Assembly (NCBI GenBank): GCA_026745465.1
Contig: JACYXH010000826.1
Span: 5,458,724-5,522,723, forward strand
Source of the DNA: Lota lota
Taxonomy: Eukaryota > Chordata > Actinopteri > Gadiformes > Lotidae
Reading direction: 5' to 3'
DNA length: 64,000 bases
The notes beneath the pieces were generated by a model. That model did no database searches, was not told the DNA's origin, and saw nothing but the letters and a program-made list of their open reading frames with translations. This document shows positions 1-64,000 of this stretch, piece after piece; position 1 is the first letter of the stretch; every line of letters starts with the position of its first letter. A program made the translations under genes and the position numbers.

Positions 1-374
1 CCCAACCATTACCACATTATCTTATATTGTTGCGTTACTTTTTCACTGTATATACACATTTAAATGTGTATTATATGATGTATTTTAGACAAATTTGAAG
101 AGTTGGTGGAACGAAAGACAGACGAAAAGGCCAATACACAGGCAGAGACAGACAGACAGATAAACAGGCAGACAGATGGACTGTCAGACAGACTCGTCTA
201 TGCCTGTGGCTCAAAAGAGAAATGGGGACTTTCCCGGCTCTTTTCACACACGCACACACACACACCCTGGGGACAGGCAGGGGCTGTTGTGATAGAAGAT
301 AACAGCTCCCTATGACGTTGCCTCCAGACGACAGGGGCATTTGACTCTGCTTCATCTCACTCACACACACACAT

Positions 375-376
<2 letters not shown>

Positions 377-467
<91 letters not shown>
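377..467 (+). repeat. (AC)n microsatellite
   Basis: A pure AC run of about 91 bases. Confidence 0.99.
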
Positions 468-469
<2 letters not shown>

Positions 470-782
470 CATATCCACAGATATATGCTTGTGCGTGTAT
501 TTGTGTGTCGTGATTATGGAAAGACGTTGAGTTTATCTTTATGAATATGCATATTAATTAATAATAGTTTTATTTATTTATTTGTATTTATTATGATTAT
601 GAGTAGTGTTTAAAAAATATGAATATGTGCTGTCTGTGGGAAATTATTGATATTACGTAGAATCTGTGATTACTGTGAACTCATAATACAAAATGTAATG
701 AATCTGAACTGATATATACATTATATATGAATTATACATGAATGTTACACAGAGAAGTAGAGAAACAGAAAGGCATGTTTGT

Positions 783-786
<4 letters not shown>

Positions 787-823
<37 letters not shown>
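787..823 (+). repeat. (GT)n microsatellite
   Basis: Short pure GT run, followed by interrupted GT-rich sequence to 980. Confidence 0.95.
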
Positions 824-825
<2 letters not shown>

Positions 826-1109
826 ACGTTTGTGTGTGAGTGTTTGTGTACACGTTTGTGTGTGTGTATCCATGTGTGTGTGTTGAGCGAACTGTGGGTC
901 AGTGGTATTGATGGGAATCCCATACCATGTTTGCCTTGTCATTTTTTGCATGTGTGCATGTGTGTGTGTGTGTGTGTACACGTGCACATTTGTCTGTGTC
1001 TGCGAGTGGGATTGCACAAAAAGCACACACACCCCCACCTCAATCTCGTTAGTGTCCCCTGGAATGGCAAGCATATGGGCCGCCATGGAGTTATTGAACG
1101 GGTGAGCGA

Positions 1110-1216
1110 GAAAGAGAGATGGAGAAAGAGACACAAAGACAGAGAGAGAGACAGAGACACACAGACAGCGAGAGAGACAGAGACAGAGAGAAAGAGAGAC
1201 TGAGACACACAGACAG

Positions 1217-1247
<31 letters not shown>

Positions 1248-1253
1248 GGGAGA

Positions 1254-1343
<90 letters not shown>

Positions 1344-1400
1344 GAGAGACCGAGAGAGACCGAGAGAGACAGAGACACAGACAGGGACACAGACACAGAC
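1110..1400 (+). repeat. GA-rich array with pure (GA)n core 1259-1339
   Basis: Interrupted GAGACA motifs flank an 80-base pure GA core. Confidence 0.98.
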
Positions 1401-1647
1401 AGAGAGATTGTTTTGAGCTATGGTGTGTGCTAGTGTCCATGTGGCTTTAGGTGTTTAAACCCAACACCAAACATACAGATGCAAGACTAAAGGCCTAGCA
1501 TCTGCTGGTGGGTGTGTGTGTGTATGTGTGACCATGTTCCACTGCAATAGGTTTATACTTAAGTTTCATATATTGTATTAGTTCATATTTGTATTTGTAT
1601 GCTGGTGGAAACATTATTTGGTATTATAACGTGTTCATGTTCATGTT

Positions 1648-1650
<3 letters not shown>

Positions 1651-1707
<57 letters not shown>
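1651..1707 (+). repeat. (GT)n microsatellite
   Basis: Pure GT run, preceded by three copies of GTTCAT. Confidence 0.98.
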
Positions 1708-1708
<1 letters not shown>

Positions 1709-1929
1709 AATCATGTGCTTGTGGGTGTGTGTGTGTGTGTGAGTATGTGCGCATGTGTGGGTGTGCATGTGTGTTCCTGCATGTGTGTGTGCGTGCGTGC
1801 TGTCTCCTATTACAGTTGGGCCTGGTGTGGGAATGCAAGGAATGCTGGGTGACGTCAATGGTGACATTCCCTGATCCGCAAGCTCTCTGAACATAACAGC
1901 TGAGAACGAGAGATCACACCACAAACAGG

Positions 1930-2140
1930 GAAGAGGAGGAGAGAGGAGGAGAGAGGAGAAGAGGTGGAGAGGGGAGAGGAAAGGAGGCAAGAGGAGAAGA
2001 GAGGAGGAGAAGGAGAGAGCAGAGAGGGGAAATGAGAGAAGAGAGGAAAAGAGGAGAAGAGGGGGAGAGAGGGGAGAAGGAGAATAATAGCAGAGAATGA
2101 GGAGTAGAGATGAAGAGAGGAAATAGGAAAAGGGTTAAAG
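1930..2140 (+). repeat. purine-rich low-complexity tract
   Basis: Irregular GAGGAGA-type sequence, about 210 bases with few pyrimidines. Confidence 0.9.
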
Positions 2141-2646
2141 GGCACTTAGAGGACGAATGGAGGATCTATTGAGGAGGACAGGTGACATGGTGTGTTGTTT
2201 AGTTGGTTTGACCTCAGTAAGCTATGTGGCTACAGAGTGTTCTCCTGACCCCAAGACACAATCTGAACATCTGATTATTGGACATTCAGATGTTATTGGA
2301 TAATTGCACTGCATTGTCACAATAACTCTTATTGTTAGTTGTATAATCCTATAATTATTATTATAAGTTTCCCCCCTTTATCAACATACAAAATGCCACT
2401 AAGTTATGGCAATCATCCCAAAACAGATCAACCGATTGTAATTGTGACAAATATATCAAATTAACCCAGCCACACTGTAATATATATATGGATACATGTC
2501 AGTCGTGTGCTCTAGCTACTTTAGGGTAGTGGGGTTTAATGATCGGGACAGTCAGTGTCACCTCTGAGGAGAGGAGAGCCGTGCGCCAAAACAACAAGGG
2601 ACAGTTGGGCATGGGGAGGGGAGGGGTCGAGCAAGGAATGAGAGGT

Positions 2647-2753
<107 letters not shown>

Positions 2754-2865
2754 GGTGGGAAGTAGAGACGAAGGGGTGGGAGAAGGGGGGAGGTTGATCA
2801 CCCCAGGGAGGGACAGCTGGGGGTTGTGGGGGTGGAGGGCACAGGGACATGGGGGGAGAGCGGTT

Positions 2866-2867
2866 TA

Positions 2868-2911
<44 letters not shown>

Positions 2912-2916
2912 AAAGA
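2866..2916 (+). repeat. (GAAA)n microsatellite
   Basis: Tetranucleotide run, about 12 units; a degenerate CTTT-rich stretch follows at 2985-3045. Confidence 0.95.
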
Positions 2917-3385
2917 TAGAAAGAAAGAGTAGGATAGGTTTTGGCGAAGGCTTTGCTTCCCATTTTCAATTGTCTTTTTCTACCATCTTTCTTTCTGTAT
3001 TTCTTCCATTCTTTCTTTCTTTTTATCCTTCTTCCATTCTTTCTCACTCTTATCCCGTGTCTTGTTTCCAACCAAGCGTTGTTGTTTGTTCTGTTTACAA
3101 GAGGCTAGTCCTGTGACCCTCAGCTGTTGCTAACAGGTGTGTGTGTGTGCGTGTGAGAGCGAGAGCGAGCTTGTGTGTGTGCATGTTACAGACTGTTGCC
3201 ACACACACACACACACACACACACAAGGTATTCTGCATCACACCAAACCAACCACCCAGCCGATCAAGTCTGAAATACGAAACACCACCATAACTCCAAG
3301 AGATAGGAGGGTGCCAGTCCGTTTGTGGACAACGTGACTTTGAGCCTGGCACGGTCCAGAGTGCGTGAGAGACAGAGACAGAGAC

Positions 3386-3391
<6 letters not shown>

Positions 3392-3464
<73 letters not shown>
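3392..3464 (+). repeat. (GA)n microsatellite at mef2d exon 5 donor
   Basis: Pure GA run (CT in the pre-mRNA); after one interruption the GA sequence reaches the exon 5 donor at 3481. Confidence 0.99.
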
Positions 3465-3470
<6 letters not shown>

Positions 3471-3481
3471 GAGAGACTCAC

Positions 3482-3532
3482 CAACAGGGCTGGGACAGTT
3501 AGAGTTCCCCAGGTCACCTCCTAACATAGCTC
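3482..3532 (-). CDS. mef2d: mef2d exon 5, 51 bases (GAMLGGDLGNSNCPSPVG)
   Basis: This small exon of 51 bases completes the split Gly codon and encodes AMLGGDLGNSNCPSPV plus the first base of the next Gly codon. Vertebrate MEF2D has AMLGGDLNSANGACPSPVGNG at this place, so the match is clear but two or three residues shorter. Acceptor TTGCCAG ends at 3533, and donor GTGAGT starts at 3481. The first intronic bases past the donor run straight into a (CT)n tract in the pre-mRNA (GA on the plus strand, pure 3392-3464). No continuation exon (expected to start NGYVSARASPG) could be found in 1-3480, so the next exon lies outside the window. Confidence 0.93.
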
Positions 3533-3899
3533 CTGGCAAAGAGAGGGAGAGAGAGAGACAGAGAGAAAGAGAGAGTAGGAAAGAGGAGAGATAAGAGAGA
3601 AAAATAAATAAAGAATTACCAACAAGATTACATTTAATAGGTTTAAATGTAATGACCAGTCCTAATGATTTACAATGAACATTAATGTGGAAGATATGCT
3701 CGCTCATTCATTATGCAAATGCCACCTTTGTGAAGGCTTCTGTGGTAGGATATTAACCTTTCATTTACACTGGTTGGGCAGGTTTGTCCAGAGTATCCCA
3801 TGTGTAATATTGTGGTGTGAGACAGACAATTTATTATTATTTGTGTTTCTTTTTACTTATGGAAAATGGGTTTCAAACATTATTGTGTGGCACAGTGAC

Positions 3900-3901
<2 letters not shown>

Positions 3902-3965
<64 letters not shown>
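3902..3965 (+). repeat. (TA)n microsatellite
   Basis: Pure TA run of about 64 bases, self-complementary. Confidence 0.98.
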
Positions 3966-3970
<5 letters not shown>

Positions 3971-4115
3971 CTATTCATTTCCAAATGACTTTGGGTCAGA
4001 AAAATCAGAGTGTCAACAAGAACTAAAACAAAAAGGGATGAGGGGGTCCATTCTTTATTTGTATAAATCGTACAGGTTTTAATTCCAAGAGTTCAAAATC
4101 TTCGGGCACAATTAC

Positions 4116-4142
4116 CAACCAACAACTCGTTGTTGTTGGTTG
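4116..4142. repeat. perfect hairpin, 11-bp stem, 5-base loop
   Basis: CAACCAACAAC and GTTGTTGGTTG flank TCGTT. The arms are low-complexity, so slippage could contribute. Confidence 0.7.
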
Positions 4143-4470
4143 TTGTTGTGTAATAACCCTAATTTCAGACTCACGATGAGAGAGTTGTCAGAAGAAAGCT
4201 TGAGAATTTCCTGTGAAGGGAAACGCTTCACAAGGAAAATAACAGAATTGAGACTTATATTGAAGCTCAAACCTAAATGTCTTTCTTTTTTCATACACCA
4301 TTTTCATTTCATAACCATAACGGGTTTTTCATTTAATTACGTTTTTCCGTATCTTCTTTTTTAAAGCAAGAGATTAAATAATGACACCCTCTCGCAAAAA
4401 ACAAACAAACACAAAACACACACACAAACACACGTCTTAATTAGAGGACTGCAGCTGCAGCGTGTCTCAC

Positions 4471-4690
4471 CTGCGCTGGCTGGCCTCTGAGGTAACCCTG
4501 GCGACACGCTGTTCCTCTGCAACGCTGGTTGCTGTGGTGACAGCAGGCGTGGGTCTGTGAGGGGGGAGGTGGTGAAGGAAGCGGTGGTGACCAGAGTGCC
4601 CCCCGGGTTGTTGGTGAACTGGAGTGCCACGTTCTGATTGGACACGGGCACTGTGACTGGCATGGAGAAGGTGGGCTGTGGGACGGACGA
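4471..4690 (-). CDS. mef2d: mef2d exon 4: start of transactivation region
   Basis: This exon has 220 bases and encodes 73 residues plus one base. It starts SSVPQPTFSMPVTVPVSNQ and contains TDPRLLSPQQPALQRNSVSP and GLPQRPASAG. This is the MEF2D segment just after the alpha exon, at the start of the transactivation domain. The LLSP and RNSVSP motifs correspond to the proline-directed and PKA-type serine sites known around residues 180 and 190 of mammalian MEF2D. The acceptor is CCATCAG before TCG at 4690, with a good pyrimidine tract upstream. The donor is GCAG followed by GTGAGA at 4470, and the intron is phase 1. It joins in frame to the exon at 3532 to give SAGAMLGGDL. Confidence 0.95.
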
Positions 4691-4767
4691 CTGATGGAGA
4701 CAGGGAGAAGGCGGGGCACTTAGGGGCATTTCAACAACTGACACATGAATGAGAATACACAACCCCC

Positions 4768-4803
<36 letters not shown>

Positions 4804-5815
4804 CTCTATTTAATCTATTTGATTATATGTTCAAATGTCAAAGATACATTTATTATCCCACCCTTTCGACATTTCCCACCAGAATAATTGCATAGTGTTG
4901 GACAAAGTGGTGTCATTTCACTAATCAATGACCCAGTTGATCCCAAACCCACAAAAGGTCATTACTAAAACTAAGGTAACTGTTTGTAATGTCATGTGAA
5001 TAACAACAATATATTATCATTTTTGTTTCTTTTTACATACATTTAATTCAAAATAACAACAGATTCCTGCATTGGTAAATCCGCACACATACACTTCCAT
5101 ACATACCCCCATACAGAAACACAACACACATGCTCAGTATTGCACACACTGCTTAGTATTGGCATGCGACGTGGCTCGGAAGAAGTGATGGCCTGCCCAT
5201 GCCATGCCAGGTTAATTTCTCCCCCCCCCCCATCCTACACCTCCACCTTCTACAGGGCTGGTACAGGTGGCTGAACACCATGCTCTCTACTTCTATACCC
5301 CTCACACAGCAGGTTATTCCAGAGGGAGGAAGGGGACGGGGGAAGAAGGGGAAGGGCAGACAGACAGAGGGGGGAGGGGAGATAAATAGAGAGGGAGGGG
5401 GGAGATAAATAGAGAGGGAGGGGGGAGAGAGGGAGATATGGGGAGGGAGAGGATGAGAGAGATAGCGAGAGAGAGAGAGAGAGACAGTTTGGAAAATAGA
5501 GAAAGTAAAGAAAGAAAAAAAGGCTGACCGTTTTCTTTTTGTTTATATCTAGCTTAGCTTACTTTATAATGGATCTTTTCTGAGGTACCACTAGTATCTT
5601 AAATCCCTAGAACTGAGAGGAAAGGGAATGGAATAACATAACTACACTGTGAAAAGAAAAGTCTTGACTTTTAATGAAATAATAAAGTTTTCTCCAAGCT
5701 CAGGCCCAACACGTCCCACACCCCTGATGATGTGACGTCCGTGACTGAGCAGACATCACAGAGACCAGGGAGAACCAAACGCAAAGGGGCCCCGGAAATG
5801 TCCGGCAATCGGCTG

Positions 5816-5841
5816 CCCCCCCCCCCCCCCCCCCCCCCCCC
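5816..5841 (+). repeat. poly-C run (26)
   Basis: Homopolymer of 26 C. Confidence 0.97.
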
Positions 5842-6307
5842 GACCCATTTCATCCCTTTAAAGTCTGAAAAGAGGACTTCCTATATATAGAATATGGGCC
5901 AGTACCACACTGCACCGCACTGCACCGCACTGCTTGGGACCCAGTTTAACACAGCGGAAAATGAGGGTGCCACTCTGTCCTTGATCAACGCCTCTCCCTC
6001 CCTGCTGCAACACTTCATAACTTCAGTTCAGCGGCGGGAGAAGGGAGAGGACAAGGGCACGAGGAGAGGAGGGCAAAAAACTGCCAAAAGATTTAAATAT
6101 CTTAGAACTTCTTCAATTAAGTACTTAACTAAATCCTTAAAACGTAAAAAAAAGTTATGCTTCTGAATAAAAGAAAAATGGAAGAGTTGATTTAGAAAGA
6201 GACAAAGAGTGGATCACTAGGTCAGGTGAGGACAGCAAGTTATAGCAGAAACCACAACACTGCAAACTGGCCAAGCAGAGTTACGGGTGACTATAGAATA
6301 GGAATAC

Positions 6308-6470
6308 ATGGATGGATGGATGGATGGATGGATGGATGAATAGAATCAACTAATAGATGGATGGATGGATGGGTGGATGAATAGATGGAAAAATGGCTGA
6401 GTGAATAGATGAGTGAGTGGATGGATGGTGGATTGGTGGACTGATGGGTGGACGGATGGATGGATGGCTA
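6308..6470 (+). repeat. (GGAT)n interrupted tetranucleotide array
   Basis: Three blocks of GGAT units at 6308-6338, 6355-6378 and 6418-6470. Confidence 0.95.
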
Positions 6471-7813
6471 GAGGTGTGGAAGTGTTATGTTACTCGAGTG
6501 ACCAATTTGTCAGAAAAGACACGTTCAAGATCTTTGCTCAAAGGCACGTGGGAAGTACATGGATTGTACATACAGTACATTCAGTCCATGCCTATTACTA
6601 ATACGAGTTTTGACTGTTCCCGTCATCCAAGACTGTAACTTATTTTCACTAACAAGCTTCTCTTTTCCACACTTTCCATACGTTCTCTGTTGCTTAACCT
6701 GCACCATGCTCAAGTTATAAGCCTTATCATGGCAAATTACTTTTAAATTACTGCAGCCCACTCAAACCTGCTTCAATGCAGATGGCCCTACAAGTACGCC
6801 GGAAGGTTAATTGCTGCTTGTCATTGCAGAGTTTTAACTGTGAGAAAGTTGACCAGAGATATTTTTCTTTCAAAAAAGCTCTGTATGAAAACAGATGGCG
6901 TATGCAGAATAAATAACACGTTTGCGATTCGTACTTGAACTTGCTTTTTCATTTAATATTGAGATCATAAGAACTCTAAGGGATGTGTACATAGACATAC
7001 TGGTCATAATTATGAGTTTAACATAATCATTTTTTTTTTTTTTTATCTTTGCACCTGGGGAGAACCCTGGCTAGGTTCACACCTGACTATGACCTCTGCT
7101 TGTAGCAGTCCCTTCTCCAGGAGAAGAACAAAGAGAGGAAGCTAACCTATTTTCTCTCCACAGGGGCTTGTGTTTCCTAGATGCAAGCGTATATCAGAAT
7201 GAATTAAAATCATGGCCCAGTTTCCTCTTCTCCAGTCTTTTTTGTCCTGCACGCTTTAGAAAGGTTGTTTTATACATACAGTATATAGATAAAATATAAA
7301 TGTATATATATGTATTGTTTAATGTTAATGTAATGTAACATTTCATCATGTTATCAGCGACAGAGTGGGCTCCTAGGCAAAAGAAATAAAGCAACATCTG
7401 GACGACCTTCCGCTCTCTTTGACATTTGACTGCTTGATGAGATGTATTCCCTATCCAGATACTACCGAGTTGATTCCCTGAGCTCTCTCGGTCTCGCTCT
7501 CTTGGTCTCTCTCTCCCTCTGTCTCTCTGTCGTTGGTTTAGAACTAGAATCTGCCACAACGTTCTCTGTTTTTCTCTTTGTCTAGAAAGGCCTCCAAAAA
7601 TGTAGAGACTACAGAAGACTTTCAACAATTTAGTGGACGTTAAAAAGGTACGAATAGAAACCCTCCCTCAAAAAAATATATCCAAAGTCACAAACATTAA
7701 CAGAAAGACAAAAGACAAGGGCCTATTTACACTTATTAAGGCTAGTTACAAACTTTGCACACCCGTTTTGGTGTGAATTATGCATGTCTGGAATAAAACT
7801 GAATAACTAGAGT

Positions 7814-7836
7814 CCCCCCCCCCCCCCCCCCCCCCC
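7814..7836 (+). repeat. poly-C run (23)
   Basis: Homopolymer of 23 C. Confidence 0.97.
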
Positions 7837-8544
7837 ATTTGGGAATTAATTCCACTGTGCTCAAGCTCTAGGTTGACACGGAAATTTTACAATGGAGGAA
7901 TTCAGCAACCGTATTGTCTGTTTTAAAAATAAACCACATTTTCTGACTCTCAGCGGTTTTAATATTAATGGCTTCTTTACGGGAAACATGTGAATCAGAG
8001 CGAATAAGGAGTTCACATCCCACCGGTTGCATACGACCATTTTCCCTCTCTGAAAATGTATCTGGATCTTGAAGATTAACCAAGCGTCACACCTTAGTTT
8101 TACATTCGTAACTATTTTTATACATATTTAATAATCGAGCACAACCACAATAATGCTGGCGTGGGAATAGGACTGTCTGGTATGACTAAGTGTGCAATTT
8201 TTCGCTAAATAGCGCATGGAAGTTGGACGTTAATAATGCTCTTTTTTTTCTTTTCCCAAATGCATTGCATGTAAGCTCGACTGAGAATTGGACGCGTATC
8301 TCCTGCATCAAGAGCACAGTTCTCGCAATTTTCCAGGGCCTACACTGTCAAGATGTACTATAACCGGAACACAAACCGCCAGCAAGAGCTCTCTGTGGCA
8401 AACTAACTTCCCCTCTCTCTCTGGCCAGTCCCTATAACTCTCGCCCAGCCTCAGGAGACATTTTAGTACAAGTGGGATTAAGCGTGTATATCCCAGCCCC
8501 TAGCTGTCAGGGCAAGGATTATGGTGCGGTCGGTTTAAGAAGGG

Positions 8545-8656
<112 letters not shown>

Positions 8657-10009
8657 CAAGGCCAGCAGACAGGAAGCTAGCTGGATAAGAGCTAGCAGGC
8701 TACTTGACCGAAGCATTAGGGTTTAGGGTAGTGAGGATGGGCTATCAATTGCTAGCTAGAAATACTAAGCTAACTTCTAATTTACCACGGAGAACAGCGG
8801 GTTAGCAGACTGACACACTGGGGGGTAAGATTGGTGAGTTTTGGCTACCAACCAGTAAGCTAACTTCGAATTGGCAAGGCGCTGAGATCTGCCTTTCTCC
8901 AGATTCTAGTCTTCATTGGGGCTTTTCTTGCCAGAAGAGCTTTTAAAGCTATTTCAGCCCAGACAGTGCAAACACAGCTGAGGAGCTGATAAGGCACTGA
9001 ATGAATGAATGAATTGGTGAGCAATATTTGCGTAATTGATTGGACCGAGTATCACCTCTTCTTTCCCTGCAAAGGTTGCTTTGATGCTGTGGATTGAGCA
9101 CACCTCCACTCATTACACTAGGCTCCGATTTTATTTTAGTTTTAACCTTTAACTGAAATGCTATGTGCATTGAAATGATATTCACTTGCGTACGTGGCGG
9201 TGGTAATGAACAGTGTATTAGCGTAAATGGCGTGCATGTGTGGAACTAAACAGCAACGAGTCCTACAGCCTATCGGAGGAAGCAGGGAGAGCGAGCGAGA
9301 TGAGGTTGTAAATTGGGCCCGACTCATTAAAGTGACATTAATGGCATTATTGAGCACAGAGGAAACACATGAATCACGGGGAAATTGGCACAGGAGACAA
9401 GAGGTAGCTGGCCCTGGCAGGGGACCAGGCACGAGGCAGACCTGGACAGTGTTGAGAATACACTTGCTGTCAGCGGCAGGGCCTGCGGGGCTCAAGACTA
9501 GTGTGGCCACGCTCCCAGCTTGACGGATAGCCACCGTCGTGGCTTTTCTTCATTCTTTTTTTCTTTTTCTTCTATAGAGTATAAAGGTCCTTAAACGCGA
9601 TTGTTTGTTGCGACTTAAATGCCAATAAAATGATTGAAAACCATGGAGCTGAATGGGGCCGTACACGTACAACGCAATCTCTGCTTCATTTTAATCGCAC
9701 CGTGGTCTATTTTATTTTCTAGCCCTAGAATAAATCAGTCTAACGAATCACATCAGGGATCTTTGTCGTAGTCATGATGATCACTGTACATGTTGTAGAA
9801 CATGGCAGAGGTACTTAATAGCCTAGTAACATTTCACACAGTCCTCTTGTTGTATCCATAGTCGTACACTACAAACTACAACTACATAGACCAATAATTA
9901 TCGCTATCTGTTATATATATTGATCATTTATCTCGATATCAGTCGGCTCTACAAGCCAATGTTTTGCACTGTGGTACTTGAATAAGGGTTCCTTTTTTTT
10001 TATATTATA

Positions 10010-10080
10010 ATTATTTCGCAGACGCTTTGTCCAAAGCGACTTACATGCATACGTGCATTCAATAATGAAGTTATAACCCA
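10010..10080 (+). mobile_element. V-SINE-type fragment
   Basis: GCAGACGCTTTGTCCAAAGC followed by GACTTACA is a core sequence dispersed in most teleost genomes, which I associate with V-SINE-type elements. No tRNA head or tail is visible, so only the core survives. Confidence 0.5.
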
Positions 10081-10481
10081 AAAAGTGCATCAAAACATGG
10101 ACGCATTAAAGAACGCTCCAAATGTACACAATACACACCCACTTATCATAATCTCCTTTATCCGCGAAAATGCAGTTTAAGCCACTCTCCAGCTTAACTA
10201 GCCCTGCATCAGTCTTTTCTCATGCCCCAGTAACAAAGACCAGTGGTGTTGAGGGAAGGAGGGAGAGAGAGGCAACACATTTAGGGACTGGCGTGAGGGG
10301 TGGTGATGGTGATGATTGCGGTGGTGGTGGTGATGTGGGAGGGAGGATGTGAGGATGTGTGAGAAAGTGAAGCAGAGGCAGAGATTGAGGTGGATGTGGG
10401 ATGGGATGCTGATTTATTGTTGTTTATTGGCAGGCGTTCTGTGAGTAGACAGCAGGTCCTCAGGTTGTCAGAGCAGAGAGC

Positions 10482-10504
10482 GGGGGGGGGGGGGGGGGGG
10501 GGGG
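10482..10504 (+). repeat. poly-G run (23)
   Basis: Homopolymer of 23 G, 90 bases from the alpha-1 donor. Confidence 0.97.
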
Positions 10505-10593
10505 AGTGTAATAGTACACAGTGGGGGGTATGGGGGCGAGGTCGGGGTAGGGTGGGTGGAAGTCTGCAGGGGAGGGGGGGGGGGAGTACTCAC

Positions 10594-10731
10594 TGACAGC
10601 CTATAGTTCTGCATCATTTTATCAAATTCTTCGTCAATTTTTTTGTATTTCTCCTCAGTGCGGGGGGTGAGGGAGAAGGGCTCCTCAGGCTCGGGGCTCT
10701 CTGAGTCCCGGTGCTCTTTCTTGTTCAGAGC
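10594..10731 (-). CDS. mef2d: mef2d alternative exon alpha-1 (ubiquitous type), residues 87-132
   Basis: This exon encodes 46 residues beginning ALNKKEHRDSESPEPEEP and ending FDKMMQNYRLS, with the typical LTPRTEEKYKKIDEEF core of the alpha-1 exon found in MEF2A, C and D. Acceptor CCCCAG precedes GCT at 10731, and donor GTGAGT follows TCA at 10593. It is phase 0 at both ends, so it is interchangeable with alpha-2 at 11055-11189. In mammals alpha-1 is used in most tissues and in myoblasts, and carries serine sites for PKA that favour HDAC association. The exact fish site equivalence is inferred. Including both exons would keep the reading frame, so mutual exclusion must be enforced by splicing and not by frame. 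A poly-G run (10482-10504) lies 90 bases past the donor. Confidence 0.95.
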
Positions 10732-11054
10732 CTGGGGTTCCTCACCGAGAAGGACACAGGTCAGAGGTCAGGGGAGAGGGGAGGGGCAGGAGGAGGAGGG
10801 AGAAGAGAGAGGAAGATAAGGAGAAAGAGGGAGAGAAAGATGAAGAGGAGGGGAGAGGTAGAGGAGAAAAAGGAAGAGAGGAGGGAGAGACAGGAACGGA
10901 GAGGAGGAAGGAGAGAGAGCAAACAGGGAGACAGGTAGAGGAATGAGGGAGAAAGAGAGAGGAGGTGGACGAGGAGGAGGTGGAGGAGGGAGAGAGAGAG
11001 AGAGGAGAAAGGGTGGGTTAGATTAAGTGATAATAAAAGTGTGAAGGTACTCAC
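10732..11054 (-). other. 323-base intron separating alpha-2 from alpha-1
   Basis: This short intron is GA-rich on the plus strand from about 10770 to 11020, so it is almost continuous pyrimidine in the pre-mRNA, ending at the alpha-1 acceptor. Such CU-rich sequence next to alternative exons is the typical substrate for PTB-family repressors. The link to mutual exclusion of alpha-1 and alpha-2 is inferred. Confidence 0.85.
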
Positions 11055-11189
11055 GCCGTAGCGTTTGAAGAGGACGTCCAGGTCCTCGTTCTTGCGGTAC
11101 TTGTCGTCGGTTAGCGGGCTTTGGTCGATGGAGTCGTCGCCGTCTGGCTCAGGGCTGTTGCAGCCATTAAAGCCTTTCTTTCGTAACGT
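11055..11189 (-). CDS. mef2d: mef2d alternative exon alpha-2 (muscle type), residues 87-131
   Basis: This exon encodes 45 residues, TLRKKGFNGCNSPEPD... ending DLDVLFKRYG. This is the alpha-2 form of the third coding exon, which in vertebrates replaces alpha-1 late in muscle differentiation. It is known for mammals that the alpha-2 form lacks PKA target residues carried by alpha-1 and so escapes HDAC recruitment. Acceptor CTTCAG precedes ACG at 11189, and donor GTGAGT follows GGC at 11054. The exon is a multiple of three and phase 0 on both sides. It is one residue shorter than the 46-residue mammalian version as I recall it, the gap falling in the KYRK-NEDLD region. The alternative exon alpha-1 lies 323 bases downstream in the transcript. 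Confidence 0.95.
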
Positions 11190-11325
11190 CTGAAGCCGGT
11201 TAGGATTAAATGGAGGAAGAGGAGGAGAAGGAGGGATGTTTACATATGACACGTTAACACACGGGGGAACTCGTTTTTGCGGTGAAAGCCTTTTTGTCCA
11301 CTTAGTCATGAAATATGTCTTAAAG

Positions 11326-11629
11326 GTGACCCTTTACATTAAGGGTGCAATAATTAACCATTAATTAACGTTAATTAATGCAGTTATAGGCATTAACTAA
11401 CAGTTAACTAATGGTCTAGTAATCATTTACTAATGTTTTTTATTTTTATCTAAGGTATTCATTTATTCATTATTTAATTCTAGGGTTAACCCTAAACCTA
11501 AATAAATAATAGTATTTAATAAACAATAGCTAACACTAATCGTAACCCCTATGCTAATATAATAATGCTTCGCACTGCATTAGCTAATGTTAATTAATGG
11601 TAACGTACCCTTACTGTAAACTGTTACAG
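11326..11629. mobile_element. AT-rich miniature inverted-repeat element
   Basis: The left end CCCTTTACATTAAGGGT is matched by the reverse complement of the right end, GTTTACAGTAAGGGTACG. Both are followed inward by CCATTAATTAAC and GCTAATGCAGT-type sequence, giving imperfect arms of about 50 bp. The middle contains CTAGGGTTAACCCTAAACC, which is not telomeric. Superfamily not assigned. Confidence 0.6.
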
Positions 11630-11904
11630 ATTATTCATGACTTTCTATGGCTATACTATATAGAAGTATTGATATATGTTATATGCAAGTATTTACAAAA
11701 GTGCTTATTACATGTGTGTAGCAATGTCCATACTACACGCCACCTAGGTGGCTTTTCCCACTCCACCTAGGTGACTTTCCTCAGGCTCCTCCAAACCAAT
11801 TGGACACAGGGTGGTGATGTTGAAAATCCGGTTTATTGTTAAGGTTGACTGGAATGAGGCATGCAGCTAGTACTCCATGCTGCCATGCCAGAGAGCTCTT
11901 CCTG

Positions 11905-12048
11905 AGTGTGTGTGGTCGTGGCTGGTTTAACCTGTGCACACTGATTGCTCAATGTGCAACAGGTGTGCAGCCTCACCCAGCTCCAGACTCCAATCAGTCT
12001 GACTCAGGCCAGGTGAGGCTGCTTAAACCAGCCACCATCCACACACAC
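11905..12048. repeat. inverted repeat, about 25-bp arms
   Basis: GTGTGTGTGGTCGTGGCTGG followed by TTTAA at 11905-11930 is inverted at 12022-12048 (TTAAACCAGCCACCATCCAC). The spacer is about 90 bases. It may be a decayed mobile element end pair. Confidence 0.45.
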
Positions 12049-12101
12049 TGCCACAATGTGTTATTATTATTATTATTATTATTACTGCTGTAAAAATTTA
12101 T

Positions 12102-12130
12102 AGTAGTACAAGTTATAGTCTTGTACTACT
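12102..12130. repeat. perfect hairpin, 11-bp stem, 7-base loop
   Basis: AGTAGTACAAG and CTTGTACTACT flank TTATAGT, just beyond a (TTA)n run. Confidence 0.85.
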
Positions 12131-13198
12131 CCTCCTTGTCCCCCGGAAAAATATTCTTTGTTACTCCCAAAATACCCCTGGATACCAATTGGGGTCGTAA
12201 CAACAGCTATAACCAGTTTTCTCTCCGGCTTGTAACACTAGCATGGACTTGTTTTCCACAGCTCACAGTGTTTTGAGTGTCTCCGTGTTACTTTCTCCAG
12301 GCTAGAGAACATGTCTCTTTGACCCGAGTGTCGACCAGCAATGATGAGGTGAAATTGCGTCATATCTGCGGGTTGTGTGAAAGCATGTTACAGCGCTGTT
12401 TCTTTTATTCTCGTAACACAAACCCAAACCTTTTATTCTTCATTGGGTTAGGTTCTCAGTGGTCAGTTCATCTTCGTATTATGTATTTAGCAAGTTCCTG
12501 GTTTGACGTTCAACTTGTACTTCTTGTATTTCATTCAAGAGTTATCAAGGGTTGACTATGAATGGCTTTTGAGCATAGACTGGTGCAAGGCAGCCATTCC
12601 TTCAAGCCCCGCCCTCAATGGTGTACACTGTGGCAATTATGGATAGTATCCGTTGCCGGTTGCAAAACAACTGCAAAACAATGGTGAAAAAAAAAGGGTG
12701 TAGCAAATCTACACCCTCATAATGTTCGCGCATAAACCAATGGGCGCTCCGGGAACAGGGTGGAGGAGGATGGTATGGGGGGTGGGCGAAGGAGCCGCCT
12801 GTGTTTACCAATATGCGTTATCAGATGGAACTCTTGGTGTTATTTTGAGGCGTCGACGCCAACGCAGAAGAAAAAGAAAAGAAAATAAGAAAAAAAAAAG
12901 CCAGCCTTGGTGATGGTGTAGAGTGCGGGCGTGCAGCATCACACCTCTCCCCATACATTGGCTAATCAACGGTGCGGGTAATTGGTGTGAAGCTTCGCAC
13001 CGAGGGGAGTCGTGGAACGCAGCAAAAAGGGCTAGAGGGTGCAGGCAGAGACGCGCGGCAGCTTTAGCACCGCCGCTAACACCAGTCAGGTGGTCTCGGT
13101 GTTAGTTGGCACTGGTGGCGAGACCGATGGGGAGAGAGAGGGTAAGAGATAAAGGACAGAGAGAGAGGGAGAGAGAAAGAGAGAAAGACAGGGAGAGA

Positions 13199-13251
13199 GA
13201 GAAAGAGAGGACGAGAGAGGACAGAGAGAGAAAGAGAGGACGAGAGAGGAC

Positions 13252-13285
<34 letters not shown>

Positions 13286-13329
13286 AGGACGAGAGAGGAC
13301 AGAGAGAGAAAGAGAGGACGAGAGAGGAC

Positions 13330-13363
<34 letters not shown>

Positions 13364-13404
13364 AGGACGAGAGAGGACAGAGAGAGAAAGAGAGGACGAG
13401 AGAG

Positions 13405-13432
<28 letters not shown>
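13199..13432 (+). repeat. 78-bp higher-order repeat inside a GA-rich array
   Basis: Three near-identical 78-base units (GA-rich with GAGAGGACGAGAGAGGAC motifs) are followed by a pure (GA)n run to 13496. It is a minisatellite that grew from a microsatellite. Confidence 0.75.
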
Positions 13433-13500
<68 letters not shown>

Positions 13501-14870
13501 AATGGGTGGAGAGGGAGTGATGAAAAGAGAAAAAGCAGAGGAAGATAGGATGGGAAAAGAGGGAGAAAGGCTTTTATTCTGAGAGGATTCTGGCAAACAA
13601 GATTTACTGTTAAGTAGCTTTGCCTGGTGGGCCCTTGACCACACAGCCAACCAGAGAGATCCTGCCAGCAAAATGGATCTTTAAAGTTGAGCTAAAGAGC
13701 CTTTTGTGCTCTCCACAAACACACGGTTGGACATGCTAGACACCCATGCTGTCCACAAAATAAATAAACAAAATGTCTTTAGGACTGGAACCAATTGTAA
13801 ACATTATCAACGGCGACGAAGCACATTAAGGAATAAATATATTGAACATTTGACATAGAGGCCCCTATGTTTTCATGTATTACCCCTGCCACGCTGGGTG
13901 TGGTGCACCTGTCACGAGGTGCTAGGGACGGGGCTGCAGCCCAACAGAGAGACCTGATTACAAACATAAGGAAGTGTTCAGTGACCTTGGCTTGGCACAC
14001 CCTGCTTACTGGTCTCGCTCAGGATGACTCAATCACACGCAATCAACCTCCAGATCCCAGAGCCACGCGTGGCCAGAGGCACGCCACAGCCCGCCTGGCA
14101 AAAACGAACCCGCTTATGTATCCTCAAGGACACGGCAAAAACTGTAACTCTCTTCATTTCCCATAAATTAGGTCGGAAACCCTGAAAGGCAGAAGACTGT
14201 GGTGCGGTGTAGAGGGGTGGGTAGGGAGGGGGTTTGCTTAAATGCAAGAGCGTCGTTGTCTAAATAACACCTGGTCTACCCACAGAAGGGCCGGTTATTA
14301 AAGCGATTTGTACCCAACGTGGTGACGGAGAGCCATCGGAGCCGCTGGAGCGTACCTAAGTGATTCAGTGAGGTGATCTGTGGCTTAATTTTAACTGAAC
14401 ACACAGAAGTTACACTGGTGTAATCAGCCGCCATAATGCGTGTCATGTACAGTTCATGAAAGGCCCTTGTGTGTGTGTGCGTGTAATGTTGATCTACAGT
14501 CACTCTGTATGTCTGTGTGTGTCTTTTTGACCTGGATAGCTACAAAGCCGTCAGAGTGAGGACAGAGTGAGCATGTGGAAGAGAAGTGTTTTAGGGTGTG
14601 GCGGAGGCATGTACTGTGTGACCCAGCAAGAGAGAAATCCAAGCGCAGCATGCACACACACACACACACACGCACACACACACACAGCCCCTCATACTGT
14701 AGCAAATAACTATTTTTAAATACGCGCAAAGACTTCTTACACAGACGCATGCTTGTGGGAAGGCAAAACACATGCGTACACACACACAGACACACACAAA
14801 CACTGTGGGTTTGTCAGTTTGATCAGCTTGTCTCTCAGTCAGCACCGTCTGTTCACCTGTACACCCATTC

Positions 14871-15020
<150 letters not shown>

Positions 15021-15095
15021 CATGGCAGTCTTATGAGTGCTCTGGTCGCTATATTGTGTTGCCAGGGTAAGATTCCCCTGCTGGGAGCCAAGCCA

Positions 15096-15128
15096 GCCTG
15101 GGATTGGCTGGGATGGCCAATCCCAGGC
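15096..15128. repeat. perfect hairpin, 13-bp stem, 7-base loop
   Basis: GCCTGGGATTGGC and GCCAATCCCAGGC flank TGGGATG. Each arm carries a CCAAT pentamer, in opposite orientation. Confidence 0.9.
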
Positions 15129-16184
15129 AAGTCCTGCCCCTCCTCTTCTAACTAGCTCAACCTTCACCTCCAGCTTTCTGCCTCTCTCCCTCTCTTTACT
15201 ATTCTACCTCTATGTCTGCCTCCCTCTCCATACTGTTTCTCGTTTCCTCCCTCACTCCCTCCCTCTTTCTTTCTCCCTCTTTTCTCCTATGTGCCACGTT
15301 TTCTACTTTCTGAAGCACCTGTCCTGCCTAATTATCATTGTCATCATTGTAGTGTTGCCCTCTTTCTCTCTCTCCTGACCCCAGTGTATACGCCCCTCTT
15401 AGGACTCCCGTTTCCTCTTCCTCCTGTCCCGTCTTTAAGAGGCTGTTCTCCAGCACTCTCTCTCCATCTCCTCCTGTCTTTGATTGCCCTACTCCCTCCT
15501 GACATATTTTTCTCTTCTCATCACTCCCTCTCCACCCATCTCTCTCTCTCTTGTCCTCTTTCTCTCTCCCTCTCTTTCTATCTCTCTCCGTCCTCTCTCT
15601 GTCCTCTCTCTCTCTCTTTCACTCTCTCAATGTGTCCACAAATGTGTTAAGTGCATGTGTGAGATGAGTCTATAGGACTATGGACGCTGGTTAGTAAGGG
15701 TGGAGGAGAGGTTGTGTGTGTGTGTGTGTGTGTGTGTGTATACGCGTGGGTCTGTGTGTGTATGTGTGTTAGTGGGTGTGTATTAGCCAGGGCCCAGGGA
15801 CCTCCTCTGGTTTGCTCGGTGCAGAATCAACTGTCAGGTCCCATTTGTGGACCGCCATGTTCAGGAACACAGATGCCCACCCTTCACTCCCCCCTGACTC
15901 CTCCACCACCCCTTGCACCCCACAGGCGGTCCTGTGGGCATGACGACGGGCCAAACCTTCGTCTCTCAACAACCCTCTGCTGCCGCGCGTAGCCACGGCG
16001 TGGGCGAAGCAAAGGGGGCTCAGAGTACCACTCAGTACACTCTGTATAATGGAAGTCTCTCAGGAGGCTAGCACCAATGCTAACACAAATGCTAACATGC
16101 TGCTTGTTTTGGCTTCGTTCGACGTAGGGGGACATCCAGGGTGACTGTCATTGGCTGTTCGCTGCTACCTCTGTTTGCTCGTTG

Positions 16185-16270
16185 GGTAGATTAGATTAGA
16201 TAACATTAGATTAGATTAGACTGGACTTTATTCATCCCCTTGGTGAAATTAGGTCATCCGTGCAGGCGGC
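16185..16270 (-). mobile_element. LINE 3' end, antisense, with (TCTAA)n tail
   Basis: On the plus strand repeats of TTAGA precede CTTTATTCATCCCCTTGGTG. Reverse-complemented this is CACCAAGGGGATGAATAAAG followed by a TCTAA tail, a typical fish LINE 3' terminus. The body to the right is not recognisable. Confidence 0.5.
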
Positions 16271-18875
16271 AGTTGAACGGGGTATAAGGAAGCTTTGGAA
16301 GGATAGATGGTCTGACACAATGGGTGGAATAAATATAGAAAAAAAGGGTAAGCAAAGAAATGGTAGGAAAAAAGGAAACTGCTCTTTTTAGAGAACTACA
16401 TAGATATATATAGGAAAAACATATGACAAAATAAGAAAACTACTACCACAATAATAATTTGCTTGGCAGTATTAGTTTTAATGAGTGTTAACATGTATTG
16501 TTAAAAAGATTATGGGAGCGAAAAAGATATGTGGGATGATTTTTTTTCTTGGCAAACAGATTTGATCTGAACAGAGGTCTCTTAAGTAATTAGAGACGAT
16601 ATTGATAACACTATTATAGTCTTCAAATTATCTACACCCAAGCGCTTCTTTGAATTCTTTGAATTTGTATTCTTCTCATTTAAAACATCGGCCTGTTTTT
16701 ATTTCTTTTTTTATTTCTTTTTCAAAGAGATGGTTGTTAAGGGAATTCGGTTCATAATTATTACACTAAGACATGGAGGGGAAAAACTAGCAGAAGCCCC
16801 TCCCCCTTCTGATTCACTCTCTTTAATTATGAATTCAAATGTCAACCGCTGCCGTGCTACTTCAATTCGCCCTGGCCTTCGCATAGCTGGTGAAATTTGT
16901 GGTGATGCTCGAAAATGTCGGGAGGACAATCTCTTTCCCTGTGAACCTTCCCGAACTCCTCTCGCTCACAATTGTCGTAGAGCAAAATCGTTAAGGCGAC
17001 GGGGTAGAGGCTAAGTTGTGCCATTTTAATTTTTCCGGATTTGACATTTTCCACATTAGGGTCGGCCATGTCCTCACCACAGTGACACATCCGTCCAGAG
17101 GCAAGTCTGGGCTCGTCGTCATAGGAGAGAGAGAAAGAAAAGCAGAGTGAGAGGACTGAAGTGAGAAAGATAGAGTAAAGACAGGAGAACGAGCGAGAGA
17201 CAGAAAGGGTAAGGAAAGAAGAGAGAAAGAGCGAGAGTGAGGAAAGAAGAGACAGAGAGAAATTAAGCAAATGAGAGAAAATAAATAGAGTAAGAATGGG
17301 AGAAAAAGGGAGGGAGATTAAGAAAAGAGAGAAAAAGCAAGGAGAGAAAGAGCATGCTAGACAGAAAGAAAAGTGAGTGAGAGAGATAGAAAGAGCGAAA
17401 GTGCTGTAGAGAGAAGAGGAGAGACACAGGGAAAGAGAGGAGAGAGGAGTAGAGAGCGAAAGAGTGCTGTCTTCTTTCTCTCCACCAGTTCTGGAATTAT
17501 TTATCCATGAGGTTAATGGACCACTGCTAGCGCTGGGCAGCTGGATCCTTAAACCCCCCTGCTTGGTTACCCAGGAATCAGCACAAGAGCAGGCAGGGGA
17601 TCTCGCTGCCACGCCACTTTGGACGGCCGAGGATACCAAAGAGACGCAGCCCCGGGTTCACCTCTTGTTCCAGCAGGGCGCTCGGGGGCACCCCATAATC
17701 AGAGGGGTTGGTCATGGGGTGTTGATCAGGGACAGATGGGGCTCTGGTTCCCATTAAGAGTCTTGAGGTTCTGATGAGAACCTTATCCAAATGTCCCTGT
17801 CACCGTCAGTATCCTATACCGCCATTAGTGCAGTATTCAATTCAGTATTCAATAGATCATCTATTTTAGTTGTTTCTTTTATTTTCACTCTTGTTTTGCC
17901 AGCATGTGATCTGTGTATCTGTGGATAATTGTAATAAAATAGAGGTTAAGATAGACCTACAGTGTCTTCTAAGGACCTGTATTCCTTTTTTAGTCATAAT
18001 TTCCTATTGACTTCAGGTTGTTGGAATGTGTCATTTTGGAAATTACTTTCTCCAGATCGCCTCAGAGGGAACCTCACTTCTCCGTCCTTGATCAGTTTTG
18101 AGTCTCAGCAGAGAGTAAGCTGTTTCGTCTTGCTTAACAACCGATGTATCAACACGTACAACAACAGAAACAAGAAACCAGAAACCCACGCACAGCTCCA
18201 CTGGGCATACTCATGTGTAGAGCATTGACGCTGAACCCATGACATTGCTGAACGGGGTCATCGTTGAGTGGGAGTGGTCTGGTGATGGCAACCCTCCCCC
18301 CATCGACGAATCACGTGGATGCTTGATGAGGGATGACCCCAAGAACTCTGTGAGATTAGGGACCTGAGGCAGCAGTGACAGGTGAGAGGGGAGGCGGAGC
18401 AATCATCAACAGAGTTGGGTTGGCATGGAGATGCAGGATTAGCCAGAGACAGAGCGTTGTCTGGGCAACAGAGGAGAGCCTCCCCCTTGGTGGAGGCGAG
18501 TGGGGGAAAGGGCTATCATTGTGTGGTTAGGTGTCCGGGTGTTGGAGAGGGGAGGGGGATGGGAGGCCAAAAATCAATTTGGTGTTTCTTTTGGGTGGGT
18601 GCGGTATCGGTAACTAAGTCGGGGTAGGGGGCGAGGGGTAAACTTGGTCCCTGTGATGACGCGTGACATGCCAGAGAGCCCCAGAGACTCCTTGGATCAC
18701 CGTGGCGACGGAGCCGCTATATCCCCAGAGAGCAAGTGGATGGAGAGTCCCCTCCTTGAGCCGCTTAGAGGGAAAGGGCATCCCTCTCCCTGGATGTCTT
18801 TTCTCATCTCTCATTCTCATTCTTCTCTCTCTCTGTGGCTAGTCCTATGTAGTCCTGTAGGGTTCCCTCTATCCA

Positions 18876-18908
<33 letters not shown>

Positions 18909-19866
18909 TCTCCCTGATTGGGATCTGTAGTCAAGCGGATTAACACATTCTGGCAGGAGAGGCAGGCTGCCCACACATGTTCAAACACACACACTCGCTC
19001 ACACACACGGTCGCAAGTGCACACGCACACATACACACACAGAGAGAGACTGGTGCACGACTAAGAGACGATGCAGAGTGAAGGAATGTCGTCCTGTGTG
19101 AGCAATACTGCGCAAACACACACACATGCTTTGATTACTAGAACACAGTATATACTAGGCATATACTGTCTGTGCTTTTATGTGTGTGATAGTGTGTGCT
19201 TTTATGTGGGTGTGTTTGTGTGGGTGTGTGTGTGTGTGTGTGAGAGAGCGTATGTGTGTTTATGTGTATATGTTTGTGCAAGTTTGGACATGTGTATGTA
19301 TTGAGAGTGTGTTTGTGTGTGAGAGTTTGTATTGAGTTTGTATGTGTGTGCCAGGCTGCCTGCGTGACTGTATCCACACTTCATAATTTATACTCAAAAG
19401 CACTTGCTAGGAGAGACTAGCCGAGCCACAGCGGCAAATGGGCACATTCTGTGACTACACAGCTTACACCACTCCTTTTTCTCCCTTTCTCAATCTCTCA
19501 CTCTCTTTTCCTCATATCTCCACCTTCTCTCTGTTTGATTCATCCCAGCCCCATCCTCTCCCAGACCACAGGAAACAGGAAGCTGTGCAGGGTAACCTTA
19601 GCATCTGGCTAACTGGACAGCGAAGGACACCTAGTGCTAAGGAAACTAGCTAAATGTACCTATGAGGCATGTCTGTGGGTGTGTGTGTGAATGTGTGTGT
19701 GCGTGTCAGAGAAGAGAGCCAGACAAACACACACACACACACACACCCAGTCCAACAGACATACGGACCAAGTGACAGAATGACACACATATAATCAAGG
19801 GGCCCTCATCAGGACTGAATATTGCATGAGGTATTCTCACGGGCCATTACAGTGCATGTACACAGA

Positions 19867-20004
19867 GCGTGAGAGAGAGAGCAAGAGGGAGAGAGAGAGA
19901 GCGAGAGGGAGAGAGCCAGAGGGAGAGAGCGAGAGCCAGAGGGAGAGAGCGAGAGCCAGAGGGAGAGCGAGAGCAAGAGCGAGAGCAAGAGCGAGAGCGA
20001 GAGA
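19867..20004 (+). repeat. GA-rich minisatellite-like array
   Basis: Repeats of about 20-22 bases containing GAGAGCCAGAGGGAGAGAGC, then GAGAGCAAGAGC units. Confidence 0.85.
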
Positions 20005-21140
20005 CTCGCAGTGAGTGGCAAACTTAATGCACACATACTGTATACAGTTGAAGTTGCGTTTAGGTACACACTTGAAAACACTAACATGAACACAAACAGG
20101 GCCAGTGGAGCTTGCAATGATGTGGCCCAAGGCTGTCCACAAACACACACACACACACACACACACTCACAGTTGAGAAACATCTGCAGCTATAGATACA
20201 GCTGGTAGAAGGGCTTCATCTCTGACATAGAGCCACAGAATTTGTTTATTAGAAAAAGCTGAAATGAATCAGTGAGTATTACAAGCATACAGACACTTGG
20301 CGAGGGCCAGTGCGCTTGATTAGGACCAGGGTTAGGGTAATTCTACGTGTCCTCATCAAAAAGAGTCTGAGCCATTGAACTGTGTATTGGCTAGGTCTTT
20401 GTAACCGTGCCACCGGACCCCGGCATTGGCGACCGACCATGGTTGAACTACTGAAATGGTGCACCCACCAACAGCTGTAAATATTTATCCGGAGTGAAAT
20501 TTCACCGAGTCGCTGCTCTGTTTGAAATCTAAGTGGCGGGCTGCATTGTGCACAGCCCAGTGAATCATATCTAACCATCTCGTGTTCAATTCATGAGAGG
20601 GCCATTATGTTTAAAGGGGTCAGCAAGCCACGTGCATATGGTCTGCGTTTGGCCCGAGCTGGGGCTCCTGGGAAGCCTTTCTTTGGAGTAAGCACATAAT
20701 ATACCTTCAATCATTCTATCTAAAAAGCTTGAAACTACTCAAACGATGGATCACCATTTACATGATTACTCCTTGTTTAAGGACTCCTTGCAACTTAGAT
20801 TCGTACCGTTCTTTTCTGCTTTGCATGAAAAGCACAGTATAACGTTTGGTTTGATTTAATACTCTTAGCACCACAAGTAACTTCTCCTAGTCGGTAAATA
20901 AAGTAATAAAGTCATTGGTTGCGTTGCTCAGTTACATCTTGAGTGGTGTCACTATTCTGGCTGCGCCAAGGAAGCTTCCAGATGGGCTGCCATACTTGTT
21001 CTCCTTCTCTTGTTGTTGAGTCAGGCCTGAGCCCGGCTGTCCTTACCTAAGATCTCCCAGCAGCACCAAGCACGCTGGCTTGAGACTGCAGTGGACCAGA
21101 TATTATTATATCTCTAATTAAATGTTTAGACCTATTGTAC

Positions 21141-21487
21141 CAGTAATTCCCGACCAGGGTACGCTAACCCTAGTATGTACGTGAGCAGATTCCACAGGAT
21201 ACTTGTAAAAGTTTAAATTTTGCTTGGCTGCACCTTTAACAACAATTATGATGTGAAATATGAATATATACTGAATTTGTTAAATATTGTACATGTTGAT
21301 TGATGCTGATCCATAAAGTTAACACCAGAATTAGAAGTTTGCCTCAGATTCTTCTATTCCAAAATCCTAGGCTACTACAATATGAACAATGATGCAAAAT
21401 TATGGTTTTAGTGTCGATGAAGAGGTACTTGAACTGTAATGATGGGGTTGTGGGGGCACATCAGAGAAAAAAGGTAAGGAAACACTG
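21141..21487 (+). mobile_element. non-autonomous hAT-like element
   Basis: The left end CAGTAATTCCCGACCAGGGT and reverse complement of the right end CAGTGTTTCCTTACC resemble the CAGTGGTTCCCAACC terminus of hAT elements common in fish. The region just inside also fits (GGGTACG, CGTGAGCAGATTCCA). No 8-bp target duplication is visible and there is no coding capacity. Confidence 0.5.
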
Positions 21488-21888
21488 GATGGTTATGATC
21501 CAGATTCAGTCGTTTGGAGCCTGTAAAACCTGGCTGTTTGAACAGGAATGAATATGATGCTGGATTAGATGACGGTGGTGGTCTGTAATGGTATTGCTTA
21601 CCTGGACAAAATTCAAAGACATTGTGATCATAATAATGGTGTGTAGGCTTGCTTAGGTGGCACTAGACTGGATGAGGGGGAGGAATAATTAGATCAAATT
21701 CAAACTTTCCTCTACTGAAAATGACCAACATAAACTTGATTTGATTGAGACAACATTTTCAGTTTGTTCAACATTGTTTTGCAGAAGATACTGATTATTT
21801 TTTTTGGATTTATATTTGATTCAATCATATTTCTGTTATATTCAAGATCAAGGACACCATCTACCTTTTTTGTTTACTTCCCATTTTA

Positions 21889-22467
<579 letters not shown>

Positions 22468-22503
22468 TTAGAGAAACAGTGAGAGTGACACACACAAACA
22501 CAC

Positions 22504-22507
<4 letters not shown>

Positions 22508-22544
<37 letters not shown>

Positions 22545-22664
22545 AAGAAGAGCTGTTAGTAGCCTGCAGTTAGTTGAAGATGTAAACAGCAGTACTCTGA
22601 TGGTGTGGTTGTGGTCGGTTTTAACAATGCTCCCGCAATTCCTGTTTACTTTATGTTTAGAATG

Positions 22665-22740
<76 letters not shown>
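22508..22740 (+). repeat. two (AC)n runs
   Basis: AC at 22508-22540 and 22667-22740. Confidence 0.98.
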
Positions 22741-22743
<3 letters not shown>

Positions 22744-23090
22744 GTATATCAGCACATTTCCTCTCTTCTCTTGTTTTTTATCTCATTGTTTTTCTTTCTA
22801 TCGCCCTCCCTCCTTCTTCCTCTCGTTCGCTCCTGCTCACTCATCGCTTCCCACTGCCACAAATCAAATTATATCGGGGTCGTATCCAAGAGCAACCAAT
22901 TGCACCCTCCCCCCCCACCCCACATTTCCCACCTTATCAGGCTCTGCTACAGTCACCACACCAGTCTCTCTCTGTCTGTCTCTCTCTCTCTTTCTCTCAT
23001 AATTTTCTACATCTCCTTTAATCGCTCCTGCTTAACCTCTCCATCTCTGTGTATCTCTCTGACCTCTTTCTCTTTCCATTCTCTCACAAT

Positions 23091-23376
23091 GGCAAGCCGT
23101 TTAAGCTTTTAATGGTCTTAGCCTCACTGGTAAGAATTTAATTCTTACTAGCAAGAATGACAATGTAAGATATCTGTTTTGATTCTAAGAATAAGAATTT
23201 AAGATATCTACAATTACATTTAAAGAATTGAATTATTTGTAGTAACAATTTAACCATATATTACAATTAATTTACATGTTAAATCATATTCTCTTAAGTA
23301 CAATTCACTTCTTCCTAGTACATTTTTTTATTTGGCAGAGTGACGCAAAGACCATTAAAAGCTTAAATGGCTTGCC
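23091..23376. mobile_element. 286-bp miniature element with 29-bp terminal inverted repeats
   Basis: The left terminus starts GGCAAGCCGTTTAAGC and the right terminus ends GCTTAAATGGCTTGCC. The two 29-base arms (23091-23119 and 23348-23376) are reverse complements with a single mismatch, and weaker similarity continues about 10 bases inward. The interior is AT-rich without an open frame. No target-site duplication is certain, so the superfamily is unknown. Confidence 0.65.
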
Positions 23377-23698
23377 AAATCTCTCTATATCTGTATCTAT
23401 CTTGAACATTTATCTCTTTCTCCTATTGTATGTCTTTATCTCTCCCTTGTTCTTCCTTTGTCTAAATGAATCCAATTTTAATTTCCTCTCACTCTCCTTC
23501 TCTCTCTAAAAAATGTGCGCACAGTATAACATTTAATAAATAAACCGCCACCGCCAAGAAAACTAACTTTGATTCTTCTGATTGATTCTAAATGGCAGGG
23601 AAAACAAGCTTGCAGTAATTAATGTTAAGAATAGCACCCCCAGGTTTCCAATGGCAACTAAAGAACAAGTCTTGTTCAGGAGCAAGGGGAAGGAAGGA

Positions 23699-23879
<181 letters not shown>

Positions 23880-23954
23880 ACATCCTAATGTAGTTGTCAT
23901 GTCTAAGCCTGCCTTGCACTTGGGTCATTGTTGCCCCCCCATGAGGGTGATACT

Positions 23955-24055
23955 GGGTATGGCTGTGCTGCTTCCCATCTTCAAAGGTCCTGGCTTCAAT
24001 TCCCAGCCTGGGTTTGTCTGGGCCATTTGGGTTGGTGTTCTCCATGTTTTTACAT
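23955..24055 (+). mobile_element. diverged tRNA-related SINE fragment
   Basis: AGGTCCTGGCTTCAATTCCC followed by AGCCTGGG and later TGTTCTCCATG matches the layout of a common fish SINE (B-box-like TTCAATTCC, then GTTCTCC). The A box is poor. Subfamily unknown. Confidence 0.45.
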
Positions 24056-24158
24056 AAGTTATTATTATTCATAGAAGAAGTAACAAAAGCTGAAAACATC
24101 GGCACATAGTGTTATTTGAAAAAATGTCAGACTGCAATTAAATAAACCCCCCCCCCCC

Positions 24159-24193
24159 AAATCTGTGTAGAATGACACAGATTTAGTGTCATT
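24159..24193. repeat. two overlapping perfect hairpins
   Basis: AAATCTGTGT/ACACAGATTT with a 6-base loop (24159-24184) overlaps AATGACAC/GTGTCATT with a 7-base loop (24171-24193). The two foldings are mutually exclusive. Confidence 0.8.
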
Positions 24194-25915
24194 TTTCTCA
24201 AAATCTAGTCTAGAATAATAAACCAAATCGGTAAAAATGCAAGTAGGACCTACACCAACCTCTCAAGAAAGTACACCAAGCTTTGCGTATCATATTTGTG
24301 TGCTTGAATTCAGGGTTCAGCTTTCACTACATATTTGTTGGAAGATGTCGGATTGCAAGTGCAGTCGAAACACAATCAAGACCCTTGTGTGTTGATCTTG
24401 TGTTCTAAACTGTCTTTTGAGGGGGCTTGCTGCAGAGCTAAAGGACAAACCAGTCCTGGGACATTCACTGGTCTGAGAGTGGACCGTGGAAGAAACCGTT
24501 GACCTCTGAGGCACGGCGAGAGAGAACGTGAGAGTGAGAGAGAGAGAGAGAGCACGAGAGAGAGCGAGAAGGAACTAGAGGGAATATTACCTCACCGACA
24601 AAACTCTCCCGACATCTGATCCCAGCATTTGGGCTCCATTAACCACCCAAGCAAGGACTGCCCCGCACAGGATCGCGTTTCTCTTTCCTACGTGTGATTA
24701 TGTATCTCTGAATAACAAGCCGCCACTGCACCCCCACCAACCCCCCAGGAGTAAATGTCCCTGGCTGTCCCCTCCTCCCTAATGTCCCTGCTTTGGAGCT
24801 GGCTCTCTCTCTTCTCCTCTCTCTGAGATTAATGGATGGTAGTTCGGGGCCCGGGGCCACCTGGTGTCCAAACCTGCTTTGGTTTGCGCCAGCCAAGTAC
24901 ATTCTCTCTCACTCCCTCTTTCTCTCTTTATATTACAACACAACCACCTCCTCCTAAAAACCCATAGCAGTAGTTTAAAGTACACTATCGTTCCTCTCTT
25001 TCTCTCTCCTCACCTTTATTTCCAATCCCCTCTTCCTGTCTCTTTGTCCTTGTACATCTCTCGACCTTCATCTCACCTCCTTCCCTCTTTACTCTCTCTT
25101 TCTGTACTTTTACAACTCTCACTTTCTCTATCCATCATTCATCTCTCCCTTTATCTCTATCATTCTTCTCTTTCAACATTTATATCCCCATCTCTTTCTG
25201 ACTCTGTCCTTGTACATCTCTCAATCTTCCTCCCTCTACAACTCTCACTCTCTCGTGGTTTTTTGTAAGGTAGAGGTGTCGCATCCATTATCCAATCTGC
25301 TCAATGGAGTGCAGCTTTTTTACCAGTGGACTCATCTCAGATGGATCACTTACCCTTTTATCTTACTCTGACAATGCTGCCCCAGTAACCAGAGTCCCAC
25401 AGCCCACAGTGTATGTGTGTGTGTGTGAGAGAGTATTTGTGTGTGTATTAGGACTCTATAGAGGTCCCTCTATTCCTTCTCTTCAGTGCTGCTGGTGATA
25501 GTGCTGCTGGTGGTAGGGCATAATGACCACACGAGAGTTGTGAATATACGATGGCTTTTGTTCTTTACTTGATTGAAACACAACTGAAAGGCAACCCTCA
25601 CACACACACACACACACGGGCAAACAAACTGTGGGAAACGGTTACAATGAAAATACATGTGGAAATAAAGATGGGGCCTGAAGGTGTGACATGAGCACAC
25701 GCAGATACACACACAAACACAGACGAACACACACACATACCTCAATCCCCTAAGTGCCACCCTTTACAGCGAGCAAATAGGCCACCATGGAGTTATTGAA
25801 TGAGAGAGAGAGTGAGAGTGAGAGAGAGCGAGAGCGAGAGAGAGAGCGAGAGCGAGAGAGAGGCAAGAAAAAGGGAGAGGCAAGTGAGATAGAGAGAGGG
25901 AGAGAGAGATCTTAC

Positions 25916-25969
25916 TTGTCTGTTGCGTTCATCGGTGATCCTTTGGATTTGGATCTTTTTCCTCCCCAT
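25916..25969 (-). CDS. mef2d: mef2d first coding exon (residues 1-18, start of MADS box)
   Basis: This exon encodes MGRKKIQIQRITDERNRQ, the invariant N-terminal arm and first part of the MADS box shared by all vertebrate MEF2 proteins. In MEF2 the arm lies in the DNA minor groove and helix alpha-1 contacts the major groove. The ATG sits in a CCATGG-type context (A at 25969), is the only start that gives the conserved N terminus, and begins the family at its usual residue. The exon ends in CAA followed by a GTAAGA donor at 25915, so the intron is phase 0. Directly past the donor the intron becomes a CT-rich run on the transcribed sense (25801-25905). The protein continues in frame with the exon at 22194. 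Confidence 0.97.
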
Positions 25970-26344
25970 GGTTGCGGTGTGGTGGTGGGATGGGACAGGA
26001 GGGGAGGAGGGGGAGGCAGAGGTTAGAGGTCTCAGAGGACCTGCAAAGGCGTTCTGGTAGCTAGTCTGACGCCCTCCAGGCAATGGGTGTCAGAGCCAGG
26101 CTTCAGTTGCTCTGTTGGTCTGGATGTCTGGGGCAGCAGGGAAGGGGGGTCGGGTTGTCTGTAACCCCAGAAGTTATATTGCAAAGAGGGAGCGGGTGGG
26201 CAGAAGATTTGACAGGGCTGGGGGGCTTAGGGTGTGTCCGGCCACGTCCCGGTTCAGATCGTGGTCCACATCGTGGAAGATCGTCGACTCGCCGGCTTCA
26301 CTCAGGTCCTCGCACCGGCTCCTTCAGTTGTCGTCACGCGGCCT
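25970..26344 (-). other. mef2d: mef2d 5'UTR portion of start-codon exon (acceptor inferred)
   Basis: Sequence immediately upstream of the ATG is repeat-poor and GC-rich, as expected of a 5'UTR. Read on the minus strand, a pyrimidine tract followed by CTCCAG ends at 26345, giving a plausible acceptor for a leader exon spliced from further upstream. MEF2 genes usually have non-coding leader exons joined to the start-codon exon, which is known of the family. The exact acceptor is my inference, and an upstream TSS within this stretch is not excluded. Confidence 0.45.
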
Positions 26345-26699
26345 CTGGAGAGCAGAAGGAGAACCGGAAGACGGAACATGGTCACAAACCCGGGAAAGAA
26401 ACACACAACGCCAGCTAGATGAGCGTAGTAATATATGCACCTCTCCCCCTCAATATAACAGAGACTAGACCCAACCTAGCATGGTTACTCAGCATACATT
26501 TTACACTCCAAGAACAGGAAATACCGCCTGTTTCTTGTTGTTGTTTTTTTACGTCAAAGTAGTACACGAAAATATGTGTTGTGTTGTTTTAATGATGATG
26601 CGGGTACTTTGGGAGGGGGGAGGTTGGGGTTCTCTGGTTAAACAGGAAAACACTTCTCATGGGGATAGCGTTTTCCGTGAGAATACAGTGACGGAGGAG

Positions 26700-26960
26700 G
26701 GGGATGGAGTTTGCGGTCCGTGCGCGAATGAGTGTCGAGGCCCTTAGGGGGCCGCAGGGAAGAAGGCTGTGCTGTGTCAGCTTCATTAGAGCCATCCCCG
26801 CCACATCACTGATCTGCCGGTCGCCCGCGGCAACCGGCCGGCCCATGCCCCGGACTAGCCTGACACACCGAATGTGTGTTCCCCCCCCCCCCCCCCCCCC
26901 CAATGGAGTGCAAGGCTCAGCAGAGTGGAGCCGGGCAGAACGCAGGCTAGCCTCGACACG
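26700..26960 (-). promoter_or_regulatory. GC- and CpG-rich block upstream of mef2d start-codon exon
   Basis: This is a compact GC-rich stretch with many CpGs (around 26720-26850 and 26905-26965), interrupted by a 21-base poly-C run at 26881-26901. It stands out from the AT-rich surroundings and could be part of a CpG island or alternative promoter of mef2d. No splice or TATA signal was strong enough to define an exon here. Confidence 0.3.
26881..26901 (+). repeat. poly-C run (21)
   Basis: Homopolymer of 21 C within the GC-rich block. Confidence 0.97.
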
Positions 26961-27384
26961 CTACGACAATCGTATTTTCATTTGTTGTTATATTGCGTTG
27001 ATGACAGTGATATCAGGGTAAAACAATCTGTGCTTCAATAACGTTTTGTCTTCTCAAGAGTATTAAAGCCTGAAGATGGTTTTTCATATCGACCAAAAAA
27101 AGTCAGCATTGCTCAAGTTAGTGTATTGTTCGAAAGGCAATGTTCGAAATACAATGTTAACATTACGTTCTACGGCTGAACAGAAGCAATTCCCTGACAC
27201 TACATGTCGTCATTCCAGACCAGCAAACTCTTCTCCTGATAAGTCATTGACCACTAAAATAACTAAAAACGAATTATTGACCCGTAATCGACTATTGTAA
27301 CATTGTATCAGAGCTTTCAGTCAATCAATATTACCTCCTTGCAAGGTTCGGCAATTTCCTCAAGGCTACGCTTTGTTAGTTTAC

Positions 27385-27560
27385 CTGAGGTGAACCGATT
27401 CAATTTGAACCCAAAGTTACAGAGGGTTTGCTATTCGGGTAAGTTTCACATGCTATTCAATGAGGATGCTCAACAATCTGCTGCCAGCAGCCATGGCGGC
27501 TCTGTGGGCAGGCATGTAGTAGTTGATTTGCTCCCGTTCTAAAAAGGGAAAGACGGCAAC
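27385..27560 (-). other. candidate alternative leader exon with GCCGCCATGG start
   Basis: On the minus strand a CCTCAG/GTAAAC donor ends at 27385. Upstream of it a perfect Kozak/YY1-like GCCGCCATGG (27500-27491) begins a 13-codon open frame that ends in TAG at 27453. With the MEF2-site cluster 160-190 bp further upstream this could be an alternative mef2d leader exon carrying a short uORF. Everything beyond the motifs is inference. Confidence 0.2.
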
Positions 27561-27642
27561 GAAAGCATTTGCACTTCCATGAATGAAAGCACGTCCGGAG
27601 GAGGGACAGCCACAGGGTTGAGGGCCATTTTAAGCCTCACTA

Positions 27643-27693
27643 CTATTTGTAGTTCAGCCTTAAAAATAGCGGCACTATTTTTAATGTGTGTTT
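27643..27693. promoter_or_regulatory. cluster of MEF2 sites with perfect palindromic pair
   Basis: TTAAAAATAG at 27660-27669 and CTATTTTTAA at 27675-27684 are both perfect YTAWWWWTAR MEF2 sites and exact reverse complements, separated by CGGCA. A third, one-mismatch site CTATTTGTAG lies at 27643-27652, and a forkhead-type TGTTTAC follows near 27687. The cluster is 1.3 kb upstream of the start-codon exon of mef2d, in repeat-free sequence. Confidence 0.5.
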
Positions 27694-29728
27694 ACATGGA
27701 AATACACTGACAGTAGGAGCCGAGTCATTGCATTAGCGTTGGAGCATCAGAGCCTAGAGTGGAGTGCAGGCCGCACGACATTGTTTGCATTCCCTCTACC
27801 TGGGAGAACCCCAAAAGTATGTGGCCTATTTAGACCTTTGCTACTGGAACATAGACTGAATGATTCTGGTGCCCTGACAGTGACGCTGCTGTGGGGCTCC
27901 GAACGCATGCTTGCTTTGAGTGGATGCAATTGGCTTAGCCTTGGTGATGAGTTCCCCATGAATTATGCACTGGGATGTTTGGCTTGGAGGCTTCGCGGGG
28001 GTGGAAGAGGGGTTGTACGGAAGGATGGGGGCTGTTAGTAATGTTTGTGTCATCCGTTTTTGGGGGGGAAAAGGGCCTTGAACTAAGTCTGGAAATGTTC
28101 GCATTGAATATGGTTATGAACGTGTTCTTAACTGTCTTATCTGCCTTTCCAATCCTTTCTATAACGTTTTTCATATTATCTATATATATTTTCAAATTAA
28201 TTTAGACTACTTAGCTTGGTATTTCTATGAGCCACTATTTTTATTACATTACATACCACTCAAAGACAATAAATTATAATATTGAATTATGGCAATGCCC
28301 TATTCTATAAGCCGTAATACCTTCTCCTCATAACATAATGTAGCTTCGAAGTGTTTGCTGTGAACGTGATTACAATCCGCTGATAGCAGTTCATTTTCCC
28401 GCCTGTGTGCAGCGGCCACAACAATCAAGCCAGGATATTGCACCGGCAGCGGAGAGGAAACATTGGTCCAGAGTTCAAAGACAGCACTCAGTGGGATTTG
28501 TCTTTAGGGCTGCAGGCTGATCACACATGAAAAGGCTGCTTTATCTGCCCGGGGTGGTCAAGCCTCGACCTTTTTACCCTTGATACTGCCGAGGCTCACT
28601 TCCCATGTCTGATGTCAGACAGCATCTTTGCTCTCGCTTAGAAAGGGACAGGGGGCCTGGAGTGTGTCTGCCGCTTCGCCGAGCACAAGAGCGCGGCGGA
28701 GGGAACAGGCCAGGGCACAGATAAACACTGATAACAGGGATTCCACTGGGGGCCCATAATAGAACCCTGTGGGGAACCTTGCTTTGTTTCATTGTCTTTT
28801 GGTTTCAACAAGGTGTTTGCATCCACAGGTGGGGCCGGGTTGATATCATGGATCAATTACAATGTGTGTGAATTGTGTATAGACTGAACCATTTGAAAGC
28901 AACTTTCAGAAATTATAATTGTAAACTGGTGCACATAATGTTAAACTGTGTCTTTGAAAAGGATTGTTTTGTATACAGATGTCAAAACACTGCCAGTTAG
29001 ACCTTAAGTAATCCCCCTGAGTTAAGACTTGGAGGTTCTGTATTGAAATGTAATCTGCCAAGTTACAAATGTTTTCTCCTTCTATGGGTTGAAATGTAAT
29101 CATCTAAATGCTAAATGCGTATGTATTTCGCTTTTGTTGTTTTTATAAAAGGCCTCTAGTGTTCTTTCCAAATGGGCAATATCCTAAAAGCAAGTTCACT
29201 GATTTTAATTGCCCTATTTTACTTAAAGTCAATAGCAAATTATGTGGAATTTCGAACATAACAAATTTCACAATCATGAATCAACAGGCATAATAAAACA
29301 TACTCACTGGCATAGCTAAACGCAAAAAATGCATTTGAAAATAAAATGGCACTGAGCTTGAACTTTTTTTTCTTATTAACAAAGCATCACCTAGTGCTCA
29401 TCACGGATTGAAAATAAGCACTTTAAGAGGAGGAAAAACATTTCCCATTAAATAAATAAAACGCATACACTGAGCTCCATGTAGGGCAGATCAGGTCACA
29501 AACAAGGGGAGACTTTCAGCAAAGATAAGTTCATGAAAGAACAGTTGAATGTTTCATTATCCCTGACATCTGTTGCAGTTGAGCATTTCATAGCATCATA
29601 GATGTCCTTTTGAAGCTGCTTGTATAGGAAGCCACAGTCCGCTAAAGCCACGGCCGTTTATTGACGCAGAGAAAGTAATAGCCTTTTATATACATATTTA
29701 TATATAGTTACATTTGTAGAAAGCAAAT

Positions 29729-30106
29729 TAGGCCTGCATGATGTGGACAATTTACCTTACTGCAATTATTTTAATTTGCCAGTTATTTTGATTTGCAGCA
29801 GCGATAGTTGGGTTTATCTTGATAAGGCAATTCAACATTCCCATTCAAAACTGGAAGTAGCACTAGGTAGAGAACGTGATTACCTGAACTAAAACATCCT
29901 ACTGTTGACCTTTATTTCAGAATAATTGTTGGTATTTAGTCAGACAATATTGGCAATAGGATTGCATTGATTCCTTGCATTTAAAAATATTAGCAAAAAG
30001 ACTCCACGTTGCAGCTTTCGCAATAGAATCCAACCTCTGCAATATAGGTGCTGAAGCCATTCATATTAAATACAATAATAAATCACGCAGCTATTGTGCA
30101 GCCCTA
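29729..30106. mobile_element. hAT-like miniature element
   Basis: The left end TAGGCCTGCATGATGTGGAC and reverse complement of the right end TAGGGCTGCACAATAGCTGC fit the TAGGGCTGCACGAT terminus of a widespread teleost hAT MITE family. Flanking 8-mers agree at only 5 of 8 positions, so the target duplication has decayed or is absent. Confidence 0.6.
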
Positions 30107-30497
30107 CAGGAAAATGTACAGCGCTACCATAACCCTCAATTACCAAGGACCAATCAGGGGTTAATTGCCCTTCCCGAAAAAGAGCCGCTTGACAATGGCA
30201 CAACGTTTCTCTTTTCCCCCTCTGGCCTGGGACCACAGAGTCTCTCTCTCTGCTCTAGGGCTGACCAGTCCAGACAGATCCAGACCCACCAGCGCCACTC
30301 TAACAGATATGTCTAGATGTGTCAGCGGCTCCAGGAAAGGGAGCCGGTACTGTCTGAGTCATGACATACAGGACATGAAGTGGTCACATGCCCTCCAACA
30401 CAGGCCAGGAAATAATGTGTTGGTGTTTTTTTTTTTTTAAAGGGACAATTCTCTACATGTCTGAGCCATGCGGTGTGTTCAGAAATGACCTGGCATG

Positions 30498-30673
30498 TTA
30501 AAGGGGCCCTATTTTACCACCGGCCTACCAGTTGGCACTGGCGACTGTGTAGGCTGGTAGCCTGATCTATCATTTACCTAGGTGGACACTCCCACTTGTG
30601 ATAGGGCAGATTTAGAAATGGTGTGTAATGGCTAACCAACATCACACCTTGTGGTCAATTATGGGCCCTTTAA
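30498..30673. mobile_element. TTAA-flanked miniature element
   Basis: TTAA occurs at both ends (30498-30501 and 30670-30673). Inside, the left end AGGGGCCCTATTTTACCAC pairs with the right end, whose reverse complement is AGGGCCCATAATTGACCAC. TTAA target duplication with short inverted repeats is the pattern of piggyBac-like and related TTAA-specific MITEs. Confidence 0.6.
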
Positions 30674-31613
30674 AAGTCATTACTCATGAATCATTAATAT
30701 TATGGATAATTACGTTTTGAAAATTATTAAGGCAAAAACAAATTTGTGATCCAGCTTGACAAAATCAGACAAATGTTCACACATTAATAAAGTGAATCTA
30801 TTAAGGCCTGGCACAAACGTTTATGGATCTTTGAATATATTAATACAAATGTCCAAATATTTGTCAAAAGCTCTCTGTTCCAAAATGTCTGGCAATCAAA
30901 GATGGATATTATCAACGAAACAAAAGCCCATACATTTTCTATGAAATGCCAATGTTGACTGGTAACATTAACACATCAATTTATCATCCACTATCAATTT
31001 GTGTGTGTGAGTGTATTTATGTGTCTATCTTATTCTGTGGCATAAGACCAGGCTGAAGCAGATAGATAACAGGTGGTGTATGTACGTGTTTGCATGTGTG
31101 TTTGCTTCTGTGTATGTGCATACTGTATGAGTGTGTGTGTGCATGCACGCGTGTGTGTGCATGTGTATGCGGTCAAATGCATGTGTATGTGTGTGTGTGT
31201 GCGTGCGTGTGTGCAAATGTGTGTGTTGAGGAAGGTTGTCAGTTATTGGAGCCTGGCCAGACGGCTGCTGAGAAATCTATCACTTCATCCCCTCTGCACC
31301 AGCGTCTGCCAGGGCCTCGCCCCAGCCAGCTCCCACCCCCTCCGCCACACTGCCAGCCCTCCAGCCCACGCAGAGCTCACCCTACACGGACACCAACCGT
31401 GCACGGAACCTGCATGGGAGGAGTGCAACTTAAACACACTGCCAGAGCCATGAAGGGCCACTACTGAACACAGAAAAATACAAATGTGTTGGACCCCGTG
31501 GTGTGTTTGTGCTCCTGCCAGATGTGCTGCTCTGCTGGCTTCTATTCACCAAGCTGTTTCAATGAGCGAGGAACAGCGGTGATTACAGCGTTTACTCCCA
31601 ATAATGTGTATAC

Positions 31614-31908
31614 TAGCTGCAACCAACGATTATTTTCATAGTCGATTAATCGAACAATATTTTTTAAAGCAATATGAAATACCTTAACAACTTACGTGTT
31701 AAGGTATTTAACAAGTAACTTGTGATGTCTTAAATGTCCTTGCTTTATCTCACAAGCAGACAAGAAAAACAGACCTATTCCTTTTATAATGATCCACGAA
31801 CCACATATTTAAATTGAACTGCAACATTAAGCAGCAAATATTTGTTATTTGTACATTAATTTTCTGTCGATGGACTAATCGATTACCCAACTAATCATTG
31901 TAGCCCTA
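31614..31908. mobile_element. hAT-like miniature element (TAGGGCTGCAAC family)
   Basis: The left end TAGCTGCAACCAACGATTAT continues TTTCATAGTCGATTAATCG. The right end is GACTAATCGATTACCC...CATTGTAGCCCTA. These are the ends of a common fish hAT MITE. It contains a perfect 13-bp hairpin at 31677-31709. Confidence 0.65.
31677..31709. repeat. perfect hairpin, 13-bp stem, 7-base loop
   Basis: AAATACCTTAACA and TGTTAAGGTATTT flank ACTTACG, inside the hAT-like MITE. Confidence 0.9.
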
Positions 31909-32557
31909 GTATGTATTGTCGCTACTTATGGCGTACCTCGACTTAAAACCTTAAGTTACCTGTCAATCAAAAAGGGGTAGAGCAAATAGGCTCAGGCATG
32001 TCAAAGTCACTGGCCCACCTCCAAAAAACAAGTGATGTGATTCTATAGGTGTGACACCTAGTGGTTCAATCTAGCTATAATCTCTGACCTTCAAAATAAT
32101 GAGAAAACGTTCGTATTGAGTTCCATTTCAGCTGGTTAAACAGTGTACAGGCTAGTGTACAGGGTGAAGCATATAGCAGACATTTACATGAGACCGTATA
32201 GTGGAGAGACCCGGAGATCCAGTGGAGGCTTCAGGTTTCACATCTAGACGCCTGAGCCATGGGCTCTGGAGCAGGCTACCAAAATGATAGATCTATCTGT
32301 CAGTTTGAGTTCCAGGCCGATCAATACTTCAATACCTTTATTCAGCCCCTCTCCGTGGTCAGGGTGTGTGTGTGTGCGTGTGTGTGTGTATGTGTTTGAG
32401 TGAGTCTGTTGCGTGTTTTCAGGTAAGTGTGTGTGCATAGGTGCATGCATGTGTGTGTGTGTGTGTGTGTGTGTCTATGTGTTTGTCTGTCAGTGTGTCT
32501 ATTTGAGTGTGTGAGTATATTGCACATTTGTTCCGGTGTGTGTGTATCTGCGTGCAT

Positions 32558-32566
<9 letters not shown>

Positions 32567-32648
<82 letters not shown>
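32567..32648 (+). repeat. (GT)n microsatellite
   Basis: Pure GT run; GT-rich imperfect sequence starts at 32363. Confidence 0.98.
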
Positions 32649-32649
<1 letters not shown>

Positions 32650-33010
32650 CTGCTCTCATCCTACTGTGATGGAAGAAGCAACCACGGGTTGACAAATGAG
32701 GCTGTCAAAAGTTCCACGTAAACACAGTCACCACCGGGAATGGAAGCAAGTGAAATGTGCGGCAGGTGAGCGCGTGACGTGGGGAGAGAGAGATAGGGAG
32801 ATTTGCCACCTGAGGTTTATCATGAACCACATGGCCACTGGCTCAGATGGCCTCAACAGGAGGAGCAGAAGAATCTTCCACCACAAACCCTTGGACCCAC
32901 ACCAAAGCAGGCAGAAGCCACCAAATGGAAGGATTTTCTAACTGGGCCGTGGAATTCTCTCATCTGACCCGATGGGAACGAGCTTGCGGGCCAACCTTGG
33001 GGAGGGGTAT

Positions 33011-33098
33011 GGGGAGGGAGGGAGGGGGGGAGGGAGGGAGGGAGGGAGGGAGGGAGGGAGGGAGGGAGGGAGGGAGGGAGGGAGGGAGGGAGGGAGGG
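33011..33098 (+). repeat. (GGGA)n array
   Basis: About 20 GGGA units, a potential G-quadruplex former on the plus strand. Confidence 0.97.
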
Positions 33099-35068
33099 GT
33101 GTGTTCTGCCAGCACCAGCTGTGGGATATTTACAGAACTGTGTCCTCATGTTTCCAAGCAACGGGTCGGCCCACCGCCTGCCATACTTTCTGCCTGGTGA
33201 CCGACCCGCTATGCCTCCCCGCTCAACCAGGTTGCTCGGTGGGCAACGTGCTCACCCTGACCTGAGGGCTGAACAGACCGGGTCAGGTCCGGAGGTAGAA
33301 ACCTTCCGAGAAGAGTACGAATCAGAGGAGTAGAGGGAGAAGGAGAAGGCATTGTTTGGAATGGGGAGAGGAGCTGTGACAGTCCCTACGTACACACTGC
33401 CAAGACAGGCAGAACAACATGAACCACACCAACCCCCCACCCTCGGTTTCCTTCTCCCCCCTCAACGTATCAAATCATGGCTGGATCTGGGGAGAGGTGT
33501 GGAGAGGAGATGAGGTGTGTGCTGTGGGTGGGTGGGTGGGAGGGAGGGAGGGAGGGAGGGGGTGGGGGCTCTGTGTTCTCTTCCTCTCTGCTCAAGAATC
33601 CCGCCCCCGTCTCTGGGCTGCCATCAATATTGCAGTCAGCCTGAGCATGCACGTGTACACAAACACACACGCACGCGCACGCACCCACACACAGTCAAAC
33701 ACACAGTCAAACACACAAACACAAAAGGACAACCCATATCTACGTATGTATGATACACACGCGCGCACGCACACACACACACACACACACACACTAAATA
33801 AAACAATCCCATGCACTTTACACAGGGCACACTCTACGTCACAAATCTACACAAAGCCTTACGGAGGAATACTCCTTTGGAAATTATAATCACAACACAG
33901 TCTACGCCCATGTGGTCACACACACGTACGGTTCCTTTCGTCAAAAACATTCTTGTTGATCGGGAGGCATTTAACCCACAGAGGTTTGGTGGGTCTTTCC
34001 AACAAGGTGCAGGGTTTGTTGTTGACACATAGACGTGCCCTTTTCTAAGAAAATTTGAGCATCAGCTATGTAGTTTGACCAGTCAGGTTACATCAATGTC
34101 ACTGGTACAAACCGCCACCAAACACACCCTCAGCCAGGGGATAATGTGACACACATAAGAGAAGGGTTTCCCTGTCATCTTTCCACGCTATTCATTTTGC
34201 AACAAAAGTAAACAAGTGCTTATGTTGGGTGTTAGAGTTTCCTCACTGTGCATATATATGATAAAGCAGGGATAGACCCAACATAAATCACAAACATGCC
34301 AGGGAAAAACATCAAACACAGTGCAATAAATACATTGCAAAGAGTGAGAAGCGTTTTTATTTTTCAAGAAAACTACACTTTGCTTTAGAATTGTATGTGT
34401 TTCTGATTTAATCGATCCCCACAAAGGCACACTCACACAGAAACACAAACACAGACACACACTCTACTAAGGTCACCATTGATCTAAGCAGAATGCTACA
34501 TCGCCAGGTCCCCAGTTGTACTTTCAGTTGGAGGAGTCCTGTGAAGCAAAGGTCATGGGCTAGCCGTTGTGTCCTGACCAGGTGTGCATTAGAAAAGGGC
34601 ATGGATCTATTAGTTATGGGCACCAATATAAAACAAGTTTCACTGAACTATGAGACACCACCCACAAACCACACAAGAAAACAAACCATGACATTTCATG
34701 GGTGGAACACATCGGTGGATTCCAGTTCCATAGAAAGTGGTACGTCATCTACATTTCTCAAAGATAAACTGCAAAATGATCTCTACGCCAGACATGTAAT
34801 GTAAATGAAAATGTATTTTTGGGCTCATGAGGAAGCACTACAAAGAAGAGCAATAAAGAGGGAAGGAGAGATGGATGGAGAGAGACAATCCTCGAGACAT
34901 AACATTGAATGTGATGGCATCAATATGACATGACGGGGTAGAGAGGGTGTAGGCTGCACTCCAGAGATGTTTACCAGGTTTACGCTGGTGGCCGTCACCA
35001 ACCCAACACGTTCTCATCAAGGGCCCCATAAAGGAGACAGACAGGCAGAGATCAAGATAGACGGCAAC

Positions 35069-35078
35069 CTAAAAATAG
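35069..35078. promoter_or_regulatory. MEF2 consensus site CTAAAAATAG
   Basis: This is a perfect match to YTAWWWWTAR inside repeat-free sequence (34.9-35.4 kb) of the putative first intron, with a CACGTG E-box about 55 bp to the right. Single sites like this occur by chance about once per 16 kb, so it is only suggestive. Further lone matches are at 7923-7932 and 14710-14719. Confidence 0.25.
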
Positions 35079-37038
35079 CCATTAATCAAAGAATGCCATC
35101 GAGCGTGGCTCCATTTTTACGAGCGCACGTGAAAGAGGTCGGGAATATCAATGAGTGGAACGTGAATTCCAAACGAGGTGTAGAACGCCACCAAAGTTAT
35201 CCGTAATAAAGCTTTTTCCAGGCTCTGAAAACCATTTGCGAGGGTTGAAATCGCTTTGATAATGACACTGTGTGTCGTGTTTAGAATTCTGCTTTCACCT
35301 CTTTCCTCGGAAATTGCCTCAAGTTCTTCTCAGCAGATTATCCCCCCGCTTGGGATAACAAGTCTTCAAGCATGGCACTGATGATACACATGTGTGTGGG
35401 GTATAGCAGGCAGAAGTCTCATTTGTTTGGTTGGTGTTGGGGGTAAGTGCTCTACCCTAGACACATCTAAAGGGGGTCCTACCAGGCCAGACCTGTAGTC
35501 ATGGACCCTTTCAAGACCAGAACAAAGCAGTGCGTAAAGACTTGCATATCACCTTCAGCCACTTCTCCTGCATTGTTTCAGACCAGAAAGGACCAAGAGG
35601 CAAGTGTTTTTGTCATCAATAAACTTGCAAAAGAGACTAAGTTATGACACTGGAAAAGCTGCACCGTGATAGAGTTGCCTTGAAACTCATTTTCTGTCAT
35701 TATCTCACCATTTAACCGAGGCTTTCAGCAGAGAGCCAATTGCATTGTGGGACTTGGAAGGGTTTGTCTCCCGTAATCACAGATGGGCTTATTGAGTGCA
35801 GTCGATTACAGTTTGTCAGCTGTTAGGATTTGAAGGTAGCCCATTTATCTTTCAGCGCAAGCAGGCATTTTGAAATATAATAATCACACTGTAATTTCCC
35901 GATTGCGCTTGAGGGATGTGGTTGGTAAAATAAGAAAAATGTTTACCACATATTTGTCTCTCTGGTTGCTTCTCCTCAGGAAACGTGTTTGAGGCTTTTT
36001 CGAAATGCAGTACACATAAATCACCAGGCCACTCTCAGCCATTTAAGCATTCCCCTAACAATGTCCCAACTCAAGACACCAAGAAGCCTCAATTCACTAT
36101 TTCACACTTACAAATCAGGAGCCAGCCCCCCAACAACCACCATCACCCACCACCCCTCTGTGGTCTGACCACCCCTCCGTGGTCAGGAAGGTGTCAGCTC
36201 AGTTGTAGATTGCCTCACAAGTCACGTCACACTCCCTGCTATCTACCTCATAAAGCGCCCCGAGGCGCCAGCCCCAGCAGACCACCGATAGCTGCTGGGA
36301 CTGATTAGGGCCTAGAGGGTCTCAAAGTGGGTAGCTGGGTGCCTCGCGAAGGGCCCTTTTGAAGGGCCTGTGAAAGGTGTCCAGTGAGAAGCAAAAGCAC
36401 CATTTCACTTGGTTAATTGGCCACGGCGACAGGAAAGGTTCAGGGATTCTATTTCATCAGCAGAAATCCTACACAATCATTACGGATAAGAGAGAGAGTT
36501 TTTTGGGTTAATTCCTGCCGTTTATATAACATATATATCATATATCAATATATATCAATAACAGCCCTGACATATATGAAGTCTGAGACCTGTGTGTTCC
36601 TCTAGGCTGGAAGAACATAAAAATGGCCTGAATCCATGCTAAACATGACAATTAATCTCAGACAAGGTAGCTAATGATAAAGCTTTAAATATTGCTGGGG
36701 ACTGTTTCAAATGCTAAAGGTCATAACATTAAGCCTTCCCAAAAATTCTTAAAATACTGGTCAACACAGAGAAACCTCATTCTAATTCAGTAACTGATAC
36801 CTAGCAAAGGCGGTTGGAACTGAAGATTTGTTTAAAATCAACCAGCATTCGAGTCAGTTCAGCCAATCTACATACAAATAAAAACAAGTCTGACTGCTGT
36901 CATGAAGCCAAGCTTCAAATTGAAGCGCTTACCGTAAAAACGCTGAAATGCTGGCAGTGATCAGTGAACAAGCTCAGAAACAATATCTCAACAAAAACTG
37001 AAAAAAGTCTGATTTCTTGGGAGTTGATTTCCTAGTGA

Positions 37039-37039
<1 letters not shown>

Positions 37040-37074
<35 letters not shown>
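37040..37074 (+). repeat. (GA)n microsatellite
   Basis: Pure GA run of 35 bases. Confidence 0.97.
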
Positions 37075-37077
<3 letters not shown>

Positions 37078-37624
37078 CTGGTGCGACTTATTCCCAGTTA
37101 GAGACCAGCGAAGCCCATAGTTCCGAATAGAGAGGGGTGCTAACTGTGATCAGCACATGTGTTATGGTGTCACCGGCTGTTGAAACTGACAACTGTTAAC
37201 AGAGAGCCTCGCTATGGACTGCTCATACACCCCCTCCTCTCACTCTACCAGACCCCCCCTCCGAACTACCCCTCTCTCTCTGCCTCCCACCCATAACCCC
37301 AATACTATTGCGTCTATCGCCTCTGCAGCCTCCCCTCCCCACCACCACTATTCCTTTTTCCTAAACCCTACACACACACTTCAAGCTCCATCTTCACCCC
37401 CCCTCCCAGACTCCTCCCAGGTCACCCTTTGCCCTAATATGCCTTCAGCAACTGCTGCCTATTTATCAGTGTCCTTGTTGGCATTCAAGATGGTTGCTGT
37501 CTGCCTGGTTTTATAGGTGCATGTGAGTGTGTGTGTGCACGAGAGGGGGAGAGAGAAAGACAGAGACGGACGGCCAGAAAGAGAGACAGAGCTTTTCACC
37601 CACATTTCCAAACATCTTTGTGCA

Positions 37625-37655
<31 letters not shown>

Positions 37656-38982
37656 CTACCTTCTCTTTTTGGAGCGTGAGCCTTGGGTAATGGGGTGGCA
37701 GCTGCCCACATACTTTTTGTTCCCCCCCCCGCCCCCCCACACATACAAACACACACACACGCACATAATACTCAGCTGTCGAAAGGTTGCACATGCATCC
37801 ACCCAACCACACACACACACTCACACACATACACACACACACATATACACACTCCGGCGGTCCTGTCCTTTGCCAGTTAGCCAGATCTGTGTGACTGGTC
37901 CCAAATGAGTCCTTTGCTGTCAATCTTTAATGGCTGCTCCATCACTCCCACCCCTGGACTGTCAAGACCACTGAAGACCGTCCGTCAGTGACACCATTGA
38001 TGACTCAGGAGTTGACTTCCTGTCCGAGTCTATGGCGATCAAAAGTTCACAGATCACACCGTCGGTTCACAGACCCGAGAAGTATAGCGCCGTGTCGGTC
38101 CGAAGGTCTGGCAGAAACACTGTGACCACAGGAGACGACATATCGGGGTGGGGGCCTTTAGGTTCCCAAGCAGGGGTTCTCATGCTCTGCCCTTCCCAAT
38201 GACCTTGAAACCCCTGGAAGGGGCCGGGGCGGGTGTGGGAAACAGAGGCGACCGGGGGAACCTGCTCAACAGTTGTGTGTCGGTCAGAGTTTCCGCTAAA
38301 TTGCAGGGAATGTGTGTGTATGGCCACATGGGCACGTCGGCACCCTAAATTCAACAGGGGATGAAAAATTATAAAGAAGGGGGCTAGAATTCCCCATCGG
38401 TTGCTCGCTTCCTGCAAGCAATAACTTATATGGATAAATGTTGAGGAAAGAGCTCTTCCCCTTCTGTTATCGGAGTCAAAGATCTGCTCCTGGTTGGGGA
38501 GGGGAGATATACAACATTGACCAAACAAAACAAGGCATTTGTCATTATGTTTGAGACGACAATTACTCAGACAACAAACACCAGTGATAAGAATTAGCCT
38601 TATCTCCAACCCCCCCCCTCCCAAACCCTGCCCACCCCCAACCCACGCACACACACACACACACACACACTCACTCCACCACATATCCTTTCCCATTGGC
38701 CCTTGTTTGCTTGTCTACTCCATTCGTCTCTTGTGTTCAGAAGCAGCCCCAAGGCCCTCCTCCTTCGTTGGTGAACACATTATGTTGGCCCATAGCCTAA
38801 TACCAGTATCTGTACAAGCCTACCTCTCTCTATCCCCCTCGCTCTCTTTATTTCCCTGCAACAAATGGGAGCAGAGCCCAAGACTGTGTTGCTGGCTTCA
38901 TACACGCTGTTATGAGTGGGGCTCGGGGGCGGTAGGTACAGGCAGAATCACAGTGGGAAGGGGCAGAACGACAGAGGTTATC

Positions 38983-39186
<204 letters not shown>

Positions 39187-39346
39187 GGAACATCTAGGAG
39201 AACGAGGGGGAAGAGGAGCCTGTTCCCATGGCCGGAGGCTACTTTTCACCGCAGTGAAACAACAACACTTGAGAGATTAAACTGCTCTGCTCATAAATGA
39301 TCCCCCCACTCTCCCCCCTCCCCAGAGATGTGAAGTGCAGGCATCT

Positions 39347-39452
<106 letters not shown>

Positions 39453-39599
39453 CATCAAGAGACATGAGATAAAATAAAGAGACATTCTCCATCCAAGTTA
39501 AAACATAGCTTAACAAGACAATACAAAACAAAACATGAGCCTAGAGTTGCTCCATGGGAATAAAACTATTTGTGAGCAAGTCTTGATTGGCAGATTATT

Positions 39600-40279
39600 A
39601 GAGTGTTGCAAAGGGAACAACCTGGACCTCAACGCCTCGAAGATCAAGGAGCTGGTCATTGACTTCCATTGCCAAATCCAACAGTGAAACAATCTTGACT
39701 CGTCTTCCTGAGGAAACTCTGTAAACTCCAGGTCTACAATGCCGTCCTACAGGCATTCTTTGGCTGTTTCATGTTTGAGTCCATCATCACATTCACACCT
39801 TACCGCCTGGATTGGTTCCATGAGCGACATCCATCTCAACCCCCTCAACAAGATCTCCACATGAGCAGAAAAATCATTGCACTGGACCAACAATCCCTCA
39901 GCAGCCTTCACAGCAGACGGACACAGCAGAAGGATCACAAATAGCCTCAGACACAACGCACACTCCACCATTACAACCGCCTTCCCTCAGGACGCAGATA
40001 CAGCCCATTCAAAACCAAGCATGCCATATCAAGTTTAGTCCCCGCCTCCATCACACTACTTACCTCCTCATGGTTATTTTAGTTAGTTAATGTTGTTAAC
40101 CCCTTAGTGGACTATGTACCAAATCTGAAATCAGACATGGACACTTCACACTGCTTATAACATGCCCCTGTTTATTGTCTTTACAAGTATGTTGTCTATC
40201 TCACATGTCCTAATGCATAGTAAGTCTTACCATGCGAACAAAGTTTGAAAAATAATGTTATTTGAATTGAATTGAATTG
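39600..40279 (+). mobile_element. Rex1/CR1-like LINE remnant, 3' part
   Basis: On the plus strand broken reading frames give NLDLNASKIKELVIDF, then LQVYNAVLQAFFGCF, then ALDQQSLSSLH, LPSGRRYSPFKTKH and SLVPASI. This is the order of motifs at the end of the reverse transcriptase and C terminus of fish Rex1/Babar-type LINEs (LN-SKTKE, VLQAF, LPSGRRY, FVPSAI). Stops and frame changes (for example TAG near 39940) show it is dead. A (GAATT)n-type tail at 40262-40279 marks the probable 3' end. The element's 5' part is missing. Confidence 0.8.
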
Positions 40280-40739
40280 GAACAACATTAAGGTAGGCTC
40301 AGGAGCTGCACATTTGGGGAAGACACTCTTAATGGCAAAACTTCTCTGAACGAGGGCTACTTTTAAATACCCCAGGATTTTTTTTGGGACAATCAAATGT
40401 TGACAGCTTACATTTTTAACACCAGTGCAGGGGGACCCTGTAATACAATAAAATGATTACTCAAACTATAAACTTCACTCGGTTGGGAAACTCAGCGATT
40501 CAGCAGGTTTTAAGTCAGCTGTCACAAAGCTCCTTTAACTAGTGTGACACCAACTTCCAAATCTGTTCCCCCCGATGCTGCAACACCAGTCACACAGCTC
40601 CTCTTCATCACATGATAAGTGTGACGATGACTTCCAACACCACGATATAGACACATTGTAAGGTACATATTCAAGGACAGAGGATAGCAGGGAAATGAAC
40701 GGAGTAAAACGACAAATCATTCACTTACTCGCTCTAGGA

Positions 40740-40915
40740 AAGACACAGACCCAAATATATTTGCTCATGTTTAGATTTATTTATACATATTTTTACTGCT
40801 ACCCCCACAAATATATGTTTTGTTTTATCGCTGTTTGTACTGTTTGTCAACGTTGCTACTGTTACACCTTAGTTTCCCTCCCGGCATTAAAAAAGCTTAG
40901 CTTATCTTATCTAGT
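40740..40915 (+). mobile_element. LINE 3' end with (CTTAT)n tail
   Basis: Sequence ends TTTCCCTCCCGGCATTAAAA followed by repeats of CTTAT. The 'TTTCCC..GGGATTAATAAA plus short tandem tail' layout is the usual 3' terminus of fish CR1/Rex/L2-class LINEs. No coding part remains. Confidence 0.5.
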
Positions 40916-41159
40916 GTATATCAGCAAGCAGTGAATGGAGGATCGCTTTGTCTAGTAACACAAGGGAGAAGAAACAAGGACCTAAAAATATATATTTAGT
41001 CTCACTGTTTAAACACAAGCCAGCCATGTTGTTCATCATATATCATAATGTATATAGTCAATAATGCATAGCTTCGATAATGTAGCATATCCAGTCAATA
41101 ACGTCTACCTCAACTATAATGTTTGCAATGAACTTTATGTATTTACATTTCTTAGTACT

Positions 41160-41335
41160 TAGATATATTTTCTGTATTTGTTTATCCATGTTTACTTCAA
41201 CAATTTACCCCGGTATCAATAAAGATATCAGAATCTAAATAATTCCTATTTCTGTCCTGCCCGGTCTGCTGTGACACCCTTATTACCCATCTGGGATTAA
41301 TAAACTACATCTTATCTTATTTTATCTTATCACAC
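41160..41335 (+). mobile_element. two adjacent LINE 3' ends
   Basis: ACCCCGGTATCAATAAAGAT at about 41206-41226, then TTACCCATCTGGGATTAATA with a CTTAT-type tail at 41283-41330, resemble two truncated LINE 3' ends in the same orientation. The second tail merges into a perfect hairpin at 41327-41355. Confidence 0.5.
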
Positions 41336-41355
41336 GACCTACTGTCGTGTGATAA
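41327..41355. repeat. perfect hairpin, 12-bp stem, 5-base loop
   Basis: TTATCACACGAC and GTCGTGTGATAA flank CTACT, starting in a LINE tail. Confidence 0.9.
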
Positions 41356-42882
41356 CGACCAGCATGGCTCTCCTAATCCAAAGGACGTGTAGTATTGACC
41401 GGCCAGCCCCCGACTCCCACTCGCGCCTCGCCTCCCTGAGCTGTCACAGGCAAAGATCAAAGGTCACAAGTGGCAAGACGAACACCAACAGACGCAGCGA
41501 CAACCTGTTCCCTTAAACTGTATGGCCTCCATCAGCTGCCACCAGCAAGACCAACCCCCCCGTCTCGTCCCCCACACAAACACCAGATACACTACACACC
41601 AGATACACTACTGGCCCCCAACCAACACCACCTCAGATCCAGACACACTGGCTCCTGTCTTTCTGATGTTTTGTCCCACTTTTATTATTATTATTATTAT
41701 TATTAATTGAATATCACAATATCATCAATAAAATGGTACTTAGTTCTATAGATACATTTCCAGTAAAAGCACTCATAAAATATTAAAAATGTTTTATGTT
41801 TGCCTTTATTGCGATATGATGAGGCATACATACATTTGTACAATTGTACACCTCAAAATCCATAACAAAAGAGAGCTAGTTGTCACCTACATTCAGTGTC
41901 ATTATTCCTGAAGAGAAAACGTCTGTTTCTAGTGTTGAATTATACGCTATAGCCACGCATGCTGTTGTTTAGTCTGTGCTATTCGGGTTGGCAGTTGGCT
42001 GGCTGTATACCTTCATAGAAATAAACATGTGAATAGCAACTTGGGTCCATTTTTATGGTAACTACTTATAGTGTAATGCTTTTTTTGGAGATCATATTTG
42101 AATTGATGGATACAATACAAAACACATTTTCTTGTTGTGTTTCTTGTCTCTGAAACTCTGGAAAAACAGGAACAAAAACAGAATGACACCATGTGTCTTT
42201 GTGACTCATTTCCTCCCTGTTTAAAAAAAGACATACATTCAAGTAGTTCTTCTTGAATAACAATTTCAGCACCACTAGCTATATAATTTTTTTGAGTTGA
42301 GAGGGGAGTCGGGGGGGGAACTGAGAGTGGGCGGTGCTTCAACAGATACGCACGGCGAGACCCAACCGCCATGATGGCGCGACACACAGAGTGAGGCGGT
42401 GCTGCGGCACAAACGAGTGCCCATGGGGGCGCTGTTTGATGTTCAATGGGACAGGGAGGCCCCCCACACGGTCACTAACTCCCTACCTCCGTCTCTCACA
42501 GACACACACACACACAAACACTCATGCGCACACACACAAACCCTAGTAGTCCTAGTGACTATCATTAAACAACACACACACACACACATGCACACACACA
42601 CACACACACACTCTTCTCCTCAGAAACAGCTGACGTTTTAACAGGCTTACAACAGCTGACAGGCTACAGGTGGGGCAGAGGGGAAGCTTCCAGCCCCTCC
42701 CCACTCATTTAATACCCTTCAGCCACACACACACACACATTTGTGACTCCTGAGGAATTGTCCTCTGTTGAAGGCCTTCTTTTACCACTACATACAACCC
42801 AGACACACACATGCCACACTATGCATCGCACGCAGGCACACAGTCACACAGTCACAATGAAACACAAAGCTCTCCACACACA

Positions 42883-42905
42883 GGGGGGGGGGGGGGGGGG
42901 GGGGG
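42883..42905 (+). repeat. poly-G run (23)
   Basis: Homopolymer of 23 G. Confidence 0.97.
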
Positions 42906-43200
42906 TGTACAGACACAGACGCTACGGCAAGCCCTAAAGGCGTGCTAACAGCTGGTTCCGTCCCTGATGCCTGTGATCCCCAGACCTGGTTTTATACCTG
43001 GAGAGGCAGGACAAGAGGTGGAGCTCCACCTTGTAGTCCTACTGATAATAATACACAATCATTTAAGCCCACAGCAGCAATCACAGCAGTGATTGAAGTA
43101 TCATCCAGAACGTGACATATATAAATAACATAATAAGTCACAGATGATGTTTGGTTTTGATAGTCTGCTTTTAAATTAGACTCACTCGTCATACTCACTC

Positions 43201-43227
43201 GTGCATATCGGTCATACCGATATGCAC
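43201..43227. repeat. perfect hairpin, 12-bp stem, 3-base loop
   Basis: GTGCATATCGGT and ACCGATATGCAC flank CAT. Confidence 0.9.
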
Positions 43228-44369
43228 ACGCAAGCGCACAAGCACACAAACAGACACCTAATTCTTCTTCCATGATTCACCTTAGTTCACCTTGTTCTCA
43301 TTACAATCCTCCTTGTAAATGTAACGCGGTGCTGGAACAGCGTGCTCCGTTATAAAGCCTCCCTGCTATCCTGTTGCAATAGGTGTAAGATAAATATGAA
43401 TATATGTATTGACACATATAAATTATCCCCAACCCCCACACCACCACCACCAACACAAGCTGATCTCCGTCAGTCTGTCGGAGGGTTGGGGTGAAGCAAA
43501 GTGTCTGAGAAGGACTGGAGCTGATCGTGAAAGAGGATGTGAAAGCACAGCACTTCTCTGGATAGGATGCGTGAACAGCGGGGTGCCAAAAAACATCTTT
43601 AGATTCTGGCCTTTTTTTTTCTCTCGTTGTGCGAAGCAAAAAAAAACAGAAGAAAATAAATACGAAAGAAAACTAAAATTCTGGCTTCACCAGTTATTTT
43701 GTTTGGGGTTTTAGTTTTAGTTTCTTTCTTTAGTTTCTATTTCACTGTCTAACACCGTAAAAAGGTACGACCAAACTGGTAGGACTGCAGTGAGGAAGAC
43801 AAACAGCTATACAGACAGATAGACAAACAGACACGCTCAGCTACACAGACCGACAGACAGGCAACCCTAGATACCAAGATATGACCAAGGAAGAGGTGGG
43901 TGTTTTGTAATAAATATTTTAATATATTTGAATCCTCTCTGAATGTGCTGGTGTATGCAGTATGTTGTCGTGTCCTCTGAAGTACACAGAGCTTATCCTG
44001 CCACTGCACAGGGTTCTGTTCTCTGTGAGCTCAATAGTTAAACACTAATTCAACCGTCTCATCATTTAAATTCTTTAATTGATTCTGTATTTATTCAAGC
44101 TTAATCTGGCTGGTTGTTGTTCTAGTTGCACTGAGATCACTGTGTGGTAAACAACCTCAGAGAGATTAAATTACACAAAGTATACCCGTCCTTCCTCTTT
44201 CCCAGGTTTACACACAGTGACGTGTGCGGCACTCCATTGTTTCAAATGATTCTGTATTATCGTGCTTCTTCATTTCTGGAGACAGCGTCGGGGCTCTCAC
44301 TCCCTACTCTGGCACTATTCCAACTGTAACCTGATAACCAGTTCAATAACCTAAACAACTGGCAGATCT

Positions 44370-44389
44370 CCCCCCCCCCCCCCCCCCCC
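44370..44389 (+). repeat. poly-C run (20)
   Basis: Homopolymer of 20 C. Confidence 0.96.
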
Positions 44390-44902
44390 ACCGAGATTGC
44401 AGAGAGAAAGAGGAGACACCAAAAGACAGAAGAGTGTAGAGCATGCATTCGCAATGATGTATGCACATGATTGTCCATTAGTCACTTGACACACACACAC
44501 TAGTGTGTGTGTGTGTGCATGCTTAGCTGCATACATGTGTGTCTGTGTGTGTGGCTGCATGCATGCATGCAAGTGTACGTGTGTGTGCCCACATGCACGC
44601 AGGCCAGTGGGTGGATGTCTATGTGCGCTCCCTCCCTGCATGGGAGCGTGCGTGGGCTGGAGAGAGCAGAAGAGGGTCTAGAGGTGAGGAGGAGGTGGCC
44701 CACGGAACACCATCAAATAAACCCTTATCTAATAGATGTTCTGACACGGGACCGGCAGAGAGACCAGCACTACTCATAACCAATCCTCTCTCTTTCTCTC
44801 CCTGGTGACCAACTGCGCTGCTGTTGCTATGCTAGAGAGACGGAAGACCGAACCATCCTTCTTCAGACATTATTTGTAAGAAGTGCACCATAAACAGACA
44901 GC

Positions 44903-46566
44903 ATTGTGGGATAAAAAACGGTATACCAAGGTATTTAGAAATACCGAAGGTATGATATTAAATACCGTCAAAATTAAAATGCACCTCTTTCTGTTCAACT
45001 TTTTTTCCGACATCATATGAATACATTTTTAATTATGTTGATTTGTATTTTGGCAACGTTTTAAAGCAGGATATATATTTAAATAGTACAAAATAAAGTA
45101 TTCGCAGTTGCATTGTTGTGAAGACTGAAATATGTTTGTTCACCAACAATTAGAGGATGGCCCGGGTGGGCGGAGTTTTTCAACAATGACCGCCCGCCCG
45201 GAACGTCCCGACATCAAAACTGAAAGATACATTTATAGCAGCTAGTGATGTGCAATACCACTTATTTCCTTTCCGATCCGATACCAAGTAAAAACCAGGC
45301 TGGTATCGCCGATACCAATACCGATACCGATACTTTTTGCATATTGTATTTCTTGTATCATTTTTTACAACTTCTACAATCATGAGCAACTGTTACAACT
45401 GCTGCTATTCAAGGTAATAATATATATTATTGTTTGTATTGTTATTGTTTATATTATATATTATTATTGTTTGTTAATATATATTAACAAATAGTTCCTA
45501 TCACTGGGTATTTTCCTGGTGATAGCGTAGCTACTTTCTGTTGTGTTCCTTTGATGATAAAATATACATTTTCCCCCAAATTAATGAGTTGGGATATCGA
45601 TGTTTTTATATGAGAATCAATCCTAGAACAGGGAATGTTGGGATCGGCAGTATCAATATTTTGGGATCGATCCGCACATCACTAACAGCAGCATACTGCT
45701 GCTGTGGTGGTGTATCAAAACAATCACACATCTCAAGTTTGAAAGTATATAATTGTTTAAGTTAGAAAGATGTTGGATATTCAACAGATATTGACGCTCC
45801 GAATTACAGCGACCTGACGCGGGGAACTAAATCACCGGTAGGAGTCCAGCGATGTAAATCTGCCCAGGAGACGGTCGGGCAGCAGCACTACTCTTCATAG
45901 AGCCATGGTTTAGCCCATATTTCTATGCAAGTGGCGAATTACAAAGAACCCTGCCCTAAACAATCGCCTAACTAAAACGCCATTAACCCGGATACATCTC
46001 ACGTTACAAAATGTCCGCAATGGATTAAAATCGCTGTTTAGAAGTGTATCCAGCTACAACCGTAAAAAGCAGGCCAAAAACAGCGTGGCCAGTGGAGCTC
46101 CGGTGTGGGTGTAACGCACATAGACTGTATATAATACAGGTGCAACTTACTTTCCATATGTGCACATTGGTGGAAACTATCGCTGACTGAAAAACAAAAC
46201 GAGTGCACAAGTTGGTCCTACTCGTTGAGATTTGGACCGAATCTACGGAAGAACGGCGCTTGTGTTCTATCTATTCATATTATATAGGCCATACATATTT
46301 AAGACTTGTCGAAGTTGGCAAATTGCATATTAGACACACAGCATTGTAGGCTAGACAATGTCATACATGCTACAATGACTTCTATCACCAGTAGCTCAGC
46401 TTTAATTTTTTAATTTTTAATTAATTTATTATATATATAATTTATTTTTATATAATTATATATTTATATAAATTATATATATATAAATTTTTTTACACAA
46501 ATACAGTCATATACCGTATGTCAGGAAGGTACGAAGGTATGAAAAAATTGATACCGCCCAAGCCTA
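44903..46566. mobile_element. outer hAT-like element, interrupted
   Basis: The right end, reverse-complemented, begins CTAGGCTTGGGCGGTATC. The left part reads GGTATACCAAGGTATTTAG and AATACCGAAGGTATGA, the usual interior of a fish hAT family with a TTGGGCGGTAT terminus. The left boundary is approximate. A second element is inserted at 45243-45684. The segment 46410-46495 is almost pure A+T. Confidence 0.45.
45243..45684. mobile_element. inner hAT-like MITE with 8-bp target duplication
   Basis: The 442-bp element has TAGTGATGTGC at both ends in inverted orientation (45243 and 45684). It is flanked by ATAGCAGC and ACAGCAGC, a 7 of 8 target duplication. The interior has the CCGATACCGATACC motif common in fish hAT elements and a 22-bp perfect palindrome centred near 45484. 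Confidence 0.7.
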
Positions 46567-46979
46567 GCCGGGCGGGTAGGTAGCCTTTATGTACACAAAC
46601 ATCTGAAGAGTGAAAATGAACTATTTTATATTGTACATTTTGTATTCTATTGTGTGTTGTCCATACTATTGTAAGTTCATTATTAGGAGAATAAGTTACT
46701 GCATCAATGTTACGCTATTACCACAAAAGAGCACAGGGTGTACACATACACTGCAGAGACACAGTTGAAGTGTTACCCAGAATGCATTGTGGTTTGGGTG
46801 TCCTGTGTTTGAGATATGGTGAGAGCCAGAGAGGATGGAGGCTTAACAAGGTGGCCCACAGTGACATTGAAGTGGCTTTCACCTGTTCACATACACATAC
46901 ACACAACTAGAGCACACACACACACACACACACACACAGCCATATCGTGCACACAAGTCTGCACACACAACACCCACTC

Positions 46980-46980
<1 letters not shown>

Positions 46981-47026
<46 letters not shown>
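46981..47026 (+). repeat. (AC)n microsatellite
   Basis: Pure AC, then ACAT units; a second short AC run is at 46914-46937. Confidence 0.95.
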
Positions 47027-47028
<2 letters not shown>

Positions 47029-49559
47029 TACATACATACACACACATCCACATATAAACACTCAAGTGTTGATGCATTCTCACACACACGGGTGCATGAA
47101 TTCAGGCATGAATGCGTTCACATGCCTGGAGATATGTGTGCCATTGCTTGCACGTACATATACACAGAAAAGGAAGTGAGTTACTCTTGAAGAGTGGAAA
47201 GGGGATTTTTTTCCAGCCCAGCCCCCTACGCCCACATGCACACACACTCCCCCCACCCCCTTCACTCTCTGCAATGGTTCCCAGCTCTGGAGTAATGGTT
47301 TCATCTATACAGAATAAGGCTGATCCTAGTTATTGTAACCCCCCCAGCTTGTGGCTGGATCAGAAAGCCCCAAACACATCTATACAGCGGTAGAACAAGA
47401 ACGCTTGATACAACATTCATATGAGGCCGTAACCTCGTAGCCTCACTCCGCTGGTGTGGGAAGAGAGGGGTGACTCAGGGAGGACGGGAATGAGGCCAGC
47501 GTGTGGGCGGGGCCAGTGAGGGGACGGGCAGGGCCAGGAAGCCAGATGTCAAAGGATGAAGAGCAGGCAACCCAAGGCCTTTGAGAGAAACAGAAAAAAT
47601 AAGTAATGGGGGGGGCAATAGAGAAAGGCAGAGAGAGGGAGGCCGAGAAAGTGTGAGAGAGAAAGAAAGAAAGCTGGATGGCATGAGGAGCCAGGGTGTA
47701 GTGTGTCAACTCCTGGGTCTTGCGCTTGCTGTTTCAGCTGTGCCTGAGTGATGGCCAGCAGCCCCTGCTCTCACGCCACGGTAACCCCGTTGGTATGGTG
47801 GCACGACACCTGGTCCTATTCTGTGTGTCAGCAGTCTACCTCTCTCTCTCTCGCTCTCTCTAATAAATAAACCATGTACCACTGTAGTTACAACATGGTA
47901 CCTCATATATGAAAGATCACATGTATTAATTTCAGTGTTTGTTTTTACAGTGAAATTGCTTTAAAGATATCCCAGTAAAACTGAGGCTGCTGTGGTTGAC
48001 ATAAAAGGCCCATTTTTCATACAGTTCTGCGTCAATTGGTATATGCAGTTTGCTCGTTCGTGTTACCAAGTTAGAAACAATTCTGTTCTTAGGCAGTAAT
48101 CTTCTAGCACCTCTGCAGCAATGCCATGCCCCCATTGCACTTGGTGTTGGCACCTAGAGAACAGCAGCTGGAGTCATTGGACCAGAAGCCACACGTCCAC
48201 TGAAACATGCACAACTGCCGTCTGTTGTCAGTCCCAATTTCCCCAGTAACCCTGTTTCTTTCTGCCGCTCCAAATTGTATGTCTGCTGTCAACCTTTGAT
48301 GTTGTCTTGTAATCGATCTTTGTATAAAAAATATTATAGTAAATTATACTTAAAAAACATGCATACATAACGGTACTTTCCCATGAGGTTGATTCACATC
48401 ATGCATCATACCTAGAAACATACAGTACATATGGCAGATGGTGTATTTAGATTACAATGCATGAAAACTTGAACTCGAAAATTGTACAATGCGACATCAG
48501 GGAAAGCCATTATGGGAGACATGAAAAGCTTCTGCTGCGTTCTCTCCTCGCTCTGTGTGTGTTTGGATTAAGAGCTTCAAGACTTTTCAGACCTTAATGG
48601 ACTTTCGAATAAAGTGCCTTGCTGCGGGAGCTTGGCCCAAAGCTGAACTAAAAGGATTCAAATTGAATTTAAGGGGATTTTGACACCACCACCCTGAGTC
48701 AAGGTCATCACAGCCTTGCATGGTTCCTCACTAGTGCACTGTAACCCTGTGAGACCCTGGCTCCAAACCAATCTTAGGTTAGTTAGCATACATTCTGCAG
48801 ATGAGTACATGGTTAAGTTGCATTTAACCTACATAGGTTGCCATGTCTTGGTCCCAGACTATGCCCTCTGATCGCCGCTCGAGCCACAGCGCAAAGTCTA
48901 TTTGACTAGCTTTGCGTACAGACCCCTTTGCTTGCTAAAGGGCATGTTAAGGCAAGGGGGGAGGAGGGGGGGGGGGGGATTCAACTTAATCTGGATAAAG
49001 CGTTGCTAGTGAGCAGGACAGACCGCAAAGAGAGCAGATTACGGCAGACTCTGGCAGTGGAACATCACAAGAGAATGAGACGCAGACAGATACTGATAAG
49101 AGTTTTAATATAAACTCACAGAATTCATAATCCCAGGTCAAATTAAATGTGAATACACATTCTGTTTACATAGCCAATTTATAATTGTACTATATTGTCA
49201 ACATGATGTGAGCGCAGATTGACATTTTCAAATCCAAATCTGGATATTTGATGATGTTTCTTTGGAGCAGTATGGGATATATTTAGTGTACCAAACAGTG
49301 TATTTTGAGCTTTAAAACAAAAACAGTTGGGATTTACTGGTCTTTTTCTATTATTCCTACTGCTCGAGCATACCTGATCTTCTCAAAAATGTTTATAAAG
49401 ACAAAGTTCAAACGCCACACAATGTTTCTGTGACATACGACAAAACGAAAATATAAAGATAAAATAGACCATGCTACTGTCCTACTTTTCCATAAATGTT
49501 TCTTATAAGATCAATTGCTTTTATTTTTGAATCCACTACACCCAAACTGAAAAACTGAC

Positions 49560-49690
49560 GACACCACAAAACCCCAACAACTGATTCAGGAATTGAACCC
49601 GTGACTTCGAGGTTACGGATTGCTCAACTCCGTCAGGCTTGCCGCTGCTTTCTCCAGTCAAACCGCAGACCGTGAAAATGGTGTTGCTCA
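49560..49690 (-). mobile_element. possible tRNA-derived SINE head
   Basis: On the minus strand GTTGAGCAATCCGTAACC is followed by CACGGGTTCAATTCCTGA, which carries a polymerase III B box (GGTTCAATTCC). A full cloverleaf cannot be folded by eye, so a SINE relic is likelier than a tRNA gene. Confidence 0.3.
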
Positions 49691-50134
49691 TGCTGGGTGA
49701 GGGTGAGTCGAAGTGCAGGACAGTGATCATTATAAAAGGTTAGGGTGACAGTTAGTGGTCTGCCTCAATGACTCCATTCACAATCCAACTTGCCCTTCAC
49801 AGCAAAGACCAGAGCACAGCTCGCGCTTATGGCTAACATAACTTCAAATTCAGCTTCAACTTCTCTGTGTCTTCTTTCTACAACAGAATTATCATTGAGG
49901 ACAAATTATTCACCCTTTTTCAGAAAATATTTAATTTCTTAAATTGACTTAAACAGTTCAAATAAGTCTTCTTAAATTGCAAAACACCAACAATGAACTC
50001 CAGTAAGATTTTATGGTATTTAGTTGGGCTTATAGTTTAAAGGTTCAAGTTGCTGAGTGGATTAGGAGACTACAAAATGATAACGCCTTTAAACCTATTA
50101 GCACCATGAAGTTTTTCTTATCAAACAATGTTTT

Positions 50135-50212
50135 TTGTTTTGATGTAGATACGGTGTGGTATAGGACGTTTCCCATCTGGGGTCAATTAAGTATTATCTT
50201 ATCTTTTAAACC
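50135..50212 (+). mobile_element. LINE 3' tail fragment
   Basis: TTTCCCATCTGGGGTCAATT followed by TATCTTATCTT has the same terminal layout as the copies at 40.9 and 41.3 kb. Only the end is recognisable. Confidence 0.4.
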
Positions 50213-50442
50213 AATGTTTGCCAGTTTGTGGTGTATGACATAGTGGCTATGTATCTAGAGTCTTTAAGGTCTGGAAGCTACAGCTCTCTCTGTGATATGA
50301 GGAACATGTCCCTGAAAAGCAGTTGGGACATTTTCAATCACTATACAGAAATTAATATTCTAATTTATACATAAACAGCAGATATCTACTAGAACTGCAA
50401 TTTTTATGTCCTTCACTTTTGTTTATTCTGCTTTCCCCCACT

Positions 50443-50444
<2 letters not shown>

Positions 50445-50498
<54 letters not shown>
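50445..50498 (+). repeat. (TA)n microsatellite
   Basis: Pure TA run of about 54 bases. Confidence 0.98.
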
Positions 50499-50502
<4 letters not shown>

Positions 50503-52282
50503 TGTTATGAAATGTTTAGATGTTTTACTATATTAAGCTTAGCCAACATGTATTGTTACCGAGCCATCCTAGAAGTGTCATTAACATTATTTGTTTTATA
50601 AACTCTTTTCTATTTCCCACTGGCTTTGTAGCAGTTTTTAGTTGAGGTCTTTAGCTTTAAGGTCAGGCTTTGAAATGGTAGCTACAAGCTTTTCAAGATC
50701 TTAGATTTGATAAAGGACTGTACGTCATTTCCATTGGACACAGGTTTCAATGCATATGTGAGGTATACACAGCACATACAGGAGTACCAGTCAATAGTAA
50801 ATAGACATTTAGGACCTTTCACTTCTAAGAAGATCCAGAATAAGATTACCATCAGTACTTAACTATCTGGAGATCCGTTCTAAATAACATGTAGGTCAGA
50901 ATTACTTTTTTGAGTGTGTGAGCTCAATATCAACCATCACTGAAGCAAATTGAACGATTTTAATGAAATAAAATACTAAAATAAGCTTATAGCCTAATTT
51001 AATTGACCACTAATCTTGTTAGTAATCGGTTCACTATTTAAATGAATGTATGAATTCACACAACTGCAGGTTTAAGAGGGTAACATTAAAATGATTGCAA
51101 AATATGGCATATTTCAAATAGATGTGTTGTATTCTTCGGCTCTTTAATTAACCTTGACATGCCCATGGCCTCAATGACAGTATTTATATTCTTAAAATCT
51201 ACTGAAGCAAAAAATGTGAATGTTGTAGCATTTATCCAAATAGCACATCAGCTGAAAAATAACAAGTATTACATTTTGATATTATTGTATTTGAACATTA
51301 AAAACAACAAATAACTACCTTAAATAGCCCAGAATCCCAGTATCCACAAATAAACAAGCTCCTCCTTATCATGCTATGAATTAAAAAATGATGTCCCTTG
51401 ATTATAGAATGCCTTTAGGTCGGGCAGAACAACGGTTGGGAGTAATAAAAGCCCCAAATGATCCATGTGAATGGGCCCCGCATCAGCTGAAATTAGTTTA
51501 CTGGGAAATATCCGCTTCTATTATTAAAATATGCACTTGGACTGCTGTTCAACAACTGAAAAAACAGATTCCACACACACTCACACACCCAAATACTCCG
51601 CCAGTACAAACACAGCTAGACTAACAACAAATCCCCATCAGGCTGTTAGGAGAGGCCTTCATCACCGCCGCAATCAACGTGCTCCACTTCATGCTTCATA
51701 ATCACTGTGCTCACTAAGCTGCCACTTGAGCGCCCATGCTCTGCCTGCAGCACCCAGGCTCCTCCTCCTACTCCTCCTCCTCCTCTCTCCCCCCCGGAAT
51801 CAATCCCAAGTCCCCCCCCCCCCTTCCATCCCCATGAACCCTGGACCTTTCAGCCCTGCTCCTGCTCCACATCTCACCCAGACCCGATTGGATTGGATCG
51901 ACCGACCACCCCCCTCCCCAATCTATGCGGCCATCTTCTCCAGCTTCTTCTTCCTCCTCCTCTTCTTCCTTCCTCGGTGGCTTTGCGCTCATTAGGTTAA
52001 TTGGTGTTTCACCCCTAGATCAGCAGCTGAGGATGGCTCAATTTAGGGCTTGCTGGAGGAGAGAGATTAGTCCTGGGGTAACCGAGGAGGTTTGTATCCC
52101 CCTGTAGTCCACACTCTGCTGGGCCCTAATGCCTCTTCGTGGCCCTGGACCACAAAGGCAAAAAAAACAATTTCACACAGAGGGCACTTTGGGGGGAAAA
52201 AACCGCCCAGAGATCTGGCCCAGTTTGACTCCACCACGCGCAGTACACCTCGGGCGGCAACCTTGGGACAAAGCACAAAAAC

Positions 52283-52308
52283 GGGGGGGGGGGGGGGGGG
52301 GGGGGGGG
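52283..52308 (+). repeat. poly-G run (26)
   Basis: Homopolymer of 26 G. Confidence 0.97.
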
Positions 52309-52812
52309 CGACGACACCATTTTGAGAGAGCATAGTGGTTGGAGGAGTGGATTTGTGAAGTAAAGCATACCGGTGCTATTTCCCACAGTAAGTGGCTGAT
52401 GGATTCTTTTCTGTGAAAAATGCAACTTTGGCTCGAAGTTCCATTAGCAATGGCGAGGAGGTGGAGGACATTTCTTTGGCTTTTACAATGTGCCAGGGTA
52501 TAGCGGGCCCTGCCATGATTGAATCATAGCCATAATAGCAGAAGGTAGAGCCCTGCTGTGAAGCCAAGTCCTTCCTGTTCTCCTCGCTCAGCGTGGGAAC
52601 AACACTCGGCAAAACCTGCCTTCCAATTGGTGCATAAAGGGAGGCCACAAAAGGATAGTGACCAGCGCACAGACACAGGTAGTAAGTGCTGTTTGTGGCT
52701 AAAAGTACAATTTTATTTTAGTGAGGGCTAACAGCATAGAGCAAGTTGTAAAATGAATACAAAGCCCCAGGGAGCTTGTTTTTCGCAAATCGTGCACATA
52801 GGCAGGGTTTTG

Positions 52813-52879
52813 TTATCATCGTATTCTAAATATGATGATGATAATAAATATTATCATCGTGTCCTAATCACGATGATAA
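52813..52879. repeat. tandem pair of hairpins
   Basis: A perfect hairpin TTATCATCGTG/CACGATGATAA with a 7-base loop (52851-52879) is preceded by a degenerate copy (52813-52844) with the same start and end. Confidence 0.8.
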
Positions 52880-53796
52880 AGCTAATGGCCAAATTAAACC
52901 ACAATTAAGATGATTTAGAAGATTGATTAGAATAGATGCTGTTTTTTCTAACTTTTTCATCCATGAATCAGTTAGCTATTCAGTTAATAAGTAGCTAGTG
53001 CAGAGTTAAGATGTGTAGCTACTCAGCACTCCACAAATAACATTTCATTTTTGCCATTGTTCAGTTATATTTGTTAGATGTTTAAATTAGAAATATGAAA
53101 AATTTACGTAAAGTTTAAACTACCTACAGCAGTGAAATAAATTACTTGTAATTGGGTTTAGTGCTGGGCACCCACTGAATCAGATCAATACTTTGACTCC
53201 AGCAACAAGCATGCTAGCGAACAATTTGACACACTACGAAGCGAATACTTTACGACCCATGATGGACATAGGCAGAAATGGTAGTTAATGTTGAAAGCTG
53301 TCCAAGTATACTTTGATGCCAATGTTGTCCTTAGAGTAGCATAATAAGGACACTACTAGCCCTACCCCTCTGTATTGACCTTTTCAACCAGCATCTCAGC
53401 TTACATTGTTCTGCCAAAGATAACCATCCACACTGGTTTCAGAGATTGTAAACGTTTGACATCAAAAGGGTGTGTGAGGACATGGTACTCACAAGCTAAT
53501 CTCAAAACAGAAATGATCTGTTGTACTGCCACATTCTTAGACACACTGACTAACTAATCGCTTATTTTGCCAACCCAAAAATCAAATGTCCTTAAAATTG
53601 TAGGCCTGAGCTGCGCCAACTAATTGGGAGTACATCACGTTTTGAAGTGTGTTGACAACATAACACAAAGACGCAGGTTCGCGCACGCTCAAATAAAGCG
53701 AGACATTCCACATGCGCTCTAACTGTGATCAACGTCATTTTGCACGGGCGAGCCCTGAGGAACTCTTGTTCACGTCATTAACAGCCCACCCATTTG

Positions 53797-53798
<2 letters not shown>

Positions 53799-53840
<42 letters not shown>
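53799..53840 (+). repeat. (AC)n microsatellite
   Basis: Pure AC run; degenerate CACA/CAGA sequence continues to 53990. Confidence 0.97.
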
Positions 53841-53843
<3 letters not shown>

Positions 53844-54664
53844 ACAGATAGAGAAACACTGCGTCACAAACAGAGACACACACACACACACTCAGATGCA
53901 CACTCAGATACAGATACACATCTTAACACACAGATAGACACACATACACACTCACAAAGACAGACAGACAGAAGGACACACACACAAACACACTGTCTGA
54001 CAAGGGGGTGGGGGGCACAAAGGGCTGACTGGCTGTGTTTGTAATCTTAGCAGGAAGCTACAGAAGGAAGGAATGATTGTACTTCCTCAAACGGGCCATG
54101 TAGAATCAAAGAGGTTGGAGAATGAGAGAGAGAAGGGGCGGGTCTTATATTCTCACTCTGTGTGTGTTTTGACTGGAGCCAGCCAAGCAACGCACACTAT
54201 GGGACACATGGCCGCTCCTTGGCAGTGTAAAAAGCCTGTCTTGTCTCATCATTAACCTCTCGTGTGGTGCACGCAGTTCTCCAGGCTCACACATTACACC
54301 ACCTAAACTTGTTCTACGCTATTAACTACCACATCCTAATACACCCAATGGAACAAACAATGGCATGTTGGATTAAACAAAACACTGTTAAGAGGGAACT
54401 TGAGTATTCTTTTCTCCTTAAGGACACCCGCACACTCTCTCTCTCTCCCTACAGAGCAAGTGTTCATACCACTCTCTCTCTGGCAGAGAGAGATAGAGAG
54501 AGAGGGCTGTGTCTTGGTTGGCAGTCATGGTTCTCAGGGCCAACTAAAGCCCATTACTGTAGCTGAGCCCAGAAGTTATCAGGAGCTTAAGTCCTTTACA
54601 GAAAGCCAGTCCAGTTATTGTAACCTCCAATATATGGATTGGTGATGGTCCAACATTTATTAGG

Positions 54665-54791
<127 letters not shown>

Positions 54792-55029
54792 GTGCTTCAG
54801 AGGCAGAGGTCAGAGGGTGAAGGGGAAAGAGAAAAAGAAGAATAGAACAGAATAGAACAGCATAGTATTAAATATAAATTGAACCACACAGAAAAATACA
54901 AGCTTGTTTGAATTGCACATTCTGACAAATGTGAGTGTGGTTTAATGGTGATGAAGAAAGACACAAACATGTAAAGATGTCTGAATCAAAGCTTAGATTC
55001 TCTAAACTCTCGATAGCAATTTTTTGTTG

Positions 55030-55031
<2 letters not shown>

Positions 55032-55122
<91 letters not shown>
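55032..55122 (+). repeat. (GT)n microsatellite
   Basis: Pure GT run of about 91 bases. Confidence 0.99.
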
Positions 55123-55318
55123 TGTAAGTAAGAAAGGAATGTGAATTTAAAAGTTAAAGGTGCGCAGTGCCTTGGTCCAGAGCACTGGAGCAAAGTGTTG
55201 ACCATTGTAGAAGTATACATATTGGCTATTGCACTGATCCAACCTCTGTCCTTTACTGGAGTGTGTGTTGGGCATGCTTATGATTAACAGCAACTTGCTG
55301 CCCCAGCGTTGCCCTTTA

Positions 55319-55454
<136 letters not shown>

Positions 55455-56128
55455 TTAGCCTCTTGTGCTGGTTGTACTCGACCCTGCCTTACCTGAAGAG
55501 GCATCTTAGTGACCATCGGGCTACTAGACTCTAAGGCCTGCATGTCCTTCTGTACAAAAGCCCTACTAATCTCCTCTGCCCTGAAAGTCCCGACACCGAA
55601 CATCCCTTTATTACCAGTCCGGCTAGGAACCCTGTCTCCGCCATGACAAGCCTGTCGAGAGACACCTTCTATTGCTATTAGAGCAACCCATTTGCACCTA
55701 TTGCAACCCATTCCTCTACGAGAGATTTGGACATGTTGAAAGCATTGTAAGCTTATATGACATATTAGTGCATATTCAGCATTCATTTTAAAGCTGTGCG
55801 TGTTAAATCAGGTTAACTACTAGTGTCATGATAGCATTCAAATGACGGGGAATTTTCCAAATGTTCTTGGAAATGTGAAGAGAAACCAAGGATAATAGTT
55901 TGAGGACTCCGGGGAGAACAGCAATTACGCACACCAATGCGACCACAATTGTAATATGGGTTTGTGACATGTGCATTACATAATTTGGCACGCATAACCC
56001 CGGGCATATGGCAAAATAAACTAGGCTATATATGGCATCATTGAAGAAAACAAAAAGATTACAGTATTGTACTTTTTTCCTCTTTTACCGCATATATATG
56101 TTCCTCCCTGGGACATCTTCAGCTCTTC

Positions 56129-56129
<1 letters not shown>

Positions 56130-56159
<30 letters not shown>
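56130..56159 (+). repeat. poly-C run (30)
   Basis: Homopolymer of 30 C, then CCCCCA units to 56182. Confidence 0.97.
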
Positions 56160-56698
56160 ACCCCCACCCCCACCCCACCCCCTTGCGACGCAAACCTCAG
56201 TCTTCAAACGGGTAGCTTAAACACAATTTATGGCGTGATAAAGTTTGCATTAAAGTTGACATGCACTTCTTTAAGATGGAATCCATTTAACGAAATGAAG
56301 AGAAATGGCATCAGATCCAAAGTGACACTTGTCATAAATCGTGTGGACAGTTCCTAATGGACTGTCAGGACTGTTGCGCACATGAAACACGACAACGCGT
56401 TGTGCCGCGGGCTACAACACGTCCCCACGTAAAGTCCATGAAATATGGCTGTAGCCATGATATAACACTATGTTTATATGATAAGAATGTTGTAACTTGG
56501 CCAACTGCAACACGGCGTATCCTTGACGATACTGAAAGAGACGAAGCCTTGACGAGTTGCGAATATCCCAAGACTGCACAATCAACTGTCTTAAAACGTA
56601 TTCAATACAATTACACAGCCACGGTAGTACGCAGGAATAGGTAACAAAAACCACGAACATAAAAATTATCAACACAAGCTTGTAAAGAAGTGACTTAC

Positions 56699-56940
56699 CA
56701 AGCAGCACTGTATCCACATCTGTTTGGTGAGACAGGAGATGTCAACGATTTACACACATACGTATGTAAAATGTACAGAGTTAGTGCAACGTGACCAAAA
56801 ACTCTCTACAGTCACAAAGTCACTAGGCTGTCAATAAAACAAAATATTTCCTCTTGACGTAGAGGGTAACTATTTAGTTATATGGCAAACGATACACTGT
56901 AAATGGTGTCTAATCTATCCGGAGTGGCATTGCTTTATGA
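56699..56940 (-). promoter_or_regulatory. candidate distal mef2d promoter and non-coding leader exon
   Basis: On the minus strand a textbook donor (GCTTG then GTAAGTCA) ends a repeat-free stretch at 56699. Just upstream, two CCAAT boxes at 56956-56960 and 56987-56991 are spaced 31 bp, a spacing typical of NF-Y-bound promoters. There is also modest CpG content around 56.35-56.55 kb. The strand fits mef2d, but I have no transcript evidence; a different gene or no exon at all is possible. The right boundary is a guess at a transcription start. Confidence 0.3.
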
Positions 56941-56955
56941 TTGACATGTGCCGGA

Positions 56956-56991
56956 CCAATAGGCGTGTGCTGGTCACGTTGCTTAACCAAT
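56956..56991. promoter_or_regulatory. paired CCAAT boxes, 31-bp spacing
   Basis: Two CCAAT pentamers in the same orientation (GACCAATAGG and AACCAATCAA) lie 31 bp apart. NF-Y binds CCAAT in either orientation, and double boxes with about 31-33 bp spacing are characteristic of NF-Y promoters. Assignment to a gene is inferred. Confidence 0.4.
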
Positions 56992-57794
56992 CAAGTCATC
57001 AGCGGTGAGTACGAAGGTAGGAGTAGGAAGGACTGGTGGCGACATCATGTGTTAAGAGTGTATATCCCTCCGCTTCTCATGTTTTGAAAGCTTTAGATTT
57101 TCTATTCCTGTTTGTTAAAGTTAATTTGTCGTAAATCAAATCTCTCTATGTTATGATAATATTCTTAATTTCATAGTGCAGTGGTATTACTAGTTTGTTA
57201 GGGAATTTCAATAAAATAAATGCACGGATAATTGTAATCATACAATCATACAAATATGGTGACACTGTGAACATCGTAATTGTCTAGGGTTACAAAACTT
57301 GTATCAAGGAGTCCCTAGCGTCAATTAAACCAGCTGTTGCCTCCGATTTAACCGTAGTAAGTAGCCAGTAGGTCTATACATCTGTAATTTCTAAAGACGC
57401 ACAAGACTAAATAATTTCTACGTAAATCAAACTATTCAGAGCTCAGAATGAACAACAGAAATCATGGGAAATAACACTGTAAGTGTCAGCAAAATGTAAC
57501 GATTATATTGGAAAACTATGGATGTATAATTTGCCATAAACGTGAGTCCAAGCAGACCGCCCTACTTTGTCAGTGGCAACCAGCGGAAGAACATGGTGTT
57601 TACAGTGAGTCTGGCAGTGAGTGTTCTCGGACACAGCTTGCTGTAGCACATGTCACTGGACGCCGTGTATTAATTAATGTTAACTTTTATGCGAACTCAC
57701 ATTTGTCAATTTTAGAAGAGGACTGAACGAACTGTGAGCAGAACCACTGTTTCTGTTACATTCTATACACTTTCAAGGCGGGTCAGACGCCCAC

Positions 57795-57915
57795 TACGTC
57801 ACTTTTCATCGGTCAAGACCAAATGGTTTGGCTGGGAGATTTAAAGTCGTAGTCAAGTGAAGGGCGGAGTGGTGTGTTTTCGTGCAATCGAGTTTTTTGT
57901 TTAGTTTTATTTAAG
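57795..57915 (+). promoter_or_regulatory. candidate plus-strand core promoter with short leader exon
   Basis: In order on the plus strand: a CRE-type TACGTCAC at 57795-57802, a TTTAAA box at 57840-57845, a GC box GGGCGG at 57862-57867 and an AAG/GTGAGA splice donor after 57915. The arrangement resembles a promoter with a short first exon pointing away from mef2d. No downstream exon was found, so this is weakly supported. Confidence 0.2.
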
Positions 57916-57973
57916 GTGAGATAGGTCAACTGCATGCGTATATGTGAAATATCTCGTGTCATGGCTGTTGGGG

Positions 57974-57974
<1 letters not shown>

Positions 57975-58005
<31 letters not shown>
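57975..58005 (+). repeat. poly-G run (31)
   Basis: Homopolymer of 31 G. Confidence 0.97.
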
Positions 58006-58006
<1 letters not shown>

Positions 58007-58176
58007 GTTAGAAGTTGTGCAACACGTGGAGAGACAACCTGCACAATGGACTCGACTGACTGCCGCTCTGCCACAGAGACGGCAATCTGTGAGCCCTTGA
58101 TCACACACAGCCCTCGTGTTCCGCCGTGGAGCGACAGATGACGCGAAAGAAATGGTCTCACTATCGTATTAGTTGA

Positions 58177-58377
<201 letters not shown>

Positions 58378-58462
58378 CGCAGTGAGTTTCATGCTTTACA
58401 TAAGGAGCTTATGCGTTGGGGTTTGGATACAAACAGATGGGGAGGACTTCCTGCATGGACAC

Positions 58463-58463
<1 letters not shown>

Positions 58464-58495
<32 letters not shown>
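58464..58495 (+). repeat. poly-C run (32)
   Basis: Homopolymer of 32 C, the longest homopolymer in the window; GTC trinucleotides follow at 58504-58518. Confidence 0.97.
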
Positions 58496-58944
58496 AGATG
58501 GAGGGTCGTCGTCGTCGTCCCGTCCCCCCTCCCAGAGTCAACTCACTACCGCAGGATCTTAATGACAACAAACACCCACAAGAGCAGTCTAATCTTCTAT
58601 GGGGGATATTGAACTAAAGTTGTTAGTGCCTTGAGCTGTGGGCTCCCAGGGTAGAGGAGTGGTATAGAAATGTAATATAAGCTGTGGAATTGTTAAATAT
58701 TGGTTTAGATAAGAAGTGTGGTCATTTTTGGATCAGGTACGTGGTTCCAAAAGGTGCCATCTGGGATGAATAAAGCACATCCAAACCTGATGTTTTAACT
58801 TTTCCATATCTTGATTTCTCCCCTCAAAGGAGAGTGTTGCGAGATAAACTGATATTTGGATTGTGGTGTAGACCTACTACCAAACTAAACACAGCTGTCT
58901 TTCAAGACTTATCCTGGCCAATCAAACCTTTTTTTATGGCAAGG

Positions 58945-58945
<1 letters not shown>

Positions 58946-58992
<47 letters not shown>
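58946..58992 (+). repeat. (AC)n microsatellite
   Basis: Pure AC run. Confidence 0.97.
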
Positions 58993-58998
<6 letters not shown>

Positions 58999-60059
58999 CA
59001 TATACACACACAACACACACAGACTTAAAAAGTGATTTGACTTTAAAAAGACTGAATTGTCTTCTTTTTTTTGTCAAAAGAAAAATTAATTGTTACTACT
59101 TCTGAAATCTCTCTCTCTCCCTCACTCTCTCTCTCCCTCTCCCTCTCCTAAAGAAAACAACCCACTAAGAGATACTCCTTATCTAACAGTTAGCTCATAT
59201 ACATGATGTTCCTCTTATTAGATAACACACTTTCCTGTGAAACAAGTGAGGATAGCTTTCCAGGGATCAATAAAGTGTGATATTATATGACATGAGCACC
59301 CCTGACCAACTGCTCTAACCTTTTAGGTTAGCTTGCTGTGTTTATTTCATTAAATGTAGTTTCAATGGCTTATTTGTTATTGAAAAGTGCCATTTGTCAC
59401 TACATTTGTTACATTTTATAATTAGTATTGTAGCTTAATAGTAGGCCTATTAACATATTTTATACTATGTTTCCAATAGTATTGAAATTATTGGAATAGT
59501 ACCGTTGTTATTTGTTTTGCCCTTCCTTCCTTGTCTTTGTACTATCCTTTATGCAAAGAGCCCCCATTTCGTAAAAAATGTAGGGATGGCATTTTAGACC
59601 AAGAAATTACAGTTTTGTCGCCCCCTGTTGTAAAGAAAACGCCTTAACACCAACTATTTTGTTTTGTTTTATCCCAAATCATGTACGAAGAAACATATTT
59701 AACTTATGTTAATGAGTAAAAAAATGTAGTACTGTACAATAGTACAATAGTACTATGATGGTACTATGATGGACCCAAGGTAATTTGTGTCTGTAATTAA
59801 GTTAAGGTGTAATTAGGTACTCGAAGGTATGACAAGGTTTTAATGAAGAGATTAATCACCAATCCACCTGTTTGTGTACAATTAATGTGTGATCACTTTT
59901 TTTTGACCATGTTTCATTGGTGCTTAGGCCTACATCTCCAACCAAGTAGGAGTTGGACAAGTACAAATGTTGTTTATTACTTTTTTGGATGAAAGACAGA
60001 ACTGTCTAATATTTTCATAATTTTTTTGCATTCACATTAATATTGCAACTACTCATATT

Positions 60060-60212
60060 GTGTATATAGATATCTACCGAAAAGTATTTATTTTGTATTA
60101 TTTTGTAGACTCTTAATTTCTTCTACTGTCCTGTACTTTCTGCTGTGATGCCCAAATATACCATCTGTGATTATTAATGTGCCTTGGTCTTATCTTAGTC
60201 TTTTCTTATCTG
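60060..60212 (+). mobile_element. LINE 3' tail fragment
   Basis: An AT-rich stretch ends in GCTGTGATGCCCAAATATAC, then ATTATTAATGTG and a TCTTATC-rich tail, matching the degraded 3' ends seen at 41.3 kb. The assignment is tentative. Confidence 0.35.
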
Positions 60213-60944
60213 AAATGATACATAACTGCAATCCTCAGTCCCCCTACACAGGCTTCCCTCAGTTGAATGCATGGCAGACCAGAAGTGTGAAATCCTGTTA
60301 TATAATCCTCTGCGTCACGCCATTCCCCTGAGATTCATTTAAATCAGATTGCAGACATTAAGAATATTCAAACACAGCTACACAGTTCATAGTCTGTCAT
60401 GCTCTTTAAATTTGCACTGTTTGCAAGGTTTTCTGCCGACAAATGTAATGAAAGAATAATACATAAATAAAGATAAAGGTCAGTCGGTTTATTAACTCAA
60501 GTTGTGGTAAAAAATATAAAAGTAAAGTAAAAACTAAAACTAAAACTAAAATGTCATCAGTGTGTTTGTATAAGTAACAGTGAGGTTTATTTCAGATTTC
60601 TCCATTAAATTGAAGATACAAACGTTTTAATTATGTTGACAAACTAAATAATTTTCACACCTTAGCTGTGAATTTTCACACAACTCCCACAATCATTTGC
60701 TCACATTTCGACAGGACCATTAACGGTTATACTGTATAGTCCTATAGTGGTGGACCCCAATCTGTGTTTCTACTGATTTCAATGAAAATGAAGAGTTTAT
60801 CAATAAAAACCCGGAGAAGACATGTTTCCATCCCTTCGTGAATAACTGAGATCTCTCAAAAGGTTGCAAACATCTGATACGAAGAAGAGGACCAGACATC
60901 AGTCTCCTCATAACAGGAAACAAGTCTCAGATTACTCATTACAG

Positions 60945-61078
60945 CACAATAACCTAGGTCTCTGGAATCAACTCGTATGGTCTGTAGAGCTCCATATTAA
61001 CACAATAACCTAGGTCTCTGGAATCAACTCGTATGGTCTGTAGAGCTCCATATTAACACAATAACCTAGGTCTCTGGC
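60945..61078 (+). repeat. 56-bp tandem repeat, 2.4 copies
   Basis: Units start at 60945, 61001 and 61057 (CACAATAACCTAGGTCTCTG). The two full units appear identical, indicating a recent duplication. Confidence 0.9.
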
Positions 61079-61328
61079 ATACACCCAGTCCGTTTTGAGG
61101 TTTTGATTGGAAAATGGATTAGAAAATTACCTCCGTGAACAATTTTGTAAGCGCTATACTAGGTAATCTGTGAGTTTGTGACACAAGTGTGTATTTAAAG
61201 GGGTCTGGACATGATCCGAGTCGTGCTCATCAGAAAAGAATTCTGGATACATGGTGCAACTGCTGCAGCTCTTCACTCTTCATAGTTCAATGAAGAGGGA
61301 TAAAACTTGTTTATGAGCTGTATGAGCT

Positions 61329-61330
<2 letters not shown>

Positions 61331-61379
<49 letters not shown>
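61331..61379 (+). repeat. (AC)n microsatellite
   Basis: Pure AC run. Confidence 0.97.
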
Positions 61380-61380
<1 letters not shown>

Positions 61381-61659
61381 TCAATAAAATTATAACAAAA
61401 TACACTGTGTTATATACACACGATGATACACAATCACATAATATTGTGTAGATTATGTGTTTGACCTCTCGTGATCAAGGCCTTTACCTTGTCCACTGTT
61501 GGCTATTGTACGTATGATGAAGTTATTTTCATATATCTGTCATGACAAACACCCGGCCTGAAACCAGACTCATTTGTGGGGAATCCATTTGTGGTTTTTG
61601 CCCATAACCTTGTTTATAAATGCCTAGTTTTTCTTATGTGCAATGAAACACACCATGCA

Positions 61660-61660
<1 letters not shown>

Positions 61661-61724
<64 letters not shown>
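61661..61724 (+). repeat. (GC)n followed by (AC)n
   Basis: Five GC units run directly into 27 AC units; the same compound design as at 8549-8656 in the other orientation. Confidence 0.98.
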
Positions 61725-61728
<4 letters not shown>

Positions 61729-62168
61729 CTACACAAACACATTTGTGAAATCAAATAGTTTCATGTTCTCAGAAACTGGCCCTTCAACTGAGGGTCCGCA
61801 TCAGTAGGGGCCAATAAGGCCCCTTGATCCCCTCCTCTAGGGCCTGTCATATCACGGAGCTCTGGATCATGCAGGCAGGATTATAGTTTTAATCTGGAGA
61901 GGAAGAGACAGAATCCAAACGAGTCTGTCAAATGAACTTCCTCCGATCATTCAATTTAAAGTCTGCTTGATAGCATGACCTTATAATGTGAAAAAAAACC
62001 TTGTAAAGCCCTGCTCACCCACCACATCAAGACCTCCACATGTTATATCGAGTGTGTTATTTATCTGTCATCATGGAGTCATTGTGGTCCTTAGTCTGAT
62101 CTGGTAAATAACACAGTGTGGCTTCCATGGCCACCAATCTCACTACAGCACAGCGTCCTGATCTTGTA

Positions 62169-62470
62169 CCATTTCAAACATCCAGTGGTACAGTAAGTGT
62201 TTTAGCTTGTTTACCATTCCAAACACCCAGTGTTACAGTGAGTGTTTTAAGCTTGTCTACCATTCTAAAAATCCAGTGGTACAGTAAGTGTTTTAAGCTT
62301 GTCTAATATTCTAAACATCCAGTGGTACAGTAAGTGTTTTAAGCTTGTCTAATATTCTAAACATCCAGTGGTACATTACGTTTTTAAGTCTGTCTACCAT
62401 TCTAAACATCCAGTGGTACAGTAAGTGTTTTAAGCTTGTCTACCATTCCAAACATCCAGTGGTACAGTTA
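62169..62470 (+). repeat. 46-bp tandem repeat, about 6.5 copies
   Basis: The unit contains CATCCAGTGGTACAGTAAGT then GTTTTAAGCTTGTCTA. Units differ by scattered substitutions; each carries a splice-donor-like CAGTAAGT except one altered copy. Confidence 0.9.
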
Positions 62471-63235
62471 GAGTAAGTCGTTTTGAGAGGAAAGTTGGAG
62501 GGAATGGAGACATGGGGGCCATTTTGATTCAGTGGAGGAAATAACAGTGTCAACTATGAGTGATTATGGTACTTGATGATGATGATGATGACGATGGTCT
62601 TAGTCTCCTTCTCCCCACCCCTTCCTGGCTCTTCATTTTTTGCTCTCTCTGCTTGCCTCCTGCCCAGTTAGCCCTTTTGTGTTTACTCTTTTTCTCCCTT
62701 ATATTGTTTTTCTGCCGTCTGTGTTGTGTTTTGTTTGAATCTTTAAGTCAGGCTGTCTGTCTGTCTGTCTGTCTAGCTTTCTCTTCTTCCCCCATCAGTC
62801 TGTTTTGTATGATAGCTATCTGCCCGTCGCACTGTCCCAACCTCGTCCCCCATCTCAAGTCGCTTTTTCTCCACTTGTTTATTGTCTTCCCCTTATCTCT
62901 TTCCCACCTGTCCTTATACATTTTCTACCACTCTCCTCTCCCTCTTGCTCTCTTCCCCTCCTCTTCTCCTCTGAGTCAGCCAGCTGGTGAGTGTGCACAG
63001 CATGTGTGCATGAGATGTGTGTGTGGGCGCAGCTCTCTCTCTCTCTCCTTCTCTCTTTAACTCTCTCTCTCTCTCTCAAATTCACCCTCTCTGTCTCTCT
63101 CTCTCTATCTTCCTCTCCCTTTCATATTTCCCCTTCTCTATCCCTCTCTCTTCCTCTCCCTTTCTGGATCTCTCTCTCTCTTTCTCCGCGATGACCCGCT
63201 GCTCCGCCGCACTCGGCTTCCGCAGCATCCCGTGT

Positions 63236-63267
63236 GCTGCCTAGCAACGCTCAGTGTCCATGGCAAC
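63236..63267 (+). promoter_or_regulatory. tandem RFX-type X-boxes
   Basis: GCTGCCTAGCAAC (63236-63248) and GTGTCCATGGCAAC (63254-63267) both fit the RFX X-box plan of two half sites with 1-2 bases between, close to GTTGCCATGGCAAC. They lie in a short CpG-rich patch (63187-63290) after a CT-rich tract. Such sites typify promoters of ciliary genes and MHC class II, but no gene start was identified here. Confidence 0.45.
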
Positions 63268-64000
63268 GGAGCCAACAAACGCCCCCATCTCTCTTCAGCC
63301 CGTACCCCTGCAATTAGACGTTAAGTGTGGCAATCAGCGGAGCAGTCACAGAAACCAGTACGCAGTGAAAGAAAGCTCTAGAAAAACCTTGGCGGTATCC
63401 AATACTATCGTCCTGAGAACCAAGCTAATGTACATGAGAGAGAGAGGGCGAGAGAGAGAAAGAGAGAGATTAAATTTTTATATGGGTAGAATATTGAAAT
63501 ATACTTATTACAGTTTAATTGTGGTTTCGTTTAAGAAAATATCCTGACCAAAACAACGTATTTCTCATTATAAGAAGCTGCACACAAAAGTCTACGAAAA
63601 CATGATCCATTCATTGTGGTCTTTGTCTGTAATCTTTATCTGTATCAACACTCATCCCTGAAAGTGGGCTTTCTAATGAAAAGTATCTTATAAATATGTT
63701 CAACCGATGTTTCTGTTTTATCTTTGGTGGTATTTCTTGTGAACTTCAAAATTCAGTAAATTGGCCTCACTTCCAATGGGCCTTCTTAACTGCAGTAGAC
63801 CACATCGTCCAGAAGGTGGCAGTATTGCACACATGGCAATACTGTATGCGTGCTGTGGCTATGCATGATTTATGATTTACACCAAGCTTGAATCAGCTTC
63901 ATACTACCTACATTTTGCTTACATTCCAGTCTTTAAGATCCCAAAAGGGTTTTTATTTTTTACCATGAAACAAGAAACATTTTCAATGAAAAAAACAAAC

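Follow-up and report, generated by a model that had tools for sequence, protein, structure and literature searches.

Directly upstream of the mef2d start-codon exon, in the 64-kb stretch of DNA analysed here (hereafter, the window), whose sequence suggests a fish as its source, we found two exact MEF2 consensus sites in perfect inverted orientation. We tentatively read this pair as a candidate cis-regulatory element of mef2d that is MEF2-responsive and probably autoregulatory, a reading that we prefer, at somewhat less than even confidence, because the sites match the consensus well, are arranged symmetrically, and lie at a MEF2 gene, and because the gene family offers precedents. Site A (TTAAAAATAG, 27660-27669) and site B (CTATTTTTAA, 27675-27684) each fit YTAWWWWTAR without a mismatch and are perfect reverse complements of one another, forming the left and right arms (100% complementary) of an inverted repeat with a 5-nt spacer that was read directly as CGGCA (27670-27674). 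The sequence-only reading of this DNA had described two exact sites, perfect inversion, and a 5-bp spacer, all of which hold at 27660-27684. It had also described a third, one-mismatch MEF2-like site and a TGTTTAC motif nearby: the motif scan placed the former (CTATTTGTAG) at 27643-27652, and the latter, which we take to be of forkhead type, on the plus strand at 27689-27695, 4 bp from site B. TGTTTAC is thus present as claimed, although the end given for the cluster (27693) falls short of it by 2 bp. Using an inverted-repeat search (seed 9, minimum length 10, maximum distance 60), sites A and B were recovered as the sole inverted repeat within 26300-29000. The two sites are 15 bp apart centre to centre, which at 10.5 bp per turn corresponds to 514 degrees, i.e., an offset of 154 degrees, so the earlier arithmetic that put them on nearly opposite faces of the helix is right. 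Both sites also conform to YTA(A/T)4TAR, the MEF2 consensus as given in the passage available from PMC3716644, where MEF2D is said to bind some such sites in vitro. The sequence of site B is identical to a Mef2 motif listed for the mouse Tceal7 promoter in a passage of PMC8945367, and it also appears among candidate Mef2 sites in schistosome genes in a passage of PMC3250504.

The identification of the gene as mef2d is supported by two exons on the minus strand. The first of these (25916-26344; splice sites predicted from sequence only) contains 5' UTR and the start codon (ATG at 25969) and encodes MGRKKIQIQRITDERNRQ, with 18 codons counted from the ATG ending at 25916. The next coding exon (21991-22194) encodes the remainder of the MADS/MEF2 domain (Pfam SRF-TF, E-value 2.1e-20). 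When the domain was joined from both exons, its top match among solved structures was MEF2D (E-value 1.6e-54), compared to 6.6e-51 for the best MEF2A entry and 1.7e-50 for MEF2C, and the gene name proposed earlier agrees with this closest match. Pfam was run on three frames and returned SRF-TF in one, HJURP_C in a second (10761-11309), and no domain in the third (4364-4822). The HJURP_C domain is found in MEF2 proteins. With MEF2D as the best match, the pair lies at a MEF2 gene: measured from its centre (27672), the ATG exon begins (predicted 5' end, 26344) 1,328 bp away, matching the distance of about 1.3 kb claimed for the cluster, and the ATG itself follows at 1,703 bp. Other vertebrate mef2 genes have non-coding first exons further upstream, and the A/B pair would be intronic if such exons of mef2d lie further upstream here. 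A CpG-richer stretch is located just 5' of the ATG exon at 26501-27100 (the 300 bp beginning at 26701 have a GC content of 0.62 and an observed/expected CpG ratio of 0.76), possibly representing an alternative or separate promoter. Also upstream of this exon, 26881-26901 consists of 21 consecutive G residues on the minus strand, read as C on the plus strand. A composition filter passed 167 stop-to-stop frames with a minimum of 70 codons; visual inspection of those that began after 26 kb or exceeded 100 codons revealed no recognisable coding exon of another gene between 28 and 64 kb.

According to the preferred reading, the A/B pair would be a small MEF2-responsive cis-regulatory element. We infer that MEF2 dimers, formed by MEF2D itself or by its paralogues, may occupy A and B on roughly opposite faces of the helix. 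Once bound, they would switch mef2d on, or repress it when in complex with class IIa HDACs, and the promoter served would be that of mef2d. The outcome would be feedback on mef2d, presumably in muscle or neurons. A more specific version, in which two cooperative dimers on opposite faces form a self-sensing switch and the HDAC-bound share sets the threshold for the gene's own transcription, would be very unlikely on our assessment; this layout was not found for any MEF2 gene in a search of the open-licence literature. Nor did that search recover a paper that deals with the A/B element or with any paired, inverted MEF2 sites at mef2d. If functional, the pair would be a single precise and readily mutated element through which mef2d feedback is controlled, and, because its geometry is fixed, cooperation between two MEF2 dimers could be tested directly on it.

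The main rival of the MEF2-responsive reading is chance, i.e., an AT-rich inverted pair that matches a permissive, self-palindromic consensus and was spotted for its nearness to a MEF2 gene, and we regard this as quite possible. The permissive and self-palindromic nature of the MEF2 consensus counts against the preferred reading, as does the post hoc recognition that a MEF2 gene is close by. The number of sites in the window points in the same direction. The sequence-only reading had noticed five exact YTAWWWWTAR matches, a count that has to be replaced by 14, whereas its expectation of about four was right for whole-window shuffles (mean 4.19), none of which reached 14 (0/100). With shuffling in 500-bp blocks the mean rose to 8.1 exact sites and 14 were reached in 19/400 cases, and therefore local AT-richness accounts for much of the site excess. 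Close pairs of exact sites (spacer 0-30) occurred in 1.25%, 4.25%, and 8.75% of cases when the block size was 4000, 1000, and 500 bp, respectively (400 shuffles each). The window has 18 perfect 10-bp inverted repeats of whatever sequence, whether other than A/B or the same, counting those with loops of at most 30 bp and arms with three or more different letters and merging overlaps by eye. The window contains a second close pair of exact sites at 7923-7968 (TTAAAAATAA and TTAATATTAA, with starts 36 bp apart at 7923 and 7959), which are not mutually inverted; it lies downstream, in the mef2d gene region, and is counted on the side of chance.

It is the combination of close spacing and inversion that chance reproduces poorly. 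A perfectly inverted close pair was absent from all shuffles at each of the three block sizes (0/400 each), which bears out the earlier claim that the perfect inversion is non-random. Likewise, local shuffles of 26346-30345 (n = 4000) yielded close pairs in 0.175% of cases and no inverted close pairs, and the analytic expectation of perfect inverted consensus pairs is 0.0001-0.0017 per window.

Genome-wide counts bear on both sides of this question. A search of the 575-Mb genome for the exact A/B arms, whatever the 5 bp between them, returned a single place, the A/B pair itself, compared to zero occurrences of the reversed-pattern control and a Markov expectation of 0.001-0.006 (scaled by hand), for a pattern that was chosen after it had been seen. 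The uniqueness of the exact pair argues against chance. However, generic consensus pairs with a 5-bp spacer are not rare in real sequence, being found at 228 places in the 575 Mb versus 148 for a control read backwards. Rarity among shuffles was rejected as proof on its own, given the 228 real spacer-5 pairs compared to about 2 to 27 predicted by Markov models (scaled by hand): such pairs are commoner in real sequence than among shuffles. Among 50 listed spacer-5 places, nine are perfect inversions, all with TA- or TTA-type arms; if the listed places are representative, the genome would contain about 41 perfect inversions with a 5-bp spacer (scaled by hand). The spacer of the A/B pair sets it apart from most of the listed places, with four of its five nucleotides being G or C, whereas three or more G/C were found in just six of the 50 listed pairs. 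Five of the nine perfect inversions share the motif TTATATATAG-N5-CTATATATAA and resemble one another in their spacers (examples among the listed places are G000:C54:250235-250259 and G000:C80:29431-29455); this motif may be part of a repeat family.

The motifs around the pair were compared to their background frequencies. One-mismatch MEF2 sites are frequent (174 in the window, 0.27 per 100 bp), and therefore the third site adds little to the pair; we rejected it as strong support. TGTTTAC occurs 19 times in the window when both strands are counted (0.03 per 100 bp). When 51-bp clusters were scored by exact and one-mismatch sites, the A/B cluster (score 5) ranked among the best 12; the equal or higher scores among these 12 lie in three AT-rich simple stretches, unlike the A/B cluster. 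The AT-rich simple stretches at 12061-12076, 41682-41700, and 46410-46477 carry dense clusters of exact and one-mismatch MEF2 consensus matches and give rise to false positives when sequence is scanned for motifs. We also scanned 27501-27800 for 15 other motif types and found an E-box CATTTG (27566), a TEAD/MCAT core (27788), and NFAT cores (27547 and 27698), with no match to CArG, MEF3, RUNX, CRE, GATA, AP1, CRX, NRL, ROR, SP1, or TATA patterns in this region. With such sparse motif company, the region is unlike a dense muscle enhancer. The description of the surrounding sequence as repeat-free stands for the two things that were examined, i.e., tandem repeats, none of which was found over the A/B site, and the uniqueness of the exact pair.

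A real element with another role, in which MEF2 acts on another promoter or gene, or in which the pair is used by forkhead factors or other factors that recognise AT-rich sites, is unlikely. The TGTTTAC motif close to site B is consistent with such a role, and the CpG-richer stretch could be a separate promoter that it would serve. However, no coding exon of a second gene was recognised by eye among the inspected frames in 28-64 kb, and the exact MEF2 matches are better than the lone forkhead-type match. An RNA or mobile/repeat feature, i.e., a hairpin in the mef2d pre-mRNA or the remnant of an inverted repeat, is highly improbable: the mef2d-sense strand of 27630-27710 is predicted to fold at -20.9 kcal/mol, compared to a shuffle mean of -12.2 kcal/mol (z = -3.25, 0/200 shuffles), into the inverted pair and a second, neighbouring hairpin, but we set the RNA reading low because the inverted repeat itself forms its main hairpin and because the 64-kb window contains no match to an Rfam family at the gathering score, whereas the mobile/repeat version is opposed by the single-copy status of the exact pair and by the lack of a tandem repeat over it. 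ARAGORN found no tRNA in the window.

Feedback of MEF2 proteins on MEF2 genes has precedents in the literature, and a positive result for the MEF2-responsive reading would therefore be only mildly surprising. Because MEF2 autoregulation has already been published for other genes, a real element at mef2d would add one more case to an established class. With regard to mef2d itself, the available passages of PMC5840707, PMC3879063, and PMC3383949 contain nothing on its autoregulation. The transcriptional autoregulation of MEF2A is known to us from the title of Ramachandran et al. 2008, listed among the references of PMC5019174. It resembles the mef2d candidate in that a MEF2 gene is said to control its own transcription, whereas it concerns a different paralogue, and the likeness is at the level of the title, not of element architecture. 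Autoregulation of MEF2C is also mentioned in a passage of PMC5075806. Self-regulation of mouse Mef2c and autoregulation of Drosophila Mef2, both described in a passage of PMC5187760, share with the mef2d candidate a MEF2 protein acting on a MEF2 gene; they differ in that other genes are involved and that they were shown experimentally, whereas the mef2d candidate is known from its sequence alone. Two further systems include MEF2D. The negative feedback of Hdac9 on Mef2d, described in a passage of PMC8287581, is similar in that MEF2 activity is fed back via a MEF2 target gene, but it works through Hdac9 and not through a site in mef2d. In the IRF8-MEF2D autoregulatory circuit in leukaemia (PMC13036604), the feedback includes MEF2D itself, as it would at the A/B pair, whereas that circuit operates in human blood cells with IRF8 as a partner, and no DNA element is named in the cited passage.
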